Below, one piece after another: positions 1 to 64,000 of a DNA stretch of 64,000 nt. Made by a program: the position numbers and the translations under genes. How positions within the stretch are numbered: the first letter of the stretch is position 1; the number at the start of each line of letters is the position of its first letter. Below the pieces are notes generated by a model that had not been told where the DNA came from, ran no database searches, and worked only from the letters and a program-made list of their open reading frames with translations. This stretch comes from a virus: positions 1 to 64,000 of the IMG/VR virus record IMGVR_UViG_3300042731_011014. One strand, given 5' to 3'.

Positions 1-249
1 TGCTTCAGATAAATTTGCTTCAGATAAATTTGCATAAGATAAACCTGCTCCAGATAAATTTGCATAAGATAAATTTGCTCCAGATAAATTTGCATAAGAT
101 AGATCTGCACAAGATAAATTTGCATAAGATAGATCTGTTTTAGATAAACCTGCACAAAATAAATTTGTTTCAGATAAATCTACATCTTTAAAATCTCTTT
201 CACCAGATTGATACTTTTCTATCAATTCATTTCTTGTCATTTTTATCAT
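1..249 (-). CDS. Pentapeptide-repeat protein, cut by the left edge
   Basis: The frame is open to the window edge and reads as A(N/D)LS-type pentapeptides ([20 protein letters not shown]), seen at DNA level as 15-bp near-repeats. Such repeats fold into a right-handed beta-helix; family roles range from gyrase protection to structural parts, and nothing here selects one. I start at the ATG at 249 because AGGAG lies 7 nt upstream. About the first 20 residues are non-repetitive. The C-terminus lies outside the window. Confidence 0.85.
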
Positions 250-297
250 TTTTTTCTCCTGTTATAAAATAACCAAGAAAATATCCACTCTTTATAC

Positions 298-450
298 TCA
301 CCGCCAAAAAATCGGATGCATAAGACAGTCAACATTATAATCCCTTTCAAGATTCCTTCCACATTCACATATACATGAGATCTTATAAGGAACATATTGT
401 CTTTTGCTTCCCCTTACACGTTCACCTATTCTCTCTATCTTAAAATTCAC
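298..450 (-). CDS. Small Cys-containing protein, 50 aa
   Basis: A GTG-started frame whose start overlaps the stop of the upstream gene (TAGTG), the tight coupling seen across this operon. It encodes 50 residues, basic at the N-terminus, with a CICEC cluster in the middle that could bind a metal. No family is recognised. Confidence 0.6.
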   Translation of the reverse strand: MNFKIERIGERVRGSKRQYVPYKISCICECGRNLERDYNVDCLMHPIFWR

Positions 451-857
451 TATTCATACCTTTTTACTATTGATGCAATAACATCAGCAACAAAACTAAC
501 ATCCTTGCACCCTTCTTTATCGATCTTTGATCGAATTGAAAGTAGTATTTGAATGTTATCATAAAACCTTTTGCGCTCTTGAAAGAAATGGTGTCTCTTA
601 ATTACCCTCTCATTAACATGAAGAATAGAATTACCATTGGACCCACCATCATAAGATGATATTCCACAACCATCTTTTTTACGAAACATCATTCTTACAT
701 GATCTCCAAGGTTAACAAATATTAGATCATTTTCAATTTTAGCAATTTTAGTAATCGCATACACTTCAGGCTTACCATTAATATACCCTTAAATTCCAAC
801 ACTATCACCCGGCTTTATGGTTTCCAACCACATCTCATTAACAAAATCGTTGCTCAT
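450..857 (-). pseudogene. Small unknown gene split by an in-frame TAA
   Basis: An ATG at 857 has a strong GGAAGG site and opens a frame ending in KPGDSVGI, followed by an in-frame TAA at 789-791. The same frame continues as GYINGKPEVYAITKI and runs 100 further codons to a normal stop. The downstream half has only a GTG at 764 without a good ribosome site. The text reads continuously across the stop, so I infer one 135-codon gene interrupted by a nonsense codon, or one read through. TAA is used as an ordinary stop elsewhere in the window, so reassignment is unlikely. Confidence 0.55.
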
Positions 858-892
858 TTTACCTTCCTACAATCTTGAGCAGGTCTCTGGAT

Positions 893-1831
893 TTAAAACC
901 GATCAGTTAACTCGGCTACGAGCTTGTATTTTTCGGTTATCTCACTTAAAGGATCACCATCACGGAAACATTGCTTGTCAATTTGATTCTTTGGGTTACC
1001 ACCTGGCCAAATTCGCCAACTATCATTGTCAATAACATCCGCTATGACTAGCTGGCCATCCGAGATTCTTCTACCTAATTCGATCTTCATGTCGGCCAGT
1101 ACTACCGGGCCGTGCTCTGTATCAATACTAAGCCATGAATCTTCAAGGGCCTCAAAGCACGGCACCATGAATTGACTTCTTATCAATTCGGCGCAATCAA
1201 CATCAAATAATGGTTGGATAGTTAAGATAGGTTCACCAGTTGGAGGTGCATCTTTAGGATAGATACCCCATAGATTGTTTTCATCCGGCAAAATTAACGG
1301 GTCCGTGTAAACCCCGGCAGACCATTTCTTACGAAGGAATGGAGATTTCAGAAACCATTTTCTAGCTTCGCTCTCAGGTAACATAAATGGAATCCTGGAC
1401 ATTTCAGTACTAACTGCGGTGTGTTTATGGAAAAACTCGCATAATAGCGAACCCTTGAGCTTAAATGGTTTTTTACTAGCAAGGTGTGGTACACGTTTTA
1501 AGAAGGTCCCCCATGCATAGCGACGCATGATGAACTCAATCGGCATCATCTCACATTTGTGACAAAGTAAAGTAGTTGAATCTTCCTGTGATATATAGGC
1601 AGTCGGAATACCATTCCGCTCGAGTAGATTAAAAACATTTTTGGCTTGCCTAGTTTTACTCTCAGCTACCCCCAAGCTTTCACTGCGCACTCCATCGCCG
1701 GCTGTTAGGATATTCTTTGATCTCATAAGTACTAATAATGGATTCTGATTCCCTAAAACCACCTTTGTCTTTCCCTCTGCCAGTACCATTCTTTCTGTTT
1801 TTTCTGTCAATACCACTCCTTTCAAGGTCAT
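893..1831 (-). CDS. purC: Phosphoribosylaminoimidazole-succinocarboxamide synthase (PurC)
   Basis: PurC joins aspartate to CAIR using ATP to make SAICAR in purine synthesis. The N-terminal AEGKTKVV motif and the C-terminal ADMKIELGR...VIADVIDNDSWRIWP block are diagnostic of the SAICAR synthetase family. At about 312 aa it is longer than the compact bacterial form and nearer the longer phage and eukaryote-like forms. I choose the ATG at 1831, preceded by AGGAG and AGGAAAGG; a TTG 21 nt downstream with AGGAG five bases before it is an alternative. It is alone here without other pur genes, so it would boost a limiting host step. A 245-bp gap upstream probably holds its promoter; an ACCTGTCATAGGT inverted repeat lies near 1911-1923. 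Confidence 0.93.
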   Translation of the reverse strand: MTLKGVVLTEKTERMVLAEGKTKVVLGNQNPLLVLMRSKNILTAGDGVRSESLGVAESKTRQAKNVFNLLERNGIPTAYISQEDSTTLLCHKCEMMPIEFIMRRYAWGTFLKRVPHLASKKPFKLKGSLLCEFFHKHTAVSTEMSRIPFMLPESEARKWFLKSPFLRKKWSAGVYTDPLILPDENNLWGIYPKDAPPTGEPILTIQPLFDVDCAELIRSQFMVPCFEALEDSWLSIDTEHGPVVLADMKIELGRRISDGQLVIADVIDNDSWRIWPGGNPKNQIDKQCFRDGDPLSEITEKYKLVAELTDRF

Positions 1832-2075
1832 CTCCTTTCCTCTCCTTTTATTTTGACGCCCCCTTCGCATTAGGGAAGGGTAAAATGAACTTTTTATTGC
1901 ATCTCTTTGTCACCTATGACAGGTTTTGTAAAGGCAGATCGAAAAAAACTTAAAAAAAATTTTCAACTCAAAACATCCTTTAATTACATACATTTGCAAT
2001 TTTTCCGTTTTTACCTCTCGCTTATACGATTTTGGTCATTTTTGATTCTGAAATTTGACAAAAAAATTTGCCATG
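1832..2075. other. Intergenic region upstream of purC
   Basis: This 244-bp gap is AT-rich and has no convincing ORF. It contains poly-T/poly-A tracts and the imperfect inverted repeat ACCTATGACAGGT near 1911-1923, a possible operator. A plus-strand promoter-like pair starts at 2055. Confidence 0.4.
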
Positions 2076-2082
2076 CTATACT
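2055..2082 (+). promoter_or_regulatory. Sigma70-like promoter facing right
   Basis: TTGACA at 2055-2060 and TATACT at 2077-2082 are separated by 16 bp, a near-consensus bacterial promoter. It points right into the 3' end of the minus-strand RNase H gene, so a transcript would be antisense. No plus-strand gene follows. Confidence 0.4.
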
Positions 2083-2711
2083 TCCCGATTCAAAATATTG
2101 AGCCAAGGCACCCAATCAGCCCCCCACTCCTCTTTTATAGGCTCCTCTTTTGAATCGACAATAACAGACCAAAACCTAAACTTACGTGATTTTCTTGCTA
2201 TTTTAGCCATGCCATCAACACGATCGTTAAGATAACCTTTGATATCAACATGACCACGATGACCCTTTACCCATCTGACCACTAACTTCAGTCCGGCACT
2301 GTCAACCGTCTCTAATGCCCTCCGCACAAGTTCCTTTGCCTCTATTTTCTCTGGGATAGCCCCATCCCTTACTACACCTCCTTTCCATCCGAACCACTGG
2401 CACACACTCTGACTGTCAGTCTTAATAATTAATATATTCGCCTCTTTAGACGCAAGATGATTAACACATATTTTAACTGACGCGGCAACGCCGCACAGTT
2501 CATTTAAATTAGGATCATCCGCCCATGGCGGGCACGGTCCGCTGGCTAATATTCTCTTATAGTCATCCCTGCCCCACATACCCCATCCGCCCTGTTTATC
2601 TGTCGGGTGCCAACTGGCATCAGTATAAGCCGAAATATAAATGGCCTTACTAATATGTTTAGATTCATTTATCCTTAGTAACTCTCTTATCTTTTGCTTC
2701 AGCTTTGACAC
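2076..2711 (-). CDS. rnhA: Ribonuclease HI
   Basis: RNase HI cleaves the RNA strand of RNA-DNA hybrids, here probably removing primers during phage replication. The carboxylate set can be seen in order: YTDAS (Asp), NELCG (Glu), KTDSQS (Asp) and NDRVD (Asp), with the HRGH loop before the last. The 211-residue length includes an N-terminal extension of about 25 residues and a C-terminal tail. It overlaps the upstream gene by 47 bases or fewer, consistent with the operon. Confidence 0.9.
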   Translation of the reverse strand: MSKLKQKIRELLRINESKHISKAIYISAYTDASWHPTDKQGGWGMWGRDDYKRILASGPCPPWADDPNLNELCGVAASVKICVNHLASKEANILIIKTDSQSVCQWFGWKGGVVRDGAIPEKIEAKELVRRALETVDSAGLKLVVRWVKGHRGHVDIKGYLNDRVDGMAKIARKSRKFRFWSVIVDSKEEPIKEEWGADWVPWLNILNREV

Positions 2712-3063
2712 ATTCAGCCTGTATCTTTTTAATATGATCTTTGATCACAGTCTGTATTTCCTCAGAAATCTTATTATTAGGAGGACTTACCTCCACCATT
2801 GAATCATACTTCATGGTTTCTTTTACTCTCTCGATCCCGCCCCACCAGCATTGGTTGCCCCAAACAATCTTATCGCTGTCAAGGTAAATACATGGATTCT
2901 CAGATATATCAGTCCATGTTTCCTTAACAGGTCCTAGCGGAGTCATCGTGCCTACCGGCTGTTTAAAATCACCGAGATAATATCCTTCACCGTACGAATT
3001 AGCCACACCCTTATGGATACTTTTTATTGTAGTTACTCTAGATCCTTTTTTAGTCCTGTTCAT
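2665..3063 (-). CDS. Unknown phage protein, 132 aa
   Basis: I start at the ATG at 3063, which has GGTGG seven bases upstream; an earlier ATG at 3144 would overlap the neighbouring gene heavily. The product has an aromatic-rich centre (NQCWWGG) and a lysine- and glutamate-rich C-terminus. No family is recognised. It lies between RNase H and a small gene in the same operon. Confidence 0.65.
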   Translation of the reverse strand: MNRTKKGSRVTTIKSIHKGVANSYGEGYYLGDFKQPVGTMTPLGPVKETWTDISENPCIYLDSDKIVWGNQCWWGGIERVKETMKYDSMVEVSPPNNKISEEIQTVIKDHIKKIQAECVKAEAKDKRVTKDK

Positions 3064-3232
3064 CTTTCCACCGTTTTGAAACTTTATACGCAAGGCCAGA
3101 CATGATAACAACCTCATACCAAAATCCTGGGTAGCGCCCTCCAAACGATTCCTTTACTTTGTTACAATTAAAATTCCACTCCTTCTCACACTTACTGGTC
3201 TCTAAAAGAGCGATTACTTCTTTTCCTGACAT
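3050..3232 (-). CDS. Small unknown protein, 60 aa
   Basis: The ATG at 3232 has a strong AAGGAG site. The 60-residue product is charged, with one short hydrophobic stretch, and overlaps both neighbours in the compact operon. Function is not recognised. Confidence 0.6.
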   Translation of the reverse strand: MSGKEVIALLETSKCEKEWNFNCNKVKESFGGRYPGFWYEVVIMSGLAYKVSKRWKDEQD

Positions 3233-3533
3233 TGCTCTCCTTCCAATCCTGACAAAGATCCTTGGGTCCTTCAGTTAATCTGCTTTTTTCGCATATCTTG
3301 GGCATACATGGTAAGTAATTAAGGCAGTTCTCGCACCTGTATTCTATATTTCTGACAAAACTTGATATGCAGAAATCATCAGAAGCAACCTCCGGCCGCT
3401 TCGTCCTGCCTACTCCCTGCACTTCAATAACTACAGGGGGGTTAAAGTAACACCTACCACGCTTACTTGTCCCACGGTACGATATACAGAACTTACACTG
3501 CCTATATCTCAAGCTATATTCGCCTTTTTTCAT
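3192..3533 (-). CDS. Cys-rich, probably metal-binding protein
   Basis: The ATG at 3533 has GGTGGAG just upstream, so I prefer it to the ATG at 3560. The protein has about ten cysteines, including QCKFC, and CENCLNYLPC near the middle, suggesting two zinc-binding knuckles. No named family is recognised. Confidence 0.7.
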   Translation of the reverse strand: MKKGEYSLRYRQCKFCISYRGTSKRGRCYFNPPVVIEVQGVGRTKRPEVASDDFCISSFVRNIEYRCENCLNYLPCMPKICEKSRLTEGPKDLCQDWKESNVRKRSNRSFRDQ

Positions 3534-3610
3534 ATCTCCACCAACCAAAATTGGGGGCATTCAACCCCATTTTATAGAACATTGAGTCCTTAACTGTGGT
3601 CTATAAACCA

Positions 3611-3811
3611 CTACTTTTTAAGAAACTCTTCTTTAATCATAAAACAACCATCTAATAGAGCTGTCTTTATCAGCGGCTCGGCCAGATCGCCAACTTTATT
3701 CTCTAGCTCAACTATATTTTCGGCAACCTTGTCAATTATACCGAGAATTAAGGCCTCTAGCAGCTCACTATTACAATGAGAACCATCTGTACTAACTACC
3801 TTTTCCACCAC
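3611..3811 (-). CDS. Small unknown protein, 66 aa
   Basis: Starts at a GTG at 3811 after AGGGTGAT. The predicted product is mostly helical and acidic. No family is recognised. Confidence 0.55.
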   Translation of the reverse strand: MVEKVVSTDGSHCNSELLEALILGIIDKVAENIVELENKVGDLAEPLIKTALLDGCFMIKEEFLKK

Positions 3812-3817
3812 ATCACC

Positions 3818-3955
3818 CTAGTTACCGCTGAAACAAATGTTCATTCTCAGGGCAAAATGCATATTGCCGCCTGGATCGTGATTGTCCAATCTTAACTTGC
3901 CGATTTCACTAACAACGTTCTTAAGTTCCTTAATATGGCTATATAAAACTCTCAA
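3818..3955 (-). CDS. Possible small CDS, 45 aa
   Basis: Between two genes the frame ending at 3818 reads like protein, with a helical, possibly coiled N-terminal part and a GGNMHFALRMN tail. The only usable start is a TTG at 3955 without a clear ribosome site, so it may be a remnant. Confidence 0.3.
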   Translation of the reverse strand: MRVLYSHIKELKNVVSEIGKLRLDNHDPGGNMHFALRMNICFSGN

Positions 3956-3981
3956 TGAGCTAATGGTAGTTTCGATACTAG

Positions 3982-4506
3982 CTATTGTCTCTTTTCTAAA
4001 CTTTTATTGTGACCTGCTCTCAAAAAAATGCCAGCTTTGGCTATGAAATTATCAGACAAATCCTTTAGAAATCCTGCCTTTTTCACTGAACGACTCCTCT
4101 GTACTGCCTGTTTAAAAGCAATGTGATCCCTAGTGACCCTGGGCGTGACAAACTTCTTTTCGACACAGAAATCAATAGCATCGCTCATGTTATCAAAAAC
4201 ACTGATCACCCTACCTAATCCTAGAATCCTGAATATTTCCTTTGGGTGATCCCTCATGCCCGCAACATATAAAGTATATCCCTCATTGCACAATCTCTTA
4301 TAAGTGCTCGCTATTACACTAAAACCAGTCGAATCAACTTGAACGGCGTCCGTCAGGTCAAAGATCATATTTTTGGATTCTGAATCAATTTGGTCAATAA
4401 AATCAGTGTCTTTTATATTATAGTAATTAAATTTGCCACTTATCTTAATAACACATGTTTTATTTGCAATTAGCTCCTTACTAACTGCCAGCGCTAACAC
4501 TTTCAT
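3982..4506 (-). CDS. STAS-domain protein (anti-sigma-factor-antagonist-like)
   Basis: Residues 1-110 match the STAS fold: a beta-strand ISGKF, then MIFDLTDAVQVDSTGFSVI, then a helix and VAGMRDHPKEIFRILGLG. DSTG at residues 58-61 is where SpoIIAA-type antagonists carry the phosphorylated Ser/Thr. Family members bind anti-sigma kinases or serve as signalling modules. A basic tail of about 60 residues follows. GGAAGGTG sets the ATG at 4506. STAS proteins are unexpected in a phage; interference with a host stress-sigma switch is an inference only. It overlaps the upstream gene by 26 bases. Confidence 0.75.
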   Translation of the reverse strand: MKVLALAVSKELIANKTCVIKISGKFNYYNIKDTDFIDQIDSESKNMIFDLTDAVQVDSTGFSVIASTYKRLCNEGYTLYVAGMRDHPKEIFRILGLGRVISVFDNMSDAIDFCVEKKFVTPRVTRDHIAFKQAVQRSRSVKKAGFLKDLSDNFIAKAGIFLRAGHNKSLEKRQ

Positions 4507-4789
4507 CGATCACCTTCCTTAAATCATTAATTAACTCAACGTAATCCTTCTTCAATCTACATTCTCTTCTTATTAGGCTAACTGCTTTATCAAATCCTAG
4601 GCTTTTCATTATTAAAACCGCATCATCAGGATGAATATATCTTCTTTGAACATTAATGATTTTCATGCCTTTTTTTGATAATTTAGTATTAAGTACATCC
4701 CTTACACTATCTATGGAAGGAATCTTTTCCTCACTGTCGGCCGCGACGATAACATCAACCACTAACTTATAAATCCTAGATAATATCAC
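4481..4789 (-). CDS. Unknown protein, 102 aa
   Basis: A GTG start at 4789 overlaps the stop of the preceding disrupted gene (GTGA). The protein is helical and charged with no recognised motif. It is immediately upstream of, and probably co-translated with, the STAS-domain gene. Confidence 0.65.
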   Translation of the reverse strand: MILSRIYKLVVDVIVAADSEEKIPSIDSVRDVLNTKLSKKGMKIINVQRRYIHPDDAVLIMKSLGFDKAVSLIRRECRLKKDYVELINDLRKVIDESVSAGS

Positions 4790-4943
4790 TGTTTACCTTT
4801 CTTTTTATGGATACACTCGATATCCACTATCCACCCATTGTCATTTTTAATGGCATTAACAGCTATTCCCTACTCATCGCTTTTTTAGCGTATTCTATAT
4901 CACCTGCTATTACAATCCCATCATACGCCCCATCGCTTTCCAA
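4786..4943 (-). pseudogene. Small phage gene, frameshifted and lacking a normal start
   Basis: The frame from 4943 reads SDGAYDGIVIAGDIEYAKKAMSR and then hits TAG at 4863-4865. The -1 frame continues immediately as IAVNAIKNDNGWIVDIEC and ends at a TGA overlapping the next gene's GTG. One missing G in AGGGAATAG would restore a single reading frame. The 5' end abuts the last codon of the restriction-associated gene and has no ATG, only TTG at 4943. I infer a gene damaged by an indel and perhaps by arrival of the cassette upstream. Confidence 0.55.
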
Positions 4944-4948
4944 AACTT

Positions 4949-6022
4949 TTATTTTCCTCGCGACCTTTCTACTTCTATTATGTCATTTTTCTTAGATTCT
5001 GAAAATCCTGAACACCCTAAGAAATCTTTATCAGTTAATTTTTTTTTCGTCTTTGTCAAAAGCTTCCATCCACCTTGAAGAATGCTAATATCTCCGAACA
5101 AGATATCCATTTTGTTTTCTGGCGGGATAATAATTCGATAGTTTTGGCCTGAAGAGATATTGTTTCCAATAATTGGCTCTCCAATACCAGCAGCATTTAC
5201 TCGAAAAAGTTTACATTGGCCTGCTTCTAGACCATGAAGGTTGTAATCAGCTAGTTCATCATTAAGAATTTCTTCTTTTCCCGGCGCTGTCCAACAATAC
5301 GGTTCTGTAGATGGCGGCACAGGGGTTTTCCATGCTCTGTTTCTTAAATTAGAGGCGATTATATTTACAGGTTTGTGATTTCCAGTGGCCACTGAAAGCG
5401 TTTTGGCAAATGAAGGAAGCCATTCAAGGGTATTTGTTTCAATACATAATCCACCTGCTTCTGCTTCAATACATACCAGGCGAGATTTCCATTGTTCATT
5501 TTGGTCTTTATTTATATCTTCTGGAGCTAAAGGTTGGGCATTGAAAAAACGGTCGGCTTTTTCCTGGATTTTATTTGCACGCTCTGTAAGTTTGTCTTTA
5601 TTAGACAAGTTTCTTCGTTTTGGTATTTTTGTTCTTTCTCTAGGGGAAAGTTTTATCTTGCCCTTATTAAACTCAAATCGGTTGTCAGCAGGACAAAAAA
5701 CGCATTGTCGTTTTATTTTTATAGAATATGCTTGCAGAGTGTCTTCAATATTTAATTCTGAATCGGTTTTGTTTTGCAAATCATTGTACAATATATTATT
5801 AATCAGAAACGTTTTTGTTAAAATCCATCTACCCCACATGGTTTTACAGAAACGTATATCTTCACGAAGACGGATATCTTCACCCATTTCCCAGTAGCTT
5901 GCTTTTAATGCTTCAACTTCAGTAAAACTTATTAGTGTATTCGAAAAACGAAGAGTAATTTTGTCGAATGCTTGAATACAGCGAGTATCTTGGAAAACCA
6001 ATCTTAGAAATTTTAAATTCAT
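4949..6022 (-). CDS. Unknown protein paired with the restriction-modification gene
   Basis: 357 residues, separated by 3 nt from the Type ISP-like gene upstream, so almost certainly co-transcribed. A basic middle region carries a CVFC pair; the C-terminal third looks like beta-rich, OB- or SH3-like strands (LFRVNAAGIGEP, NYRIIIPPENK). I do not recognise the family. Its position suggests a partner or accessory of the restriction system, but it could be an independent defence protein. Confidence 0.75.
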   Translation of the reverse strand: MNLKFLRLVFQDTRCIQAFDKITLRFSNTLISFTEVEALKASYWEMGEDIRLREDIRFCKTMWGRWILTKTFLINNILYNDLQNKTDSELNIEDTLQAYSIKIKRQCVFCPADNRFEFNKGKIKLSPRERTKIPKRRNLSNKDKLTERANKIQEKADRFFNAQPLAPEDINKDQNEQWKSRLVCIEAEAGGLCIETNTLEWLPSFAKTLSVATGNHKPVNIIASNLRNRAWKTPVPPSTEPYCWTAPGKEEILNDELADYNLHGLEAGQCKLFRVNAAGIGEPIIGNNISSGQNYRIIIPPENKMDILFGDISILQGGWKLLTKTKKKLTDKDFLGCSGFSESKKNDIIEVERSRGK

Positions 6023-6025
6023 ATG

Positions 6026-9000
6026 TTATTTCTTAGTTATAAAAGCTTCTGGCCAACCTCCGTGCTGTTCTATTACTATGTCAATCTCCTTCATAATCCG
6101 GATAGTTTCAGAGATAGCTCTAAGGATTTTTTGGTAATGCGAAATTTCATGTTTATTTAGTGTCCGTGCTGGTTGACTTCCTTTGGATCTTCGATCTTTC
6201 AACCACTTTTTGCAGATCTGATAGCCCCCCACATAGAACGTCCAGACATCTTCTGGGACATTGATAAATCCACAAGTCTTTTTTTTGTCGATCCATATAG
6301 TTTCTTTTTCGTATGTTATCTTTTCTACTTTGGGGGATACTTCTCCCACATAATTAGAACAAACGCTATAAGGTGGTATAGAATCTAAAGCGTGAATAGC
6401 TATTAATTTTCTTCCTAATTCCGATAACGATAAAAATAACTCTTCGTTAACAGGATGAGGTACACGCGGAAAATCAAGCTTCAAGAACTCTTGGTAGCGT
6501 ATTCGGTAGCATGGTGAAGAGAATATAGCGTATAAATAATGAAAAGTCTTAAAAGCTAACATGTCCCAGTCGTCCCAGTCATCTTCAAGCCCCTCTATCA
6601 CTCTCTTTTTTAGCAGAGTACAGATAGCTTCCTTACGAATGTTCAAAATAAGCTTACCATAATTCTTTTTTTTATTATGAGGCTCCTTAGTCGATTTCTT
6701 GATATAAATTGGGAAAATGAATGCACTAGTAGATGTCTTTCCAGAAATAAAGGTCCTATCAGTGGGTTCCTGGACGACAAAAAAGTGTTGGGGCTTCTCC
6801 CCTTTGATCATTCTTGTTGCTACGATCGCTGGATTGTCAGAGCTTATACTTCCTAGTACCTTTAATCTCGGCCATGTTGCAATGATGTCATTGTAGTGGG
6901 TAAAGCGAAAATCAAATGGACGATAACAACATCTTTTGATATCAGCATATGGATCAGAAGTAGCCCTAAGACGTTCTCTTGCCTTTGCAAGTGACCAGTC
7001 TCGTTTATCATCCAGCCCCAACTCATTTTGGATGAAATTATCGGAAGCACTACTGAGCAATGAATCAATACGATTACGCAGCTCATTGGCAGTGAATCCA
7101 ATTGCGAAGTGATCTCGTGCGGTCTCAAAGCCTGTAGCAACTTCATGGAACATATCACGTAGGCTAAGGAAACTCTGATATTCTTCCTGATGCTCGGTGT
7201 TTTTTGGCGAGAAAAAAAAGCGACTAGAAGATGGCCTTAGTGCTACCCATGATGTGCTAGAAATAGATTCTTGTTTTAACCAAATGGATTTAGCTTCTCG
7301 GGAACCCCACAAATCAGCATGAAAGGTTTTTTTTATTTGATTTTCTTCATCAACATTTGTAATTTTCGCCATCAAAGCAATTGCGACTCCTTGCTGAATA
7401 TCAAAAACATTGTTGTCGGGTGTACCATCAGGACACTGCTCGGCTTTCTTAATACTGCCATGAAGATCAAGAAAGTGTAGTAATCCAAATGATTTCAGGA
7501 AGCTTTGCCGTAGACGTCGATGGGTGATACCGTCAAGATATGTATGATTCGTAATTAACCCTACAACACCATAACCAGTTTGCTCTATCATTAAATGTGC
7601 AAACCTGAAAAATTTTATATAATCGTCATCAAGGTTTAGTTTTTTCTCATTAAGTTTATGTTTATAGAGAGAAATAAGTCCAAGAATCCATTCATTCGAA
7701 TTCATCTGGCCATAGTTTGAATAAGGTGGATTACCGATTACAATCGTGAAGCGCTTGTTAAGTTTGACCTGATTAACATCTTTAGCTTGCTTTGCAAGGG
7801 TTTTAAACATACTTAGAAATTTTGAATTTGCTTTTGAATCAGGTGGTTCTAGAGTATTTGTTAGGTAAATTTTAATATTGTCGTAATTACCAAGTTGGTA
7901 CCCAGTTTCTCTTAGCTTAAATGCAAGTTTGAGATGTGCAACAGCATATGGAGCCATCATCAATTCATATCCGAATAATCGAGGGAGGAGGTGTTTGGAA
8001 ACGTACTCACTCCATTTTGTCAACACTTCAGAGTCTTTCCAATCCTTTTTCTTTAGTTCTCTACACCACAGATCCTTCATCGTACGCTCGATGACCTCTA
8101 TACACTCAAGTAGAAAAGTCCCAGTTCCAGTAGCTGGATCTAGAATACAAACGAATGGATCTTCTGGTTTCACCCCCTCAGGAATAGATAGCCCTTTAAT
8201 ACGCTTTGCAACGTCGCCCCATGTATCTGTGGATGCCAACCCATCTTCTAGTCCGAACTCCTTCTGCAAGAGTTCATGAACGCTCCGCACGATATATGAA
8301 ACCACAGGGCGCGGTGTAAAGAACACTCCTCGTCTGTTTCTTAGCTCTTTATCATAGGCAGCTAAAAACAGCTCATAAAAATGAATTACTGGATCAGTAG
8401 AGGTATCAGAATCAACATCACCAGCACCAAACACATAGGAAACATCAATACGGTCAAGCAAATCTGCAATATCATCAACTAGCCACAACATTTTACCCTG
8501 TTGTTCGTTAATTTTCATAGACAATATTGATTTAAAAAGCTCGTTGAGAAAGGGACTAGTCTCGGGTATAAACTTCAAAGCTGTTTGTCGTGTAAAACGT
8601 TCACCGGCTTCAATAAGCTTTTCATTGCCTGTCCATCGCGCAGTGAGTAAGCCATATGTTATAGTTTGTGCAAAAGCATTAGCAAATTCTTCCTCGGTTT
8701 GATCGTGAATGAGTGATTCTTTAAAGGCATTGTAAAGGTTTCTAAGAGGTCCTTCGTCCTTCTCCTCATCGAGTTGATTGATCGCAAGTTTTCTAAGATA
8801 TCGAGCACGATATGCTAACTCTTCTGCCAACTCCTTGGGATTTTTTACCTTTGCTTTGCTGACCACAAAGAATCGTGATAAAAGATTCACGACACTTGCA
8901 GCATCTTTGTAACCTTGCCCTTTGCGGAGCTTGCCAGTTAGCTTTTGTCTCCCTTGCCATAACTCTAGGTTCGCATTATTATTATCAGGGTAAATGACAA

Positions 9001-9376
9001 GCACATTGTGAAAACGATTGTTTTTTTCTAGATACTTTTTAAGTTTGGCAGCTTCCTTTTTCGTTTTGAGTGGATAAATAATATAACCTAACAATCTACT
9101 TCTATCATCGCGTAACGTCACACCTTCAAATGGATTACTCAAATCATTTTCACGCTTATCGGGATCAATTCCTATATCATGACCCGCAGGTAGTGCAAAA
9201 GCCTGAAGACGTCTATTAGTATTAGTTTTTTTCCGTAATCCAAAATTCTTAGCAATGATATCAAGAAGATCTAAGATGCATTCTTGAATATCATTCACCT
9301 TAGGAGTTTTACGAGTGCATATATCAAGAAGTTTGTCCGCTTGTGTTCTTTCAATAGCGTTCGTACTAGTTCCCAT
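6026..9376 (-). CDS. Type ISP-like restriction-modification enzyme, without the SF2 helicase domain
   Basis: The 1116-residue product contains a gamma-class adenine methyltransferase core: RRGVFFTPRPVV at about residue 355, motif I DPATGTGTFLLE near 418 and motif IV NPPYSNYG near 550. The C-terminal part (CYRPFDFRF..., then a long specificity-like region) matches the Type ISP C-terminal domain. In LlaBIII-type enzymes the N-terminus has an Mrr-type nuclease and a SF2 helicase, totalling about 1600 residues. Here about 350 residues precede the methylase and no Walker motifs are seen, so it may act more like a Type IIG enzyme or be methylase-only. It starts inside the last codons of the upstream gene. 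A phage could use it for self-protection or to exclude rivals. Confidence 0.85.
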   Translation of the reverse strand: MGTSTNAIERTQADKLLDICTRKTPKVNDIQECILDLLDIIAKNFGLRKKTNTNRRLQAFALPAGHDIGIDPDKRENDLSNPFEGVTLRDDRSRLLGYIIYPLKTKKEAAKLKKYLEKNNRFHNVLVIYPDNNNANLELWQGRQKLTGKLRKGQGYKDAASVVNLLSRFFVVSKAKVKNPKELAEELAYRARYLRKLAINQLDEEKDEGPLRNLYNAFKESLIHDQTEEEFANAFAQTITYGLLTARWTGNEKLIEAGERFTRQTALKFIPETSPFLNELFKSILSMKINEQQGKMLWLVDDIADLLDRIDVSYVFGAGDVDSDTSTDPVIHFYELFLAAYDKELRNRRGVFFTPRPVVSYIVRSVHELLQKEFGLEDGLASTDTWGDVAKRIKGLSIPEGVKPEDPFVCILDPATGTGTFLLECIEVIERTMKDLWCRELKKKDWKDSEVLTKWSEYVSKHLLPRLFGYELMMAPYAVAHLKLAFKLRETGYQLGNYDNIKIYLTNTLEPPDSKANSKFLSMFKTLAKQAKDVNQVKLNKRFTIVIGNPPYSNYGQMNSNEWILGLISLYKHKLNEKKLNLDDDYIKFFRFAHLMIEQTGYGVVGLITNHTYLDGITHRRLRQSFLKSFGLLHFLDLHGSIKKAEQCPDGTPDNNVFDIQQGVAIALMAKITNVDEENQIKKTFHADLWGSREAKSIWLKQESISSTSWVALRPSSSRFFFSPKNTEHQEEYQSFLSLRDMFHEVATGFETARDHFAIGFTANELRNRIDSLLSSASDNFIQNELGLDDKRDWSLAKARERLRATSDPYADIKRCCYRPFDFRFTHYNDIIATWPRLKVLGSISSDNPAIVATRMIKGEKPQHFFVVQEPTDRTFISGKTSTSAFIFPIYIKKSTKEPHNKKKNYGKLILNIRKEAICTLLKKRVIEGLEDDWDDWDMLAFKTFHYLYAIFSSPCYRIRYQEFLKLDFPRVPHPVNEELFLSLSELGRKLIAIHALDSIPPYSVCSNYVGEVSPKVEKITYEKETIWIDKKKTCGFINVPEDVWTFYVGGYQICKKWLKDRRSKGSQPARTLNKHEISHYQKILRAISETIRIMKEIDIVIEQHGGWPEAFITKK

Positions 9377-9779
9377 CTAATTCACTCCTATAATTCTTAC
9401 ATTCTTTATTCGAGCAGTACATAGAAAATACCAAGTCAAAAGCATCACATCCACATAGTGGACATTCTGCGTTATATTCACCCCGTTTACCCTTACCATC
9501 ATACTTAAACAATCTTAATCCAATTCTTTCAACGTGCTTCACTTTGCAGATATCAACTATTTTTTCAGGAAGGATAACCAGATAGAACTGACTATAATCA
9601 CTTTGTTTTATTCCAAAAGACCTTATCCATTCACCGATTGATAGATCGTCACTAGAAGGTCCCCTTTGCTCCAGTGGCCTATACCCGTACTTAGATAGAT
9701 CTTCTACTAGTTTATCATCTAGTACGCATCTTATCTTAGATACAGCATCAAGGATTTTATCCAGTGATATGGTGTCCAC
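9366..9779 (-). CDS. Zinc-ribbon protein, 137 aa
   Basis: A C-terminal CPLCGCD...CSNKEC motif forms a likely zinc ribbon; the N-terminal 90 residues are unclassified. The start at 9779 overlaps the -1-frame end of the upstream frameshift gene by 23 nt, and its stop overlaps the restriction gene start. Function unknown. Confidence 0.75.
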   Translation of the reverse strand: MDTISLDKILDAVSKIRCVLDDKLVEDLSKYGYRPLEQRGPSSDDLSIGEWIRSFGIKQSDYSQFYLVILPEKIVDICKVKHVERIGLRLFKYDGKGKRGEYNAECPLCGCDAFDLVFSMYCSNKECKNYRSELDGN

Positions 9780-10091
9780 CTTTTACCTCAGGATTATTGA
9801 TTCCTAGAGATTCTACCTTTTCATTCACTAAGCTCATTTCGTCTTTTATTCTTTCATCTATTGAGCTTATATCACTCTGCATTCTTTTAATGCGAGATTC
9901 CATCTCGCGTTCTTTTTTTCTTTTATAATCACTAGGTTTTTAAGTTTCTCTTTTGCGTCAACAATCTTCTCAAGATCATTAAATCTTAATAAATCTATTA
10001 CACCAAATTCATTCTGATAAATCCTCAATGTTTTCTTTAATCTATCCATTTCTAAATTAAAGATTTCCTCTACCTTCTCCCTTTCCTGCAT
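9757..10091 (-). CDS. Coiled-coil protein expressed as 74-aa and predicted 111-aa frameshift forms
   Basis: The zero frame from ATG 10091 encodes 74 residues of heptad-like helix and stops at 9867. At codon 58-60 it reads GAA AAA AAG, giving a perfect A AAA AAG slippery heptamer. A -1 shift there continues the coiled coil without a break (KEREMESRIKRMQSDI) for 51 more codons to TAA at 9757, inside the next gene's 5' end. A 6-bp hairpin begins 3 nt after the heptamer. I infer programmed -1 frameshifting; an indel in the A7 run is the alternative. Confidence 0.6.
9892..9918 (-). promoter_or_regulatory. -1 ribosomal frameshift signal: slippery heptamer plus stem-loop
   Basis: A AAA AAG occupies 9918-9912 in the zero frame. 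After a 3-nt spacer, GCGAGA (9908-9903) pairs perfectly with TCTCGC (9897-9892) around a TGGAA loop. A AAA AAG is the efficient heptamer of E. coli dnaX and many insertion sequences; a stimulatory stem just downstream is the expected layout, though the 3-nt spacer is shorter than usual. Confidence 0.55.
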
Positions 10092-10126
10092 CGATTTTCT
10101 TCACATGTCTGGCAATCCAAAAGCAT

Positions 10127-10348
10127 TTATTCACTTCCTTCAATAAAAACTTCCATCTCAACTGCTAGCTCACAGTCAACCGCAACCCCTCCACTACGTA
10201 TTGGATAATCATATTGATTTGTTCTTACTATCATTATTTGCCCGTCCACACGGATCACATTACCATTTTCTAACCGATCAAAAGGAACAATTACCGGCCC
10301 CTGATCAGGATCCTCACTAAGCAATTCTACCGAATCAACAAAAAGCAT
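10127..10348 (-). CDS. Small unknown protein, 73 aa
   Basis: An acidic, probably beta-rich protein with no recognised motif. There is no strong ribosome site at the ATG; the region upstream holds short tandem repeats. Confidence 0.6.
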   Translation of the reverse strand: MLFVDSVELLSEDPDQGPVIVPFDRLENGNVIRVDGQIMIVRTNQYDYPIRSGGVAVDCELAVEMEVFIEGSE

Positions 10349-10365
10349 TTTATTTTACCAACTTA

Positions 10366-10443
10366 TAATAACTAGTAATAACTAGTAATGACTAGAATTA
10401 TCAAGGAATTACCCACACTCTGAGTACTCTGAGCACTCTAAAC
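10366..10443. repeat. Two short tandem repeats in an intergenic gap
   Basis: Three copies of a decamer (TAATAACTAG twice, then TAATGACTAG) span 10366-10395. Three copies of a nonamer (ACTCTGAGT, ACTCTGAGC, ACTCTAAAC) span 10417-10443. They lie in a 150-bp gene-free gap upstream of 10348 and resemble iterons or operator arrays. Confidence 0.6.
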
Positions 10444-10500
10444 GCTCAATTGAACAAGCCAGGAAATTTTAATCTTCAAAAGATATTTCATTACATTGCC

Positions 10501-10974
10501 CTAAAAAATACCTGCCATAAGTTCATGATAACTAAACTTATTTCCTAACGCATCCCTTATCGTGATTGTATCATAACTCCATCCATAAACTTTATTGTCG
10601 AACAAATAGACCTGTCTTGGTACTCTTGATTCTTGATTAACAAAGCTAATGCCCAACTGCGATGGCATCCAAAATCCACTTGTCCTTTTATCCCCGTCTG
10701 TATTGTCTTTTTTCTTTTCATTAATCAGATCCCAAAAACTCAGCTTCGCGAAATCTCCGCCACCATGCCTACCTTGTATTAATGGGAATTCATTGATATT
10801 GTACCATCTCTTCTCTTTTTCGAACTTAAAAACTAACCATATAAGAGCACGAGCCATCTGAGCATTCAACGTTCTTTTATACATTTTACATAGTTGCCCA
10901 CAACATGGACATTTTATTCCATCTTCCAGGTACTTATTTACCAAAGCTTTTGCTTCATTAAGTTCATTAATCAT
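10501..10974 (-). CDS. Zinc-finger-like unknown protein
   Basis: KCPCCGQLCK in the N-terminal third, followed by MYKRTLNAQMARAL, gives a metal-binding knuckle and a helix; a HGGGDFAKLSFWDL segment follows. I start at ATG 10974 with GAG nine bases upstream; a TTG at 10983 is possible. I do not recognise the family. Confidence 0.75.
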   Translation of the reverse strand: MINELNEAKALVNKYLEDGIKCPCCGQLCKMYKRTLNAQMARALIWLVFKFEKEKRWYNINEFPLIQGRHGGGDFAKLSFWDLINEKKKDNTDGDKRTSGFWMPSQLGISFVNQESRVPRQVYLFDNKVYGWSYDTITIRDALGNKFSYHELMAGIF

Positions 10975-11121
10975 TTTTCTCAACTCTTTAACTCTTTATT
11001 CATCTACTGCGCTCTTTTTTTCCTGAATTTTCATAAATTCCCTGATTCCATCCTTACTGTATCCTTCACTTGGAAAACAACAGTACTTCTTGGCTTCTTT
11101 CTGTATAATAATGTAGGCGCC

Positions 11122-11805
11122 TTAGCTCCACATGTACTCTGCCGGCCATAAGTCTGCAATCCACCGATTTCTTGTTTTTAAAAGCCCCATATGTCTCAAA
11201 TCCTCATATATCTCAAATCCACGTTTTGCCTCAGTGCATTTTAAACACTCTCCACATGGCTCAAGATCTTCTTTTACACCCTCACAAACAAACCAACAAT
11301 TTTTTGGTATCTTAAATACTTCTAGCTCCTGAATCACATCCTCTTTATGATACCATGCAAAAGGAAATCTGTAATACACATCGCCTCCTTTAAGTTTAAT
11401 CAGCGAATCAAAAACATTACAGTACTGTCTTTTAAAATGCCAAAAATCATCTCTTCTTATGTATGAAAAATTTACTGTATCGTTTTTATAAAGGTAAGGA
11501 AAAATATGACATAACCATATCTGCAATTGAGAGGTATATTTTGCATCATATTCCCCCTCTATCTTTATTTTTACATGATTTATATGAAAACCCTCTGATT
11601 TGGCAAACTCCAAATAGTTTTCCTGGGCTTTATTTTGGGCCATTAGCTGATATTCATTAATATTAATATGTCCAGCTATAGTAATTGCCCTAACTGGCAT
11701 ACTCCTGGATGAATAAGTTGCTAACCTATGAAGTAAAACAGTGCTATCTATTCCGCCAGACCAAAATACTACATTCCTATCGGCCTTTGTTGTCTTCTCA
11801 CTCAT
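11122..11805 (-). CDS. QueC-like PP-loop ATPase
   Basis: FWSGGIDSTVLL at residues 14-25 is the PP-loop that binds ATP in adenylating enzymes. The C-terminal CEG...CGECLKC cluster followed by RGFE matches the zinc site of QueC, which converts carboxydeazaguanine to preQ0. Phages use preQ0 pathways either for tRNA queuosine or for 7-deazaguanine DNA modification that resists restriction. No FolE, QueD or QueE is seen in this window, so the pathway cannot be assigned. After the TAA the frame stays open 43 codons (GAYIIIQKEAKKYCC) without a start codon before a late ATG. Confidence 0.75.
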   Translation of the reverse strand: MSEKTTKADRNVVFWSGGIDSTVLLHRLATYSSRSMPVRAITIAGHININEYQLMAQNKAQENYLEFAKSEGFHINHVKIKIEGEYDAKYTSQLQIWLCHIFPYLYKNDTVNFSYIRRDDFWHFKRQYCNVFDSLIKLKGGDVYYRFPFAWYHKEDVIQELEVFKIPKNCWFVCEGVKEDLEPCGECLKCTEAKRGFEIYEDLRHMGLLKTRNRWIADLWPAEYMWS

Positions 11806-11850
11806 CTATTTCTCCAGTATATTCCTTGCTCCAGATCCATTTAACTCTCT

Positions 11851-12089
11851 TTATAACCTTAAATCATAAATAGCATCCCAAACCCTTTGCCCTGCATCAG
11901 CAACAACTTTCTCTTCTACCGCTTTTTCATTAACTAAACCCTCGGTAGCTGCTCCGGGTACTTTGGCATGCAAATTCCCAAGACACTAGAAATACGTTTT
12001 ATCAGATCAAAGAAACTTGTGACTTTTTTTGAAACCTCATCTATCAAATACTTAAGGCCAAGTTCTATTAACTGATCAAGTGAATTCAT
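11851..12089 (-). pseudogene. Small gene with a -1 frame break
   Basis: ATG 12089 overlaps the previous stop (ATGA) and has GAGG upstream. It encodes MNSLDQLIELGLKYL...RISSVLG, and this frame ends in TAG at 11934. The -1 frame takes over as NLHAKVPGAATEGLV and ends in TAA at 11851. One extra G in TTGGGAATTT would join them. No slippery heptamer lies in the usable window, so an indel is likelier than programmed shifting. Confidence 0.5.
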
Positions 12090-12388
12090 TCTTTATCCTC
12101 ATCAGAAAAACCGCATCTAGAAAGGTTTTTTACTGCGTTATTCATGTTTTCTATAATCTTAGGTGGAATAGGCGTCCTCCATCTAATGTGCTTCAGGGCC
12201 TCACTGAGCGCCCTACACGCATCCTTTATAACTTCCGTACAGTCAACATCGTCCAACCTGTGTGATGTAATTAACGCATCTGAAATGGTCCTAAAACGAT
12301 TACCGCATGAACAAACCGCCCATTCAGTATCAAACATATTCGTGATTCTTACATCGTTATTACACTTTGGACACCGCATAATAAACAT
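12086..12388 (-). CDS. Zinc-ribbon protein, 100 aa
   Basis: The N-terminus MRCPKCNNDV...CSCGNRF is a two-knuckle zinc ribbon; the rest is helical. AAGGAGG lies about 12 nt before the ATG. Such ribbons are frequent in this operon. Function unknown. Confidence 0.75.
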   Translation of the reverse strand: MFIMRCPKCNNDVRITNMFDTEWAVCSCGNRFRTISDALITSHRLDDVDCTEVIKDACRALSEALKHIRWRTPIPPKIIENMNNAVKNLSRCGFSDEDKE

Positions 12389-12414
12389 AATATTTCAAGA
12401 CCTCCTTGATTTCA

Positions 12415-12846
12415 TTATGATAAACCGTCTTTTCTTAATTCAATAAGATTTTCCACAAGGTTACCTAACTCCTTGTAATAATCTGTATATTCCTTTTTCT
12501 TCTGAATATCTGTGCAAATATAACCAAGACAAGTAGCACTACGATCTTTCCACTTTAGCTTGCACCCGTTAGATGTCCAAAAACCACTGCTACTATCAAA
12601 CTTATACTGCTTTTTTAACTGCTCAAAAGTATTTAAGGCCTTCCTAGTTTTATTACTACTAGTATAAGATCTAACGTTTTTTATTGCATCAATATTGCCA
12701 AACCAAAAATATGCAAGGTTAGGCCCACAATCCAGACAGCAACAAATGCGATGACTTTGACAATTCTGACAATCTGTGCCGGTAATAATCTCATTTAACT
12801 CGCGAATCCTATCTATAACTTCTTTTATATTCATTTTTGGTATCAT
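12415..12846 (-). CDS. Cys-rich unknown protein
   Basis: CQNCQSHRICCCLDCG near residue 30 and further cysteines downstream suggest a metal cluster or disulfide-rich protein. GGAG just before ATG 12846 supports this start, though the spacing is short; ATG 12834 is an alternative. Confidence 0.7.
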   Translation of the reverse strand: MIPKMNIKEVIDRIRELNEIITGTDCQNCQSHRICCCLDCGPNLAYFWFGNIDAIKNVRSYTSSNKTRKALNTFEQLKKQYKFDSSSGFWTSNGCKLKWKDRSATCLGYICTDIQKKKEYTDYYKELGNLVENLIELRKDGLS

Positions 12847-13078
12847 ATCTCCAGCACGTATCAACTATACATCTATCACCACATGTTCGCCTACACGCCT
12901 TAAGAGATTGCTGCATTGCATTTGTCTTAAACTTATCAACACCAATCGCGCCACATCCAATCCGATAAATACTCATGGCATAGCAGGTATAATCCCGTCT
13001 GCCATCTGTTCTGGATGCATGATCTATAATATTTACAATTGCAACTACTATTATTATCAAAAAAACCTTTCTTATCAC
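12809..13078 (-). CDS. Small exported Cys-rich protein
   Basis: Begins MIRKVFLIIIVVAIVNII, a signal peptide or membrane anchor, then about 65 residues with eight cysteines (CRRTCGDRC, DTCW), likely oxidised outside the cytoplasm. GTG start at 13078. It could be an envelope or superinfection-exclusion protein; no family is recognised. Confidence 0.65.
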   Translation of the reverse strand: MIRKVFLIIIVVAIVNIIDHASRTDGRRDYTCYAMSIYRIGCGAIGVDKFKTNAMQQSLKACRRTCGDRCIVDTCWRYDTKNEYKRSYR

Positions 13079-13555
13079 CTAAACTTCGCCTTTTTTCCGT
13101 GCCACCCTCATCCTAGAACATGCTAATTTAATAACGGCGTCCCGAATTACATCGGCCATCTGAAACCAAAAATTAGCCTCCTCTACCGCACTAAATCCAT
13201 TCATTTCCACTTCGCCATCCAGTAGAGCGAATAGTCCTGGTGTTAAATGAAACCCAGGAGGGACATATTTAAGCAATTTATTAGTAATTGTCCCAAGTTT
13301 TAACCCATTGTACAGCTCAACCTCTGCCCTGATCTTATTTGCATCATACTTAGGGAGATCTTTTTTATCCATCTTTTGGCTCCATTTATTCACTTTTTCT
13401 ATGTATTCATCATCAACTCGACCTCTAAACCAAGATAGATCTTTACCGCTACCGGGTTCGCCCTCATATCCACAACTTCGCTTATAACACACTATTGCCT
13501 TAGTATATAAATTGGTTTGGGCGGTCATATCACCGCATTTCGGGCACTTTTCCAT
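13079..13555 (-). CDS. Zinc-ribbon protein, 158 aa
   Basis: MEKCPKCGDM...CYKRSCGYEG forms an N-terminal zinc ribbon. The remainder is mixed helical with a proline-glycine segment (VPPGFHLTPG) and no recognised fold. Its ATG overlaps the pyrF stop. Confidence 0.75.
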   Translation of the reverse strand: MEKCPKCGDMTAQTNLYTKAIVCYKRSCGYEGEPGSGKDLSWFRGRVDDEYIEKVNKWSQKMDKKDLPKYDANKIRAEVELYNGLKLGTITNKLLKYVPPGFHLTPGLFALLDGEVEMNGFSAVEEANFWFQMADVIRDAVIKLACSRMRVARKKGEV

Positions 13556-14343
13556 TATATCGACCGATTCAGCACTCTCTCGTTGGACGCCTCTACGACC
13601 ATGTTGTAAATTTTTTCGGCCACCTCGGCAGAATTATCAGCATCCCTCACCTCGCGGCCAACTACTATGATATCTGCCCCCTTCTCAATGGCTTCATTTG
13701 GGGTAACTACCCTTTTTTGATCATTAGGATCTGAACTTGGCAATCTAATTCCGGGTACCAGTAGATTTATTTTGTTTTTAGATGCCCATGAGGAAATCGT
13801 ATCACCTGAACTCTTGATTAACCGCATATCAAGATCCAATCCGGAGCATACAATACCATGCAACCCATGTTCAGCAGCCGAAATAACTCTATCTTCAAGA
13901 ATGTAATCAAGAATCTTACCAGCCCCACCATATACATCAGCAATATCGTCACCGGATACGGAAGTTAAAACCGATACGCCGAAAAGGCTAATACTATATT
14001 CATTTGCAATCTTAATAATCGGTTTTAAAGAACGCGGGCTATCACCAATATGAACAGTGGCATAATTGAACATGTAATTTTTAGCAAGAGATCTTAAGGT
14101 TCTCTCAACCGTGGTAGGTGTATCGTGGAGTTTAAGATCTAAAATGATTTTAGATCCAGGTGCACTGACCATTTTGATTTCATCTATCGCCTTAAATACC
14201 TTTTGCCCACTAGAACAAAACAGCTCTAGTCCAATCTTGTAGCTGCCAATCCAGTTGCAGGTTTCGGCTATTAAATCAATAGCTTTGAACTCATCATCTA
14301 CATCAAGTGCCAAGCAGATTCTATCCCTTACGCTCGTGATCAT
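13555..14343 (-). CDS. pyrF: Orotidine 5'-phosphate decarboxylase
   Basis: PyrF makes UMP from OMP in pyrimidine synthesis. The catalytic LDLKLHDTP block (Asp-Lys-Asp array) lies near residue 70 and the phosphate-gripper GADIIVVGRE near the C-terminus; both are diagnostic. Length (about 262 aa) fits the family. I choose ATG 14343 with AGGTG upstream; the GTG at 14352, directly after the previous stop, is equally placed. With purC, thyA, folA and nrdJ it forms a dispersed nucleotide-supply set. Confidence 0.92.
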   Translation of the reverse strand: MITSVRDRICLALDVDDEFKAIDLIAETCNWIGSYKIGLELFCSSGQKVFKAIDEIKMVSAPGSKIILDLKLHDTPTTVERTLRSLAKNYMFNYATVHIGDSPRSLKPIIKIANEYSISLFGVSVLTSVSGDDIADVYGGAGKILDYILEDRVISAAEHGLHGIVCSGLDLDMRLIKSSGDTISSWASKNKINLLVPGIRLPSSDPNDQKRVVTPNEAIEKGADIIVVGREVRDADNSAEVAEKIYNMVVEASNERVLNRSI

Positions 14344-14352
14344 AAAAAACAC

Positions 14353-14766
14353 CTATTCCTTGTTCTTTTCTATTCCATCCCTGTTAATTATTTCGGAATG
14401 AACTTCGATCACCTTATCTATCATCGCCTCCTCAATACTTCCATGACAGTAATGCTCTAGAAGCTTCACATATAATTTTGCAACTTGTTCTTGCTGATCA
14501 TTGCTCTCAATAAATTTATCATTTATAATCAAGCTTCCATTTTCCAATACAGATACATTTTGCCTACCGATGCTTATGCGGAATGCATCCGGTAAAGGTG
14601 AGCACTTAGCGCGGTCCCATGAATTCATAGGAAAATCATTAAGAACGGTTAGCAATTTAGTAATTTTTTTATTTTTCATATACTCAGTGTTCATTTGAGA
14701 GCTAATCACCGTTGATCTGCAACTATTTGAAAGCATAATGAATAAACAAACAACTATTAACCGCAT
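14353..14766 (-). CDS. Putative lipoprotein
   Basis: ATG 14766 has AAGGAG eight bases upstream and begins MRLIVVCLFIMLSNSC, a lipoprotein signal peptide with an LSNSC lipobox. The mature part is soluble and helical, 120 residues. Phage lipoproteins often act in lysis (outer spanin) or block superinfection; neither can be chosen here. Confidence 0.7.
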   Translation of the reverse strand: MRLIVVCLFIMLSNSCRSTVISSQMNTEYMKNKKITKLLTVLNDFPMNSWDRAKCSPLPDAFRISIGRQNVSVLENGSLIINDKFIESNDQQEQVAKLYVKLLEHYCHGSIEEAMIDKVIEVHSEIINRDGIEKNKE

Positions 14767-15350
14767 TGCAATAACTCCTTTTTTAGTTCCGGTAAATAAT
14801 CTATAATCGATCCCCTCACCCATCCCTTACTACTGACAGAATCTCCACAGATAAATGTACCTGTGCAAGAATTGGCTAACTTCTCGATCTCAAGCTTAAT
14901 AAGGATAGAAGTACATTTACTATAACTAACACCACTCTCATTGCTTATTTGTCTTGTACTCTTCTTGACCACACTCAATACATTTAAAACCTTTATACAT
15001 TCTTCAATCCTATTTCTTACCCCACCACACCTTTTGCTAACTTCCATCTCAAGTAGCTCATTATCAGAAGGCTCCTTAATCATAAAATAAACAAGTTTTT
15101 TCATTTTATGATTGCGCATTATACCATAATCATACATGATACCTGATACCTTCTTTTTTTTAAGAAAACCCTTATTGACCAATCCATCAAGCGTCGATCT
15201 GGCTTCATTTCTAAAAAGCTTCATAAAAGACATTAAGTCCTGAACACAAATCTCATCATTCTTCTTTAGCAAACTAATAGCGGCCTTCCTTCTCTTAAAC
15301 CTGTCAAAACCATCTTTACCAAAAACTGCTTTTATTAGCACGCTATCCAT
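14757..15350 (-). CDS. Winged-helix-like DNA-binding protein
   Basis: Two repeats of a helix-turn-helix-like pattern can be seen: DEICVQDLMSFMKLFRNEARSTLDGLVNKGFL early, and TRQISNESGVSYSKCTSILIKLE later. This suggests a tandem winged-helix regulator. Target unknown. The upstream ATG is at 15350. Confidence 0.65.
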   Translation of the reverse strand: MDSVLIKAVFGKDGFDRFKRRKAAISLLKKNDEICVQDLMSFMKLFRNEARSTLDGLVNKGFLKKKKVSGIMYDYGIMRNHKMKKLVYFMIKEPSDNELLEMEVSKRCGGVRNRIEECIKVLNVLSVVKKSTRQISNESGVSYSKCTSILIKLEIEKLANSCTGTFICGDSVSSKGWVRGSIIDYLPELKKELLQCG

Positions 15351-15392
15351 CGATTCCCATCACATCCTTCATTCTCTGAAATATTATTGATT

Positions 15393-15704
15393 CTATATCT
15401 TTATAGCACATTTACTCTTCCTTTTCGAAGGTACGTCAACCTGAGTAATTTTCAAATCGTTAAAGGTCATATCTGCCACAGGATCAGTATGATCTTGATT
15501 GATCGAATTAGCATCAGACAGATCAGCATAAAAACTCTCTCGTCTAAGAGCTATATCGCGCATTTTTTCCGCTACAGCCTCTAATTTGCTAAACATCTCC
15601 ATGTTCCCCGCCCGAAAATACTTCCATGCAGCATCAGTAAAAAACATTGCCCGCTCCCACAATTCACCCGATCTACCCTCCTTAAACATGGAATTATCCC
15701 TCAT
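15393..15704 (-). CDS. Unknown protein, about 103 aa
   Basis: ATG 15704 follows AGGTGAG and overlaps the end of the upstream coiled-coil gene. The product is helical, with a basic C-terminus (PSKRKSK). No family recognised. Confidence 0.65.
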   Translation of the reverse strand: MRDNSMFKEGRSGELWERAMFFTDAAWKYFRAGNMEMFSKLEAVAEKMRDIALRRESFYADLSDANSINQDHTDPVADMTFNDLKITQVDVPSKRKSKCAIKI

Positions 15705-16263
15705 CTTTCTCACCTGCACCAAAAAAATCATCGTAAATCATCGCTGACGCTTTTTTTTCGTGCAATGATTCCACGTTCTTTTTTCTTCTATCGATCCTCT
15801 CTTTTAGTCGTTCAATTTCACCGGTTTTTCTGATGATCTTCTTATCTTTTACTATCAAATCAATCTCAGAATCCATCATATCGTTAATTTGGCCAAGTTC
15901 AGCAGTTAATTCGCTGACAGCGGACTCGTGGACCATAATCAGCTCCATCGCTCCATCACGTACTATCTCTAATTCTTTCAATTTATTTTTTAAAGTTTGA
16001 ATTTCATTCTCAGTTGATTGAAGATCGTCACTGAGTATTTCGATCTTCACCTTCCGATTGAACACTTTTTTCTCAATCACGACACCTACAGCGGATTTCT
16101 GGCCTTTAATGAAATCTACCTGCTGATTCGCTTCTCTGGTCTCGTCAGATAGCTTTTTAAGCTTTTCCTCAAGATTCTTTAAAGGAACATCCCTACGGGG
16201 AGCAGAGGCTTTTTTGGTATTCTTTTTCTTTGCATCTCTACGATGTTTGGAATTCTTTGACAT
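15694..16263 (-). CDS. Coiled-coil protein, 189 aa
   Basis: A basic N-terminus is followed by nearly continuous heptad-rich helix, then a short acidic tail. AAGGAAAG precedes the ATG, and a copy of the shared promoter-like motif lies just upstream at 16273-16309, so it probably starts a transcript. An 8-bp inverted repeat lies inside it at 16020-16048. Function unknown. Confidence 0.75.
   Translation of the reverse strand: MSKNSKHRRDAKKKNTKKASAPRRDVPLKNLEEKLKKLSDETREANQQVDFIKGQKSAVGVVIEKKVFNRKVKIEILSDDLQSTENEIQTLKNKLKELEIVRDGAMELIMVHESAVSELTAELGQINDMMDSEIDLIVKDKKIIRKTGEIERLKERIDRRKKNVESLHEKKASAMIYDDFFGAGEKDEG
16020..16048. repeat. 8-bp perfect inverted repeat inside a CDS
   Basis: GAAGATCG at 16020-16027 and CGATCTTC at 16041-16048 flank a 13-nt loop. 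Confidence 0.6.
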
Positions 16264-16272
16264 GCTTTCCTT

Positions 16273-16309
16273 CTCAATTAAATGGTGATTGGTGGGACAA
16301 AAAAGTCAA
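16273..16309 (-). promoter_or_regulatory. Shared promoter-like motif, copy C
   Basis: On the minus strand TTGACT is followed after 21 nt by TTTAATTGAG, with ATCACCA directly before the second box. The same arrangement recurs at 49769, 56285 and 56676, each just upstream of a small gene. Confidence 0.55.
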
Positions 16310-16482
16310 CGTTTTTTCGTATCAAAAATAGGCTCTCCATTCTCGTACATCCACGCATATTGTGCTTTATTACATGATTCACACCTACACCAATAAACCC
16401 CTTTTTGCATTAAAATCCAACTTCTGTCTTTTATCTCAGAATTACAAAATATGCACTGGAATAAATTTGGTCTTTCACTCAA
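16306..16482 (-). CDS. Small zinc-ribbon protein
   Basis: CIFCNSEI and CRCESCNK form a zinc ribbon. I prefer the TTG at 16482, which overlaps the upstream stop and has AGGAG ten bases away; the longer frame to 16545 overlaps its neighbour by 70 nt. Confidence 0.6.
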   Translation of the reverse strand: MSERPNLFQCIFCNSEIKDRSWILMQKGVYWCRCESCNKAQYAWMYENGEPIFDTKKR

Positions 16483-16798
16483 GAAGCACCAATCTCCTAT
16501 TTTGTACTCTTTTTCGGCACACTTCAGAGCATGTAAGACAAACAAATTCCTTATCCCTATTCATTAGAAACAGCGAGCACTTATCATCCTCTTTTAATAT
16601 AACCTTACCACATGATATGCAATATATATCAGTGTATCCATTTTCTACGTCACTATTTAATCGATCTATAGCACCTTTAATAAAACGCTGGTCGTTATTT
16701 CGGACCCTTATGATACTCGCGGACCAAAGGTTAACTCTATTTTCCTTTCGCCTACTACTTTTCCTCTTTTTGGATACTTTGATAGGCATAAGACTCAT
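16475..16798 (-). CDS. Basic protein with zinc knuckles
   Basis: A basic N-terminus (KVSKKRKSSRRKENR) precedes YCISCGK and CLTCSEVC knuckles. The ATG overlaps the previous stop (TAATG). Likely nucleic-acid binding; no family recognised. Confidence 0.65.
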   Translation of the reverse strand: MSLMPIKVSKKRKSSRRKENRVNLWSASIIRVRNNDQRFIKGAIDRLNSDVENGYTDIYCISCGKVILKEDDKCSLFLMNRDKEFVCLTCSEVCRKRVQNRRLVLLE

Positions 16799-17016
16799 TA
16801 ATTATTCATTAACCTCTTAAAAAGACTAAACTCCTTCCCAACCTCAATCCACAGTTTAGCTTTATCGTTTATTGTTCCTATTAGAATACAAATCTTTTTC
16901 GTTGTAGGGTGGATTATATTCTCTTCGCATACACGCCAAATCCTACCATGCTTATTGCATAATTCAGAAACGTATTCCTCGTTGCATATATTTTTTACTT
17001 TATCACTCTTTGGCAT
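16798..17016 (-). CDS. Small unknown protein, 72 aa
   Basis: The central part carries a WRVCEENIIHPTTKK beta-like segment. It overlaps the upstream gene by 14 nt. Function not recognised. Confidence 0.6.
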   Translation of the reverse strand: MPKSDKVKNICNEEYVSELCNKHGRIWRVCEENIIHPTTKKICILIGTINDKAKLWIEVGKEFSLFKRLMNN

Positions 17017-17404
17017 TTAACTTTCTCATCATATCGTCTTCGTTTTTTATATCATCAGCATTAACAGGTATAAACTTGCTAATTCCCCCGGCAACATAGA
17101 CATAATTATCAATAACAATCTGAGATTTGGATAGCATCTTCTTGGTTGGTTCCTTGCCATCTTTCCCGGTAAAAAACCATCTAAGAAATTCGCCATCTCG
17201 AAACCATAAACCAACTGGGACAAACCCGGCAGATACTATCTCGCCTAAGCCACCAAAAAAATCACGTACAGGTATATTCCACTTATCAGAATCCGATTGA
17301 ATAGCCAGGAACCTACCAAAATTTCCAATAACCACCCATATCCACTTGTTTTCCTTTGTGACAGCTAAAAAAGGGGTGTCAAAACCTTCATATGAATTTA
17401 TCAT
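17003..17404 (-). CDS. Unknown protein, 133 aa
   Basis: Aromatic-rich beta-like N-terminal half (NKWIWVVIGNFGRFL) and an acidic C-terminus. ATGATAA overlaps the preceding small gene region. No family recognised. Confidence 0.65.
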   Translation of the reverse strand: MINSYEGFDTPFLAVTKENKWIWVVIGNFGRFLAIQSDSDKWNIPVRDFFGGLGEIVSAGFVPVGLWFRDGEFLRWFFTGKDGKEPTKKMLSKSQIVIDNYVYVAGGISKFIPVNADDIKNEDDMMRKLNAKE

Positions 17405-17412
17405 GCAATCAC

Positions 17413-17562
17413 TTACCCATCTATTTTGGCATTTTTATTTTTCTTACATCTGACGCAATAATACTTAAAATATCTTACATTATCCTTTATGTAAAACAAA
17501 ATCAGATCCATTACCTTACCGCAATCAGGACACTTTAAAGGTAAAAAAGATTTCACTATCAT
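17413..17562 (-). CDS. Tiny zinc-ribbon protein, 49 aa
   Basis: The start overlaps the upstream stop (TAATG). The product has CPDCGK and CVRCKK knuckles separated by a hydrophobic beta-like stretch, enough for one zinc ribbon. Coupling and cysteine pattern support a real gene. Confidence 0.65.
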   Translation of the reverse strand: MIVKSFLPLKCPDCGKVMDLILFYIKDNVRYFKYYCVRCKKNKNAKIDG

Positions 17563-17909
17563 TAACCCTGAAACGGATGTTTAACCTTACCTCTAGTAAT
17601 CCCGATTATATCTTCCGATGTAACCCTACTCCCAAATGAAGCATATCCAGGCCGATTAGTTTTTCTCACCTGAGGATAAAAAAAGCCTCTATGCGTACCA
17701 TAGAACAGTACCATCCACCTAAATTTTCTATCAGGAGAATACATATAGATAATTTTGGTTTTTTTATTATCTATTACCTTATTAGCTCTATATCCAATCC
17801 CTTCTAATTCAACGATTGCCCTGTCAATCATCATCTCCCCCTCCATTGTATTATATTTAAATAGTTTATCTCTTGTTGATTTCATAAGCTCATCAGTGTT
17901 TTTAATCAC
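17562..17909 (-). CDS. Unknown protein, 115 aa
   Basis: A GTG start overlaps the end of the DUF4406-like remnant by 8 nt. The central MYSPDRKFRWMVLFYG segment suggests a small alpha-beta domain. No family recognised. Confidence 0.65.
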   Translation of the reverse strand: MIKNTDELMKSTRDKLFKYNTMEGEMMIDRAIVELEGIGYRANKVIDNKKTKIIYMYSPDRKFRWMVLFYGTHRGFFYPQVRKTNRPGYASFGSRVTSEDIIGITRGKVKHPFQG

Positions 17910-18120
17910 TACCGACCAACCAATCTCTCAGTAAATCAAATGACTCAAATATGGGAATACCAAGGCGATCAGCTTCCTTTTTTTCCGCCCGCGACCCAGC
18001 AGACCCTTGCCATCTAGGCATTAAAAAAAGAATATCACATCTCCTAAGTAGCTCCAGTTCGCCATCTAACCAAAATTCCTCTGGGTAGTCCTTCTCAAAC
18101 CGTTGTTGAAAGCGTAGACA
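17902..18120 (-). pseudogene. 3' remnant of a DUF4406/nucleoside 2-deoxyribosyltransferase-like gene
   Basis: The frame ending at 17902 reads ELELLRRCDILFLMPRWQGS followed by AGSRAEKKEADRLGIPIFES. That is the C-terminal half of the small DUF4406/DUF1937 family, which resembles nucleoside 2-deoxyribosyltransferases. The expected N-terminal half with its GPYT-like strand is absent. Homology runs directly into the 3' end of tnpB, so the IS607-type element seems to have cut the gene. The 5' half is not on the other side of the element, implying an associated deletion. Confidence 0.65.
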
Positions 18121-18121
18121 T

Positions 18122-19237
18122 TTACGCCACGCTCATTTCTTTGAAACCGGCACCGTAGGGTCCGGTGAGTAATCGCTCCAAAATGTTCCTAGACGCGTTG
18201 GCATCCGCATTGTCAGTGTGACCACAGCCCTGACAAAGAAACAACTCTCCTGAACGATTCCTCCTCTCAGTATGACCACAATTTGAACACTTTTGACTCG
18301 TATAGGCCGGATTTACTGAACGGAAAACAACACGGTTGTCTTCACAGCTCATCTGTAAACGCCCCAACCAATAACGATATGCCCAAATTCCGAGAGATCG
18401 ACGCATAGTTTTAACCAAGCGCCGTTTGGTCTTTGTGTTTTTGTTTAGCTTTTTCAGATCTTCTGTTACCAATAGCCTAAGATCTGGATCTTGGACAATC
18501 TGCTTCGCTATCTCGTCCATGCGCTGCTTCAAAGCCCGTCTAAGTTTTTGCTGTCTTTTTGATCCGTATCTGCAACGCTTGATCTGCTCTATCAAGAACT
18601 TTATGTCTGTCCCAAGTTGACGACCATCCGACAGAGTAGCTAAGGCGTTTATCCCTGTGTCCACTCCAACGGACTTGCCTTTCGTACGCTTCTCGCCAGT
18701 CTCTACCTCAAAAGCAAACTGTATATAGTCAGATGTGATGACATACGCATTCAGCCGCTTTCCGCGAACACACAACCTGTTATAGTGATCGTGAAACCTT
18801 ATTGGTATGTCCAGGCGAATGCCTTTGCCGATACTTCCCAATATTAGCCAAGCGTCAAATTCTGTCGCACTGCTTGCACCCTCTAGGCGTGCTATTGTGC
18901 TGGATATAGACATGCGCTTTCCAGTATGAACAGGCATAGTAATGCGCTCCGGCTCGTCGGCCCACCTTCGCCGCACTGCCAAGATCATATCCACGGCTTC
19001 ACGTGCTGCTACCTTTCGAAGCCTGGCCGAAAGCCAAGTGGGCTCTTCACATGTTAGGGGAAGATCCACAATAGGCTTTAATAGCTCTTTTTTCGAAGGT
19101 AGCTTGTCTAGCGCCCAAAAGTGATTGATGAAGAAATTCGCAACTCGACCATGCTCTTTGAGTACAAATCTCAAAGTTGACAACTTCGCCTCAGTCGCAA
19201 ATTTCAAACTACACTTGCTAGAACGTTTAACCTTCAC
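18122..19237 (-). CDS. tnpB: TnpB RNA-guided nuclease of the IS607 element
   Basis: TnpB proteins are RuvC-type nucleases guided by an omega RNA from the element's 3' end; they are the ancestors of Cas12. VGVDTGINALATL carries the first RuvC Asp, LVTEDLKKLN the Glu, and CSNCGH...CQGCGH a zinc finger followed by DNADANASRN with the last Asp. All catalytic residues are present in about 371 residues, a normal length. I choose GTG 19237, with GGAGG eight bases upstream inside the end of tnpA. The omega RNA would overlap the tnpB 3' end, its guide reading into the remnant gene. Confidence 0.9.
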   Translation of the reverse strand: MKVKRSSKCSLKFATEAKLSTLRFVLKEHGRVANFFINHFWALDKLPSKKELLKPIVDLPLTCEEPTWLSARLRKVAAREAVDMILAVRRRWADEPERITMPVHTGKRMSISSTIARLEGASSATEFDAWLILGSIGKGIRLDIPIRFHDHYNRLCVRGKRLNAYVITSDYIQFAFEVETGEKRTKGKSVGVDTGINALATLSDGRQLGTDIKFLIEQIKRCRYGSKRQQKLRRALKQRMDEIAKQIVQDPDLRLLVTEDLKKLNKNTKTKRRLVKTMRRSLGIWAYRYWLGRLQMSCEDNRVVFRSVNPAYTSQKCSNCGHTERRNRSGELFLCQGCGHTDNADANASRNILERLLTGPYGAGFKEMSVA

Positions 19238-19793
19238 CGCCTGCCGCCTCCAAAGCTCGCTTCGCACGATTTTTCGCCGAACGCTTCCCGTATATCCGAG
19301 CACACATAGACGTCACCACGTCCACAAAATCTTGAACTATATCCATGTCATTCTCAGTTTCATTGACAACACACAACTCAACACCCGCTGTCTTTAATGC
19401 TGTTTCCAAATATTCAACGCCAAACCTCGCCAACCTATCTCGGTGCTCGACAATGATCTTGGTCACCGACCTGTCAGACAGGATAGATAGCAAAACTTTC
19501 CTCTTGTCATTCAGACCAGACCCAACCTCCGATTTCTCTGAAACCACCCGCATTCCGTTCGCAGACGCAAAATCCCTCAATCGAGACATCTGGCGATCCA
19601 GATCTTTTCGCTGGTCATGAGAAGACACACGGCCATATAAAACCACCGCTTCGTTTCTTGTATCATCTGAATGCACCAAAATAGTTCCTGTGGCCAGTTG
19701 CTCGGCATGACAAGGTAGCTTCCCAGCTCGAAACAATCGATGCGCTGTCCTATAACTCAAACCATTCTGCTTTGCCCACTCTGAAAGTTTCAT
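19227..19793 (-). CDS. tnpA: IS607-type serine recombinase TnpA
   Basis: An N-terminal MerR-like helix-turn-helix (LSEWAKQNGLSYRTAHRLF) precedes a small serine-recombinase domain with the nucleophile in YGRVSSHDQ and the EHRDRLARFG motif. About 188 residues, typical of IS607. It overlaps tnpB by 11 nt. It would excise and integrate the element through a circular intermediate. Confidence 0.9.
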   Translation of the reverse strand: MKLSEWAKQNGLSYRTAHRLFRAGKLPCHAEQLATGTILVHSDDTRNEAVVLYGRVSSHDQRKDLDRQMSRLRDFASANGMRVVSEKSEVGSGLNDKRKVLLSILSDRSVTKIIVEHRDRLARFGVEYLETALKTAGVELCVVNETENDMDIVQDFVDVVTSMCARIYGKRSAKNRAKRALEAAGGEG

Positions 19794-19811
19794 AGTTGTG
19801 AGTATGGATGT

Positions 19812-20060
19812 CTATATTTGCGCTGTCAAGTCTATAAACATGTCAACTGTTATATACCTGTGTGACCAAAAACCGCCAGATCCGCGGTCTGTCTTTGATA
19901 ACTCACTAATTTGAACAAAAACAGCTCTTACCACATCTTTTAAATATTCTGGTATTACTGCGTTTTTATGAAGTTTCTTGACAAAGAGGTCTTCTTTAAA
20001 ACAAACATACTCACTTATAAGATCCCCATTAGCATTGGTTAACTTGCCAACTTGAGTCAT
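19812..20060 (-). CDS. Small unknown protein beside the insertion sequence
   Basis: ATG 20060 has AAGGAG nine bases upstream. The protein has no recognised domain. Its last few codons may lie within the insertion element, so the natural C-terminus could be truncated. It directly follows the sliding clamp gene. Confidence 0.6.
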   Translation of the reverse strand: MTQVGKLTNANGDLISEYVCFKEDLFVKKLHKNAVIPEYLKDVVRAVFVQISELSKTDRGSGGFWSHRYITVDMFIDLTAQI

Positions 20061-20062
20061 AA

Positions 20063-21181
20063 CTACAGTCTCCTTGGCATAACTACACCTAAGTACTTAT
20101 CATCATCCTGTTTAAATATAATAGGTGCAAGGCCGTTTTTCTCTTCAAAAAACATCAGCACACCATCACCATCAACTCTAGATACAAAATCCTCAACATA
20201 TTTAGGAGTTAACATAAATTCAACTCCATCGCCGTTGTAATCAATATCTATTCTCTCTACAGCTATGCCAAATTGATTCTTTACGACACTAAGCTCCATT
20301 ATTTTATTTTTGATAATAAATTTGCACCCATCATCTGGCATGTCTTTTTCTTTTTTTCCAGCTAAAAACATAATTGACAGTCTTTTTAAAGCATCAATTA
20401 TATCCTTCTTTTTTATTGCAATTTTACTACTATTATCTTTGGGTATTATACTATCAAGATCTTGAATCTTAGCCTCCGCAAGCGATATTGATAGTTGTCT
20501 ATTGCCTGATTTTAAGAATAGAATATCGCCACCATTTATTCGGCCCGAAACAACAATGTCTAGATCTTCGTCTGTAATAAAATTTAACACCATGTTAACC
20601 GAATCCTTAGGAATACATATCTTATCTTTGCCTAAATTACATTTAATGTCGGTATTCAACATAGCCAACCTGTGACCATCAACTGCCATAGAACGTACCT
20701 CGCTAGCAAGATCTATTATAACAGAATTAGTAAGCGCTCTTGATTTATCATTACTAGCAGCAAATGATACTTTTTTAATCATTTCAGATAAAACTTTACC
20801 ACTTATTTTTTTAAACTCAACATTGCGTGGCTCATGAATTTTTGGAAACAAATCACTCTCACCTATGGCAAGCTCATACTTAGATCTACCGCTTCTGATA
20901 ATAATCGAATTACCACTTCTAAATAATTCTACACTTTTGCTTTTTGCAAATTTTAAAATTCCACCGAAAACCTTAGCATCAATAAGGCACCTACCTGGCT
21001 CATTACTATCAACCTTTACTCGGCCAACCATTGATACAGTTAAGCTGGTAACGGCATACTCAAGTATATCGTCACTTACAGTCAAAAGAACATTTCTCGT
21101 CATATCAACCGTGGATTTCTTAGAAGAAATATCTGACGCCAAAGAAAAATCCAAATCGGCAACATTTATTATTGCATGCAT
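20063..21181 (-). CDS. dnaN: DNA polymerase III beta subunit, sliding clamp
   Basis: 372 residues, the size of a bacterial beta clamp with three similar domains. The VSFAASNDKSRALTNSVI and AVDGHRLAML segments of domain 2 and the C-terminal YLGVVMPRRL are characteristic. The ring tethers a replicative polymerase to DNA, so the phage polymerase, which is not in this window, may carry a clamp-binding motif. The gene follows a short gap with a 7-bp inverted repeat and a possible promoter, so it probably begins a transcript. Confidence 0.92.
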   Translation of the reverse strand: MHAIINVADLDFSLASDISSKKSTVDMTRNVLLTVSDDILEYAVTSLTVSMVGRVKVDSNEPGRCLIDAKVFGGILKFAKSKSVELFRSGNSIIIRSGRSKYELAIGESDLFPKIHEPRNVEFKKISGKVLSEMIKKVSFAASNDKSRALTNSVIIDLASEVRSMAVDGHRLAMLNTDIKCNLGKDKICIPKDSVNMVLNFITDEDLDIVVSGRINGGDILFLKSGNRQLSISLAEAKIQDLDSIIPKDNSSKIAIKKKDIIDALKRLSIMFLAGKKEKDMPDDGCKFIIKNKIMELSVVKNQFGIAVERIDIDYNGDGVEFMLTPKYVEDFVSRVDGDGVLMFFEEKNGLAPIIFKQDDDKYLGVVMPRRL

Positions 21182-21197
21182 TGATCACCATATATGC

Positions 21198-21224
21198 TGT
21201 TTACTAAACTATAGCATGTAAACA
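21198..21224. promoter_or_regulatory. Operator-like inverted repeat upstream of dnaN
   Basis: TGTTTAC and GTAAACA form perfect 7-bp arms 13 nt apart. On the minus strand TTGTAG, 16 nt and TATAGT overlap them, so a repressor bound here would block dnaN transcription. Confidence 0.45.
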
Positions 21225-21244
21225 ATTGACTACAATACCTATTT

Positions 21245-21466
21245 TCATTTTTTTAGCAAATCGTTGTTCATGAGTCTATTTGCCAACACTTTTGAAGCAA
21301 GATCTTTGCCAAGATCCTTTCTCATAGCAAGCACAATTTTTCTTGGAATTCTTACTTCGTTTCTTCTTAACTTTATTGTCAAAACGTCCGACTTGATTTT
21401 GTGAACAATTTTAATTATGTACGATGATATCTCTTGATAATACTTGAAATTATGATTTATTTTCAT
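21245..21466 (-). CDS. Small basic protein, about 73 aa
   Basis: I start at ATG 21466, which overlaps the parB-like stop, rather than 21523. The product is lysine-rich with a helical C-terminus. No family recognised. Confidence 0.55.
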   Translation of the reverse strand: MKINHNFKYYQEISSYIIKIVHKIKSDVLTIKLRRNEVRIPRKIVLAMRKDLGKDLASKVLANRLMNNDLLKK

Positions 21467-22328
21467 TTTTGGTATTACTTTCGACAACTCCAGTATCAAC
21501 ATAATCTTTGAACTTTTTAACAACTGAAATCATTACATTATTTATATTTAAGTTATTACTCCTACAAAAATCCTTAACTATATCCATTTGTTTCATCATT
21601 TTTTTATCCATCTCGACAAAAAGATGATCTTTACCTCCAAATGAGAAAACCATGAAGCTATGCTTTAAATCGTTTCCGTACTTGGTAAAAAGCTTCCTAA
21701 GAATCATACTTAAATCATCGATAGATTTCACATTTTCAGTACTCTTATCTAGCTCCTTAACTATCTCTTTGGGTAATCCCGATCCTTTTAATGCACCTCT
21801 AACACTTGTCATAAGAGACTGAAAGGCCCTGGTATCAGTGAAAGCAAGCAACCCCTTAAGCTCATCATCAGTATACTTCTTAACCATATCACCAAAATGC
21901 TGCGTAAACTTCCTTGGATCAATCTTACCATGGAGCTGGTTGAATCTAACAACCATTTGCTTTTGAAGCTCATCATCTTTGGCAAATTTCTCATTTTTCA
22001 TTACTATTGCTGGGACATTTTTCATTCCCAATACCTTAGCCGCAGACCATCTATGCTCGCCACCAATGATCCTATAAAATGGCTCACCTGTCTTATCATC
22101 AATAATTCTAACAACCTGAATGGGCACATTGAATCCAACATCCTGAATCTCTGAAACTAACCTATTAAAGGCAGGATCATCCATTGCGTTTGGATTCCAT
22201 GGATTTTTTGTTATCTTATTTACATTTAAAACCATATACTCCAAATGATCAAACGGAGTCTTCTTATTACTTTCCTTATTCCCGGATGGCCTCCACTCAG
22301 GAATATTGTCGATACTTTCCTTAGTCAT
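21450..22328 (-). CDS. ParB/Srx-domain protein
   Basis: The N-terminal 130 residues match the ParB nuclease-like/CTPase domain: NPWNPNAMDD, then FNVPIQVVRI and the signature GGEHRWSAAKVLGM. The C-terminal half is helical and not a typical ParB DNA-binding domain. Phage members of this superfamily act in DNA modification or genome handling rather than segregation, and no ParA is seen. It lies between clamp and methyltransferase genes. Confidence 0.8.
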   Translation of the reverse strand: MTKESIDNIPEWRPSGNKESNKKTPFDHLEYMVLNVNKITKNPWNPNAMDDPAFNRLVSEIQDVGFNVPIQVVRIIDDKTGEPFYRIIGGEHRWSAAKVLGMKNVPAIVMKNEKFAKDDELQKQMVVRFNQLHGKIDPRKFTQHFGDMVKKYTDDELKGLLAFTDTRAFQSLMTSVRGALKGSGLPKEIVKELDKSTENVKSIDDLSMILRKLFTKYGNDLKHSFMVFSFGGKDHLFVEMDKKMMKQMDIVKDFCRSNNLNINNVMISVVKKFKDYVDTGVVESNTKNENKS

Positions 22329-22522
22329 TAGTTATTCCTTTTTTTTATCGTCGGCATTATCATAAGCTCTCTTTTTGGTAAGCCAGTCACCTCAGCCAAA
22401 CTTTCAAGCAAAGATGCTACTGCCTTTGAATGATTATATGTACCCGGCGATCTTTCCCTTAATCTTACCATCAGAGGGTAATTGGTATCTAGAACATTAG
22501 GCTTTTCGTCCTCACTACTCAT
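22328..22522 (-). CDS. Short HD-domain-like fragment
   Basis: SPGTYNHSKAVASLLESLAE closely resembles the first helix of HDIG phosphohydrolases of the PgpH type. The rest of the HD domain is absent, so it should not be catalytic. ATG 22522 follows GGAG at good spacing; the stop overlaps the next gene (TAATG). It may be a remnant or a small binding protein. Confidence 0.55.
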   Translation of the reverse strand: MSSEDEKPNVLDTNYPLMVRLRERSPGTYNHSKAVASLLESLAEVTGLPKRELMIMPTIKKRNN

Positions 22523-22535
22523 GTTCAACTCCAAA

Positions 22536-23813
22536 TTAAATTCTCCTAAACTCTACTTCGCCGGCAGAGCCAATATCACTGAACCCTAGCTCGAGCAAAA
22601 TCTTTCTAACATGAAATTTATTCAATTTATCGCCACCTCTCGACTTCCATTTTTTATTTCTTTTCAGCATATCAAATGCGCCTTGAAGCGATATTACCTC
22701 CTCTTTTTTAACCCCTGATTCTTCGGCTGCACTTATTACCCAATTAGCCATTTTCCTAACTGGCGCCATCTTGAATGCCTTACCTATTGCAGCTATTATA
22801 CCATCAGACACCGTCTTATTATTAAATAAATCTTCGTAAAACTCCCTTAGTTTTGTCCAGTCAATATCTCCCCTAGATCTCTCAACTTTAACCAAAACAT
22901 ATTTAATACAACTAATAAGATGCTTCTCTTCGTAAACAACGAATGGATACCATGATGGAACTAACCCTTTCATCCAATCTTTCCATAAAAAAACACCTAC
23001 CATCCCAGACAGTAGCATCTCAAGATATTTGGGCCAATCCGAACTATTACTTGATGCGCAAACAAAAACATCTGAATCATTGATGCCATCACTATTAATT
23101 GCAGACACAAATGGAAAAGAACCCCACCTATCATGTACCCTCTCAATATCCTTGTCAGCAACCTTGACCTCAAAATCCATTCCAATTCTATATAATTTCT
23201 CTAACGCATTAACAATAATATTAAAATTTTTACTTTCATCATCGGCTCTATAGCAAAATAAAGTTGGAATATCATTTTTTCTTGTAATAAACCTTGGGAA
23301 ATCTATTGCAGAAAACACAGTAAACATTCGATCACAAAAAACTTTAACATTAGATGCATTTAAAAACTTCCCAGCATTTTCAATCATAACATCCATATCA
23401 TGTATTGTACTAAAAACGCTAACATCACACATGCAGTTACATACGCTAAAAATATCGCCCCCATCTATCGTATTAATCATATTTACTATAGGCAAGTAAA
23501 CACTGTGCAGTCCATCACTATCCATCGCAGATCTGATAAAATATGAATAACTAACATTTTGGTTTATTATCGCATCAAACATAATATCAGTAACATCTGG
23601 TCTTAATAAATCGATAATTCTCTCGCTTAGAACACTTTCTCCAATATTCACCCTTCTACATCTAATATTTTTTGTTATCAAATAAACCCTATCATCCTGA
23701 GATCTTGACGGGAGAATAACCTCAACTATATGACCCTGGTTGGACATTGTAACGACTACTTTTTTTGTAGCACCATCTAACTCGTCGCTACTTAGCAAAA
23801 AAGCTATCCTCAT
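22536..23813 (-). CDS. GT-B-type glycosyltransferase-like protein
   Basis: The N-terminal MRIAFLLSSDELDGATKK...QGHIVEVILP pattern is that of group-1 glycosyltransferases. FCYRADDESKNFNIIVNALEKL and EMLLSGMVGVF correspond to the donor-binding half. About 100 extra residues at the C-terminus resemble a DNA-binding or docking module. In phages such enzymes may glycosylate modified DNA bases or alter the cell surface; the neighbouring methyltransferase makes DNA decoration conceivable but unproven. Confidence 0.7.
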   Translation of the reverse strand: MRIAFLLSSDELDGATKKVVVTMSNQGHIVEVILPSRSQDDRVYLITKNIRCRRVNIGESVLSERIIDLLRPDVTDIMFDAIINQNVSYSYFIRSAMDSDGLHSVYLPIVNMINTIDGGDIFSVCNCMCDVSVFSTIHDMDVMIENAGKFLNASNVKVFCDRMFTVFSAIDFPRFITRKNDIPTLFCYRADDESKNFNIIVNALEKLYRIGMDFEVKVADKDIERVHDRWGSFPFVSAINSDGINDSDVFVCASSNSSDWPKYLEMLLSGMVGVFLWKDWMKGLVPSWYPFVVYEEKHLISCIKYVLVKVERSRGDIDWTKLREFYEDLFNNKTVSDGIIAAIGKAFKMAPVRKMANWVISAAEESGVKKEEVISLQGAFDMLKRNKKWKSRGGDKLNKFHVRKILLELGFSDIGSAGEVEFRRI

Positions 23814-24490
23814 AAAAATCTCCCGATTAAATTATTAGCCCTCTTGTTGATGTTACATACTCCACCAATAGACTCTAAATACTCTTTACTAATTGATTTG
23901 CCATCAATAATTAACTTTCCGCGAGCTATATATATTGGCGTATTGGATAAAATATAATTCTGAACTATGCCAGATTTCTTCAAAACTCCTACCGTGACAT
24001 CAGTTAAAGATTTTCTCTCTGACATTCTAAATACAATTACATCCCTTATGATACGGTTACACCTATTACACATAGTAGAAATAGTTAGTGTTTTTTTTCT
24101 TTTACATAAAGAACATCTACTATTAATAAAATCAATCTTTGACGCGCTATCAGCGATCTCATTGGGACCAATTGGTATTCTAAATTTTAGATTAATACTA
24201 ACCTTATCATTTAATACATCTTTATCAATGATAAGAGGTCTATTAGTAGAACAATTAATCCTTTCCCTAAACTTCACTCTGCCACGTCTTTTAGCCCTAA
24301 AGCAATTACGCATTATCTTATCGTATGATTTCGATATCCATTTAATCAGATCTTTCAAATCCCTTGCGCAGTAAGTCGCAAGTCTTACACCTTCCTCATA
24401 ATCAAAAACCTCAACCACGCCATCTTCAGAATATAATCTAAAAGAAAAGCCATGCATTTCATATTCGCTGTCAAATTTCTCCTTGGCCAT
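23810..24490 (-). CDS. Zinc-finger protein of unknown function
   Basis: A central CSLCKRKKT...MCNRCNRII pattern is a zinc knuckle pair; flanks are mixed beta and basic. The start overlaps the methyltransferase stop. It sits between the glycosyltransferase-like and methyltransferase genes, suggesting a shared pathway. Confidence 0.7.
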   Translation of the reverse strand: MAKEKFDSEYEMHGFSFRLYSEDGVVEVFDYEEGVRLATYCARDLKDLIKWISKSYDKIMRNCFRAKRRGRVKFRERINCSTNRPLIIDKDVLNDKVSINLKFRIPIGPNEIADSASKIDFINSRCSLCKRKKTLTISTMCNRCNRIIRDVIVFRMSERKSLTDVTVGVLKKSGIVQNYILSNTPIYIARGKLIIDGKSISKEYLESIGGVCNINKRANNLIGRFL

Positions 24491-25215
24491 TACAACTTTA
24501 TCCCTGAGGTATCTAGATCGATTAGTATTGCCTTCCTATTGCTTTTTCTTGCAACTCGACCGACAACACCAGATCCGGCAAAAACATCAAGCACAGTCTC
24601 CCCTTTAACGGATGACATGCGCATAAGTACACCAATTAAGGCATCCGGCTTTTGAGTCGGAAATCCACCAGTAGGCGGCCTATATGGAAGAACGTCCGGA
24701 ATACCAAAACTCCTAATCTTCCTTTTACCCTTCTGAAAGAAAAGAATAAAATCTTTTGACTTTCTATAATGATATCCCATCCTAAACCAAACATTCTCTA
24801 GAACTAACCTGTCTGCTTCAATATCCCTTTTTGATCTTACCCACACCAGATCGTTAGCAAAATCAAAACCAGCAACCAACCAAGGCGGTGGACCATATGA
24901 CTTTTTCTTAATAACATCATAGCCGCTCATAACCATTATTTTAGTTGCAGTATCAGCGAACATGTACAAATGACTATCTTTTTTAAGAACCCTATAAAGT
25001 TCACAAAACAACGAAGCATAGCTTTCATTTTTAAACGGCTCACTCCACCATCCATCCTTAGTAGACATTTTTCTTATATTATTCTTTCCACCATACCTAT
25101 GAATCTCAATCGACTCATATCCAGGATCAGTAATTATCAAATCAATACTTCCATCATCGATTTCTTTAAGAACATCTAGGCAGTTACCCTGAATAATCTT
25201 AACATCTTCACTCAT
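24490..25215 (-). CDS. DNA methyltransferase, beta class (N4-C or N6-A)
   Basis: Motif IV TDPGY at residues 29-33 precedes motif I LDVFAGSGVVG near residue 210, the order of beta-class amino-methyltransferases. FPTQKP before motif I is typical. DPGY replaces the usual DPPY/DPPW, a variation that could change activity. With no cognate nuclease nearby, it is probably an orphan protecting phage DNA. It overlaps the next gene by 8 nt. Confidence 0.85.
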   Translation of the reverse strand: MSEDVKIIQGNCLDVLKEIDDGSIDLIITDPGYESIEIHRYGGKNNIRKMSTKDGWWSEPFKNESYASLFCELYRVLKKDSHLYMFADTATKIMVMSGYDVIKKKSYGPPPWLVAGFDFANDLVWVRSKRDIEADRLVLENVWFRMGYHYRKSKDFILFFQKGKRKIRSFGIPDVLPYRPPTGGFPTQKPDALIGVLMRMSSVKGETVLDVFAGSGVVGRVARKSNRKAILIDLDTSGIKL

Positions 25216-25984
25216 TATCCTCTACCTTATCGGATCCACCATAGATTACCTCACCCGTATTTCGATCTGTTACAGTAAACTTAAATTGCGTAAGTATCGA
25301 CTCAAACTTACGAAAATAAGCCATTAACTGAGCCCTCGGCGCATCACCAGTTTTAAACAAGTTTGTAGCAACAAAATCTTGAGCAATAAATGATAACAAT
25401 GCAGGTTTTGAGCTATTCTCGCTTATCTCCTTAGCTTTTTCGATAGCCTCCTCAATTATCTCTCGCTGATCTTCAAAAAGCTTTACTTGAAATGTCTTAA
25501 GTCCAGATATTTTTTTCTCACTGTCACTACTGCTGTCACCTTCACCTTGTGGTCGCTTTATCTGAGCACATGTTGCCTCAAGCTGAGGTCTGTTCATCTC
25601 TTTCGCTTTCTTAATCCACTCATCAGCATTTTCACTATTAATTACGTCAACCATTGAGACAAGTTTTGATATACCAATTTTTTCATCAACCATTCTTGTT
25701 AATAAGTCAATACCACCAACCTGGACTACATAATAGTTCCATACTTGAATCATTCTCTGGGCAGTCCTGATCTTCATATCAAGTTCCTGATTGGCGTATT
25801 CCTCAAGGTTTTTGTAACCCCAATCTAAATACATTGCCTCATTACTGATATGATACAGAATACCAGCCTGTTCAATTAAGCCGTCCTCAATTGTACCGGC
25901 GACAGAGATCATATAATCTCTAATTTCCTCAGAAACTAAATCACTAATTCCTTTACCTTTATACTTCAGTATCTCCGAAGTCAT
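25208..25984 (-). CDS. Helical, possibly DNA-binding protein
   Basis: YLDWGYKNLEEYANQELDM...RMIQVWNYY resembles helix-turn-helix segments of phage regulatory proteins. An acidic low-complexity linker (GEGDSSSDSEKK) separates N- and C-terminal parts. ATG 25984 with AAGGAG upstream is preferred over TTG 25990. Confidence 0.6.
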   Translation of the reverse strand: MTSEILKYKGKGISDLVSEEIRDYMISVAGTIEDGLIEQAGILYHISNEAMYLDWGYKNLEEYANQELDMKIRTAQRMIQVWNYYVVQVGGIDLLTRMVDEKIGISKLVSMVDVINSENADEWIKKAKEMNRPQLEATCAQIKRPQGEGDSSSDSEKKISGLKTFQVKLFEDQREIIEEAIEKAKEISENSSKPALLSFIAQDFVATNLFKTGDAPRAQLMAYFRKFESILTQFKFTVTDRNTGEVIYGGSDKVEDNE

Positions 25985-26402
25985 TGTCAAGAACTCCTTT
26001 TTTATTGGCCTCTATTCTATTTACTATTTCGTTAAATAAATCTCTGTACAGATCTGGAAACCGCTCCCTAAGAACTTCAATGGTTATATTATTTAAAATT
26101 CTCTCATCGCATTTTGGCACAAAAATTATGTTTCTAGCTCTCGTTTCAAGTATAATCTCCCCTTTGCTCACACCCAATCTATTCATTAATTCACCATGAA
26201 TTATTGCATATTTCCCAGATCGCAGCTTTTTTCTGCATATTTCAACTAACCCACCATAAACATTAACTCGAACACGAGTTGTTGTGTTTCGATCATCAAT
26301 AGCAAGAACAAATGAACAGCATTCTACGCTTTCCCTTGTTCTTGCATATCTAATGGAAGCACCAACATTGCCACTCCCATACCATGAATTAGTGCCCCTC
26401 AT
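25959..26402 (-). CDS. ssb: Single-stranded DNA-binding protein (SSB-like)
   Basis: The OB-fold pattern of SSB can be followed: RYARTRESVECCSFVLAI, then VRVNVYGGLVEICRKKLRSG, KYAIIHGEL and ETRARNIIFV. At 147 residues it matches a short SSB. The acidic C-terminus GDTEV lacks the usual DDDIPF tip, unlike the second ssDNA-binding protein at 38629. It overlaps ruvC-like and regulator genes. Confidence 0.75.
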   Translation of the reverse strand: MRGTNSWYGSGNVGASIRYARTRESVECCSFVLAIDDRNTTTRVRVNVYGGLVEICRKKLRSGKYAIIHGELMNRLGVSKGEIILETRARNIIFVPKCDERILNNITIEVLRERFPDLYRDLFNEIVNRIEANKKGVLDNDFGDTEV

Positions 26403-27019
26403 TTTTTCCCCTTTTTTCTTTTATATTTTTTTCTCTTTGATGCATTATCGTAGGTTTTCCTAGTATCATCATCCCAATAGCACCGAAAACTAGGTGACCC
26501 ATTTTCGCCATACAATCTATCATGTTGCAAAACAGCAACCGCAAAAGCGTCATTTTCATCAAATGTTTTAAACAAAATACCGCGATCTACTAAAAAATCA
26601 GCAACCTGCTTTTTTGGGTTCTTCTTTTTTGGAGCGCCAATAAGATTCCTTCTTGCCTCAGTTGCAGTGCATGTACAGGGAACAACATGTAACCTAGATA
26701 ACAAATCGCTCTTAATTACACCTCCAAGCTCGGCAAGATCAAAGGTTTTACCAATCATACTGTATGCATAGTCCTCAATCATTACATACCTAACACTGAA
26801 CTCCTTAACAATATTACATATCTTCTCAGATATTAACTGCAATCGTCTAATCTTACCTCTAGTCGAAGTACCTTTTTCCAGTACAAAACCCACAGTTGTA
26901 CTATAGATTTGATCAAAATCAATGCTTTCGGCTGAGAATTTAGACCCCAATATAACCACACCTGAACATCTAAGAGACAGATCTAACCCCATCACGTTCC
27001 CACGATCTGAACAATCCAT
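26399..27019 (-). CDS. ruvC: RuvC-like Holliday junction resolvase
   Basis: The catalytic acids appear in RuvC order: GLDLSLRCSG (Asp13), MIEDYAY (Glu82) and FDENDAFAVAV (Asp154 and Asp157). A lysine-rich tail of about 15 residues ends the protein. It would resolve recombination junctions made with RecA. Start overlaps the Cas4-like gene stop. Confidence 0.85.
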   Translation of the reverse strand: MDCSDRGNVMGLDLSLRCSGVVILGSKFSAESIDFDQIYSTTVGFVLEKGTSTRGKIRRLQLISEKICNIVKEFSVRYVMIEDYAYSMIGKTFDLAELGGVIKSDLLSRLHVVPCTCTATEARRNLIGAPKKKNPKKQVADFLVDRGILFKTFDENDAFAVAVLQHDRLYGENGSPSFRCYWDDDTRKTYDNASKRKKYKRKKGKK

Positions 27020-27906
27020 TACTTAAACCTCTTTGAAAAACAATCTTCCGCAACATTGCAATCTTTAGCACGTGCATCGCTCCTGGAAGTACATATTTCC
27101 CTTCCTGGAACAACTCCACTCCTAATTGACTTCCTGAGTGAATCAATCCATCTCTTCACTCTATTATCAATGAATTTATCATTATGACAAACATCGATCA
27201 TCCAAAGATAATTATCAAATCCTTTAAATGGCGTTGCATCTTTATTAATATAAATCATCTTACCCTTGGAATATCCAGTAATCCAAAGATAAATTTTCAA
27301 CTGAATAAGATAAGTATTATCAACAGATCCTTCTTTTTTTGGCGATTTCATTAGCTTATTATAGCCTAAGCTTCTAGCTGTTTTTATTTCACCAACGAAA
27401 TTCTCATTATTAAAAATTAAAAATGTATCAGGGTGACCAGCTATCCTATAATCCTGATTGCAAACCATTTCCTCCGTATAAGAAAACCTATCCAATCCAC
27501 ATTGATCACATTTCTGAGGAAACTTCACCCTATACCCGTTCCCTTTTAACCTATTATAATCAGACTGATAAACCTTACCAAATCCTTTCCCGCAATTCTT
27601 ACACATCCAGGAACCTATCAAGTAACCCTTGGGACCAAGCCATTCATCCCGAAACATATCACCCAATGAGCTGCCCATATTAAATGTAAATAGCATTTTA
27701 GGCAAATCAATGCGATACCTTGTTACTCCCAGAATAGAGCAAATAGCCTCCTCTCTAGGACACATTCTTCCAAAATCATGAACCCTAATCCAATCATCAG
27801 CCTTGAGAGGAGGCTTTTCTCTTTTTCGACCTTCGCCGCCTAGTATTTCCTCAACAAAGTCGGCAGATCTCTTTTCCTTGACCCCCTTGATTACATCAAC
27901 CAACAT
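27019..27906 (-). CDS. Cas4/RecB-like PD-(D/E)XK nuclease
   Basis: AGHPDTFLIF...VGEIKTA gives the D and ExK residues of the RecB-family nuclease core, and QLKIYLWITG the QxxxY-like motif. CPREEAIC near the N-terminus plus three cysteines in the last 25 residues match the four-Cys iron-sulphur layout of Cas4. A zinc ribbon (CKNCGK...CDQCG) is inserted in the middle. It probably processes DNA ends for recombination; no Cas1/Cas2 or array is present. Confidence 0.8.
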   Translation of the reverse strand: MLVDVIKGVKEKRSADFVEEILGGEGRKREKPPLKADDWIRVHDFGRMCPREEAICSILGVTRYRIDLPKMLFTFNMGSSLGDMFRDEWLGPKGYLIGSWMCKNCGKGFGKVYQSDYNRLKGNGYRVKFPQKCDQCGLDRFSYTEEMVCNQDYRIAGHPDTFLIFNNENFVGEIKTARSLGYNKLMKSPKKEGSVDNTYLIQLKIYLWITGYSKGKMIYINKDATPFKGFDNYLWMIDVCHNDKFIDNRVKRWIDSLRKSIRSGVVPGREICTSRSDARAKDCNVAEDCFSKRFK

Positions 27907-28990
27907 GCGTCACCGGAGTCGGTAGCCCAAGATCTTTTACTCTACTAAGTAGTGCTTTTTTGGTCTTCCATCCACATATACCGTCAACCCTTAGTGGTCT
28001 TTTTCCTTTTCTTTTCCTTGCCTTATACGCATGAGTGCTTCTTTGAAAATACCTAATAGCTTTCTTAAAACTACTTGATTTGTAACAGTCATCATCAATA
28101 TTGTACCCAAGATCTTTCAATTGGCGCAAAATAACACCAAGATACTTGCCAATGTGACTATCATGAATAAGGGATTTATCATCCTTGCAGTATTCTCTTA
28201 TTGGTATTAGTTCACATCTTGGTTCATCTTCAGAGATCCATGCGCTATAGCCTTTCATATTAATAACTCCATCAAGACTATCCGCGCTAACATACCCTTT
28301 TAGCCATGATCTTTTTCTGTTACCAAAAATCGCATTCCTGATATTACCCAAAGGAAAAAGTACTCCAGTATCACTTTTGGTCGCCCACACGCATTGATGG
28401 GAAAGGATGTTGTCTGGGATGAACAAATCAAACATTCCTTTAGCAATAATACCTATGCTTATATTTGAAACAATCTGCTCTTTAGTGTAAGGCTCCCACT
28501 CCTTTCCATTAATAATCATTCCATTTTTACCGAGAGCAGCTAACCCCCCCTTTAATTTAGCATACCCGCTATGGCCAGTATTTCTATTTTCAACACCAAT
28601 CAAAAATTTGTTCGTCCAATTCCCGTGCCATGTTCCACGATCCCAGCTTGCCATGATAATCGTTGGAACAGGGAACAAACTACGTAACCAAAAAGGACAA
28701 AGATCACTCCACAAGCTTCCAATAATATTATCCTCTACCCTGTCAAATACCGTCACATGCCATGAAGATCCAGTATTACCCCATGACGGTTTATTCCCCC
28801 ATTTCATTGATTTAAGCCCATTTGGGCCACCGGTATAGTGATATAATATTCCGCTTGGACCTCCTTTTTGCCATGGCCTTGTTCGATTTACAGGCAATAT
28901 TGGCTCAGGTAACATCTTGCACTTTTTCAAAATCTTCTCAGATATATCCTTAAGGCAAGTGTAGATCTCGTATGCCTTTTCCTTTTTCAC
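27896..28990 (-). CDS. Endolysin: N-acetylmuramoyl-L-alanine amidase with peptidoglycan-binding domain
   Basis: ILYHYTGG and SSWHVTVF carry Amidase_2-type zinc histidines, followed by DRGTWHGNWTNKFLIGVEN. The C-terminal 90 residues, with YNIDDDCYKSSSFKKAIRYF and LRVDGICGWKTKKAL, form a PG_binding_1 domain. It would cut the bond between muramic acid and L-alanine at lysis. GTG 28990 has GGAGG five bases upstream. It is embedded among recombination genes without a neighbouring holin. Confidence 0.85.
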   Translation of the reverse strand: MKKEKAYEIYTCLKDISEKILKKCKMLPEPILPVNRTRPWQKGGPSGILYHYTGGPNGLKSMKWGNKPSWGNTGSSWHVTVFDRVEDNIIGSLWSDLCPFWLRSLFPVPTIIMASWDRGTWHGNWTNKFLIGVENRNTGHSGYAKLKGGLAALGKNGMIINGKEWEPYTKEQIVSNISIGIIAKGMFDLFIPDNILSHQCVWATKSDTGVLFPLGNIRNAIFGNRKRSWLKGYVSADSLDGVINMKGYSAWISEDEPRCELIPIREYCKDDKSLIHDSHIGKYLGVILRQLKDLGYNIDDDCYKSSSFKKAIRYFQRSTHAYKARKRKGKRPLRVDGICGWKTKKALLSRVKDLGLPTPVTHVG

Positions 28991-29060
28991 GGACACCTCC
29001 ACTTTATCCTTGAATTACAGTTATCCATTCCCCAACATCATCTATGTACCAGGCGATTGA

Positions 29061-29381
29061 TTACACCTCTTGAGCTATCTCCGGCTCAACATCGGATGGT
29101 TCGGTAACCATACCACCATTCTTTCCGTCATCCGTAACAGATTCTTTTTCGGATTGTTTCCGCTTTTTATAATCAACCGTGCGCATCTCACCTATTAGCC
29201 TTTTGATTTTATCTGCACACACTTTGCACAAATCGGCGTATATAATCTCCTCCCCTAAAAAATCAATAACCAAATCATTAGGTGATTCAATATCAGGTGC
29301 GTTTTCATCAACATCGCACTTCTCGAATACACGCGGACACCTATCGCATTTTTTCTCGATAACAACTTTTTTCGTGATCAT
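29061..29381 (-). CDS. Small zinc-binding protein
   Basis: CDRCPRVFEKC and CKVCADK form two metal-binding pairs; the tail is acidic and disordered. AGGAG lies seven bases before ATG 29381. Confidence 0.65.
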   Translation of the reverse strand: MITKKVVIEKKCDRCPRVFEKCDVDENAPDIESPNDLVIDFLGEEIIYADLCKVCADKIKRLIGEMRTVDYKKRKQSEKESVTDDGKNGGMVTEPSDVEPEIAQEV

Positions 29382-29393
29382 CAAATTTCTCCT

Positions 29394-29828
29394 TTATGTG
29401 AGTAACTTCCTTTTAATAAGCTCCTCACGAAGTTCGAGCTTTCTATCTCCACTCGTTGTGTCTCTAAATTCCTTTGTAATTCTCATTGTGCCTAATAGCC
29501 TAATAATACACAATGCAAAAGCTAAGTTACTCGGTTCACCTCCATTAAATCTATCCATTGCAACAAAAAGTACCATCATTGGTTTATCTTCACCTTTACT
29601 CTTTAATGATACCAATGATCCCTTTATCAACTCATCAACTCTAGGTAAAATACTTTCGTTAGTTTTTTCCCAGTCTATATTAACCCTGTTGCCATTAATA
29701 ATCATATTAGGCATAGAAACATTATCTATTGAACTAACTGCTCTATATATTACTTTTACTACATCAATATACCTACCTTTCCTCCGATCATTAAGTTCAT
29801 CGTATTCTCTAAATATATCGTCACCCAT
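29394..29828 (-). CDS. Unknown protein, 144 aa
   Basis: Mostly helical; no motif recognised. Start overlaps the upstream stop, placing it in the recA operon. Confidence 0.65.
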   Translation of the reverse strand: MGDDIFREYDELNDRRKGRYIDVVKVIYRAVSSIDNVSMPNMIINGNRVNIDWEKTNESILPRVDELIKGSLVSLKSKGEDKPMMVLFVAMDRFNGGEPSNLAFALCIIRLLGTMRITKEFRDTTSGDRKLELREELIKRKLLT

Positions 29829-30156
29829 TACCTAATAGCTCTTCAAAAAATCTAAGTGATATAACAACCCAGTCTTGATTAACTACCCTGTTCGGGCCAA
29901 ACTTACCAGCCTGATTGAATCTTATCTGAATAACTGGCTCCCTATTTTGACCAAAGGATTCCTCTATTATTTTTTTTAAATCGGAAAGCTTTATACTATA
30001 TGATTTTTTATCAGTCAACTTGCAATCAATTCTCAATCTATCACTTACCACATCACTCTTCATTTCCTTAAGCGCACCGGACATTGGTTGCCTTTTTCCA
30101 CCTACTCTACTGGCAATCTCTTTCTCTTGATCTTTGACCTTATTTCGCTGCTTCAT
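29821..30156 (-). CDS. Possible PD-(D/E)XK-type nuclease-fold protein
   Basis: The order KSDVVSDRLRIDCKLTDKKS followed by a helix (IKLSDLKKIIEESF) resembles small archaeal Hjc/viral endonucleases, with Asp at strand 2 and D-x-K at strand 3 in place of ExK. The match is from pattern only; it could be inactive. Confidence 0.5.
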   Translation of the reverse strand: MKQRNKVKDQEKEIASRVGGKRQPMSGALKEMKSDVVSDRLRIDCKLTDKKSYSIKLSDLKKIIEESFGQNREPVIQIRFNQAGKFGPNRVVNQDWVVISLRFFEELLGNG

Positions 30157-30350
30157 TTAGCACCTCTAACAGCAATTACAATCTTATCAGGACTATTAAT
30201 TTTTTCTGATTCGCGAACCATGTATATACAAGTTAATCCTTTCTGTTTTGCATAGTTAACAGCTATATCAACCACCTTTTTCCTGTCCATTTCATTACTT
30301 GACATTCTACCATCAAATGTACCTATATAATATGACACCGCCCTTTTCAC
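30153..30350 (-). CDS. Small unknown protein, 65 aa
   Basis: GTG start at 30350 overlapping the region of the upstream tiny gene. Alpha-beta pattern, no family recognised. Confidence 0.55.
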   Translation of the reverse strand: MKRAVSYYIGTFDGRMSSNEMDRKKVVDIAVNYAKQKGLTCIYMVRESEKINSPDKIVIAVRGAK

Positions 30351-30351
30351 A

Positions 30352-30498
30352 TTAGATCCAACCTCTATAACTGGGGGTTTCCATTATTGGTAAGTCTTCC
30401 GGTATCCATTTTGAAGGAAATGAGCAAAATTCTAAACCCTCCTCTTTGCTATTAACTTCCAAACCACCTAAACAGTCTGGATATAAAAAACGAATCAT
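30352..30498 (-). CDS. Tiny protein, 48 aa
   Basis: ATG 30498 has AAGG upstream just after recA. The peptide contains FPSKWIPEDLPIMETPSYRG, proline- and aromatic-rich. Spacing of a few bases from both neighbours supports a real gene. Function unknown. Confidence 0.55.
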   Translation of the reverse strand: MIRFLYPDCLGGLEVNSKEEGLEFCSFPSKWIPEDLPIMETPSYRGWI

Positions 30499-30503
30499 TT
30501 ACC

Positions 30504-31679
30504 TTACTCCTGTTTCCATGGTTTTAGCATTAGATCCATTAATTCAATCTTCAGCCTCTCAAATTTAGCCCTGTCATTTAGCAAAGTCTTAACCACACTT
30601 CCCTTGGATTGATAAACATCTCCATCAAATAAGAACTTCTTTTTACCCTCTTGCACGATCAATCCAAATTTTTCTGCCTCCTTATATACAAAATCCTCCT
30701 CTATTATATCCCCAACCTTTTTTAATCCCGCCGGCTGTAATACCATAACAAATTCACCTTTGCTATGTGCCGGTGCAGTTTTATTTTTAGAACAATCAAA
30801 TCCAAACTTTTTATCTAGAGGTAACCCAGACTCTTTATCAATTTCTGGCTTATATGACCAGAGATCTAACTCGGCAGACGTTGCAAATTTTTGACCTTCC
30901 CCGCCTGGTTTAGTCTTTGGATCGCCAAATGAAACACCAATCTTGTACCTGATCTGATTAATAAGCAAGATAGTTGGAATCCTACCGAATAATTTTAAAT
31001 TCTGATTCAATGATGAAGTCCACGTTCGCATTGCCCTATTGACTAACTTGGCCTGTAGCCCCTGCTGCCACTTCTTCTCTGTGGATTCTTCCATTTCTTT
31101 CATAGGAGTCATAGCAGCTATTGAATCAATTACATAAAGATCCATTACACCAGACCTCATCCATTTATTAACAACATCAATAGTTTCCTCTGCGGTAATT
31201 GGCCTTTGAAGCTCAAGTTCGCTTAAATCGACATTCATCCTTCTGGCCCAAATGTTATCAAGTACACCCTCCTGATCTAGCCATGCACAAAGAGTTTTTC
31301 TAAAATTCCCACAGGTACACTCCGGCCAACCCCAGCAGTTTGAACACATCTTTTGAGCATTAGCTACTATCTTTAGCATTAATGTTGTTTTAGCAGACGA
31401 TTTAACACCTGTCGCCATAGTCATCCTTCCAACAGGAATCCCACCACCTAATGCACGATCCAAAGCAAAAACACCTGTGCTAATCCTTGGAATATCCACA
31501 ATTAATTTATCAGCCGTACTTGTCGTTCCTTTGCCAAACTCTTTGTTAATTTCCTTCCTGGTTTGCTCCCTCAGTTTCTCTCTTTTTTCCTCCTCACTAA
31601 GCTCTTCCTCTTTTTCCTTTTCTTCCTTGCTGGATTCTTCCTTTTTTTCTTTTTTTTCCTCCTCTTTTTTCTTAACCAT
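30504..31679 (-). CDS. recA: RecA/UvsX-type recombinase
   Basis: RecA-family ATPase that forms filaments on ssDNA and drives strand exchange. Walker A is GVKSSAKTT (residues 91-99) with Ala for the usual Gly; Walker B is YVIDSIAAM; NQIRYKIGVSFGDPKTKPGG is loop 2. Two unusual parts: a 45-residue Lys/Glu-rich N-terminal extension, and a four-Cys insertion (C112, C115, C121, C123; CSNCWGWPECTC) between Walker A and the catalytic Glu region DQEG. The rest has normal length. It heads a run of recombination genes. Confidence 0.9.
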   Translation of the reverse strand: MVKKKEEEKKEKKEESSKEEKEKEEELSEEEKREKLREQTRKEINKEFGKGTTSTADKLIVDIPRISTGVFALDRALGGGIPVGRMTMATGVKSSAKTTLMLKIVANAQKMCSNCWGWPECTCGNFRKTLCAWLDQEGVLDNIWARRMNVDLSELELQRPITAEETIDVVNKWMRSGVMDLYVIDSIAAMTPMKEMEESTEKKWQQGLQAKLVNRAMRTWTSSLNQNLKLFGRIPTILLINQIRYKIGVSFGDPKTKPGGEGQKFATSAELDLWSYKPEIDKESGLPLDKKFGFDCSKNKTAPAHSKGEFVMVLQPAGLKKVGDIIEEDFVYKEAEKFGLIVQEGKKKFLFDGDVYQSKGSVVKTLLNDRAKFERLKIELMDLMLKPWKQE

Positions 31680-31993
31680 TACATTCTCTTGATCTCATTT
31701 CTCTCTTCAATAACTCTTTTTGTGCAAAAATCAGCTGCATACTTGTCGGCATCCTCCATTTCTTCCAGATAGCAAGGAACTGTTACACCAACCGAAACCT
31801 TTGCACTCTCATAATTACCGAGGTTGACAGTCAACGAGTAACTACGATAAACCTTGGCCGGTTCAACATTATCCGGAAAAGCCTTCACGTCAATTACCTC
31901 TTCATCTAGCTCATCATCAACAATATGGCCGCCTTTTTTGTACTGTTTCAATACGGTCACCGTTAAATTTTCACACTTCTTTTTCTCTGGCAT
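31679..31993 (-). CDS. Unknown protein encoded with recA
   Basis: 104 residues, stop overlapping the recA start by one base. KVSVGVTVPCYLEEMEDADKY suggests a beta strand then a helix. Close coupling suggests a recombinase accessory role (inference). Confidence 0.7.
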   Translation of the reverse strand: MPEKKKCENLTVTVLKQYKKGGHIVDDELDEEVIDVKAFPDNVEPAKVYRSYSLTVNLGNYESAKVSVGVTVPCYLEEMEDADKYAADFCTKRVIEERNEIKRM

Positions 31994-32003
31994 TACATCT
32001 CCA

Positions 32004-32339
32004 TTAGTTGGTTAAAAAATCCTTTAACTTACCTGATACTTGAAATATCTCATTAAACTTCGACATATCCTTAATGTCAGAAAAAACCACAACATCGAGG
32101 TTTCCTGCCATTAAATCAAAGCCACCCTCGAGATACCTTTTTTTCATATTGTTAATTCTTTTTTTAACAGTATTAACAGAACCATGACAAAGCACTACAT
32201 AACCCTGTCTATCATATCCTATTGCAACCTTTTGGCATGAATAAACAACGTTCATAATTTTGTTACCAATCTTTGCACACCAACGATAAACCCCATTATC
32301 ATCAACGAGTTCATACCTTTTTTGATTACTATAAAACAC
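32004..32339 (-). CDS. Unknown protein, 111 aa
   Basis: Mixed alpha-beta, with no motif recognised. Overlaps the upstream MerR-like gene by 11 nt. Confidence 0.65.
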   Translation of the reverse strand: MFYSNQKRYELVDDNGVYRWCAKIGNKIMNVVYSCQKVAIGYDRQGYVVLCHGSVNTVKKRINNMKKRYLEGGFDLMAGNLDVVVFSDIKDMSKFNEIFQVSGKLKDFLTN

Positions 32340-32841
32340 CTAATATCCTCCATAGCGAAACAACCTTGATCCAAAACTTCTTATCTCTGCACCTTACATC
32401 CCCATTAAGCGCATCAAGCGCATATTTAACACTCTCGATCATATCAAATGAGTAAAACCTATGTCCATTCAACCCTCTAAATGGCGTTGGCGGCATCGAT
32501 CCCTTTGCTTCCCATGTTCTTACAGTCTTAGTTGTTCTACCTATAAAATTAGCAAGAGCACCAATTTTATAAAGCTTAATATCTTTCAATTCCCCCTTCA
32601 CCATTACTTTAGCAACTACTGGTATATAGTTTATTTCCTTGAATTTTTTCCTAATCCTATCCCTTTCGCTATAAGCTCTGCTCTTAATATTATCCCTAAA
32701 TGCTTTATTACACCTATACCTATTCCGTTTATAAGCTAGAATTTTTTCTCTATTTTTTAAGTAATAGCCTTTCTTGTATTCTAAAATTTTATTTCTAACC
32801 TTTAGGTAGTATTTTCTATGCTTACTTATTTTCCTTCTCAT
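32329..32841 (-). CDS. MerR-like helix-turn-helix protein
   Basis: The first 75 residues are highly basic with repeated YxxxNRxKI-like elements. Then comes a MerR-type winged HTH: YKIGALANFIGRTTKTVRTW with GHRFYSFDMIESV. A DNA-binding regulator is likely; the basic tail may add non-specific binding. Confidence 0.7.
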   Translation of the reverse strand: MRRKISKHRKYYLKVRNKILEYKKGYYLKNREKILAYKRNRYRCNKAFRDNIKSRAYSERDRIRKKFKEINYIPVVAKVMVKGELKDIKLYKIGALANFIGRTTKTVRTWEAKGSMPPTPFRGLNGHRFYSFDMIESVKYALDALNGDVRCRDKKFWIKVVSLWRILGVL

Positions 32842-33242
32842 GGCTCCTCTATAAGGTTAGTAACTGTATTCCAATCATAGACCTCCAATACCCCAATCAC
32901 CATAGATTCGATCTCGCTCTCATCAAAATCTCTGCATGAGCAAATATTGAGCCAAAAAAATCCACCATCATCTCTTTGTAAGTTTCTTTTAGACCAACCG
33001 TGAAACGATATGTGAGATGTTGAAAGTATCAAAGCACTAGAACCGCCTTCGTCGTAAAAAACCGCCTCCCCTTTCCTGCTAAGATCTTCTTTAACATTTA
33101 CAGAAATTGATTTCAAAACCCTCATTCCTATAAGATCACATATGCATGACAGTAACCACTTTATATCCCCTTCTGAGTTAAGAAAATCCCTCCTCTTAGT
33201 CCAACCGACTAAATCAACACTTTTGCCTATTATTCTTTTCAT
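32838..33242 (-). CDS. S-adenosylmethionine decarboxylase-like protein (SpeD-like)
   Basis: SpeD decarboxylates SAM for spermidine synthesis and self-processes to a pyruvoyl enzyme. EGGSSALILSTSHISFHGWS matches the family's ESHLSIHTWPE site, keeping the processing Ser, the His, and a later Cys (NICSC). ESH is TSH here, so cleavage would be Thr-Ser. At 134 residues it fits the small bacterial form. It overlaps the SF2 helicase stop. Confidence 0.6.
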   Translation of the reverse strand: MKRIIGKSVDLVGWTKRRDFLNSEGDIKWLLSCICDLIGMRVLKSISVNVKEDLSRKGEAVFYDEGGSSALILSTSHISFHGWSKRNLQRDDGGFFWLNICSCRDFDESEIESMVIGVLEVYDWNTVTNLIEEP

Positions 33243-36200
33243 CCCTTTGTCCTTTAAGGTAACCTTTTCTTTTGTAAAACTTTTCCCTACTTAAATACAT
33301 ATTGTTAAATTCAGGAATCATACTATCAACCATGTCAACTATTATAACAGGGGTTTTTTTACCCTTATCGTATCTAGCGGCCCTTCCGACAGCTTGCTCA
33401 ACGTCAGACATGGGAGATGCTAATACCTCTGTATCAATATCAGGTATGTCCAATGCTTGAGACGCCATTTGAAAAGTCGCAAAAATAACTTGGGCTCGCT
33501 CTGCTTTTTTTAACTCATCATCAGTTCTTTTTTTCTTTTTTCGTTTTTTATTCTCATCAACCTCATTGGTAAACCATTGGCCTGTATAATAATCAACAAC
33601 CGTACATGGACCAAGTTTAGTATCTAAAAAATAATCCTTAATTCTATCAAGGTGAAATAAAGATGATGATAGAACAATTACTTTCCTTTTAGCCTCAACT
33701 ATTCTCTCTAATTCAAGAGCTATTCTTTGATTCCTTTTCTTATTAGCATAAAGGAACTTTAGCTTAATCTCTTTTGGGAGTTTACCTGGATCAACTTTAT
33801 CCGTCTTAATTATATCAAATCCAGTCCACACCCTTTTAACAATAATATCCATCTTTTTGGTATTAGATTTGTATCCAACCCTACCAATATGATATAGGAA
33901 AACCTTTTCCGTTCCATCTTTCCTTCTTGGAGTCGCTGAATTGTGTACAAGTATTCCACTAGAAACAAATGAACAGTGACCACAAACTTCAAGATCGTAA
34001 ACATATTTTGGCCGAGCAACATCTCGAATCTCTCGCACAATTCCCTCGGCAAAATTCATGTCTCCATGAACAAATCTCCTCCTACTACCATATCGCCCAT
34101 ATGAATTACCATCGAGAGCATGTTTTGAAAAATACACAACATATTTTATTCTCCTGCCTTTTATTCTTCTACCATCAATCATTCCACCACTCACCCTCTC
34201 ACTCACAGAGCACCCAGATAATACCCCAAGACTTCTAAGTAACGATTGACATCCATATGCAAGGCTCTTAGAAGTAGTAGTAAAATGGTAACTTTTCTTA
34301 TCACCATCCCTCTCACTTAAACTACCATCTGAATCAAGTAGCCCCATTAAAAGTTCCATCCTGTCGTTTTTTTTCCATCCAACTATCCACTCCCCAGGAA
34401 TCCATTTTTTATAACAATAAATCTTATCACCCCAAACTGATCGAAATATTTCCGCAACAATCCTATTAGAGTATCCTACTTGACAACTACCTTGTCTTTT
34501 TTCTGTCGATAATTTCCAATTCACCCATCTCAAATCAGACATCTTCTCGATAAAATTAGAAACATCCCTCTCCTTAACAGAGAAACATATTTTACCACCA
34601 TCTAACCACCCATTGCCAAGCCAAAATCCAAACATATAAGCCCAGTCTCTAAGTTCTACTACGCATGATACATACGTACCACTTGCACCCTCTGTATAAA
34701 TCAACTCAGGATCACTCAAAAACTTTCTTTTTCTAATAAATTCTTTTATTGGCAGCCTGCTACCATATTTACCATTTAAATATCTCCACCTGGTTTTTGA
34801 ATCATATTCTTTAACATCTTCTCTGGTTAATCCAACAGCTACATGGACCTTGCTTAAATTAATAGCAGATTTCATAATAATAGATGGAACATCTATAGAA
34901 CCTAAAGAACCACCTCCCCACTCATTCCCATTATCTACAAAAAGACAATCACCTTCAACAATATCCGCGACTCTACACTTTTCAATACCTGCTATTTCCT
35001 TCTTTTTCCCATTTACATACTTGTAATCCAACCCAGCAACTCTAAATATCTCGTGACTTGCAGTAGCTACCAACCTGTTTCCCGACACTGTCAGCTCTTT
35101 AACATTATCGGTACAATTATGCCGGAATATTTTCTTAACCTCCTTCCATTTAAAATCTCTACCACTCCAACCTCTACTGCTAATTCCAGAATTTCTTGTA
35201 TCAATAACTCCATCCTTCTCTGAAAAAAACCTTGAAGCCATAGAATACGCATCCTGTATTTTTCCAACCCAACCACGCCCAAAAATTCCACCTCTCAATT
35301 CCACAACAGATTCTGGGCCAACACTAAGACCAATGCGATTCCTTGCCCTGAACATGGGCATTAATGGCGAAAATGTTGGAGCAGATATCCTATGCACCTC
35401 GTCGGCGATAACTAATCCTGGCCAATCATAAACCTCTTGAGGATATTTACCTTTTCTCATTGATTGCATCATGCCAATTACAACGTCACATCCGCTCGTT
35501 TGACATATATTAGATCTAATAAAGCCAACCTTAACACCTGGAACAAATTCCTCAAGCCTAGCCTTCCATTGATTCATTAAAAACTCGCGATCAACTAGAA
35601 CAAGCGTTGACATTCCAATCGTTGCTATAATTGAACACGCCACAACCGTGTTATGAGTTACTGTAAAATCACCCAATAAGAATCTGCCATCACTATCAAG
35701 TTCAAATCCAGCATACTCACCAACACCATCATCCCTAATGCTAATACCTGTCCTTGTAGCACATTTTATTTGTTTCCTTTCTCCGGGAAACTTCCTCTTT
35801 ATCCTCATTGGGATATCTTTAAAATCACCGGAAACAATCATCCTATAGCAAGTTTTGCTATTAACAACTTTCTCACTAACTGTAACCATAAAACCAAGAG
35901 ACCTAGCTAAAAAACATATACCATCCGCATAACCTTTTCTTGATTGAATTATCTCCATGCACCCGCCAGCATTATTTCCATCAGTATCTAAAATACCAGC
36001 AAAAAATTCTCTTCTATTGTATCTGGAAGATACAAGAAACTTTTTTGGTATACTGCAAGAATTCCTCCCAAAAATATCCCTCATCAACGAAAGCAACCTG
36101 TTACTACCACCACGTTCTCCACATGTTATATGATATGTTGGACAGCCGTTGTAAGAATAATCTGTTCTAACAAAAAGATCAAATTTTCTCGCAATCCTAT

Positions 36201-37026
36201 CACATTCATTATAAATTTCTACATCAGGGTTACTTATCGCAACACCATTCAGATTTTTAGTACCATCCCCAATCCAAATACCAGCAAAATAAGGATCAAT
36301 TGGCAATTTAGGATATGGCTCAGGAAAATCTATACCATTTGGAGGAGAAAATTGTTTATATCTAGATCTCTGGGACTCCGTCAAAGACCTCCATTCATCA
36401 ATAGATATATCTACAATTTCTTTGCTTTTATTATTTACAAGAGTAAGAATATGAACATCATTACACACCCATGATTCGCCTTTTATTGGAATAATTCTCC
36501 TCAATTCGCCAACGCCACGAGTAGTGGACAATACCTTCTTTGGCTTACTATCTGGTCCCATTAACATATCACCAGCTTTTACATCTTCAACACATGTAAT
36601 GTCACCATTATAATGAAGAACCTTCGTTCCAATTTTAAGGCACTTACCAAATCCTGGCTCTGCTTGTATTATCAAGCCAGTTCCAGGATGCTTTAAATAA
36701 TCTACAGCAACATCATGTGCATTTTCCTGATCATGTCGAAAATTAATCCTGGATTTTAAAAATACTTGATTACCATGACTTAGTCTATACTCAATATCTA
36801 TTCCAATTAACCCTTTTTGAAAGAAATATTCTCTAGGAATTCCAATATAGTTACCCCTTTGCTCATACATAAAAATTGGTTTCGGATCATCAGCAAGTCT
36901 ATGCATTTTTCTTGGAGTAACAGTTAATTGCTTCCTATACTCAAACAACCCGTTTATTTCCATGTCATCAGCATGGATCCATGCCATACCGTTAAGGATA
37001 GCTTTCACCCTACGCTCTCCTGACAA
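33214..37026 (-). CDS. SF2 DNA helicase (UvsW/RadD-like) with two inteins
   Basis: The precursor has 1270 residues; removing two inteins leaves 477. The mature helicase reads GLIIQAEPGFGK/TVVAC (motif I), IADEVHR (motif II), GL/SATPRRKDG (motif III) and a C-terminal half with SDVEQAVGRAARYD (motif VI). This resembles phage UvsW-type branch-migrating helicases. Intein 1 splits motif I after GK; intein 2 splits motif III before SAT, so the helicase is dead until both splice. Both carry LAGLIDADG endonucleases. It lies downstream of the MazG-like gene and before speD-like. Confidence 0.9.
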   Translation of the reverse strand: MSGERRVKAILNGMAWIHADDMEINGLFEYRKQLTVTPRKMHRLADDPKPIFMYEQRGNYIGIPREYFFQKGLIGIDIEYRLSHGNQVFLKSRINFRHDQENAHDVAVDYLKHPGTGLIIQAEPGFGKCLKIGTKVLHYNGDITCVEDVKAGDMLMGPDSKPKKVLSTTRGVGELRRIIPIKGESWVCNDVHILTLVNNKSKEIVDISIDEWRSLTESQRSRYKQFSPPNGIDFPEPYPKLPIDPYFAGIWIGDGTKNLNGVAISNPDVEIYNECDRIARKFDLFVRTDYSYNGCPTYHITCGERGGSNRLLSLMRDIFGRNSCSIPKKFLVSSRYNRREFFAGILDTDGNNAGGCMEIIQSRKGYADGICFLARSLGFMVTVSEKVVNSKTCYRMIVSGDFKDIPMRIKRKFPGERKQIKCATRTGISIRDDGVGEYAGFELDSDGRFLLGDFTVTHNTVVACSIIATIGMSTLVLVDREFLMNQWKARLEEFVPGVKVGFIRSNICQTSGCDVVIGMMQSMRKGKYPQEVYDWPGLVIADEVHRISAPTFSPLMPMFRARNRIGLSVGPESVVELRGGIFGRGWVGKIQDAYSMASRFFSEKDGVIDTRNSGISSRGWSGRDFKWKEVKKIFRHNCTDNVKELTVSGNRLVATASHEIFRVAGLDYKYVNGKKKEIAGIEKCRVADIVEGDCLFVDNGNEWGGGSLGSIDVPSIIMKSAINLSKVHVAVGLTREDVKEYDSKTRWRYLNGKYGSRLPIKEFIRKRKFLSDPELIYTEGASGTYVSCVVELRDWAYMFGFWLGNGWLDGGKICFSVKERDVSNFIEKMSDLRWVNWKLSTEKRQGSCQVGYSNRIVAEIFRSVWGDKIYCYKKWIPGEWIVGWKKNDRMELLMGLLDSDGSLSERDGDKKSYHFTTTSKSLAYGCQSLLRSLGVLSGCSVSERVSGGMIDGRRIKGRRIKYVVYFSKHALDGNSYGRYGSRRRFVHGDMNFAEGIVREIRDVARPKYVYDLEVCGHCSFVSSGILVHNSATPRRKDGTEKVFLYHIGRVGYKSNTKKMDIIVKRVWTGFDIIKTDKVDPGKLPKEIKLKFLYANKKRNQRIALELERIVEAKRKVIVLSSSLFHLDRIKDYFLDTKLGPCTVVDYYTGQWFTNEVDENKKRKKKKRTDDELKKAERAQVIFATFQMASQALDIPDIDTEVLASPMSDVEQAVGRAARYDKGKKTPVIIVDMVDSMIPEFNNMYLSREKFYKRKGYLKGQRDEKNNRQKC
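33940..35325 (-). mobile_element. Intein 2 of the SF2 helicase (462 aa, LAGLIDADG)
   Basis: Starts with Ser (SVGPESVVELRGG) after RIGL and ends SSGILVHN before extein SATPRR. LAGLIDADG motifs are MFGFWLGNGW and LLMGLLDSDG. Ser1 and Ser+1 are the nucleophiles. Its insertion in motif III is a conserved, hence protected, site. Confidence 0.9.
35650..36642 (-). mobile_element. Intein 1 of the SF2 helicase (331 aa, LAGLIDADG)
   Basis: Starts with Cys (CLKIGTKVLHYNGDITCVED) after GFGK and ends DFTVTHN before extein Thr. LAGLIDADG motifs are YFAGIWIGDG and FFAGILDTDG. Splicing residues Cys1, His-Asn and Thr+1 are all present. Confidence 0.9.
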
Positions 37027-37231
37027 TAATTATTTGCTTGTTATCTTCTGGATCGAAAAGACTATCAAACACAATAAAAGCTTTCTTTTCACCATTACCA
37101 TCCAAATCAAGTAATAGTTTTTGACCGGCCGGCATGAGTTCAAGATGTATAGACATTTTGGACTCAATCTCAGAATTGCCTAATCCAGTAGGTAAGCCAA
37201 CTTCCATCATTACATCAGTCAAATACGTCAT
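37010..37231 (-). CDS. Small unknown protein, 73 aa
   Basis: Start overlaps the stop of the 58-aa gene upstream (ATGA) and the end overlaps the helicase start. Beta-rich, with LLLDLDGNGEKKAFIVFD. No family recognised. Confidence 0.65.
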   Translation of the reverse strand: MTYLTDVMMEVGLPTGLGNSEIESKMSIHLELMPAGQKLLLDLDGNGEKKAFIVFDSLFDPEDNKQIIIVRRA

Positions 37232-37404
37232 ATGTTTTCCTCAAAATCCCTTTCAATCTCGTCAATATCATCATCAGTTAAACGCTCAAAACACTCATGT
37301 AACTCTTCTTTTACATTGTCTATTCTATCCTTACTCGCACCTTTATCAATTAAACCTCTAAGCTTCCTTGAAACTCTTATATAGTCATCTAAAGTTACAC
37401 TCAT
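37228..37404 (-). CDS. Small acidic helical protein, 58 aa
   Basis: ATG 37404 overlaps the mazG-like stop (TAATG) and the TGA overlaps the next ATG. The peptide is helical, ending LTDDDIDEIERDFEEN. Double coupling supports it as a real gene. Confidence 0.65.
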   Translation of the reverse strand: MSVTLDDYIRVSRKLRGLIDKGASKDRIDNVKEELHECFERLTDDDIDEIERDFEENI

Positions 37405-37754
37405 TAAAATTTCTTACCGCCATGCTTATGGGGCCTACTCAAATTGTAACGCATCTTTTCAACTATAGCCTTGCCAATATCAAGACCTTTTCCTTTTGAA
37501 AAATCCATTATCCTAATAACCACATCGGCAAGCTCAACCGATGCGCTATCAAGATCAATCATGTCATCTTTTGGATTCCCATTTCTAAGTCCTTCGAGTG
37601 CTTCTGAAAGCTCGGAATGCATTAGAGCTATAAGCTCACCATCATTCCTATTCTTCCCGTCATCCCAGAATCCTTTTTTAATAAAGTTATCATGAATATG
37701 CTCAGCCATTTTATCCCAGTGATCAATAAATCTGTCTGTATCCTGTTTTTTCAT
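37404..37754 (-). CDS. mazG: MazG-like nucleotide pyrophosphohydrolase
   Basis: LIALMHSELSEALEGLRNG and ASVELADVVIRIMDFS give the ExxE...ExxD metal-binding pattern of all-alpha NTP pyrophosphatases; RPHKHGGKKF is a typical phage MazG-like tail. It would hydrolyse NTPs or dNTPs, or alarmones, to clean or adjust the pool. 116 residues, a single domain. The ATG overlaps the stop of the frameshifted gene upstream. Confidence 0.85.
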   Translation of the reverse strand: MKKQDTDRFIDHWDKMAEHIHDNFIKKGFWDDGKNRNDGELIALMHSELSEALEGLRNGNPKDDMIDLDSASVELADVVIRIMDFSKGKGLDIGKAIVEKMRYNLSRPHKHGGKKF

Positions 37755-38052
37755 AAAAATCCCTTTACTTTGCCCCCTAGCAACCTAAGAGTTATTAGAA
37801 CAATGTCAGCACAAACAATTTTTGTATCAACAAATTCACTGAATTCTTCAAATTCATTTGCTAACGTTCCTTGAGAGTAGTCAACAAAATTGACATATCT
37901 CATATTAGGGTACCATTTGTTCGTTTCTAGTTCTTCTTTACTGAACAGTTTTGCATCGCAGAGTTCAGTAACCCATTTTGTAGGATTAATATTTTTCAGA
38001 AATTCAAATTTGTCCCTTCTTACTAAGACATATGCTCTTTTCTTTTATCCAT
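37751..38052 (-). pseudogene. About 100-aa gene frameshifted near its start
   Basis: ATG 38052 with a GGTAGGTG site encodes MDKRKEHMS then TAG. The -1 frame opens at the same place and reads RAYVLVRRDKFEFLKNINPT for about 95 codons to a TGA overlapping the MazG-like ATG. It has no start codon of its own. Adding one A in the A-rich fourth to sixth codons restores one frame. No canonical slippery heptamer is present. The coupled stop shows the long frame was a real gene. Confidence 0.55.
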
Positions 38053-38059
38053 TGTTCAC

Positions 38060-38350
38060 CTACCACATTTCTATTATAATAGAACACGAACTGCCTTCAA
38101 ACATATATTCACTATAAAGGTATCTTGGTTCATAGTTAATAAATATCTTCTTAGTACCAAGCGCTAATGATATTTTTTCCATCATATCAAAAGTTATGTT
38201 CACATATTCATTAAATTCTACAGTAACAACTCTACATTTATCATCCTGAAACCATATTTGATTTCTATTTATCCGATTATTACCTATTACACCCATAATT
38301 TGTTCAATTATTTGATCTTTATCCATCTGATTATTACCTATTACACCCAT
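38060..38350 (-). CDS. Small protein with an 18-aa tandem duplication at its N-terminus
   Basis: The C-terminal 70 residues are a compact alpha-beta unit with no recognised family. The N-terminus shows a duplicated MDKDQIIEQIMGVIGNNQ unit. The first unit is interrupted at DNA level by a 16-nt insertion, so its own ATG leads to a 12-codon frame. The translational start is therefore uncertain: ATG 38350 or one unit downstream at 38326. Confidence 0.55.
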   Translation of the reverse strand: MGVIGNNQMDKDQIIEQIMGVIGNNRINRNQIWFQDDKCRVVTVEFNEYVNITFDMMEKISLALGTKKIFINYEPRYLYSEYMFEGSSCSIIIEMW

Positions 38351-38375
38351 AATTTGTTCAATTATTTGATCTTTT
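38275..38375. repeat. 54-bp tandem direct duplication
   Basis: Two copies of a 54-bp-period unit lie at 38275-38328 and 38329-38375 (second copy partial), nearly identical, in frame with the gene they start. Confidence 0.8.
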
Positions 38376-38402
38376 CTTACCTGGACATTTATCCATATGA
38401 TT

Positions 38403-38602
38403 GCCTATGCATTAGCGGGAATCGAACCCGCAAGCCCCCCACGGACTCTCTAAATTAAGGCTACAAGGCCGCATAACTGAGCAAGCTGCTCAGCTTACTG
38501 CCTTGAGCCTTAATGCTGGTTACGTAATCCAGCGCCATCTGTTTCAGTAGACCGTCTATCCGTTTAAAGCATCCCAGTCAAAACAACCGAAACTGCCTAG
38601 GC
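38403..38602 (-). ncRNA. Structured RNA with a tRNA-like T arm (possible tmRNA-like RNA)
   Basis: A 270-bp gap without ORFs. Reading the minus strand: GCCTAGGCA at the 5' end pairs 8 of 9 with TGCATAGGC at the 3' end; GCGGGTTCGATTCCCGC at 38431-38415 is a perfect T arm. Between them is a long hairpin, ATTAAGGCT/AGCCTTAAT plus CAAGGC/GCCTTG (38454-38514) capped by CTGAGCA/TGCTCAG. TTTTGACTGGGATG near the 5' side resembles the tmRNA 5' motif. It is shorter than known tmRNAs, has no evident tag frame and no encoded CCA, so identity is open. Confidence 0.5.
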
Positions 38603-38628
38603 GTTTGCATCCCTTTTTTGTTAAAAGA

Positions 38629-39333
38629 TTAAAAAGGAATATCATCCTCTACTGGCTTATCACTATTCTTCTTGTTTTCATTGTTCGTGAAAACGGACTC
38701 CTCTCTACGTACTGCATTTAGTATTCTAAGTAACTCGGAGCGACTTTTTGGAGCAAAGAATTTTTCATAATCGTAGGACTCAGGTGTCCATATTTTACCT
38801 TGTTTATCTTTGTACTTAAACTCATCAGCACTAAGATCCACCTCACCTAAAAACTCGCGGATATCACCTGAACTTGCATCGGTCTCAGACGCCCTATAGA
38901 ACTCGTATTTACATCCTTCCAGTGACCCTCTACGCTGTCTAGATCGCTCAATTGCCTTTGCCACATCTGTTTTTACAGCAAGTAACCTCTTGACATTTTT
39001 TCTTTCATTCCCTTTTTTATCAACCCATGGAGTAGCATCGATAACAGTATACATAGTTACATAATATTTTTTCTGACCCGAATCGCACAGTGGACAGCCT
39101 TCAGGATTTTCATCAGGTGGAATGTTTTCAAGACATGTGAACCAATTTTGCCATGTTCCATTTAGGTAAAGTTGATGCTCCCAGAACTGAATACATTCGT
39201 CATCGACAAAGATAATTTCTCTATATTTATCAGGTGGCATCCATACCCGCTGAGGAGGTTTAGCTCTATTTTTCTGTTCCTCTTCTCTTGCCTCTTCAAA
39301 ACCATCGTACCCTGTTTTAAACCATCCGGCCAT
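38629..39333 (-). CDS. Phage ssDNA-binding protein, gp32/SSB-like
   Basis: Contains the CPLCDSGQKK zinc-knuckle half and WFTCLENIP of phage ssDNA-binding proteins, an OB-like core, and a C-terminal VEDDIPF identical in kind to the SSB interaction tip. The tip docks recombination and replication partners in bacteria. 234 residues. It sits directly upstream of the structured RNA and near primase, so it is likely the main replication SSB. Confidence 0.75.
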   Translation of the reverse strand: MAGWFKTGYDGFEEAREEEQKNRAKPPQRVWMPPDKYREIIFVDDECIQFWEHQLYLNGTWQNWFTCLENIPPDENPEGCPLCDSGQKKYYVTMYTVIDATPWVDKKGNERKNVKRLLAVKTDVAKAIERSRQRRGSLEGCKYEFYRASETDASSGDIREFLGEVDLSADEFKYKDKQGKIWTPESYDYEKFFAPKSRSELLRILNAVRREESVFTNNENKKNSDKPVEDDIPF

Positions 39334-39349
39334 TCTTCATTCTCCTTCG

Positions 39350-39601
39350 TCAATTTTTTGACTTTAGTTTACACCATTTCGGCGCCTTAAATTCAAATTC
39401 CCTTTTGGATTCTTCCTCTCTTTGTTTTTCCTCTTTGACCCTTATAATATCTCTTAATTGTTTAATATTAACCTTGGTAACTTTAAAACATCTTGGACAG
39501 GTAACATCATCGTTAATATCTTTTGCATGTTCAATAATTTCAATTCCGCACTCTGGACAAATTAAATTTAAATCATTGTTTACACCAAAACATTCACTCA
39601 T
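39350..39601 (-). CDS. Zinc-ribbon protein, about 83 aa
   Basis: ICPECGIEI...CPRCFKV is a zinc ribbon followed by a basic helix (QLRDIIRVKEEKQREEE). Start at ATG 39601. Possibly nucleic-acid binding. Lies between primase and SSB-like genes. Confidence 0.7.
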   Translation of the reverse strand: MSECFGVNNDLNLICPECGIEIIEHAKDINDDVTCPRCFKVTKVNIKQLRDIIRVKEEKQREEESKREFEFKAPKWCKLKSKN

Positions 39602-39644
39602 GATAGCACCCAATCTCACTTGTTCAATGATGCTTAACTATTTT

Positions 39645-41807
39645 TTACAATTTAATATTCTCTATTTCTTTAGTTACCTCTTTTTTACTCATACCACCGG
39701 GATCGCATTCGTCTGGTAACTCAATAACTTTAACCTGGATTTTTTTAGCTATAAGATTTCTCAACTTAACCATTGCATCCTTTCCCGCCTTATCACCATC
39801 AAACATTATTACAGCGCCTCTGTTAACCGGAATGCATCTAACTATCCTTAATATCTGTTCGTCACTAAAACCTGTCCCCATTGTCGCAACCGCATTGTAC
39901 CCATACTGCCACATAATAACAGCATCGATATGGCCCTCAACTAAAAACACATCACCCCTAGACTCCTCTATAAGATGTTCACCGAATAAAAAATTACCCT
40001 TCTTGAACCTTAAAAAATCAGATTCCCTTCTCCAATCAATAAATGGCTTAAGTTTATACTCACCTATATCCCAATTATAGTGACAATTATGGACCAATAA
40101 GCCATTATTTACAAATGTCTTTGCCTCAGTTTCAAAATCAACAAGTTCTTCCTCTGATAAAAACTCAATACCATCAACAGCAACAGGCATACCATCTCTT
40201 ATGGTATGAATTAACATAGCACTTTCAAAACGGTCCCTTACAGTGGACGCGATCATCCTCAGCATCGACCATGATACCCTACTTCTACCTGCCAATGCAT
40301 CAGGATTAATCCCAACACCAGACTCCCTGCAAAATTCTCTTAACAATTCACCCGCGAACATCCCAGTTTTTCTTTCGCTACCATAATGCCTAATTATTGC
40401 CTTTTGTTTCTCATTAATACCAAATCCAACTGAATTAGCAAATCTCACTGCCTGCTCGCCACACATTGTTAATACAAAAGAACCACATTTAGATCTCTTT
40501 TTATTAGCAAAAACCCCAACTGACTGCAATAATAACATAATACCGTCTATGGCACATTCAGAATTCAACCCTATTCTAACCTTTCCATCAGCACTTGATC
40601 CGTCAGCATCAAACACACCACGAATAAATCCAACAATTTCAGATCTAGAACTCATTGTCGGTACAAACCATGAGCTACTTTTGCTTCTACGTGGCCTACT
40701 ACCGATACAATCTAATGCACGTATTCTATCACCTGAAATCGCAAACCACTTAGTATCACCACATGGTTTTCTTTCAACAAATTTTAGACCACTCACCTTG
40801 GCGGCCTTTTTTAATGATTCCCGCCAATATTTCACATTTTTATCAAATCCAAAAACAATTGTTCTACTGCTTTCTCGATATCCATCACCACAAAAGGCAC
40901 CTACAAGCCACCACCATAAATCTGCAACATTATCACCGCTTGCCCAACCAGGTGCTAAATACATAAAATCATCACGACTTAACTCCTGTGAATGAACCCA
41001 GCTCCATTTACCTTTTTTCCAGCACCAAACCTTGTGATTGAAACCAAAAAACACTTCTTGACCATTCCTAAGGGAAACTTTTACAACCCTACTGGTTGTA
41101 TTCCATTTATTTACAATTTTAGACCATCCCCATTTACCTTCTTTCTCGTTAAACGACCACACCTTATCCCCAACCACGACCGCACCTGCTTCGATACAAC
41201 CTCTTCCTGTAATAATAATTGAATCTCTTCTAATACAATATTTTGGTATCCTATCTCCAACACTTCTACCACTTACCCCGCGCAATCTCCCCCTTTCATC
41301 TCTTGTCACAAATATCGCTCTAGCGTTCTTTTTGTCAAACCCAATATTCCAATATCTTGCTGTCTCGATACTTATACCACGATCAAGAATATACCTTGGG
41401 ATCTCCCCTAAGAATCCATCAATAGATGATTCAGGCAAAAAATCGTAATAATAATCGCTTTTATCTTTACATTCTGCCTTTTTTGCCCAAGATGAAATCA
41501 TCTGTCTAGGTAACCTTGAATACCTCATAAGCAATAATGATTTGCCGGAGAAATCCGGGGAATCATATCCTTTTAGCCCCCATTCGCTTATTGCCATTTT
41601 TTCAAGAATGCCTTCAAAACCACAAGCAAAGCATTTACAGTAACTACCTCCAGAGTTGTTAACAAAAACCGAAAACGATGGATTCCTATCATACCCTCTT
41701 TTATGGTTCTCCCCTTTTGGGCATGTTGAAATAATAGATCGCGCTCTGTTCTTTATTTTTTTGCACCCAATAGATTCAAGTAACTGTTTTATCTTATCTT
41801 CTGTCAT
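39645..41807 (-). CDS. dnaG: DnaG-type primase with one intein
   Basis: The 720-residue precursor yields a 336-residue primase after intein removal. A CHC2-type zinc domain is at residues 29-62 (CPKGENH...YCKCFACGF), and the TOPRIM core carries VFLVEGHIDAV and IMFDGDKAG with the metal-binding acids. It lacks the long helicase-binding tail of bacterial DnaG, like compact phage primases. It would lay RNA primers for lagging-strand synthesis with the DnaB helicase encoded next. The intein splits IPKY/CHYN, between zinc and TOPRIM domains. Confidence 0.9.
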   Translation of the reverse strand: MTEDKIKQLLESIGCKKIKNRARSIISTCPKGENHKRGYDRNPSFSVFVNNSGGSYCKCFACGFEGILEKMAISEWGLKGYDSPDFSGKSLLLMRYSRLPRQMISSWAKKAECKDKSDYYYDFLPESSIDGFLGEIPRYILDRGISIETARYWNIGFDKKNARAIFVTRDERGRLRGVSGRSVGDRIPKYCIRRDSIIITGRGCIEAGAVVVGDKVWSFNEKEGKWGWSKIVNKWNTTSRVVKVSLRNGQEVFFGFNHKVWCWKKGKWSWVHSQELSRDDFMYLAPGWASGDNVADLWWWLVGAFCGDGYRESSRTIVFGFDKNVKYWRESLKKAAKVSGLKFVERKPCGDTKWFAISGDRIRALDCIGSRPRRSKSSSWFVPTMSSRSEIVGFIRGVFDADGSSADGKVRIGLNSECAIDGIMLLLQSVGVFANKKRSKCGSFVLTMCGEQAVRFANSVGFGINEKQKAIIRHYGSERKTGMFAGELLREFCRESGVGINPDALAGRSRVSWSMLRMIASTVRDRFESAMLIHTIRDGMPVAVDGIEFLSEEELVDFETEAKTFVNNGLLVHNCHYNWDIGEYKLKPFIDWRRESDFLRFKKGNFLFGEHLIEESRGDVFLVEGHIDAVIMWQYGYNAVATMGTGFSDEQILRIVRCIPVNRGAVIMFDGDKAGKDAMVKLRNLIAKKIQVKVIELPDECDPGGMSKKEVTKEIENIKL
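40086..41237 (-). mobile_element. Primase intein (384 aa, LAGLIDADG)
   Basis: Begins CIRRDSIIITGRGCIEAG, ends NNGLLVHN, extein +1 Cys. LAGLIDADG motifs LVGAFCGDG and FIRGVFDADG. All splicing residues present. Confidence 0.9.
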
Positions 41808-41817
41808 ACAAGACTAT

Positions 41818-42021
41818 TTATTTTAATTTCAATCCCATCATGTCGGATGTGCTAATCACTCGACCGCACTTGCATTTCCAGCCACAAGGATCTAGCCCGA
41901 TATAATACTTAGGAATCATCATTAACTCAGTTAAAGGATTCCTTACTGGAATATCGCATTGAGGACACTTGAAACGCTCAATCCATTGAAACTTTTTACA
42001 CTCTTCTTTTCTCGTAATCAT
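41818..42021 (-). CDS. Small zinc-ribbon protein, 67 aa
   Basis: FKCPQCDIPV and WKCKCGRVI form one zinc ribbon. The ATG overlaps the DnaB stop, so the two are coupled. Confidence 0.75.
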   Translation of the reverse strand: MITRKEECKKFQWIERFKCPQCDIPVRNPLTELMMIPKYYIGLDPCGWKCKCGRVISTSDMMGLKLK

Positions 42022-44561
42022 AAAAACAACTCATCATCTTTGTTTAAATCATCGTTCTTAATTGCCTTTTCCGGCTTATCAGCTTGACCAAAATCCATTG
42101 TCTTAAAATCCCATTTAGATACCAGATCCATGATTTCACCCTCCCTCATTTTGAGCATCATAATTTTCATAAGGCCATCCTGCTTGAAATCCCCGGTCTG
42201 AACCAACGCAAAAGCTATATCTGCATCCCATCCAATAACATCGGTAATGCCAATATTTGCTATATCAATTGTATCCGGGTCGTCATCACTTACTGTCCGA
42301 TTAAACTGCGTTGACGCGCACCCGACAATACCATACCTTTTTGCTAGTTTTTTAATATGATCTGCAACCATAGACACCCTGGTATGTCGATCATAAACGC
42401 CGGGCACCTTGACCAAGTACATCCCATCGATCACTACAATATCAGGTCTGGTTTCATATATTGCAGCCTCTATGCTGTCCAATGTAATATCAAAATCGTC
42501 ACCAACGATGTAAATGCCTTCATTTTCAATCATACTGTCGATTTCATCGAACATTTTTGCTTCCGCAAAATCACCAAGCTTAGCTCTACGCATATTCTGG
42601 TAGTTCATTCTCAAATGTATTGCATAAAACCTTTGAGCAATTCGAGCCTTTGCCATCTCGGTGCATACAAAAAGAACCTTGTACCCATTCAACCATGCAG
42701 CTCGAGCAACTAAAATCATCGCCCATGTATTATGCGCAACTAAATTATTCGCTATGTAGTTATGGGTGCTATTAATAGTAAAATCACCAACTTCATGATC
42801 ACCATCATCCTCAACCGATATAAGCTTATCAAATAATATTTCCTCGCTCACCATCCACTTAAACCTATCCAATGCATTTTCTGCTTCATCGAATAGCGCC
42901 CTCAGATATCTTCTACTACCACAGCCATTTCCACTTTTATTAACAAAATCTCTCGTACTAACATAAGATTTCAGACCAAGTCTCTCCCTGACCCTATTAA
43001 AAAGTAATTTACCTTTATCAGTCTTTAAATACTTAATCCTAAAACTATCCTGCGTCTTAAAGATAGCACCCCTTAGTTCATCGCTTGATGGAACGACATC
43101 AGTATTTGGATTAATTGAATCCTTAACCAGTTCCAATCTCTCACCTTTTGGTCCAGGCATATTGTGGAACATATCTCTAAACTTATTTCGGGTCCAGGCC
43201 TCGACTCTAAGTCGCCATGCATTAAATTCCTTCCCTTCACACTTCACCTTCCTATAGCTCTTTGATGCAACAATTCCAAACCTTAAGAGTAATGTTACCA
43301 ACTCATCGACCAATTTTTCCGAAGACAAAGAAATCTCAATCCTATCTCTCCCGCCATTCCTAACCTCACCGTCGCACGCCCAAAATACCTCTATAAATCT
43401 CGCGAGTAAAACATTTGGGAGTTTCCATATTACATCAGGAATACACTTATTAATTGATTTATCACAACCAATTCCATACCTATTCAAAAAAGCCCTACCA
43501 CCAAGAAGACTATATGTATTCTTAGCCTTTCGATCTGAAACATCCAATCCAGCGCTTTTCGCTGCTGTCTTGAACAAAGTAACAATTGACTTCTCCTCTT
43601 TAGTTACCGTTACATCATATCTCTTTGTATAGTTTCCATCAGCAAGTAATATTGCCATTAACTCCACGTGGCTAACCGGTATAGAAACAGGCTCTACTGG
43701 CTCTGGAAGCCATGCTGAACCAACTATCCAATCCTCACGCACATTCAACCTGTCAGCTCTTACCCATCCTCTTTGTGTTAACATAGGGTGCTCTGGTGTG
43801 ACCGATATTTTTCTACCCAATCTTGTTTTTATTTCTAGACATTTGCTTCGGCCAGTAAGAATCCAAGCATCAGGAACAACAGCTTTTATCCCCCCACCGT
43901 TAGCCTGATCAAGCGTATAGACACTTTTTCTCTTATCAATAACATCTTTCGCTAGTAACCTCTTACCTGTTAGAGGATCGATCATGTAGGTATTATCAAG
44001 CCTATTACACTTTCCAACACCTAACCGGGCTACGGCGACAACAAAATCACCCGGCCAAAAACCAAGTGTTGCCTCAGTCATATCCTCCCATGGTGTCGGT
44101 ATCCCAACCTCACCGCGTTTAATTTTCATATAGATTTCTTTAACTTTTGGACCAAGAGAAAAAAGACTTTCAACTTTTGCTGACCCAGGGGATGTTGCCC
44201 AAATCCTCCTACATAATTCAATATTCTTTTCAAACGCCTTTTCAGGATCGTTTTTTTCAAGATGCTTAATTACCGGATCTAAACCTTCTCTTAACTCAAG
44301 GTATAATGATCTCTTTTTTACCTGTTCAATCCAATAGCCAACCACACCATCAGACTTACCCAGCAATATTCCCTTTGCTTTTTTAACTATACTTTCCGAG
44401 GGAATATCATCAAATTTCCTCCAATACTCTACTATAAACTTTACGACAGTTGCACCCTGACCCTGTAACATACTGGGAGTTATACCACTATTGATTAATT
44501 CCAAAATGCCGTCACGGCCACCATTAAGCAAGGCGCACGCAATGCCATTGTCAATATCCAA
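42018..44561 (-). CDS. dnaB: DnaB-family replicative helicase with one intein
   Basis: The 847-residue precursor leaves 420 after splicing. The N-terminal 160 residues are the helical partner domain. The RecA-like domain has Walker A ARLGVGK/TWAM, Walker B IVVIDGMYLV and a KRYGIVGCASTQFNR sensor segment. It unwinds the fork ahead of the polymerase and recruits the primase next to it. The intein interrupts Walker A, so ATPase activity requires splicing. The loader gene lies 22 nt upstream. Confidence 0.9.
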   Translation of the reverse strand: MDIDNGIACALLNGGRDGILELINSGITPSMLQGQGATVVKFIVEYWRKFDDIPSESIVKKAKGILLGKSDGVVGYWIEQVKKRSLYLELREGLDPVIKHLEKNDPEKAFEKNIELCRRIWATSPGSAKVESLFSLGPKVKEIYMKIKRGEVGIPTPWEDMTEATLGFWPGDFVVAVARLGVGKCNRLDNTYMIDPLTGKRLLAKDVIDKRKSVYTLDQANGGGIKAVVPDAWILTGRSKCLEIKTRLGRKISVTPEHPMLTQRGWVRADRLNVREDWIVGSAWLPEPVEPVSIPVSHVELMAILLADGNYTKRYDVTVTKEEKSIVTLFKTAAKSAGLDVSDRKAKNTYSLLGGRAFLNRYGIGCDKSINKCIPDVIWKLPNVLLARFIEVFWACDGEVRNGGRDRIEISLSSEKLVDELVTLLLRFGIVASKSYRKVKCEGKEFNAWRLRVEAWTRNKFRDMFHNMPGPKGERLELVKDSINPNTDVVPSSDELRGAIFKTQDSFRIKYLKTDKGKLLFNRVRERLGLKSYVSTRDFVNKSGNGCGSRRYLRALFDEAENALDRFKWMVSEEILFDKLISVEDDGDHEVGDFTINSTHNYIANNLVAHNTWAMILVARAAWLNGYKVLFVCTEMAKARIAQRFYAIHLRMNYQNMRRAKLGDFAEAKMFDEIDSMIENEGIYIVGDDFDITLDSIEAAIYETRPDIVVIDGMYLVKVPGVYDRHTRVSMVADHIKKLAKRYGIVGCASTQFNRTVSDDDPDTIDIANIGITDVIGWDADIAFALVQTGDFKQDGLMKIMMLKMREGEIMDLVSKWDFKTMDFGQADKPEKAIKNDDLNKDDELFL
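42729..44009 (-). mobile_element. DnaB intein (427 aa, LAGLIDADG)
   Basis: Starts CNRLDNTYMIDPLTGKRLLA after GVGK and ends IANNLVAHN before Thr. Motifs MAILLADGNY and FIEVFWACDG are LAGLIDADG-like. TPEHPML is the block B Thr-His. Walker A is a recurrent intein site in DnaB. Confidence 0.9.
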
Positions 44562-44583
44562 TGCTAGGCCCTCCGACGCAATG

Positions 44584-45252
44584 TTACTTACAAAAGCTTC
44601 TTTCTAGATTATTCATATGTTTTTCTAGGTAATTATGACCACTAACAGAAACAGGGAGCATGTACCCTCTTATTGCATTATACAGGGTATCATTATAGTT
44701 TTTGCCTATCTCATTCTGAGTTAAGATTGTTGTAATAATAGTTGCTTTCATATTATTTATTCTGCTTTTTACAATATCACTTAGTGTCATTAGATAATAA
44801 TTAGCAGGTCCCCCTGATTCTTTTCCAAGATCATCTATTATCAACAAATCTACCTCTTTTGATCTTCGGTACAAAGTAAGTCCACCACCAAAGATGCTCT
44901 CCTTAAATGATTTTGACGCCATTTCCTGCGCTGAAGAAAACATAGCTGTGTACTTCCTACGCCTAACCTCCTTTGCAATAACAATGGCACAGCTAGTTTT
45001 TCCAGTATTATGATCACCAAGGAACAACAATCCATGACCTTCACAAATCATACTATCAATACTTTTTAAGTATTTTAGGATAGTTTTCTTATGAAAGCTA
45101 CCATCTGGTTTAATTTCAGAATACGATACACTCCAGAATCTAGTAGGAACACGCATCCTATTTAAATGATCTTCGGTCAAACTAATGCGCCGCCGAACAT
45201 CACCAAGGTAAGTCCTTCCTCCATCCGACTTCTGGATCTCTATTCGATGCAT
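44584..45252 (-). CDS. dnaC: DnaC/DnaI-like helicase loader ATPase
   Basis: GDHNTGKTS (residues 79-87) is Walker A and LLIIDDLGKE Walker B of AAA+ loaders; TIITTILTQNEI is the sensor region. The 222 residues match DnaC/IstB size. It would place the DnaB ring on ssDNA at the origin. It overlaps the initiator-like gene by 53 nt. Confidence 0.85.
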   Translation of the reverse strand: MHRIEIQKSDGGRTYLGDVRRRISLTEDHLNRMRVPTRFWSVSYSEIKPDGSFHKKTILKYLKSIDSMICEGHGLLFLGDHNTGKTSCAIVIAKEVRRRKYTAMFSSAQEMASKSFKESIFGGGLTLYRRSKEVDLLIIDDLGKESGGPANYYLMTLSDIVKSRINNMKATIITTILTQNEIGKNYNDTLYNAIRGYMLPVSVSGHNYLEKHMNNLERSFCK

Positions 45253-46150
45253 GTTTATCAGATCTCCTAATTGTTCCTTTGCTATTGATTTCTCCTCTTA
45301 TAGCCTCCTGAATCCACATATCACCCATTTTAATTACAAGTTGCAAAGTAGGAGCATACGATTTATCCAACTTAAACCTCTCCCTTAAACTATTCCACTT
45401 TTCAAAAACAAATTCAACTAATTTCTTCGTATTTTCGCTACCATAGTCATCAATAAGGATCTTTGCCATAGCCTTCCTTTTAGCCCTCCACTTCTTATCT
45501 GGTAAATCATCAAATTTTTCCTGCCAAAGACTATGCCAAATTAATTCTATATCCTTTAAACTACAATCGCTCTCTTTCTCATTGTTTTTACTTGATTTTA
45601 TTATACTAAGCTCTAACTCCTGGCCCCTTCTTTCCTGCGCCTCTTTCCTCTTTTTCTCTTGCGTTCTTTTAAGAACAGCATTTATCTGATCTTTATCAAT
45701 ATCGCAATCACTTTTATCCATTTTTTCTTTTTTATCACAGATATTGTTTCTTGTAATATTAGATATCCCAAGATCCTCATTTGGCACCCTGATAAATCCA
45801 GTCCTATTTAACGTATCATTGGTAAGCACCCCGTTACCATCCTCATAAACCCTATCTAGTGGCATTAATATAGTTATATTGGACTTACCGTACTTTTTTT
45901 CCTGTTTAATCAACCCCTTATTCTCAAGTTTAGCTAGGCACCTGAATACACTCCTCCTAGTTAATTTCGTATCAGCCATCATCCTTTCAATACCAGGGAA
46001 GCAGGATCCTTTTTCCCTCTCATACCATTTTAACTGAAGGTACAATCTAAACGTCGTGTTATCTATTTCAGAATCAAAAAGCAATATCCCATTACACCTA
46101 ACACCCCATAAACCATCTATCTCTCTAGCGTTCTTTAGAGCGTCTTTCAT
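45200..46150 (-). CDS. Replication initiator-like winged-helix protein
   Basis: FPGIERMMADTKLTRRSVFR followed by LENKGLIKQEKKYGKSN is a winged helix like those of phage O/DnaD-type initiators. A charged linker of about 60 residues leads to a C-terminal helical domain (KAMAKILIDDYGSEN). Placement before loader and helicase fits an origin-binding protein that recruits them; this role is inferred. Confidence 0.75.
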   Translation of the reverse strand: MKDALKNAREIDGLWGVRCNGILLFDSEIDNTTFRLYLQLKWYEREKGSCFPGIERMMADTKLTRRSVFRCLAKLENKGLIKQEKKYGKSNITILMPLDRVYEDGNGVLTNDTLNRTGFIRVPNEDLGISNITRNNICDKKEKMDKSDCDIDKDQINAVLKRTQEKKRKEAQERRGQELELSIIKSSKNNEKESDCSLKDIELIWHSLWQEKFDDLPDKKWRAKRKAMAKILIDDYGSENTKKLVEFVFEKWNSLRERFKLDKSYAPTLQLVIKMGDMWIQEAIRGEINSKGTIRRSDKHASNRDPEVGWRKDLPW

Positions 46151-46473
46151 TGCTTTTTTTCTTCTTTATATTCAGAAAGTGCAACCTCTATCTCTTGAAA
46201 CTGCTTACTTTGAACATCACTTACTTTTTTTAAAACAGCCTGAAAACATGAAACGCAATATAAAACATTATATTTCTTTACATCTCTTCTACTAATTTTA
46301 AAAGACAAGGTTACACCTTTCATTCCCTTTTCAGGTAAGACATTATTGCACCTAACGCATGATATGTTGGCATTCTTTTTTACCTCATAACATGATCTAC
46401 ATATCTTCGACCAAATAAAATCATTGCTGATTTCCTCTTTACAATTTGCACATCTTTTGATTTTACTTTTCAT
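46147..46473 (-). CDS. Zinc-finger protein, about 108 aa
   Basis: CANCKEEI, CRSCYEV, CVRCNNV and CVSCFQA give four CxxC pairs, enough for two zinc ribbons. ATG 46473 is preferred, since the longer frame overlaps its neighbour. Function unknown. Confidence 0.7.
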   Translation of the reverse strand: MKSKIKRCANCKEEISNDFIWSKICRSCYEVKKNANISCVRCNNVLPEKGMKGVTLSFKISRRDVKKYNVLYCVSCFQAVLKKVSDVQSKQFQEIEVALSEYKEEKKQ

Positions 46474-46717
46474 GAATAGATACTCTACATTTGGTCTTGC
46501 AATATTTTTCCCATATCTCCTCAAACTTACTTGGCCATTCAACATGCTCCATTAAATAACATAGTTCTTGGTAGGCTTTTATAGTCTTACAGTTTTCAAG
46601 TGCATCCATGATAGAATTAGCTGATACTCTCACATTGACAATCCATTTTAAAAGATCAAAAAAATCTTTCTCATCAACGCAATCTTCTCTAACTGGATGA
46701 AGATTATCTTTGGTCAT
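46463..46717 (-). CDS. Small acidic helical protein, 84 aa
   Basis: Helical, with LLKWIVNVRVSANSIMDALE. No recognised family. Overlaps the zinc-finger gene by 11 nt. Confidence 0.65.
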   Translation of the reverse strand: MTKDNLHPVREDCVDEKDFFDLLKWIVNVRVSANSIMDALENCKTIKAYQELCYLMEHVEWPSKFEEIWEKYCKTKCRVSIHEK

Positions 46718-46770
46718 CTTAATCCTCTGTTAGTAGTCGCCTGTTATCCTTTTTACTTTCATGCACATGC

Positions 46771-47334
46771 TCAAGCGTTTTTTCTTGATCGTCTTGTTCT
46801 TGCTCTTCTTTTTCCCTCTTTTTTTTCCTTTGATTCTCCATTTTTACCTTCACATAATAGCCCTTTATTATTACCTAGTACGATTGCTTTCAATCTAACC
46901 TTTACACCAAGTATATGTTTATCATAATCAGAAAATATGAATTTAACAGGATTCATAATAAGCATACTGCCAGATATGACTTGATATTGCTCACATGCAA
47001 GCTTCATTTTATCAAAATGCTTACTAAACATCCCGGCCATTTTAACTGGTATTGCACCTATCGATCCTATCCTGTTTCCATTTTTATCACATGCGCAAAC
47101 ATCAATAACCAGCTTACTAAAAGGCACTAAGGCAAGACATATTTCTCTTTTACGAGCAATCTTTATTAGTGAATCCTGCCTTTTCTCTCCATTGAAAATT
47201 TTATCAGTTCTATCAAGATTAATATCAATCTCAACCCAACCATTGTCAAGCTGATTGATTGAGTTAATCTCATTTGCCCATTTTTTATCATTTTTTTTAT
47301 TCTTAGCGAAACCATCAAGTACAATTGGATTCAT
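46771..47334 (-). CDS. Unknown protein with basic tail, 187 aa
   Basis: Central beta-rich domain (ICLALVPFSKLVIDV, GVKVRLKAIVLG) then a lysine/arginine tail (KKEGKRRARTRRSRK). Start overlaps the YkgJ-like stop. Possibly nucleic-acid binding. Confidence 0.65.
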   Translation of the reverse strand: MNPIVLDGFAKNKKNDKKWANEINSINQLDNGWVEIDINLDRTDKIFNGEKRQDSLIKIARKREICLALVPFSKLVIDVCACDKNGNRIGSIGAIPVKMAGMFSKHFDKMKLACEQYQVISGSMLIMNPVKFIFSDYDKHILGVKVRLKAIVLGNNKGLLCEGKNGESKEKKEGKRRARTRRSRKNA

Positions 47335-48359
47335 GTAAACAATATCCTCTTCCTGTATCCCTGTACCGTCGCTTTTACTACATCGAGTAGATCTTTAAAT
47401 GATTTTGGTCTAAATTCAGCCAATTTTGATACATGTACTTTTCTTTTAATGCCAGGTAAGTCAAAATCAAATACAAGTTCACCTGCTGACCAAAGAATAT
47501 CCAAGGTAGGTCTAGCATTAAGTAACCATTCACAGAACTGATTCCATAAAACAAGATCGTTGAAGCGTTCAATCAACCCGTTATTAGACAAGTAATCTCT
47601 TAAAGTTATTTTTTTACTTAAAAACGACTCAGGAAAACACTTTAGACATAGATCTTTTTTAAACAAGAATTTCCAACTCTCTATGTCATTCGGGTTATCA
47701 TTACCGATACTTATTTCGGTTTTCCCTAGGGGATAGATTTTACAAATGGTTGGCCTATCATCACCGAGAGCACATTTAAAAAACGGAAGGTTTTCTTTGT
47801 CGCGCCAAAACCTCTCATAAACCTTCGTTCCATCATTTCTAATTTCGTTCATTAATGAAATATATTCTTCTTTCCCTCTTAATTGTGCTACAGGTACAGC
47901 CATTGGGCACTTGGAAATACTTTCTTTATCATTCGGAAGTAACCTGTGAAATAAAAGATATCCTATTGGCACACCGCTATTACCGTCAATTGTCCAGGTA
48001 ACTATCCCGTGAGGGTTTCTGCTGGACAGTAGCGACGTTGATGAAAAAAAACCCATCTTTCTAACTATATCATTATTTATCATTTTCCAAATATCTAACG
48101 GTGATAATGGGATCTTTCTTCCAAAGCAACATCTACCAGATCTGTTACACATGAATTGAATTTCATCGTCTAATCCAATTACTTCGGTATTTTTTTCAGT
48201 TGCTTTTTTAATTATAATCTGATCATTCTCAGTGGCCGTGTAACCAGATATCTCATCTTTGCTACACTCAACAGGTATGCAATTTTTAAATAGTTCATCG
48301 CCAGCAACAGGAGGTTTTTTTGTCTTTCTTTTTTTAGAAAGATATTTGCCCATATTCAC
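47331..48359 (-). CDS. YkgJ-type cysteine-cluster protein
   Basis: FMCNRSGRCCFGRKIPLSP matches the CxxxxGxCC core of the YkgJ/UPF0153 family, with later cysteines CP..., FKCALGDDRPTICKIYP. The family probably binds zinc or iron-sulphur; biochemical role is unclear. The C-terminal 130 residues are specific to this protein. A promoter-like segment lies upstream (48378-48412). Confidence 0.7.
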   Translation of the reverse strand: MNMGKYLSKKRKTKKPPVAGDELFKNCIPVECSKDEISGYTATENDQIIIKKATEKNTEVIGLDDEIQFMCNRSGRCCFGRKIPLSPLDIWKMINNDIVRKMGFFSSTSLLSSRNPHGIVTWTIDGNSGVPIGYLLFHRLLPNDKESISKCPMAVPVAQLRGKEEYISLMNEIRNDGTKVYERFWRDKENLPFFKCALGDDRPTICKIYPLGKTEISIGNDNPNDIESWKFLFKKDLCLKCFPESFLSKKITLRDYLSNNGLIERFNDLVLWNQFCEWLLNARPTLDILWSAGELVFDFDLPGIKRKVHVSKLAEFRPKSFKDLLDVVKATVQGYRKRILFT

Positions 48360-48377
48360 CTACTTGTGATTTTTCTT

Positions 48378-48412
48378 TTTATAGATTCTAGCTCGGGAGG
48401 TGAATTTTGCAA
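48378..48412 (-). promoter_or_regulatory. Possible promoter of the YkgJ-like gene
   Basis: Minus strand ACCCTTGCAA and, 23 nt on, TATAAAAAG. ACCCTTG also precedes three of the four shared promoter motifs, but the RTCACNATWTAATTG block is missing, so this is a weak candidate. Confidence 0.3.
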
Positions 48413-48476
48413 GGGTGTCTGGTGCACTTTTTTTGAGAAAAAACGTACTGGCGTGTTTTTTTTGACTTTAAGTTGG

Positions 48477-49043
48477 TTATTTTTTTGACTTCTTTTTCTT
48501 CGGTCTAGGCGTCACCGATGGCAGGCTATGTAAATCATATAGTTCCGCCTCAATGCCATCGGTATTATCGCTAAAATTGCTAAGATCTTCAAAGCATGTC
48601 TCCTTCGGTAAGACTTTTCTTGTCACTTCGAAAAATTCATCAATCGGGATGCCAGCTCTACGAGCTAAGTTAAGAAACTCACCCATATCGCCTTTTGGTT
48701 TCAGAAAAACTTGATCTTTAAACAAAAGATCAAACATATGTTTTCCGTAGTCGCGGATAAACCGATCCGAGGAAACCGGATCGGTGATTTTTGGCCGAAT
48801 AGCCGAGCTAACAGTGACAATGCAGTCAGTACCGTCAAATTTGACTGATTTTCTTTTTTCACCTAAGATAGACTTTTTGCGCCAATGAATCTTAGCCTGA
48901 TCCCTTAAAAGTTCAGCATAGATCTCTTTTTCTTTATTGAGATCATCAATTTTCATTTTGATCTCATAAAGAGCATCTACGTGCTCTTGAACGGCATCAT
49001 CGGTTTTTTCGTCTTGTTTTTTTAATGCATCCGCCAAAGACAT
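48477..49043 (-). CDS. Unknown protein, 188 aa, with CDS-embedded inverted repeats
   Basis: ATG 49043 has AAGG eight bases upstream. An N-terminal coiled coil (MKIDDLNKEKEIYAELL) precedes an alpha-beta region and a lysine tail. Its DNA contains perfect inverted repeats at 48711-48733 (9-bp arms), 48761-48785 (8-bp), 48834-48845 (12-bp palindrome) and 48863-48895 (7-bp), an unusual density. No family recognised. Confidence 0.7.
   Translation of the reverse strand: MSLADALKKQDEKTDDAVQEHVDALYEIKMKIDDLNKEKEIYAELLRDQAKIHWRKKSILGEKRKSVKFDGTDCIVTVSSAIRPKITDPVSSDRFIRDYGKHMFDLLFKDQVFLKPKGDMGEFLNLARRAGIPIDEFFEVTRKVLPKETCFEDLSNFSDNTDGIEAELYDLHSLPSVTPRPKKKKSKK
48711..48733. repeat. 9-bp perfect inverted repeat inside a CDS
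   Basis: TTGATCTTT and AAAGATCAA around a 5-nt loop. Confidence 0.75.
48761..48785. repeat. 8-bp perfect inverted repeat inside a CDS
   Basis: ACCGATCC and GGATCGGT around a 9-nt loop. Confidence 0.7.
48834..48845. repeat. 12-bp palindrome inside a CDS
   Basis: GTCAAATTTGAC is self-complementary with no spacer. Confidence 0.65.
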
Positions 49044-49263
49044 TGTTTTTTTCCTTCGATTCCTCATCGCTTATTTTATCTCCGCATAGTGGGATGCTGA
49101 TCGTATCCACATCAGAATCAGCCCAATCATCCCCCCATGGAATCAGATCATCAAATGATCCTATCTCATGGCAATCATCGTCAATCAGACGATCCCGTGC
49201 ATTCATCAAAGCAGTTATTTCCTGTTCTGATAACTGCCGACCCATGTAGGATTTAAAATACAT
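48997..49263 (-). CDS. Acidic unknown protein, 88 aa
   Basis: First gene of the leftward transcript from the divergent region. Strongly acidic centre (DDLIPWGDDWADSDVD) then a basic end. Two 6-bp inverted repeats lie inside (49146-49160 and 49177-49193). It could mimic DNA, but no family is recognised. Confidence 0.65.
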   Translation of the reverse strand: MYFKSYMGRQLSEQEITALMNARDRLIDDDCHEIGSFDDLIPWGDDWADSDVDTISIPLCGDKISDEESKEKNNVFGGCIKKTRRKNR

Positions 49264-49303
49264 TGTTATTTCTCTTTACTCTTATAGATTGCACGATTGG
49301 GGC

Positions 49304-49319
49304 CAACTACATGTAGTTG
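49304..49319. promoter_or_regulatory. 16-bp perfect palindrome, operator candidate
   Basis: CAACTACATGTAGTTG is perfectly self-complementary. Its right half, seen on the minus strand, supplies TAGTTG 17 bp before TATAAG, so a bound dimer would cover the -35 of the leftward promoter. Confidence 0.55.
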
Positions 49320-49768
49320 TTTACAGGTTTTTAGCCCTAAAAGCCTAATGTTTTCAATAGGTATGACATGTATCATAAGCTAATGATATGTGTGGCCGAC
49401 ATGTGTTACATTGCAAATATTGCAGAGATTAAATTTTTGAGAAAGTATCAATATGAACAGAATTGAGTATTTTCAGTACTTTACAATTGGATTTTCTCTA
49501 TGCAAAAAGTTGCAATCCGACATGTCAGATATCAACATTTTTGCGATGTAGGGATATAGGGCATATTATTGCTTCTTATTATACTCATACTCTGTTTGAA
49601 TCCAGAATCCCAAATGCTTTAGCTTTGGGAGTACGACAAGCGCTGTGATAGCGTTTTGTGAAAAAAGTGCGATGAGAACTGTATTGAGTTTTCCTGATAT
49701 CGTACATTGTCATTATTTGGCTCACATTTAACTACTTAAAATATTTCAGAAAATTTCCATTTTTACCC

Positions 49769-49801
49769 TTGATCTTTTCTACTGATCAATCACTATATAA
49801 T
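49769..49801 (+). promoter_or_regulatory. Shared promoter-like motif, copy D (rightward)
   Basis: TTGATC, 21 nt, TATAATTGTAG, with ATCACTA just before TATAAT. Identical in layout to copies A-C, and the only one facing right. It lies 36 nt before the first plus-strand gene. Confidence 0.65.
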
Positions 49802-49836
49802 TGTAGCGAGAAAAAAACAAAACAAAGGAGAGAGAA

Positions 49837-50022
49837 ATGAGAGTAGAGAAATTAAGAACAAAGATAGAAGCGCACTCAAGCGAGAACGGATGTTCTTGCG
49901 CGGAGGAATTCGCGCAAGAGTGCAAGGAACTGTCTCTCTCTGCGGGGGAAGTTCCCCAGCAAATGCTTACATATTGGCTGCGTACGATTGAATCGTACGC
50001 ATGTGATGAGGAGCAGGATTAA
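49837..50022 (+). CDS. First plus-strand gene: 61-aa protein, mRNA full of stem-loops
   Basis: AAAGGAGAGAG precedes the ATG. The peptide is acidic, with four cysteines and a helical look. What stands out is the DNA: GCACTC/GAGTGC (49872-49923) encloses AGAAC/GTTCT and TTGCGCG/CGCGCAA hairpins; GGAACT/AGTTCC follows; then a 9-10-bp stem TGCGTACGA/TCGTACGCA (49979-50001). Base composition is far more GC-rich than its surroundings, because of the stems. It may function as an RNA, a protein, or both. No family recognised. Confidence 0.7.
   Translation: MRVEKLRTKIEAHSSENGCSCAEEFAQECKELSLSAGEVPQQMLTYWLRTIESYACDEEQD
49872..49923 (+). repeat. Three-way-junction-like inverted repeats
   Basis: Outer GCACTC (49872-49877) pairs with GAGTGC (49918-49923). 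Inside are AGAAC/GTTCT with a GGAT loop and TTGCGCG/CGCGCAA with a GAGGAATT loop. Confidence 0.7.
49979..50001 (+). repeat. 9-bp perfect stem-loop in the first plus-strand gene
   Basis: TGCGTACGA and TCGTACGCA flank TTGAA; one more T-A pair is possible. Confidence 0.8.
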
Positions 50023-50075
50023 TTAAGCCCTGCTAGAGCCCTCTAGTTAACCGGAGGGCTCTATGGAAGGCTTAA
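50023..50075 (+). promoter_or_regulatory. Nested intercistronic stem-loop
   Basis: TTAAGCC (50023) pairs with GGCTTAA (50069-50075), enclosing AGAGCCCTC/GAGGGCTCT with a 10-nt loop. No U-run follows, so it is more likely an RNA-processing or stability element than an intrinsic terminator. Confidence 0.65.
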
Positions 50076-50088
50076 CAAAGGAGAAAAA

Positions 50089-50289
50089 ATGGAAGAAAGA
50101 AACGAGCACACCTATTCCTACTATAGCGGGGGGGGGTACTACCCCAAATTAGGGAAGTTCGGGACGGAGCTTATTAAAAAGAATAAAAAATTCGGATATT
50201 CCTTTGATTACAAAGGAATCTCCCATGGCCCATACGCTTCATGGGAAGAAGTCGTAAAAGCATTACGAAAATATCACAATAAACTTTAG
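50089..50289 (+). CDS. Second plus-strand gene: 66-aa protein, mRNA with perfect stems
   Basis: AAAGGAG precedes the ATG. The peptide is aromatic- and lysine-rich (YSYYSGGGYYPKLGKFG, GISHGPYASWEEVVKAL), resembling a small beta-beta-alpha phage protein. Embedded stems: GGGGT/ACCCC (50133-50145), ATTCCTTTG/CAAAGGAAT (50198-50219) and TCCCATG/CATGGGA (50221-50246). It converges on and overlaps the minus-strand gene by 4 nt. Confidence 0.75.
   Translation: MEERNEHTYSYYSGGGYYPKLGKFGTELIKKNKKFGYSFDYKGISHGPYASWEEVVKALRKYHNKL
50198..50246 (+). repeat. Two adjacent perfect stem-loops in the second plus-strand gene
   Basis: ATTCCTTTG/CAAAGGAAT with an ATTA loop is followed directly by TCCCATG/CATGGGA with a 12-nt loop. 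Confidence 0.75.
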
Positions 50290-50732
50290 GATCCTTCATT
50301 TTTTTTACCCAGTGCCGCCTTTATAGCTTTTATAGCTGCTTCCTTCATATTATCATCAATATCACCGTGTGTATGATCATAATCGAGCATCTTAACATTT
50401 AGGTCTTCAGCAAGATCTCTAGCTATCTTCCTATCAACAGCTTCGCGAATTGACTTCCATTCATCTGGATTATTTATCAATGACTGTGGTATACCGAATT
50501 CGTCATACTTTTCATCAATCTTGATACCTAGATCGTGAGCTGCCTTGCTAACGATCTCAATTTTTCCACCAACAAATTTCATAAAATTATCCAGACAATC
50601 TACAACCTTTTTCATTTCATTATCCAGATCCTTATCCACACCTTTGTTAAGTTCAAGATCATCACAGATCACGACCCTGCAAGTTGCTACACGATCTAGT
50701 ATCAATTTTACTCGATCCAAAAAATCAGACAT
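50286..50732 (-). CDS. Helical unknown protein, 148 aa
   Basis: ATG 50732 has AGGT six bases upstream; the longer frame runs into the pilin-like gene. The product is almost all helix with heptad-like hydrophobics. No family recognised. Confidence 0.65.
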   Translation of the reverse strand: MSDFLDRVKLILDRVATCRVVICDDLELNKGVDKDLDNEMKKVVDCLDNFMKFVGGKIEIVSKAAHDLGIKIDEKYDEFGIPQSLINNPDEWKSIREAVDRKIARDLAEDLNVKMLDYDHTHGDIDDNMKEAAIKAIKAALGKKNEGS

Positions 50733-50733
50733 G

Positions 50734-51102
50734 TCAGTACCTATTTGTTCTATTACTGTGCGCACCTTTACCAGTAACCGCTTTTATTCTTTGTGTCAAC
50801 TTACATCCCCTTGCTTTTACACATCCATACCGCTGACACCCACAATCAAGTGTAAGTATTTCACCTTTTTCTGTAATCAAGTCACAGGAACAATAGCCAT
50901 CCCCATCGGAATCTTGACTTGCACACGTTAAGCTTTTGATTTCACCAAGATTATCCGCGTACTCGGTAGCAGCCTTTAACGCCGCAGCATAATCGGCCCC
51001 GCAACTACCTATACCGCCAATAACCGCTGAACCGATAATCAAAACAACGGCCACACAAATAAGCAATTCACCTAGAGTTAATCCGCTTTCTCTTTTCATC
51101 AT
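50734..51102 (-). CDS. Type IV prepilin-like protein
   Basis: RESGLTLGELLICVAVVLII is a prepilin signal: basic leader, Gly at the cleavage site, Glu at mature position 5, and a hydrophobic helix. A short globular part with seven cysteines (CSCDLI, CGCQRYGCVKARGC) and a DSDGDGY motif follows, much smaller than host major pilins. It would need a host prepilin peptidase. A phage pilin-like protein might interfere with pili or secretion; this is inference. Confidence 0.65.
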   Translation of the reverse strand: MMKRESGLTLGELLICVAVVLIIGSAVIGGIGSCGADYAAALKAATEYADNLGEIKSLTCASQDSDGDGYCSCDLITEKGEILTLDCGCQRYGCVKARGCKLTQRIKAVTGKGAHSNRTNRY

Positions 51103-51137
51103 CCTTTTCCTTTCTTTATCGTTAAACTCTCAATATC

Positions 51138-51305
51138 CTATTTGCTGATCTTCTTTTCGTAATCTCTTAATTTTTTTACCGCCTCCAGCAGTGATGTTTC
51201 TGCAACCGCACTTGATTGAATCCCTATTGCACCAGCCCATGATTTAGCATACCTTACAATCTCTTCCTTTAGTCCTTGTAGTTTTTTTCTTTGATTACTT
51301 GTCAT
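51138..51305 (-). CDS. Small helical protein, 55 aa
   Basis: ATG 51305 with GGAG six bases upstream follows the DHFR gene. The peptide is helical with a basic N-terminus (TSNQRKKLQGLKEE). Ribosome site and spacing support it. Confidence 0.6.
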   Translation of the reverse strand: MTSNQRKKLQGLKEEIVRYAKSWAGAIGIQSSAVAETSLLEAVKKLRDYEKKISK

Positions 51306-51321
51306 CCCGGCTCCGCAGTGC

Positions 51322-51840
51322 TTACAAACAACACCTATAATACGTTATAAAAGAAAAGCTAACCTTTTCCTTTGACCTTCTATCGACACCTTTTGCATTT
51401 TCTTTATAGGCCAATCTCCATTTACTAAAATCAATGTTAGGGAAAAATGTATCAGCATCATAATCTCTATCTATTACAGTCAATTCAAGCACTGATGCAA
51501 TATCAAGTCCGGCCTTATAGATCCTTGATCCACCTATAAGAAAAGCTCTATTTTTGCAACCACTTTTTACATGCTTTATAGCATCATTAAAGTTATTGTA
51601 AACCGTAACATTGTCAGGATCAAACCCACTGTCAGATGTTAAAACAATATTCTCTCTTTTAGGTAATGGTCTGGATTTTTTAGGAAACGATTTATATGTC
51701 CTTATCCCCATAATACACGGGTAACCCATCGTAAGTTTTTTAAATCTAACAAAATCCTCTCTAATACTCCAAGGTATCTTGCCATTAATACCAATGGCGT
51801 TATTTCGCGCAATAGCAGCTATAATCGTAAAATCGACCAT
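51322..51840 (-). CDS. folA: Dihydrofolate reductase
   Basis: IIAAIARNNAIGINGKIPW is the DHFR N-terminal and Met20-loop signature; MGIRTYKSF, NIVLTSD and LIGGSRIYKAGL follow in order. It regenerates tetrahydrofolate consumed by thymidylate synthase, whose gene ends one base before its start. 172 residues, normal length. Confidence 0.93.
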   Translation of the reverse strand: MVDFTIIAAIARNNAIGINGKIPWSIREDFVRFKKLTMGYPCIMGIRTYKSFPKKSRPLPKRENIVLTSDSGFDPDNVTVYNNFNDAIKHVKSGCKNRAFLIGGSRIYKAGLDIASVLELTVIDRDYDADTFFPNIDFSKWRLAYKENAKGVDRRSKEKVSFSFITYYRCCL

Positions 51841-52706
51841 TAAACTGCTATCTTGAAGCTTATTCTTTTATGATGCTTATAATCAATGATCGATGTATTC
51901 TCATAACTCCAATCAAAAATTGATTCAAAATTATCAGTTGAAATGGTTGGCAACTTGTAAGGATCCCTTGCTATTTGCTTTTTAAGGCCATCAACGTGAT
52001 TCCTGTAAATGTGGGTATCACCCAGAAAACCAATAAGACTACCTTCCTGAAATCCAGCATCTTTAGCAAGTAAATGGAGTAATAATCCATAACTTGCTAT
52101 ATTAAATGGAAGTCCCAACGCAACATCAATGGATCTTTGATTCCATATTAGGCTCAGTTTATTATTTATCACAATAACCTGATAACTGTAATGACATGGT
52201 GGAAGAGCCATGTCTTTTATCTGTACCGGGCTCCATGCTGAAACAATCATTCTCCTATCGTGAGGATCAGTTTTTAGTTTTTCAACTACCAACTTCAACT
52301 GATCGACGCCTTCTGTAGCAGGGGGGAGATTATATGCAGTGTACAATGCACCAAAATTTCTCCACTGGAATCCATAAATTGGACCTAGGTCCCTCTCTTC
52401 CATCATTTTTTTTCTTGTTTCATCATCATGACCATATGGTACTATATTAGGATTGCACCATTCATCCCAAATATGATTATCTCTGGCCTTAAGCCATTCC
52501 TTATCTGTTAAACCTTTTATAAAAAATTCTAACTCTGAGGCAACTAATCTAAAAGGAACAAACTTCGTTGTTACTAGAGGGAAACCAGTTGACATATCAT
52601 GTTCAAACATCGCACCAGGAATTGCTAAAGTATCGATCCCTGTTCTGTTTGACTTCCACTCGCCCTTAGAAAAAATCCTATTAATTATATCAATATACCT
52701 TTTCAT
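51840..52706 (-). CDS. thyA: Thymidylate synthase ThyA
   Basis: Converts dUMP to dTMP with methylene-THF. RTGIDTLAIPGAMFEHDM, the catalytic LPPCHYSYQV, NQRSIDVALGLPFNIASY and DTHIYRNHVDGLKKQI are all family signatures. 288 residues, like T4-type and bacterial enzymes. Forms a unit with folA. Confidence 0.95.
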   Translation of the reverse strand: MKRYIDIINRIFSKGEWKSNRTGIDTLAIPGAMFEHDMSTGFPLVTTKFVPFRLVASELEFFIKGLTDKEWLKARDNHIWDEWCNPNIVPYGHDDETRKKMMEERDLGPIYGFQWRNFGALYTAYNLPPATEGVDQLKLVVEKLKTDPHDRRMIVSAWSPVQIKDMALPPCHYSYQVIVINNKLSLIWNQRSIDVALGLPFNIASYGLLLHLLAKDAGFQEGSLIGFLGDTHIYRNHVDGLKKQIARDPYKLPTISTDNFESIFDWSYENTSIIDYKHHKRISFKIAV

Positions 52707-52771
52707 AACTTTTCACCTAATAAATGCTTTGCTCTTTTCTGAACTGATTCCCATTCCAGTTTTAATGTCAC
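52703..52771 (-). CDS. Possible tiny CDS upstream of thyA, 22 aa
   Basis: GTG 52771 overlaps the previous TGA (GTGA) and its own stop overlaps the thyA ATG (ATGA). The peptide is LKLEWESVQKRAKHLL. Double coupling is suggestive, but it might be the frame-shifted second half of the preceding tiny ORF. Confidence 0.3.
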   Translation of the reverse strand: MTLKLEWESVQKRAKHLLGEKL

Positions 52772-52836
52772 CACCTCTTACCTTTAATAAAAACAGACTT
52801 TAATAGCGCATTAGCTCCAATTTTAACCGGATCCAT
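52768..52836 (-). CDS. Possible tiny CDS, 22 aa
   Basis: ATG 52836 overlaps the upstream stop (TAATG) and encodes DPVKIGANALLKSVFIKGKR. It could be a separate peptide or the first half of a broken gene with the next ORF. Confidence 0.3.
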   Translation of the reverse strand: MDPVKIGANALLKSVFIKGKRW

Positions 52837-53306
52837 TACCAGTCACCCCGAAAATTAGAGAACGGCCAGCTAAACTTCCCCTCGCCGGGTGGTTTTTTAC
52901 CAGCAATCCTCATAAAATCCTCAAACAATCCGATAACAAAAGGTAATACCCTATCATCGCTAATAACACCATGAAGGATAATATCGTCTGGAAGCGTAAT
53001 AACACCCTTATAGCTTTGTCCATAAAGATCGTACAGGTAACTAACGACCGACTGCCATCCACCATAAACATCATTTGCTTCTCTGGCTATAGGGTTCCAT
53101 CCACCTTTTTTTACCCAATTGTAGTTATCAAATGATATATCATCATCATCTGACTTCCTCCATTCAGGTGACCTAATCATAGTAACAAAAGCTTTCTCGC
53201 CAAAGACAGGGGGGATATAGGGCCACATTACTATTTGGGCTATACAGTACTTTTTCGGATCTTTTCCGGCAGTAACCAAATGCGCCATCACTATTTTCTT
53301 AAACAT
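52836..53306 (-). CDS. Unknown protein, 156 aa
   Basis: I start at ATG 53306 after AAGGAG; the longer frame would run through the tRNA-like element. Aromatic-rich, with WPYIPPVFGEKAFVTMIRSP. No family recognised. Confidence 0.7.
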   Translation of the reverse strand: MFKKIVMAHLVTAGKDPKKYCIAQIVMWPYIPPVFGEKAFVTMIRSPEWRKSDDDDISFDNYNWVKKGGWNPIAREANDVYGGWQSVVSYLYDLYGQSYKGVITLPDDIILHGVISDDRVLPFVIGLFEDFMRIAGKKPPGEGKFSWPFSNFRGDW

Positions 53307-53321
53307 ACTTACTCCTTGCTT

Positions 53322-53410
53322 TGGCCCCCTCCGCCAGATTCGAACTGGATCTTTTACCGACATTGAGGCCTATACCCGGTAAACGTTTTACCCTATAAAC
53401 TAAAGAGGGG
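53322..53410 (-). tRNA. tRNA-like element with encoded CCA, isotype undetermined
   Basis: CCCCTCT at the 5' end pairs with GGAGGGG before G-CCA at the 3' end, one wobble. A T-arm-like CCAGTTCGAATCTGG and a D-arm-like GTTTATAGGGTAAAAC are present. The centre does not give a standard anticodon arm: TTTACCG/CGGTAAA encloses 17 nt. It is either an unusual tRNA or a tRNA-like structure. Confidence 0.4.
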
Positions 53411-53421
53411 CTTTTAAATCA

Positions 53422-53536
53422 TCAGAGACCGTTTATCTTCCTGAATCTCCTCTTTTTTTTCAATCTTATTACTTTACTTTTTCCTTGACCTTTTTCTGGA
53501 TCTGTCTTTTCTTCTTCTATAATCTCTTTTTACCAT
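53422..53536 (-). CDS. Very basic small peptide, possibly continued by +1 shift
   Basis: ATG 53536 with AGGTAAG upstream encodes 20 residues, mostly Arg and Lys, ending in TAA at 53474. In the +1 frame the basic text continues (KVIRLKKKRRFRKINGL) to a TGA at 53422. It could be two pieces of one gene broken by an indel. Confidence 0.35.
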
Positions 53537-53542
53537 AATTAC

Positions 53543-53803
53543 TTACCTGTTCATATTAAATGGAAGCAAATAATCATACTGTTCTGCAAAGTTCATCTCA
53601 TCAAGTATTCTAGCTAAATCTCTGGAATAGGGAACTACTATTCCAAAAACAACTAGCTCCTCGTCATCGCTCTTTTTAATAACCACAGGGAAGGGTGTAT
53701 TCTTTACCTTCTGAACTCTAACAAGATTTCCAACTTCATAACTTACCGGATCAGAAGTCTTGTAAATCACTCTACATCCGATTATTCGCTCAATCCTCTG
53801 CAT
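53543..53803 (-). CDS. Small beta-rich unknown protein, 86 aa
   Basis: Alternating hydrophobic strands (VGNLVRVQKVK, EELVVFGIVVPYSRD) suggest an OB- or SH3-like barrel. Start overlaps the GHKL gene stop. Confidence 0.65.
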   Translation of the reverse strand: MQRIERIIGCRVIYKTSDPVSYEVGNLVRVQKVKNTPFPVVIKKSDDEELVVFGIVVPYSRDLARILDEMNFAEQYDYLLPFNMNR

Positions 53804-55125
53804 TAAAATTTAGATCCCTTTTCTTGCAACCCGATTATTATTGAAGAATAAATTTTATGCATTTCCTCTTTAAACTCAACAGTATGATTGCCAGCAGTAC
53901 AATGTGCAAGTTCTTCGATAATGGTTGATAGCAGATCTTTCTTATCAACCAATACATTCCTTGATATTCTTATTCTTTTTTGTGCACGAGAGTACCCACC
54001 CATAATCTTATCATCCATAAACTCAACAATATCCAAAAATTTGTCGAGATCTTCTTTGCCCATAAACGCAACCAGCCTGCTAACCCACAGCAAGTTATTT
54101 CTCTCCACACTATTAAGAGAACCCACATCAAACTCATTTCTTACCTCATTGCCAACTGTTTTCAACTCCTGTAGATTATATTTTTTATCCAATACCTTCC
54201 TTAAGCCAGATCCAACTACAATCCCCTGTTTCCCGAGGTGAGACACTTCATTAAGATCATCCATGGATCTAACTGGAAACGAATCCTTACCATGCTTTTC
54301 TTCAAACATTTCACCGATTTTATCGGCAAAAATATCATCAACACAATAGCGACTCGCGAAGTGCTCAGTATCGGCCGCATTTGTTGAGAGGAGAGAAAAA
54401 GCAGCACTGTAAAGATTTTTATCTTTTTTTGTTAACTTTTCCCATAGTGCAGTAATTTCATAAGAAAAATCGAATGAATTGATCATTTTTCGATCACGAT
54501 CCGTTTGAGCATTAAAGAGATCGTATCCGTAAGTCATATCCTCTTTATGTTCAATAAATATACCCTTAATATAAATGTTTCCAGCTAATCTTTTGTCAAG
54601 CAATAGTCTGCCCTTATCCAAATCAATAGATTCTATTTTCTTATCGCCCAAAAACAAGATACGATGATTCAGCATTTTCCAGTCGTCTAGATTTACACCA
54701 ATGATCTCAACTATTACACCGCTGCAATCCTTGCGCTTAGCCGTGTCAAAAGCCAGTACCTTTTCATTGTCAAAGTTTTTCGAAAACACAAAAGAAGGGG
54801 TCCACAACTCGCTACCATTACGGATTTTTACGCCATGCCCTGCTTTTAACAGGGCAATAATGCCCAGTTTTAGACCCTCTCCATACTCACCGATCTGATC
54901 ATTTTTCCCTTTTTTATCAGTATACCCGTAAAGCATATGCTTTTTTGATAGAAGAGCACCATTATTCGATACCCTAAGAAGCTTCTTCTTAGGAAGATAT
55001 TTAACGGCCATTACATGGCCCCTCGAGTCTTCATCCTTTGCATTTTGGAGAATCTCCCGACACCCTTCCCAAACACCCCAATCAGGCACACAATCAATAA
55101 ACATAGACAATTCAAATCTGGGCAT
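53803..55125 (-). CDS. GHKL-fold ATPase with C-terminal metallopeptidase-like segment
   Basis: Near residue 22, CREILQNAKDED is the N box of GHKL (Hsp90/MutL/histidine kinase) ATPases, followed by VSNNGALL (G1-like) and QIGEYGEGLKLGI (G2). The last 40 residues contain EELAHCTAGNHTVEF, similar to a zinc-peptidase helix with a following His and Glu. No histidine-kinase or MutL domain is seen between. The combination suggests an ATP-gated effector or chaperone. DNA inside carries a 9-bp inverted repeat at 54973-54993. Confidence 0.75.
   Translation of the reverse strand: MPRFELSMFIDCVPDWGVWEGCREILQNAKDEDSRGHVMAVKYLPKKKLLRVSNNGALLSKKHMLYGYTDKKGKNDQIGEYGEGLKLGIIALLKAGHGVKIRNGSELWTPSFVFSKNFDNEKVLAFDTAKRKDCSGVIVEIIGVNLDDWKMLNHRILFLGDKKIESIDLDKGRLLLDKRLAGNIYIKGIFIEHKEDMTYGYDLFNAQTDRDRKMINSFDFSYEITALWEKLTKKDKNLYSAAFSLLSTNAADTEHFASRYCVDDIFADKIGEMFEEKHGKDSFPVRSMDDLNEVSHLGKQGIVVGSGLRKVLDKKYNLQELKTVGNEVRNEFDVGSLNSVERNNLLWVSRLVAFMGKEDLDKFLDIVEFMDDKIMGGYSRAQKRIRISRNVLVDKKDLLSTIIEELAHCTAGNHTVEFKEEMHKIYSSIIIGLQEKGSKF
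54973..54993. repeat. 9-bp perfect inverted repeat inside the GHKL gene
   Basis: CCTAAGAAG and CTTCTTAGG flank a 3-nt loop (CTT). Confidence 0.75.
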
Positions 55126-55360
55126 TACTTATTTCCTCATAATTAGGCTCATCGGTAAAATCATAGGTTTCACCGCATGACCTACACTTAACAATTAAGA
55201 CCCTGTTTTCAGCACAAAATTTATCGATTGAAAGATTATCGCTCCCACAGTCACACTGATCCATGAAATTAAAAACAATATCATCATCAGGTAGGGTATC
55301 ATCCCACTCTGCGGGAACGTTAGTTTTCCAGGAATCGTAATAATTGAATGAATTATCCAT
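55112..55360 (-). CDS. Small zinc-ribbon protein, 82 aa
   Basis: CDCGSDNL and CRSCGETY form a zinc ribbon in an acidic protein. Overlaps the GHKL gene and the next gene by a few codons. Confidence 0.75.
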   Translation of the reverse strand: MDNSFNYYDSWKTNVPAEWDDTLPDDDIVFNFMDQCDCGSDNLSIDKFCAENRVLIVKCRSCGETYDFTDEPNYEEISNAQI

Positions 55361-55598
55361 TATTAAACGCCTCCATTAAATCAATCTTAATAATAACTCG
55401 ACTAGGTACCATTTGGCCGGACGGGATTACATTTACATCCAAAAGCCCACACTCGGCATATCCAACCTGATTATTATCACCGGTGATAATAATAAACCCG
55501 CAAACTTGGCCTTCGCTTCGAACTTTAATCAAAGCGAAGGCACCGCTATCTAGGAAGCCTAAAAAAACATCATATCCCATCTTCATTTTTTGAAGCAT
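55353..55598 (-). CDS. Beta-rich unknown protein with strong embedded inverted repeats
   Basis: 81 residues, beta-rich, with GFIIITGDNNQVGYAEC. Its DNA holds a 22-bp perfect palindrome (55471-55492) and a 10-bp inverted repeat (55509-55541). AAGGAG lies upstream, just after the terminator of the preceding gene. No family recognised. Confidence 0.7.
   Translation of the reverse strand: MLQKMKMGYDVFLGFLDSGAFALIKVRSEGQVCGFIIITGDNNQVGYAECGLLDVNVIPSGQMVPSRVIIKIDLMEAFNNG
55471..55492. repeat. 22-bp perfect palindrome inside a CDS
   Basis: TTATTATCACC is directly followed by GGTGATAATAA, perfect 11-bp arms with no spacer. Confidence 0.85.
55509..55541. repeat. 10-bp perfect inverted repeat inside a CDS
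   Basis: GCCTTCGCTT and AAGCGAAGGC flank a 13-nt loop. Confidence 0.8.
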
Positions 55599-55612
55599 TA
55601 TTTTCTCCTTGT

Positions 55613-55658
55613 AAAAAAAAAAAAAACGGCTGTAGCTGGATTAGCTAGGTCCCAGCCG
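55613..55658 (-). terminator. Intrinsic terminator
   Basis: On the minus strand CGGCTG and CAGCCG form a stem around 20 nt, followed immediately by 14 T. It ends the transcript of the 55677 gene. Confidence 0.75.
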
Positions 55659-55676
55659 CCAAGACCACAATCAAGG

Positions 55677-56237
55677 TTATCTCTCACCCTTAATCTCTCT
55701 CTCGATCTCATCGCGCCAATCATCCAAAAAACACGACATGTCGCCCTCTTGAATATATTCCAAGATTACATCAAATATTGTCCCAACCTCATACGCCCCT
55801 TTATCTTCATCGTATTTCACAAAACCCTCACAAAAATACGATGTATCCATTTCGCCTACACCTTGAGTCAAAATAGTAGCAACGTGCTCAGTCGAGTCGC
55901 TGAAATATTCATTGTTTTGCAGTGTGACAATAGTGCCATCGGCGAAGATGCAAGCCCTATTTCCACCATTGTGATTCACTAAAACCTCTTTCGCTAGTTC
56001 GTCCCAATCGATCCGATCATAGAGGGCTAAAACAAATTTATCTAAAACAAACTCGTAGGCAGCTTCGGCTAGAAACTGAGGCGATCCACATCTGACCAGA
56101 TTATCAATCTCATCCTCAAGGCTATCACGGTTCCATTTGCATTGTTTTTCGAACAAATCTAATGGCTTAACGTTAAAATAATTGTTCCAGTTAAATTTAT
56201 ATCCATTGGCTTTTTCGAATTTTTCTTGACATGACAT
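55677..56237 (-). CDS. Unknown acidic protein from its own promoter
   Basis: ATG 56237 with AAGGA upstream; 186 residues, acidic and aromatic (NWNNYFNVKPLDLF, CFLDDWRDEIEREI). Flanked by shared promoter copy A and an intrinsic terminator, so it is a monocistronic unit, rare in this window. A 10-bp inverted repeat lies inside at 55808-55843. Likely an early or host-directed gene (inference). Confidence 0.75.
   Translation of the reverse strand: MSCQEKFEKANGYKFNWNNYFNVKPLDLFEKQCKWNRDSLEDEIDNLVRCGSPQFLAEAAYEFVLDKFVLALYDRIDWDELAKEVLVNHNGGNRACIFADGTIVTLQNNEYFSDSTEHVATILTQGVGEMDTSYFCEGFVKYDEDKGAYEVGTIFDVILEYIQEGDMSCFLDDWRDEIEREIKGER
55808..55843. repeat. 10-bp perfect inverted repeat inside a CDS
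   Basis: CATCGTATTT and AAATACGATG flank a 16-nt loop. Confidence 0.8.
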
Positions 56238-56284
56238 TATTTTTTCCTTGATTGAAAGATTTGCCACCCCTTTTCCCCTCCCGC

Positions 56285-56323
56285 CCTACAATTAAATGGT
56301 GACAGGTGGACGGAAAAGATCAA
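56285..56323 (-). promoter_or_regulatory. Shared promoter-like motif, copy A
   Basis: Minus strand ACCC-TTGATC, 21 nt, TTTAATTGTAGG, with GTCACCA before the second box. Drives the 55677 gene. Confidence 0.6.
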
Positions 56324-56399
56324 GGGTAAAAATTAAGAAAGATAAGAAAAATTAGGTAGTTAAAGGTGGTTCATTCCTCACCAAAAACCACATTGGCCG

Positions 56400-56625
56400 T
56401 CATATCGTTCGTTTCAACTTCCCTTCTAATTCCTCCCAATCCTTTAATTGCTTAGGCCCAAAACAATCTTTACAAACATTCCTATGGGGATACATGGTTC
56501 CAGCATGCATAGCCTCGTTATATGAAAGGGCTCTTTCCCTATATTTGCCAAAAACCTCCCCTTTTTCTATTTTTTTATTGCATTTTACACAGTTTCGCTG
56601 TTTTTTTTGCATAATAAAATTTCAT
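56400..56625 (-). CDS. Small zinc-ribbon protein; start and body in different frames
   Basis: The body, from ATG 56612, encodes CVKCNKKIEKGEVFG and CKDCFG, a 70-residue zinc ribbon. That ATG has no ribosome site. The ATG with AAGGAAAAAACA spacing is at 56625, but its frame stops after 15 codons. An A8 run at 56608-56601 separates them; removing one A would fuse MKFYYAKK to the body. Transcriptional slippage on A8 or a simple indel would explain this. Promoter copy B lies upstream. Confidence 0.6.
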
Positions 56626-56675
56626 TGTTTTTTCCTTGAAAAAGATATTTTGGCCCCCCTCTCAACCCTTCCCCT

Positions 56676-56716
56676 CCCTACAATTAAATCGTGACAGCTC
56701 GAACCCAAAAAATCAA
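56676..56716 (-). promoter_or_regulatory. Shared promoter-like motif, copy B
   Basis: Minus strand ACCC-TTGATT, 22 nt, TTTAATTGTAGG, with GTCACGA before the second box. Drives the small zinc-ribbon gene. Confidence 0.6.
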
Positions 56717-56759
56717 GGGTAGAAAATTAAATATTTCAGTAGATACGTAGGATAAAGGT

Positions 56760-58253
56760 CTACAATGCAGTATTTTCGTGAAGCGTAGGCTCTTCTGACG
56801 AATTCATTCTCACTATGAACTCATGTAGGTTTTTGTTTATCTGTAGTACACTCTGGGCTCGTGTAGTGGCCACATAGATCAGGTTTAGCTCTTCAGGATC
56901 CATGTCTTTAGGGCTCACCAGTTCCCCCATATCGCCAAATAGAGATTCGAAGTCATCTACTAGCCTCACCTGGTCAAACTCCAGCCCCTTAGCCTTGTGG
57001 CAGGTTGAGAACACTATTTCTGCATTATCCTGCTCAACAGTAGCAGTCCTGATCGCCTTCACAAGATCAGGTATCCGCGTACCGTACTGATCAACGACAG
57101 TACATCGGGTAGTCAACTCAAAATCCTCAACTTCCTTGGCGAACTCTTTAAGATCTGAGTACCTATTAAAACTAGCTATATACGGATCTCTGATAAATTC
57201 TTTATTGCCGCATGCCAGCCAGTAGGTATCTACAATTAAATCGAATCTATATCCATTAATCCCACCTACAAAGGCAATTTTCTTACTCAAATGGTTTTCA
57301 ACAATCTCCCTAAAAAGTCCTGAATTCGTTCGGGCAATTACTGCACACTTACCACTAGCATCCCCTATCTCGCTGTTATAAAAATCAGATCCGATAATAG
57401 AGTTTTTTTCCCCACGAAACTGCTGCAACAAAAGTGATGCAAGATCGGCGATTTTCTGACCAAATCGAAAGCTTTTGGTTAAATACTTAATTTCAGTCGC
57501 TTTTATCTCCTCAAGAAAATTTTTACAACCTCTCCAACCATAGATTGCTTGGTACGGATCACCTACCAAAATCTTGGGACATTTTTGCATAAAAATAAAA
57601 TCTGCTGTCACCGGGTTCGTATCTTGAGCTTCGTCAAGCATGATGCAATCAAAATTCAATCTTGGTTTTGATAGCTGATAAATCTTTAGATATCCATCAT
57701 GTAGCATACCAATGGATTCATCACTTCTATCGGCCATTTTTTTCCAAATATCTTTAGCCATTTTAACGAGATTATTCATTTTTAATTTAAGATCGCCTTT
57801 TTTGTCAGAATCGCTATTATTTTTCAGGTATTCAAACCCCATTGGTGTTATATGCTTCGCAGATATTAGATTATCGTCCGACACCAAATATGCGGTAACT
57901 GCATCCATCGCAAAACGCACCTTCTTGTAGTTATTAACCGACAATGCATCACATACGGTATTTACTTTCAAACTCGATATTAGCTTGTGTCTATACTTTG
58001 CTCCAAAATTACGCCAAGCTAAGCTATGGGAAGTCTTTGCAGTTACATTTTTAGGGAATTTTTTCTGCGCCTCAAGCTGAACACTTTTATTAAACGCAAC
58101 ATAAAGAAACTCAGTTTTAGGCCTTGCCTTGGCATACTCGACAAGCGTTGAAGTTTTGCCGGTCCCTGCAAACGCCATTACCTTTAAAACATCCCTGTCA
58201 TTAAGATCAAAATCAACTATATCATTCTGCTCTGCGGTCATTCGCATAAACAT
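56760..58253 (-). CDS. UvrD/Fbh1-like SF1 helicase
   Basis: AFAGTGKTST (residues 27-36) is motif I, MLDEAQDTN motif II, GDPYQAIYGWRG motif III, STCHKAKGLEF motif V and NLIYVATTRAQ motif VI. At 497 residues it lacks the large UvrD insertions and resembles Fbh1/phage helicases. It would strip proteins or unwind DNA in repair, replication restart or recombination control. GGAACAG precedes ATG 58253. Confidence 0.9.
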   Translation of the reverse strand: MFMRMTAEQNDIVDFDLNDRDVLKVMAFAGTGKTSTLVEYAKARPKTEFLYVAFNKSVQLEAQKKFPKNVTAKTSHSLAWRNFGAKYRHKLISSLKVNTVCDALSVNNYKKVRFAMDAVTAYLVSDDNLISAKHITPMGFEYLKNNSDSDKKGDLKLKMNNLVKMAKDIWKKMADRSDESIGMLHDGYLKIYQLSKPRLNFDCIMLDEAQDTNPVTADFIFMQKCPKILVGDPYQAIYGWRGCKNFLEEIKATEIKYLTKSFRFGQKIADLASLLLQQFRGEKNSIIGSDFYNSEIGDASGKCAVIARTNSGLFREIVENHLSKKIAFVGGINGYRFDLIVDTYWLACGNKEFIRDPYIASFNRYSDLKEFAKEVEDFELTTRCTVVDQYGTRIPDLVKAIRTATVEQDNAEIVFSTCHKAKGLEFDQVRLVDDFESLFGDMGELVSPKDMDPEELNLIYVATTRAQSVLQINKNLHEFIVRMNSSEEPTLHENTAL

Positions 58254-58283
58254 TATTATCTGTTCCTTATTTGTTGCTCAAAG

Positions 58284-58499
58284 TTACTGTTCTACAGGTA
58301 ATTCGCTCTCAGTTGATACCAAATCTTTGGTGCAACTTGAGTCTTGGTTGAGCAGTCCCAACCGGTAGCTATCAGTCCGTTTTTGCAATATGGATTTCAC
58401 TTCCTTAAAGTTTGTCCAACGATCTATCTCAGGATCATATAATCTTGCTAAAACGTTTTTAGCAGCATTCTCATCAGCCTGATATACTTCCCCTATAAT
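58284..58499 (-). pseudogene. C-terminal remnant of a TnpB-like nuclease
   Basis: An open frame without a start codon reads GEVYQADENAAKNVLARL followed by about 50 residues to TAA. ADENAAKNVLAR matches the DADxNAxxNI end of the third RuvC motif, just after the zinc finger, in TnpB/Cas12-type proteins. The rest of the gene is missing. The sequence differs from the IS607 TnpB at 18122, so this is a separate lineage. Confidence 0.6.
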
Positions 58500-58731
58500 T
58501 TAACTCCTTAAACTCTCTTATCTCATCAAACTCAGTTAGCATAATCCTTATTGATAATGATCTCGGCTGTGGCTTGACATAGATATTTCCAATTTCACTA
58601 GCATATATTGCTGATAACCCTAGGCAAATATCCTTTCTTTTACTCACCATCTCCCCTATCTTCTCATTCCTGAGGTACACTACATACTTCACCCCAAACA
58701 AAAACCTTTTTATCTCGCCTAGAATATTCAT
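58474..58731 (-). CDS. Small unknown protein, 85 aa
   Basis: ATG 58731 after AGGAG. Beta-rich N-terminal part (GVKYVVYLRNEKIGEMV). Overlaps the UDG stop and the TnpB-like remnant. No family recognised. Confidence 0.6.
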   Translation of the reverse strand: MNILGEIKRFLFGVKYVVYLRNEKIGEMVSKRKDICLGLSAIYASEIGNIYVKPQPRSLSIRIMLTEFDEIREFKELNYRGSISG

Positions 58732-58732
58732 C

Positions 58733-59329
58733 TTATCTCCTTTTAGGTACATCAATAATTTTCTCTTCACCCAATCCGTGTTTTAGAAATTTAATTATTT
58801 TTTTCAGATCCTCCCACGATTCCCCTTTTTTAGAGGGATTCCTAAGCAGATAGGCAGGGTGATATGTCGGCATTACTGGAATTTCGCAGTGTGACTTATA
58901 AAACTTTCCACGTAACCTAGTTATACCAATATCAGTTTTTAGTATTGTTTTCGTGGCCGGATTACCTAACGTTACTAATAATTTTGGTTTGACAATATCT
59001 ATCTGCCTACTAAGATAATCAAAACACATCTCTATCTCATGTTCTTTTGGATCTCTATTATCTGGCGGGCGACATTTGATGGTATTTACCACGGATACAT
59101 CATCCCTTGAAAGTCCCATCGCTTTCACCATTTTTGTTAATAATTGACCAGCAGATCCAACAAAAGGCCTACCTATTGCGTCTTCACGAGCACCAGGGGC
59201 CTCGCCTATAAACATTATTTCAGAATCAAGCTTTAGCACCCCTGGTACAACTCTATTTCTAACTCTCTGCAATCCACACATTGAACAGTCGCCAATTTCT
59301 TCCTCTAATTTTTTAATCTCATCAATCAT
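58733..59329 (-). CDS. udg: Family 4 uracil-DNA glycosylase
   Basis: GEAPGAREDAIGRPFVGSAG (from residue 42) and MPTYHPAYLLRNP are family 4/5-type UDG motifs. CSMCGL and later CRPPDNRDP provide cysteines of the iron-sulphur cluster. It removes uracil from DNA, complementing the dUMP-to-dTMP route of ThyA. Family 4 enzymes are common in thermophiles but occur widely. 198 residues, normal size. Confidence 0.9.
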   Translation of the reverse strand: MIDEIKKLEEEIGDCSMCGLQRVRNRVVPGVLKLDSEIMFIGEAPGAREDAIGRPFVGSAGQLLTKMVKAMGLSRDDVSVVNTIKCRPPDNRDPKEHEIEMCFDYLSRQIDIVKPKLLVTLGNPATKTILKTDIGITRLRGKFYKSHCEIPVMPTYHPAYLLRNPSKKGESWEDLKKIIKFLKHGLGEEKIIDVPKRR

Positions 59330-59420
59330 TACGCCTAGATCTCCTCAGTTTTGGCTCAACGTCTTTAATGCAATGGTTTATTCGCTGAACCAACGCCGAA
59401 ACAATTTCAAAAAATGCCGG

Positions 59421-59618
59421 TTAACCATTATTACTTTTAGTGCACATAATCTCACCGTCTAAAACAACTATTCTAGATAGAAAATTCTTATTATTTACTA
59501 TAAATTCAATATTATATTCACTAGAGGAAGAATCTCTTATTATATTAACAAAATCAAAACATAAACCAAACCTTTTTAAGGATAATATTACCGTGTCTTT
59601 AATTATCGTCTCAAACAT
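59421..59618 (-). CDS. Small unknown protein, possible read-through extension
   Basis: 65 residues with hydrophobic strands (FVNIIRDSSSSEYNIEFIV). After the TAA the same frame stays open for 32 codons (PAFFEIVSALVQRINHCIKD), ending in a TGA that overlaps the UDG start. The extension has no ATG, so it is a read-through tail or a decayed gene end. Confidence 0.55.
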   Translation of the reverse strand: MFETIIKDTVILSLKRFGLCFDFVNIIRDSSSSEYNIEFIVNNKNFLSRIVVLDGEIMCTKSNNG

Positions 59619-59630
59619 TTACAAATCTAG

Positions 59631-60041
59631 CTAAAAATCACTTACATCAGCCTCTCCATTTTTTAGCTTAAATCTGACTTCTACCGGCGAATGCGGAGGT
59701 AACCATATCGGCAATTCTATTCTTCCATTTTTCTGATAAGCAATATTTACCCAGTTACCCATTACATTGATAGCCACATCACTCACACCACTATGAGGAA
59801 GAGCATGATTATAACCTTGACTTGGATCAGCCTCATAATAATAAAAAATATCTTTATTATCATCAGTATCTTTTGTTTTTTTTGAAAAAAAACCACCATC
59901 ATTAATTAATTCACACATAGATATCGTTTTTTTAGCTAACTCATTTGCTAATTGAATCTTATTAGTTGTGAATAGGGAACTGTTATCTAAAATCTCTCTA
60001 GCCAATAATTCAACTGTCTCTAGTAATATACCTGGATTCAT
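59631..60041 (-). CDS. Unknown protein, 136 aa
   Basis: Helical N-terminal half and a beta-rich C-terminal half (NWVNIAYQKNGRIELPIWLP). No family recognised. Sits downstream of nrdJ. Confidence 0.65.
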   Translation of the reverse strand: MNPGILLETVELLAREILDNSSLFTTNKIQLANELAKKTISMCELINDGGFFSKKTKDTDDNKDIFYYYEADPSQGYNHALPHSGVSDVAINVMGNWVNIAYQKNGRIELPIWLPPHSPVEVRFKLKNGEADVSDF

Positions 60042-60139
60042 TTCGTCTCTCCTATGCTATAGACGATAGATTTTCGCTTAATTCATTTTAAAGTCACTAT
60101 ATCTACTAACCATATCAAGATCAAGCATCTATCATAAAT

Positions 60140-63100
60140 CTAGGAGCATCCACTAGTTCCACCGCAATTATCGCACTTATAGCACGATCCAGATCTGCTC
60201 ATCAGTGCACCGCACTCTCTGCATGTTGGCGCATCAATATCAATAATATAAGCATCACTGGCTATATTTTTCTCATTATCATCATCTAGCATTAAATAGT
60301 GTTTTCCGCCTGGAAAATTACGATCAAGCCATCTAAAAATATAATCCATTATGGACTTAGCCATCCTGATTTCAGGATTATCGGTAATACCTGATGGTTC
60401 AAATATAGTAAATGAGAATTTATCAACCCATACTTTTAAGGGAACTCCATGTTGTAATCCTATTGAAATCGCCGTCGCGAAGCTATCCATTAGTCCTCTA
60501 ATTGTACTACCTTCTTTGGCAACATTAATAAAAATCTCACCAATAAAACCAGATTCATACATACCAGCAGTAATATACCCCTTGTGACCCCCAATATTAA
60601 ACCTGTGAGTAACACTGGATCTGGTATTTGGCATTTTAGCTCTGTTTACTGTTGGCGGCTTAATGATATGCTTATTGGACTCCTTTTTTTCATCCATTGA
60701 CGTGTTTAACGGTTGAGTTCTTTTGCACCCATCACGATAAACTGTAATGGATTTCAGTCCAAGACGCCAAGCTTGAATATAAGCATTTTTTATATCTTCA
60801 ACAGTAGAATCACTAGGCATATTAACAGTTTTACTAATAGCCCCCGAGAGAAATGGTTGAACAGCAGCCATCATTTTAATATGACCCATATAATCTATCA
60901 TACGACCATTCGTTGACGACCTAAGCGAACAATCAAAAACAGCAAGATGATCTTCTTTAATATAAGGAGATCCGTCAATTGTGCCTTTCTTTTCTATATA
61001 ATCTACTATTTCCTCTATCTGTACACTATTATATTTGAGACTTTCTAAGGACCCCACAACCGACTGATTAACTATCTTTACAGTTCCTCCGCCAACCATT
61101 TTTTTATACTTTACAAGCGCAAGTTCAGGCTCAATACCGGTTGTGTCACAATCCATCATAAAACCAATAGTCCCGGTCGGCGCTAATAATGTTGTCTGCG
61201 CGTTTCTACACCCATAGCCATCTTGTAACCAAGTCTTGGCCTGAGCCCATCTTTCAAAAATCCTTTTATAAAAATCATTACTAATATAATATTCACTAAT
61301 CTTAGTGCTTTCATGGGCATGTCTACCGATTATATTTTCATCCATATGTTTACAATCAAAACCCTCAAATGAACCCCTCTCCTTTGCCATCTCAATACTG
61401 GTACAATATGCCTCTGCTGTCATTAAAGACGTTACAGCAGCGGCAAAACCTCTCCCCTTTTTACTATCATAGGGTATACCCTTACTCATTAATAACGCAC
61501 CCAAATTAGCATAACCAAGGCCAAGCGTCCTGTACTTATGGCTATTCTCTTTAATTTTCTTAGTTGGATAGCCCGACTTATCTACAAGTATATCCTGCGC
61601 AATAATCATGATTCGCACAACATGCGAAAATAAATCAAAATTAAATTCTCCATTTTCGTTGAATTTTTTTAGATTAATACTGGCAAGATTGCACGCACTA
61701 TTATCCAGAAACATATACTCACCACAATTATGCACACACAGTCCATTTGCCAAACCAATGTTAGTAATCGGGCAACTAAAATCATAAACATCATCTTTTC
61801 CACAACTCTCAACTGATATAATCTTTAAGAAGTTTCTCCTCGATCCAGAATAACTATCTACAACACTATTGGCATTACATATCAATCTAAGTTTTTCTTG
61901 TTGACATCTCTGCGGAAAACCAATAAATTTCGCAAACTTTATTCTATCGATCATATCGGTAATTTCAAGATGATATGATTCTTTACTAACATATTCACCA
62001 TTTGGCCATAAAATATTAACTTCCTTATTATGACACCTAACCGAACTTGATATATCCATAGATTGTAATAGCAATTGAACATTATTAAGCATTTCCTTGC
62101 ATGTAGATACAAGCCTAATAGCCTCATTTGAATCGCAACATACATTCCCATTGGCACCAAAAAGGCCTCTTAAAAACGAACATTGTGCATTATGCGTAAG
62201 ACCAAAAAGAAAATTTGGTAAATCCCTGTCTGGTAGTGCAGACATATCCATACCAATTTCTTCTAACCAGTGAAAAAAATAACTACTAGAAAATACATAA
62301 CACCTTTTATTTAGATTATAAGACGGATCCGTTTTATTAATATCAGAAAAAATAGGCAATACTGTATTCTCGATAAATTCAGTGTCCTTTCCTTTGGTAA
62401 AATAAAGAGATACGACACGGCTACTCTTATTGTATCCACCATCCCCTTGGAGAAAACCCAAAGACTCCATTAATATTTTTGAAGCATAAGAATAGTACTT
62501 TCCAGTCTTTCCAGTTATACATTTTGGAATTTTATTCGCCAGATCACTCCCAGCATTACCCTGTAATACGCATGGAATAATAAGTCCCCTTGACTCAACC
62601 GCTGGAACAAACCCTATTTCAGTTAGTATCCTATGATCACCGGTTAACCTTATTTCATGACCTCTATTGGTTTTTATCTTAACAATATCTTTTACCCCCG
62701 TCTTCCAAACTTCACCTTTTACATATCCAAATCCATCAAATATTCCAACGGATTTTCCATCAAGATCTTCTACTTTTTTCCACCCAGAAGATGTTAATAA
62801 TCTGGTACCCCTACTAATACATGGATTACTAGAGTTAATTCTACCCTCTGATGGCACTGTATTCCAACTATTTATGGTAGTATCAAATTGGATCCCAGGA
62901 TCACCGCAAACATGTGCAGCCTCAGCAATAGCCGTAAAAACATCTCTAGCCTTAACCCTATCAATAGCTTTACCGTCAGTTACAGCTATCAAATCATAGA
63001 AGTCATCGTTTTCATATGCTCCCATAAACTCATCAGTTACCCTAACACTATTATTGGCATTCTGATAACATACCGTATTGTAAGCATCGCCATTTATAGA

Positions 63101-64000
63101 TCCATCATAACCAGCATCTATTAGAGCCCATGCCTTTTTTTCCTCTTTAACTTTACAATTAATAAAGTCCATTATATCTGGGTGATTTACGTTTAATATT
63201 GCGATCTTAGCAGCCCTGCGCGTATTAAAAACAGCAATACCTGATCCGGATTTTCTACCATCACTCCATATTACAAAATTATGACCACTATTTTCTGTTT
63301 TATCATCATTTGTCTCACAAAAAACCTCAACATCGTATGAATCGTGAATACCGATGCTTTCCACCCTCAACACTCTGTGATTATCCTCCTTAACCTCTTT
63401 TAGAAAACTTTCATACCCACCAAAATTGTTTTCTATTGACTCTAGTATTTTTTTCGCAGACGAGAAATTACCAATAATTTTTTTTCTATTTTCACAATAA
63501 AGATCAAATGTATCAATACATCCACCATTATTGATAATCCTGTAAGCTAAATTCTTCATCCTTTTTCTAACAGAAAGCTTTTGCAATTCAGATGGATTTC
63601 TTTTTTTCATACCATCCCTTTGCTTTTTTCTATACTCCTCAACCTTCTCAGAATTCTTCCAAAAAACAGAATCAGCATGCATTCCATTTAGTTTTTCAGA
63701 TCTTGAAAATTTTCTTTTCGAAAAAACATGACTCCCTTTTTCAAATAACTCTTTTCCATGAATCGAAGCATGTTCTGATTGAGGCATAATTTTTAAATTA
63801 GAAATATCGTTGTTCATCCTGTCCCCATCAATATGATGAACAATATCGCCATTTTTACACTGTAAAATATCCTCTGCGACTAACCTATGGAGGTGATTTT
63901 TCCCTTTGAGACCATCTCTTAGATTAACTCTTAAATATCCACTATTTTCTGATATCACACAAGAAAACAAGGACATGCCTTCTCTAAGGTTTCCAGCATT
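60140..64000 (-). CDS. nrdJ: Class II (B12-dependent) ribonucleotide reductase with two inteins, cut by the right edge
   Basis: Makes dNTPs from ribonucleotides using adenosylcobalamin, without oxygen need. The visible extein shows TRRAAKIAILNVNHPDIMDF, INSSNP/CGEYMFLDNSAC, LAPTGTIGFMMDCDTTG and a C-terminal zinc-ribbon tail (CRECGALM...CYKCDNCGG) typical of NrdJ. About 662 extein residues are in the window; the N-terminus lies beyond it. The frame stays open to base 64000, so the ATG at 63976 is internal to the intein. Needs host or medium cobalamin. Confidence 0.9.
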   Translation of the reverse strand, partial: NAGNLREGMSLFSCVISENSGYLRVNLRDGLKGKNHLHRLVAEDILQCKNGDIVHHIDGDRMNNDISNLKIMPQSEHASIHGKELFEKGSHVFSKRKFSRSEKLNGMHADSVFWKNSEKVEEYRKKQRDGMKKRNPSELQKLSVRKRMKNLAYRIINNGGCIDTFDLYCENRKKIIGNFSSAKKILESIENNFGGYESFLKEVKEDNHRVLRVESIGIHDSYDVEVFCETNDDKTENSGHNFVIWSDGRKSGSGIAVFNTRRAAKIAILNVNHPDIMDFINCKVKEEKKAWALIDAGYDGSINGDAYNTVCYQNANNSVRVTDEFMGAYENDDFYDLIAVTDGKAIDRVKARDVFTAIAEAAHVCGDPGIQFDTTINSWNTVPSEGRINSSNPCISRGTRLLTSSGWKKVEDLDGKSVGIFDGFGYVKGEVWKTGVKDIVKIKTNRGHEIRLTGDHRILTEIGFVPAVESRGLIIPCVLQGNAGSDLANKIPKCITGKTGKYYSYASKILMESLGFLQGDGGYNKSSRVVSLYFTKGKDTEFIENTVLPIFSDINKTDPSYNLNKRCYVFSSSYFFHWLEEIGMDMSALPDRDLPNFLFGLTHNAQCSFLRGLFGANGNVCCDSNEAIRLVSTCKEMLNNVQLLLQSMDISSSVRCHNKEVNILWPNGEYVSKESYHLEITDMIDRIKFAKFIGFPQRCQQEKLRLICNANSVVDSYSGSRRNFLKIISVESCGKDDVYDFSCPITNIGLANGLCVHNCGEYMFLDNSACNLASINLKKFNENGEFNFDLFSHVVRIMIIAQDILVDKSGYPTKKIKENSHKYRTLGLGYANLGALLMSKGIPYDSKKGRGFAAAVTSLMTAEAYCTSIEMAKERGSFEGFDCKHMDENIIGRHAHESTKISEYYISNDFYKRIFERWAQAKTWLQDGYGCRNAQTTLLAPTGTIGFMMDCDTTGIEPELALVKYKKMVGGGTVKIVNQSVVGSLESLKYNSVQIEEIVDYIEKKGTIDGSPYIKEDHLAVFDCSLRSSTNGRMIDYMGHIKMMAAVQPFLSGAISKTVNMPSDSTVEDIKNAYIQAWRLGLKSITVYRDGCKRTQPLNTSMDEKKESNKHIIKPPTVNRAKMPNTRSSVTHRFNIGGHKGYITAGMYESGFIGEIFINVAKEGSTIRGLMDSFATAISIGLQHGVPLKVWVDKFSFTIFEPSGITDNPEIRMAKSIMDYIFRWLDRNFPGGKHYLMLDDDNEKNIASDAYIIDIDAPTCRECGALMSRSGSCYKCDNCGGTSGCS
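61727..62821 (-). mobile_element. NrdJ intein 2 (365 aa, LAGLIDADG)
   Basis: Begins CISRGTRLLTSSGWKKVEDL after SSNP, ends NGLCVHN before extein Cys. LAGLIDADG motifs ESLGFLQGDG and FLRGLFGANG; the second has Asn for the last acidic residue, so cleavage may be weak. Splicing residues intact. Confidence 0.9.
63224..64000 (-). mobile_element. NrdJ intein 1, partial, with HNH-type homing endonuclease
   Basis: 259 codons of intein visible. GYLRVNL...HLHRLVAEDIL and VHHIDGDRMNNDISNLKIMP form an HNH module, unlike the LAGLIDADG of the other five. Blocks F and G are YDVEVFCETN and SGIAVFN, then extein Thr; the penultimate residue is Phe instead of His. Confidence 0.8.

What the first reader, a model, noticed from the sequence alone, without database searches (positions are those of the whole stretch)
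49769..50289. Plus-strand island whose two tiny genes are written as successive perfect stem-loops
The only rightward genes in 64 kb follow a strong motif promoter. Their 480 nt hold at least seven strong hairpins: GCACTC/GAGTGC enclosing two more, a 9-10-bp stem at 49979, a nested 7+9-bp stem between the genes, then 9-bp and 7-bp stems in the second gene. The stems make this stretch much more GC-rich than its surroundings. The transcript may work as a structured RNA (decoy, protein-binding scaffold or stability element) as well as encoding peptides. I know of no described family with this layout.
Basis: partly seen in the sequence, partly recalled or inferred. Interest (0 to 1): 0.78.

Follow-up and report, generated by a model that had tools for sequence, protein, structure and literature searches.

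The report
Hairpin-rich two-gene phage operon
In a little-known 178-kb bacterial virus, the one small operon that points the opposite way to almost every other gene carries the densest cluster of DNA/RNA hairpins in the whole record, inside two tiny orphan genes; the hairpins are real and not a by-product of the proteins, but whether they control the mRNA, act as DNA, or are a mutational scar cannot be told without relatives or an experiment.

Summary
Two small + strand ORFs (49837-50022, 61 aa; 50089-50289, 66 aa) lie in a 177,890-bp myovirus record that is otherwise almost wholly coded on the - strand. Their ~480 nt hold 5 strong perfect stems; 3000 dinucleotide shuffles never gave more than 2, and codon shuffles that keep the proteins reached the 4 inside the ORFs in none of 3000. 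The best-scoring 160-nt folding window of the record lies here. The promoter motif is real: three further copies, one in a 73%-identical 85-nt duplicate upstream of a minus-strand gene. So this is a native phage operon.

The interpretation (a working structured RNA) is only partly supported. Folding is equally strong on both strands and G-U pairs show no strand bias, so RNA-level action is not singled out. Both ORFs look real. No homologue of either protein was found, so covariation and dN/dS cannot be tested. Most likely: a small early-type operon whose mRNA is folded and controlled in cis (SD1 pairs with codons ~32-35 of gene 1; a -30 kcal/mol hairpin between the genes). Main rival: template-switch palindromes without function. 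Interesting, unresolved, not categorically new.

The parts
49264..49836 (.). Divergent intergenic region. Carries a cluster of ACATGT (49309, 49366, 49399, 49520), a 44-nt imperfect palindrome (49502-49544), and on its left a leader (49269-49318) 92% identical over 50 nt to the leader of a pentapeptide-repeat gene at G000:177120-177168
   Evidence: read directly
49760..49810 (+). Promoter-like motif TTTTTACCCTTGATCTTTT-N11-TCACTATATAATTGTAG; further copies at 56332(-), 56724(-), and a weaker one at 16318(-). 49723-49806 is 73% identical to 56368-56286
49826..49839 (+). Shine-Dalgarno and start region of gene 1 (AAGGAGAGAGAAATG); predicted to pair with TCTCTCTC at about 49933-49940 (mean unpaired probability 0.32)
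49837..50022 (+). Gene 1: 61-aa acidic protein (pI 4.5, net -7), predicted three-helix fold (single-sequence AF2, pLDDT 76), no detectable homologue
49872..49923 (+). Stem GCACTC/GAGTGC enclosing two small hairpins or, alternatively, a 9-bp stem TCTTGCGCG/CGCGCAAGA (49894-49919)
49941..49961 (+). Hairpin GCGGGGGAA/TTCCCCAGC
49979..50001 (+). Perfect 10-11-bp palindrome TGCGTACGATTGAATCGTACGCA
50023..50075 (+). Intercistronic nested hairpin (TTAAGCC ... TAGAGCCCTC-loop-GAGGGCTCTA ... GGCTTAA), about -30 kcal/mol, no T run after it; ends just before the SD of gene 2
50074..50091 (+). Shine-Dalgarno and start region of gene 2 (AACAAAGGAGAAAAAATG), same module as at G000:177117-177088
50089..50289 (+). 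Gene 2: 66-aa basic, aromatic-rich protein (pI 9.4, net +5); low-confidence model (pLDDT 57); no detectable homologue
50194..50223 (.). 13-bp near-perfect stem (GGATATTCCTTTG/CAAAGGAATCTCC) inside gene 2; on the minus strand it is followed by GAATTTTTT, so it may terminate antisense read-through
50221..50246 (+). 7-bp stem TCCCATG/CATGGGA inside gene 2

Best explanation
A native two-gene operon of the phage, switched on from a phage-specific promoter shared with a few small minus-strand genes (shown as sequence; activity inferred). Its mRNA encodes two orphan small proteins and folds into a chain of stable hairpins. The most likely role of the fold is control in cis of this mRNA (inferred): the gene-1 Shine-Dalgarno is held by pairing with codons about 32-35 of the same gene, with the stems between them; the -30 kcal/mol hairpin between the genes separates the two cistrons and shields the gene-2 part from decay; and the stems inside the coding sequence slow nucleases or tune translation. 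The stem in gene 2 may also end minus-strand transcripts that would otherwise run through the operon as antisense.
For: Stems exceed dinucleotide shuffles and codon shuffles that hold the protein fixed. Third-position GC is 50% and 48% against 31% in the record, as expected if wobble positions serve pairing. Two tandem SD-led ORFs of this size arise in 3 of 3000 shuffles. The promoter motif recurs and its 85-nt context is duplicated upstream of a 196-aa gene. SD1 is mostly paired. T4 is known to regulate translation by intramolecular structure at start regions (PMC3014915).
Against: No relatives, so no covariation. Both strands fold equally and G-U use is symmetrical, while an RNA-level constraint often leaves a bias to the transcribed strand. 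SD1 pairing and the gene-2 start/3' tail pairing involve low-complexity purine and pyrimidine runs and may be fortuitous. No transcript data.
Confidence: 0.4

Rival explanations
1. Mutational palindromes: replication template switching between near-inverted repeats turned imperfect repeats into perfect ones in two weakly constrained, fast-evolving orphan genes; the hairpins have no function of their own.
For: Stems are perfect or nearly so and strand-symmetric. The rest of the record has a milder excess of strong stems (51 outside the island, against 33 expected from shuffles of the whole record), spread over genes and gaps in proportion to their length (41 in genes, 10 outside; gene coverage 86%), as a general mutational process would give. 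Template switching makes perfect stems in one event (PMC8794818). Orphan genes tolerate amino acid change.
Against: It does not explain why five strong stems fall in about 350 nt (P = 0.0008), nor why one lies exactly between the cistrons, nor the high third-position GC.
Confidence: 0.3
2. DNA-level role: the palindromes work as DNA (binding sites for dimeric proteins, or hairpins extruded on single-stranded DNA during replication or recombination) next to a regulatory or origin-like region.
For: Symmetry of both strands. The neighbouring 49264-49836 region has an ACATGT cluster and a 44-nt imperfect palindrome. A replication-initiation-like gene lies 3.6 kb away.
Against: The stems do not share a sequence, so no single protein would read them as sequence. 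They lie inside two genuine-looking ORFs rather than in the adjacent 573-nt gap.
Confidence: 0.14
3. A structured non-coding RNA; the ORFs are by-products.
For: Strongest folding window of the record; codon scores of the two ORFs are weaker than those of typical genes, and for gene 2 frame +1 scores slightly higher.
Against: Perfect SD before both ATGs, one of them a module reused before another gene; two such ORFs in tandem in only 3 of 3000 shuffles; gene 2 ends in a 4-nt convergent overlap with the next gene; no Rfam match.
Confidence: 0.08
4. Recent capture from a GC-richer source, with hairpins reflecting the donor's composition.
For: High third-position GC; no homologue in this phage's distant kin.
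Against: The promoter and ribosome-binding modules are the phage's own, and shuffles that keep the local composition still lack the stems. No donor was found.
Confidence: 0.08

Closest known systems
Coding palindromes in Nematomorpha mitochondrial genes (PMC6649704)
   Same: Perfect inverted repeats embedded in protein-coding genes, with protein and pairing kept together; template switching discussed as the origin
   Different: Theirs reach 284 bp, sit in conserved respiratory genes and recur across species; here arms are 6-11 bp, in orphan genes, in one phage, and cluster in one operon
Phage T4 mRNAs with intramolecular structure at translation start regions (review PMC3014915)
   Same: Phage mRNA whose own fold can hide the ribosome-binding site
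   Different: [quoted passage not shown] here stems run through the coding parts and between the cistrons
Template-switch-made RNA hairpins (PMC8794818)
   Same: Perfect stems that may arise in one mutation event
   Different: There shown by reconstructed ancestors; here no relatives exist to show the event
Giant structured RNAs of phages and bacteria (GOLLD, ROOL, OLE; PMC12286853)
   Same: Several hundred nt of dense structure
   Different: No Rfam match, protein-coding here, no conserved homologues

Membership tests
Coding palindromes (as in Nematomorpha) | Perfect inverted repeats inside protein-coding genes | tested here: met
   Stems at 49894-49919, 49979-50001, 50198-50219, 50221-50246 lie inside the two ORFs
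Coding palindromes (as in Nematomorpha) | Both arms encode conserved amino acids | not testable with these tools
   No homologue found
Coding palindromes (as in Nematomorpha) | Arms of considerable length (up to 284 bp) | tested here: not met
   Longest perfect arm 11 nt
Known structured RNA families (Rfam 15, incl. GOLLD, ROOL, OLE) | Match to a covariance model | tested here: not met
   No match at gathering threshold in the window or at E <= 1 in 49264-50400
Known structured RNA families (Rfam 15, incl. GOLLD, ROOL, OLE) | Covariation across homologues | not testable with these tools
   No homologues
Repetitive palindromic elements (REP, Rickettsia palindromic elements) | Many similar copies of one palindrome in the genome | tested here: not met
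   Stems differ from each other and have no other copy in the 178 kb
Type I toxin-antitoxin (structured toxin mRNA) | Small hydrophobic toxin | tested here: not met
   GRAVY -0.69 and -1.07
Type I toxin-antitoxin (structured toxin mRNA) | Ribosome-binding site hidden by mRNA fold | tested here: inconclusive
   SD1 mean unpaired 0.32, SD2 0.57 by prediction only
Known anti-defence, defence or phage protein families | Profile match in Pfam, PHROGs, NCBIfam or PADLOC | tested here: not met
   No significant match, best phrog_12920 E 0.31

The most novel reading that the evidence does not exclude
A bifunctional phage transcript: an early mRNA that encodes two small proteins and at the same time is a structured RNA acting in trans (for example a decoy for a host RNA-binding protein or nuclease), with synonymous sites under selection for the fold.
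Probability: 0.1. Interest if true: 0.8.

Novelty: new variant of a known kind. Interest (0 to 1): 0.42.

Why it matters
If the stems are selected, this is a compact case where synonymous sites of two tiny phage genes are given over to RNA structure, and it would let one test how a phage mRNA can serve as message and as structured RNA at once. If they are mutational, it is a clear natural example of clustered template-switch palindromes in fast-evolving orphan genes. Either way it warns that dense hairpins in an orphan operon do not by themselves show a functional RNA.

Tried and rejected
Homologue searches with both proteins: IMG/VR, phages, plasmids, 84,980 genomes, 25 distant kin (gene 2 only), own record: nothing but self. 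These searches need short exact peptides or tblastn similarity, so very diverged relatives could be missed. Neighbouring genes as bait, DnaB-like helicase, terminase: no close relatives; tail sheath gave 25 distant records at 34-49% identity. Three large and two partial kin records were fetched; none has the operon at the corresponding place where that could be read, and their own stem hot spots are unrelated genes. Promoter motif pattern in IMG/VR: no other record. Rfam: nothing. Terminator reading of the intercistronic hairpin rejected: no T run. Type I toxin reading rejected: proteins hydrophilic. Structure of gene 1: three helices, no significant fold match; gene 2 model too poor to search.

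Full report
What was checked. The window is the first 64 kb of a 177,890-bp virus record. Its tail sheath, baseplate wedge and prohead protease profiles mark it as a contractile-tailed phage. Nearly all genes lie on the minus strand. The two plus-strand ORFs at 49837-50022 and 50089-50289 each follow a perfect Shine-Dalgarno. In 3000 dinucleotide shuffles of the 482 nt, two SD-led ORFs of at least 55 aa appear 3 times, so at least one and probably both are real genes. The second ends in a 4-nt convergent overlap with the next minus-strand gene.

The stems. The region folds at z = -5.6 against dinucleotide shuffles. Counting perfect stems of 7 bp or more with loops of 3-12 nt and a minimum strength, the record has 56, and 5 of them lie in 49894-50246; shuffles of the operon gave 0, 1 or 2 (2756, 234 and 10 of 3000). 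With the proteins and their codon sets fixed, 4 stems inside the ORFs were never reached in 3000 codon shuffles (one gave 3), and the folding energies are z = -3.5 and -2.5 against codon shuffles, where 40 pieces of other genes average -0.4 with s.d. 1.1 (the lowest of those 40 is -3.1, so gene 2 alone is not exceptional). The two best of 8852 folding windows in the record are the two strands of 49921-50080.

What the stems do not show. The minus strand of the same stretch folds as well as the plus strand, and the numbers of G-U pairs are the same. A structured RNA under selection often keeps G-U pairs on its own strand that become A-C mismatches on the other; that sign is absent. The record as a whole also has a milder excess of strong stems over shuffles (56 against 33 +/- 5), spread over genes and gaps by length, which suggests a background process that makes palindromes. 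The island is nevertheless far above that background.

Promoter. A motif TTGAtcTTTT-N10-12-TCACcATtTAATTGtAG lies at 49760(+), 56332(-), 56724(-) and, weaker, 16318(-), each upstream of a gene, and the 85 nt around the first and second are 73% identical. It is not a canonical sigma-70 promoter (21-nt spacing). From memory only, CCCTTGAT...CCATTTA recalls heat-shock-type promoters, again with a longer spacer; this was not tested. The gene-2 ribosome-binding module and the leader of the divergent minus-strand gene recur before a pentapeptide-repeat gene at 177 kb. These shared modules argue that the operon is the phage's own.

Anatomy of a possible control. SD1 (GGAGAGAG) pairs with CUCUCUCU at about 49933-49940 and is mostly paired in the ensemble; SD2 is about half free. 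The intercistronic hairpin is about -30 kcal/mol with no T run. On the minus strand the stem at 50194-50223 is followed by GAATTTTTT, a possible terminator for transcripts coming from the thymidylate synthase side. All of this is prediction.

Relatives. None for either protein. Tail-sheath kin at 34-49% identity have GC of 46-63% among the five examined, gave no match to gene 2, and show no such operon where the corresponding place could be read.

Judgement. The reading as a structured functional RNA is plausible but not singled out. I rank cis-acting mRNA structure first (0.40), template-switch palindromes second (0.30), then DNA-level function (0.14), with a non-coding RNA and foreign DNA as minor options. 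The nearest described phenomenon is coding palindromes in Nematomorpha mitochondria (PMC6649704), from which this differs in arm length, gene type and lack of relatives.

Noticed in passing
window 33214-37026, 39645-41807, 60140-63976; G000:148255-153975: Intein-rich phage: helicase (two intein/homing-endonuclease blocks), primase and ribonucleotide reductase carry inteins, and the 1906-aa ORF next to the terminase, probably the portal, reads as having about four Hint-like inserts.
   Followed up: partly
window 49309, 49366, 49399, 49520: ACATGT cluster: 4 of the record's 42 copies within about 220 bp of the divergent region; GACATGTC occurs only three times in 178 kb (49519, 50728, 55735). 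Possible operator or iteron.
   Followed up: partly
window 49502-49544 and G000:83871-83889: 44-nt imperfect palindrome; 20 nt of it recurs at 95% in another large intergenic gap.
   Followed up: no
G000:176394-177101: Pentapeptide-repeat protein gene whose leader is 92% identical over 50 nt to the leader of the minus-strand gene next to the operon.
   Followed up: partly
window 50734-51102 (-): Pilin-like protein with an N-terminal methylation motif below the Pfam cut-off and many cysteines, encoded by a phage.
   Followed up: no
window 56235-56336 and 56623-56730 (-): Tandem duplicated promoter/leader unit (78% over 110 nt) before a 70-aa CxxC protein and a 196-aa protein.
   Followed up: no
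window 38361-38600; G000:83361, 124401-124640, 142801, 156401-156640: Other stretches with unusually strong predicted folding, the first in or next to an 874-nt intergenic gap.
   Followed up: no
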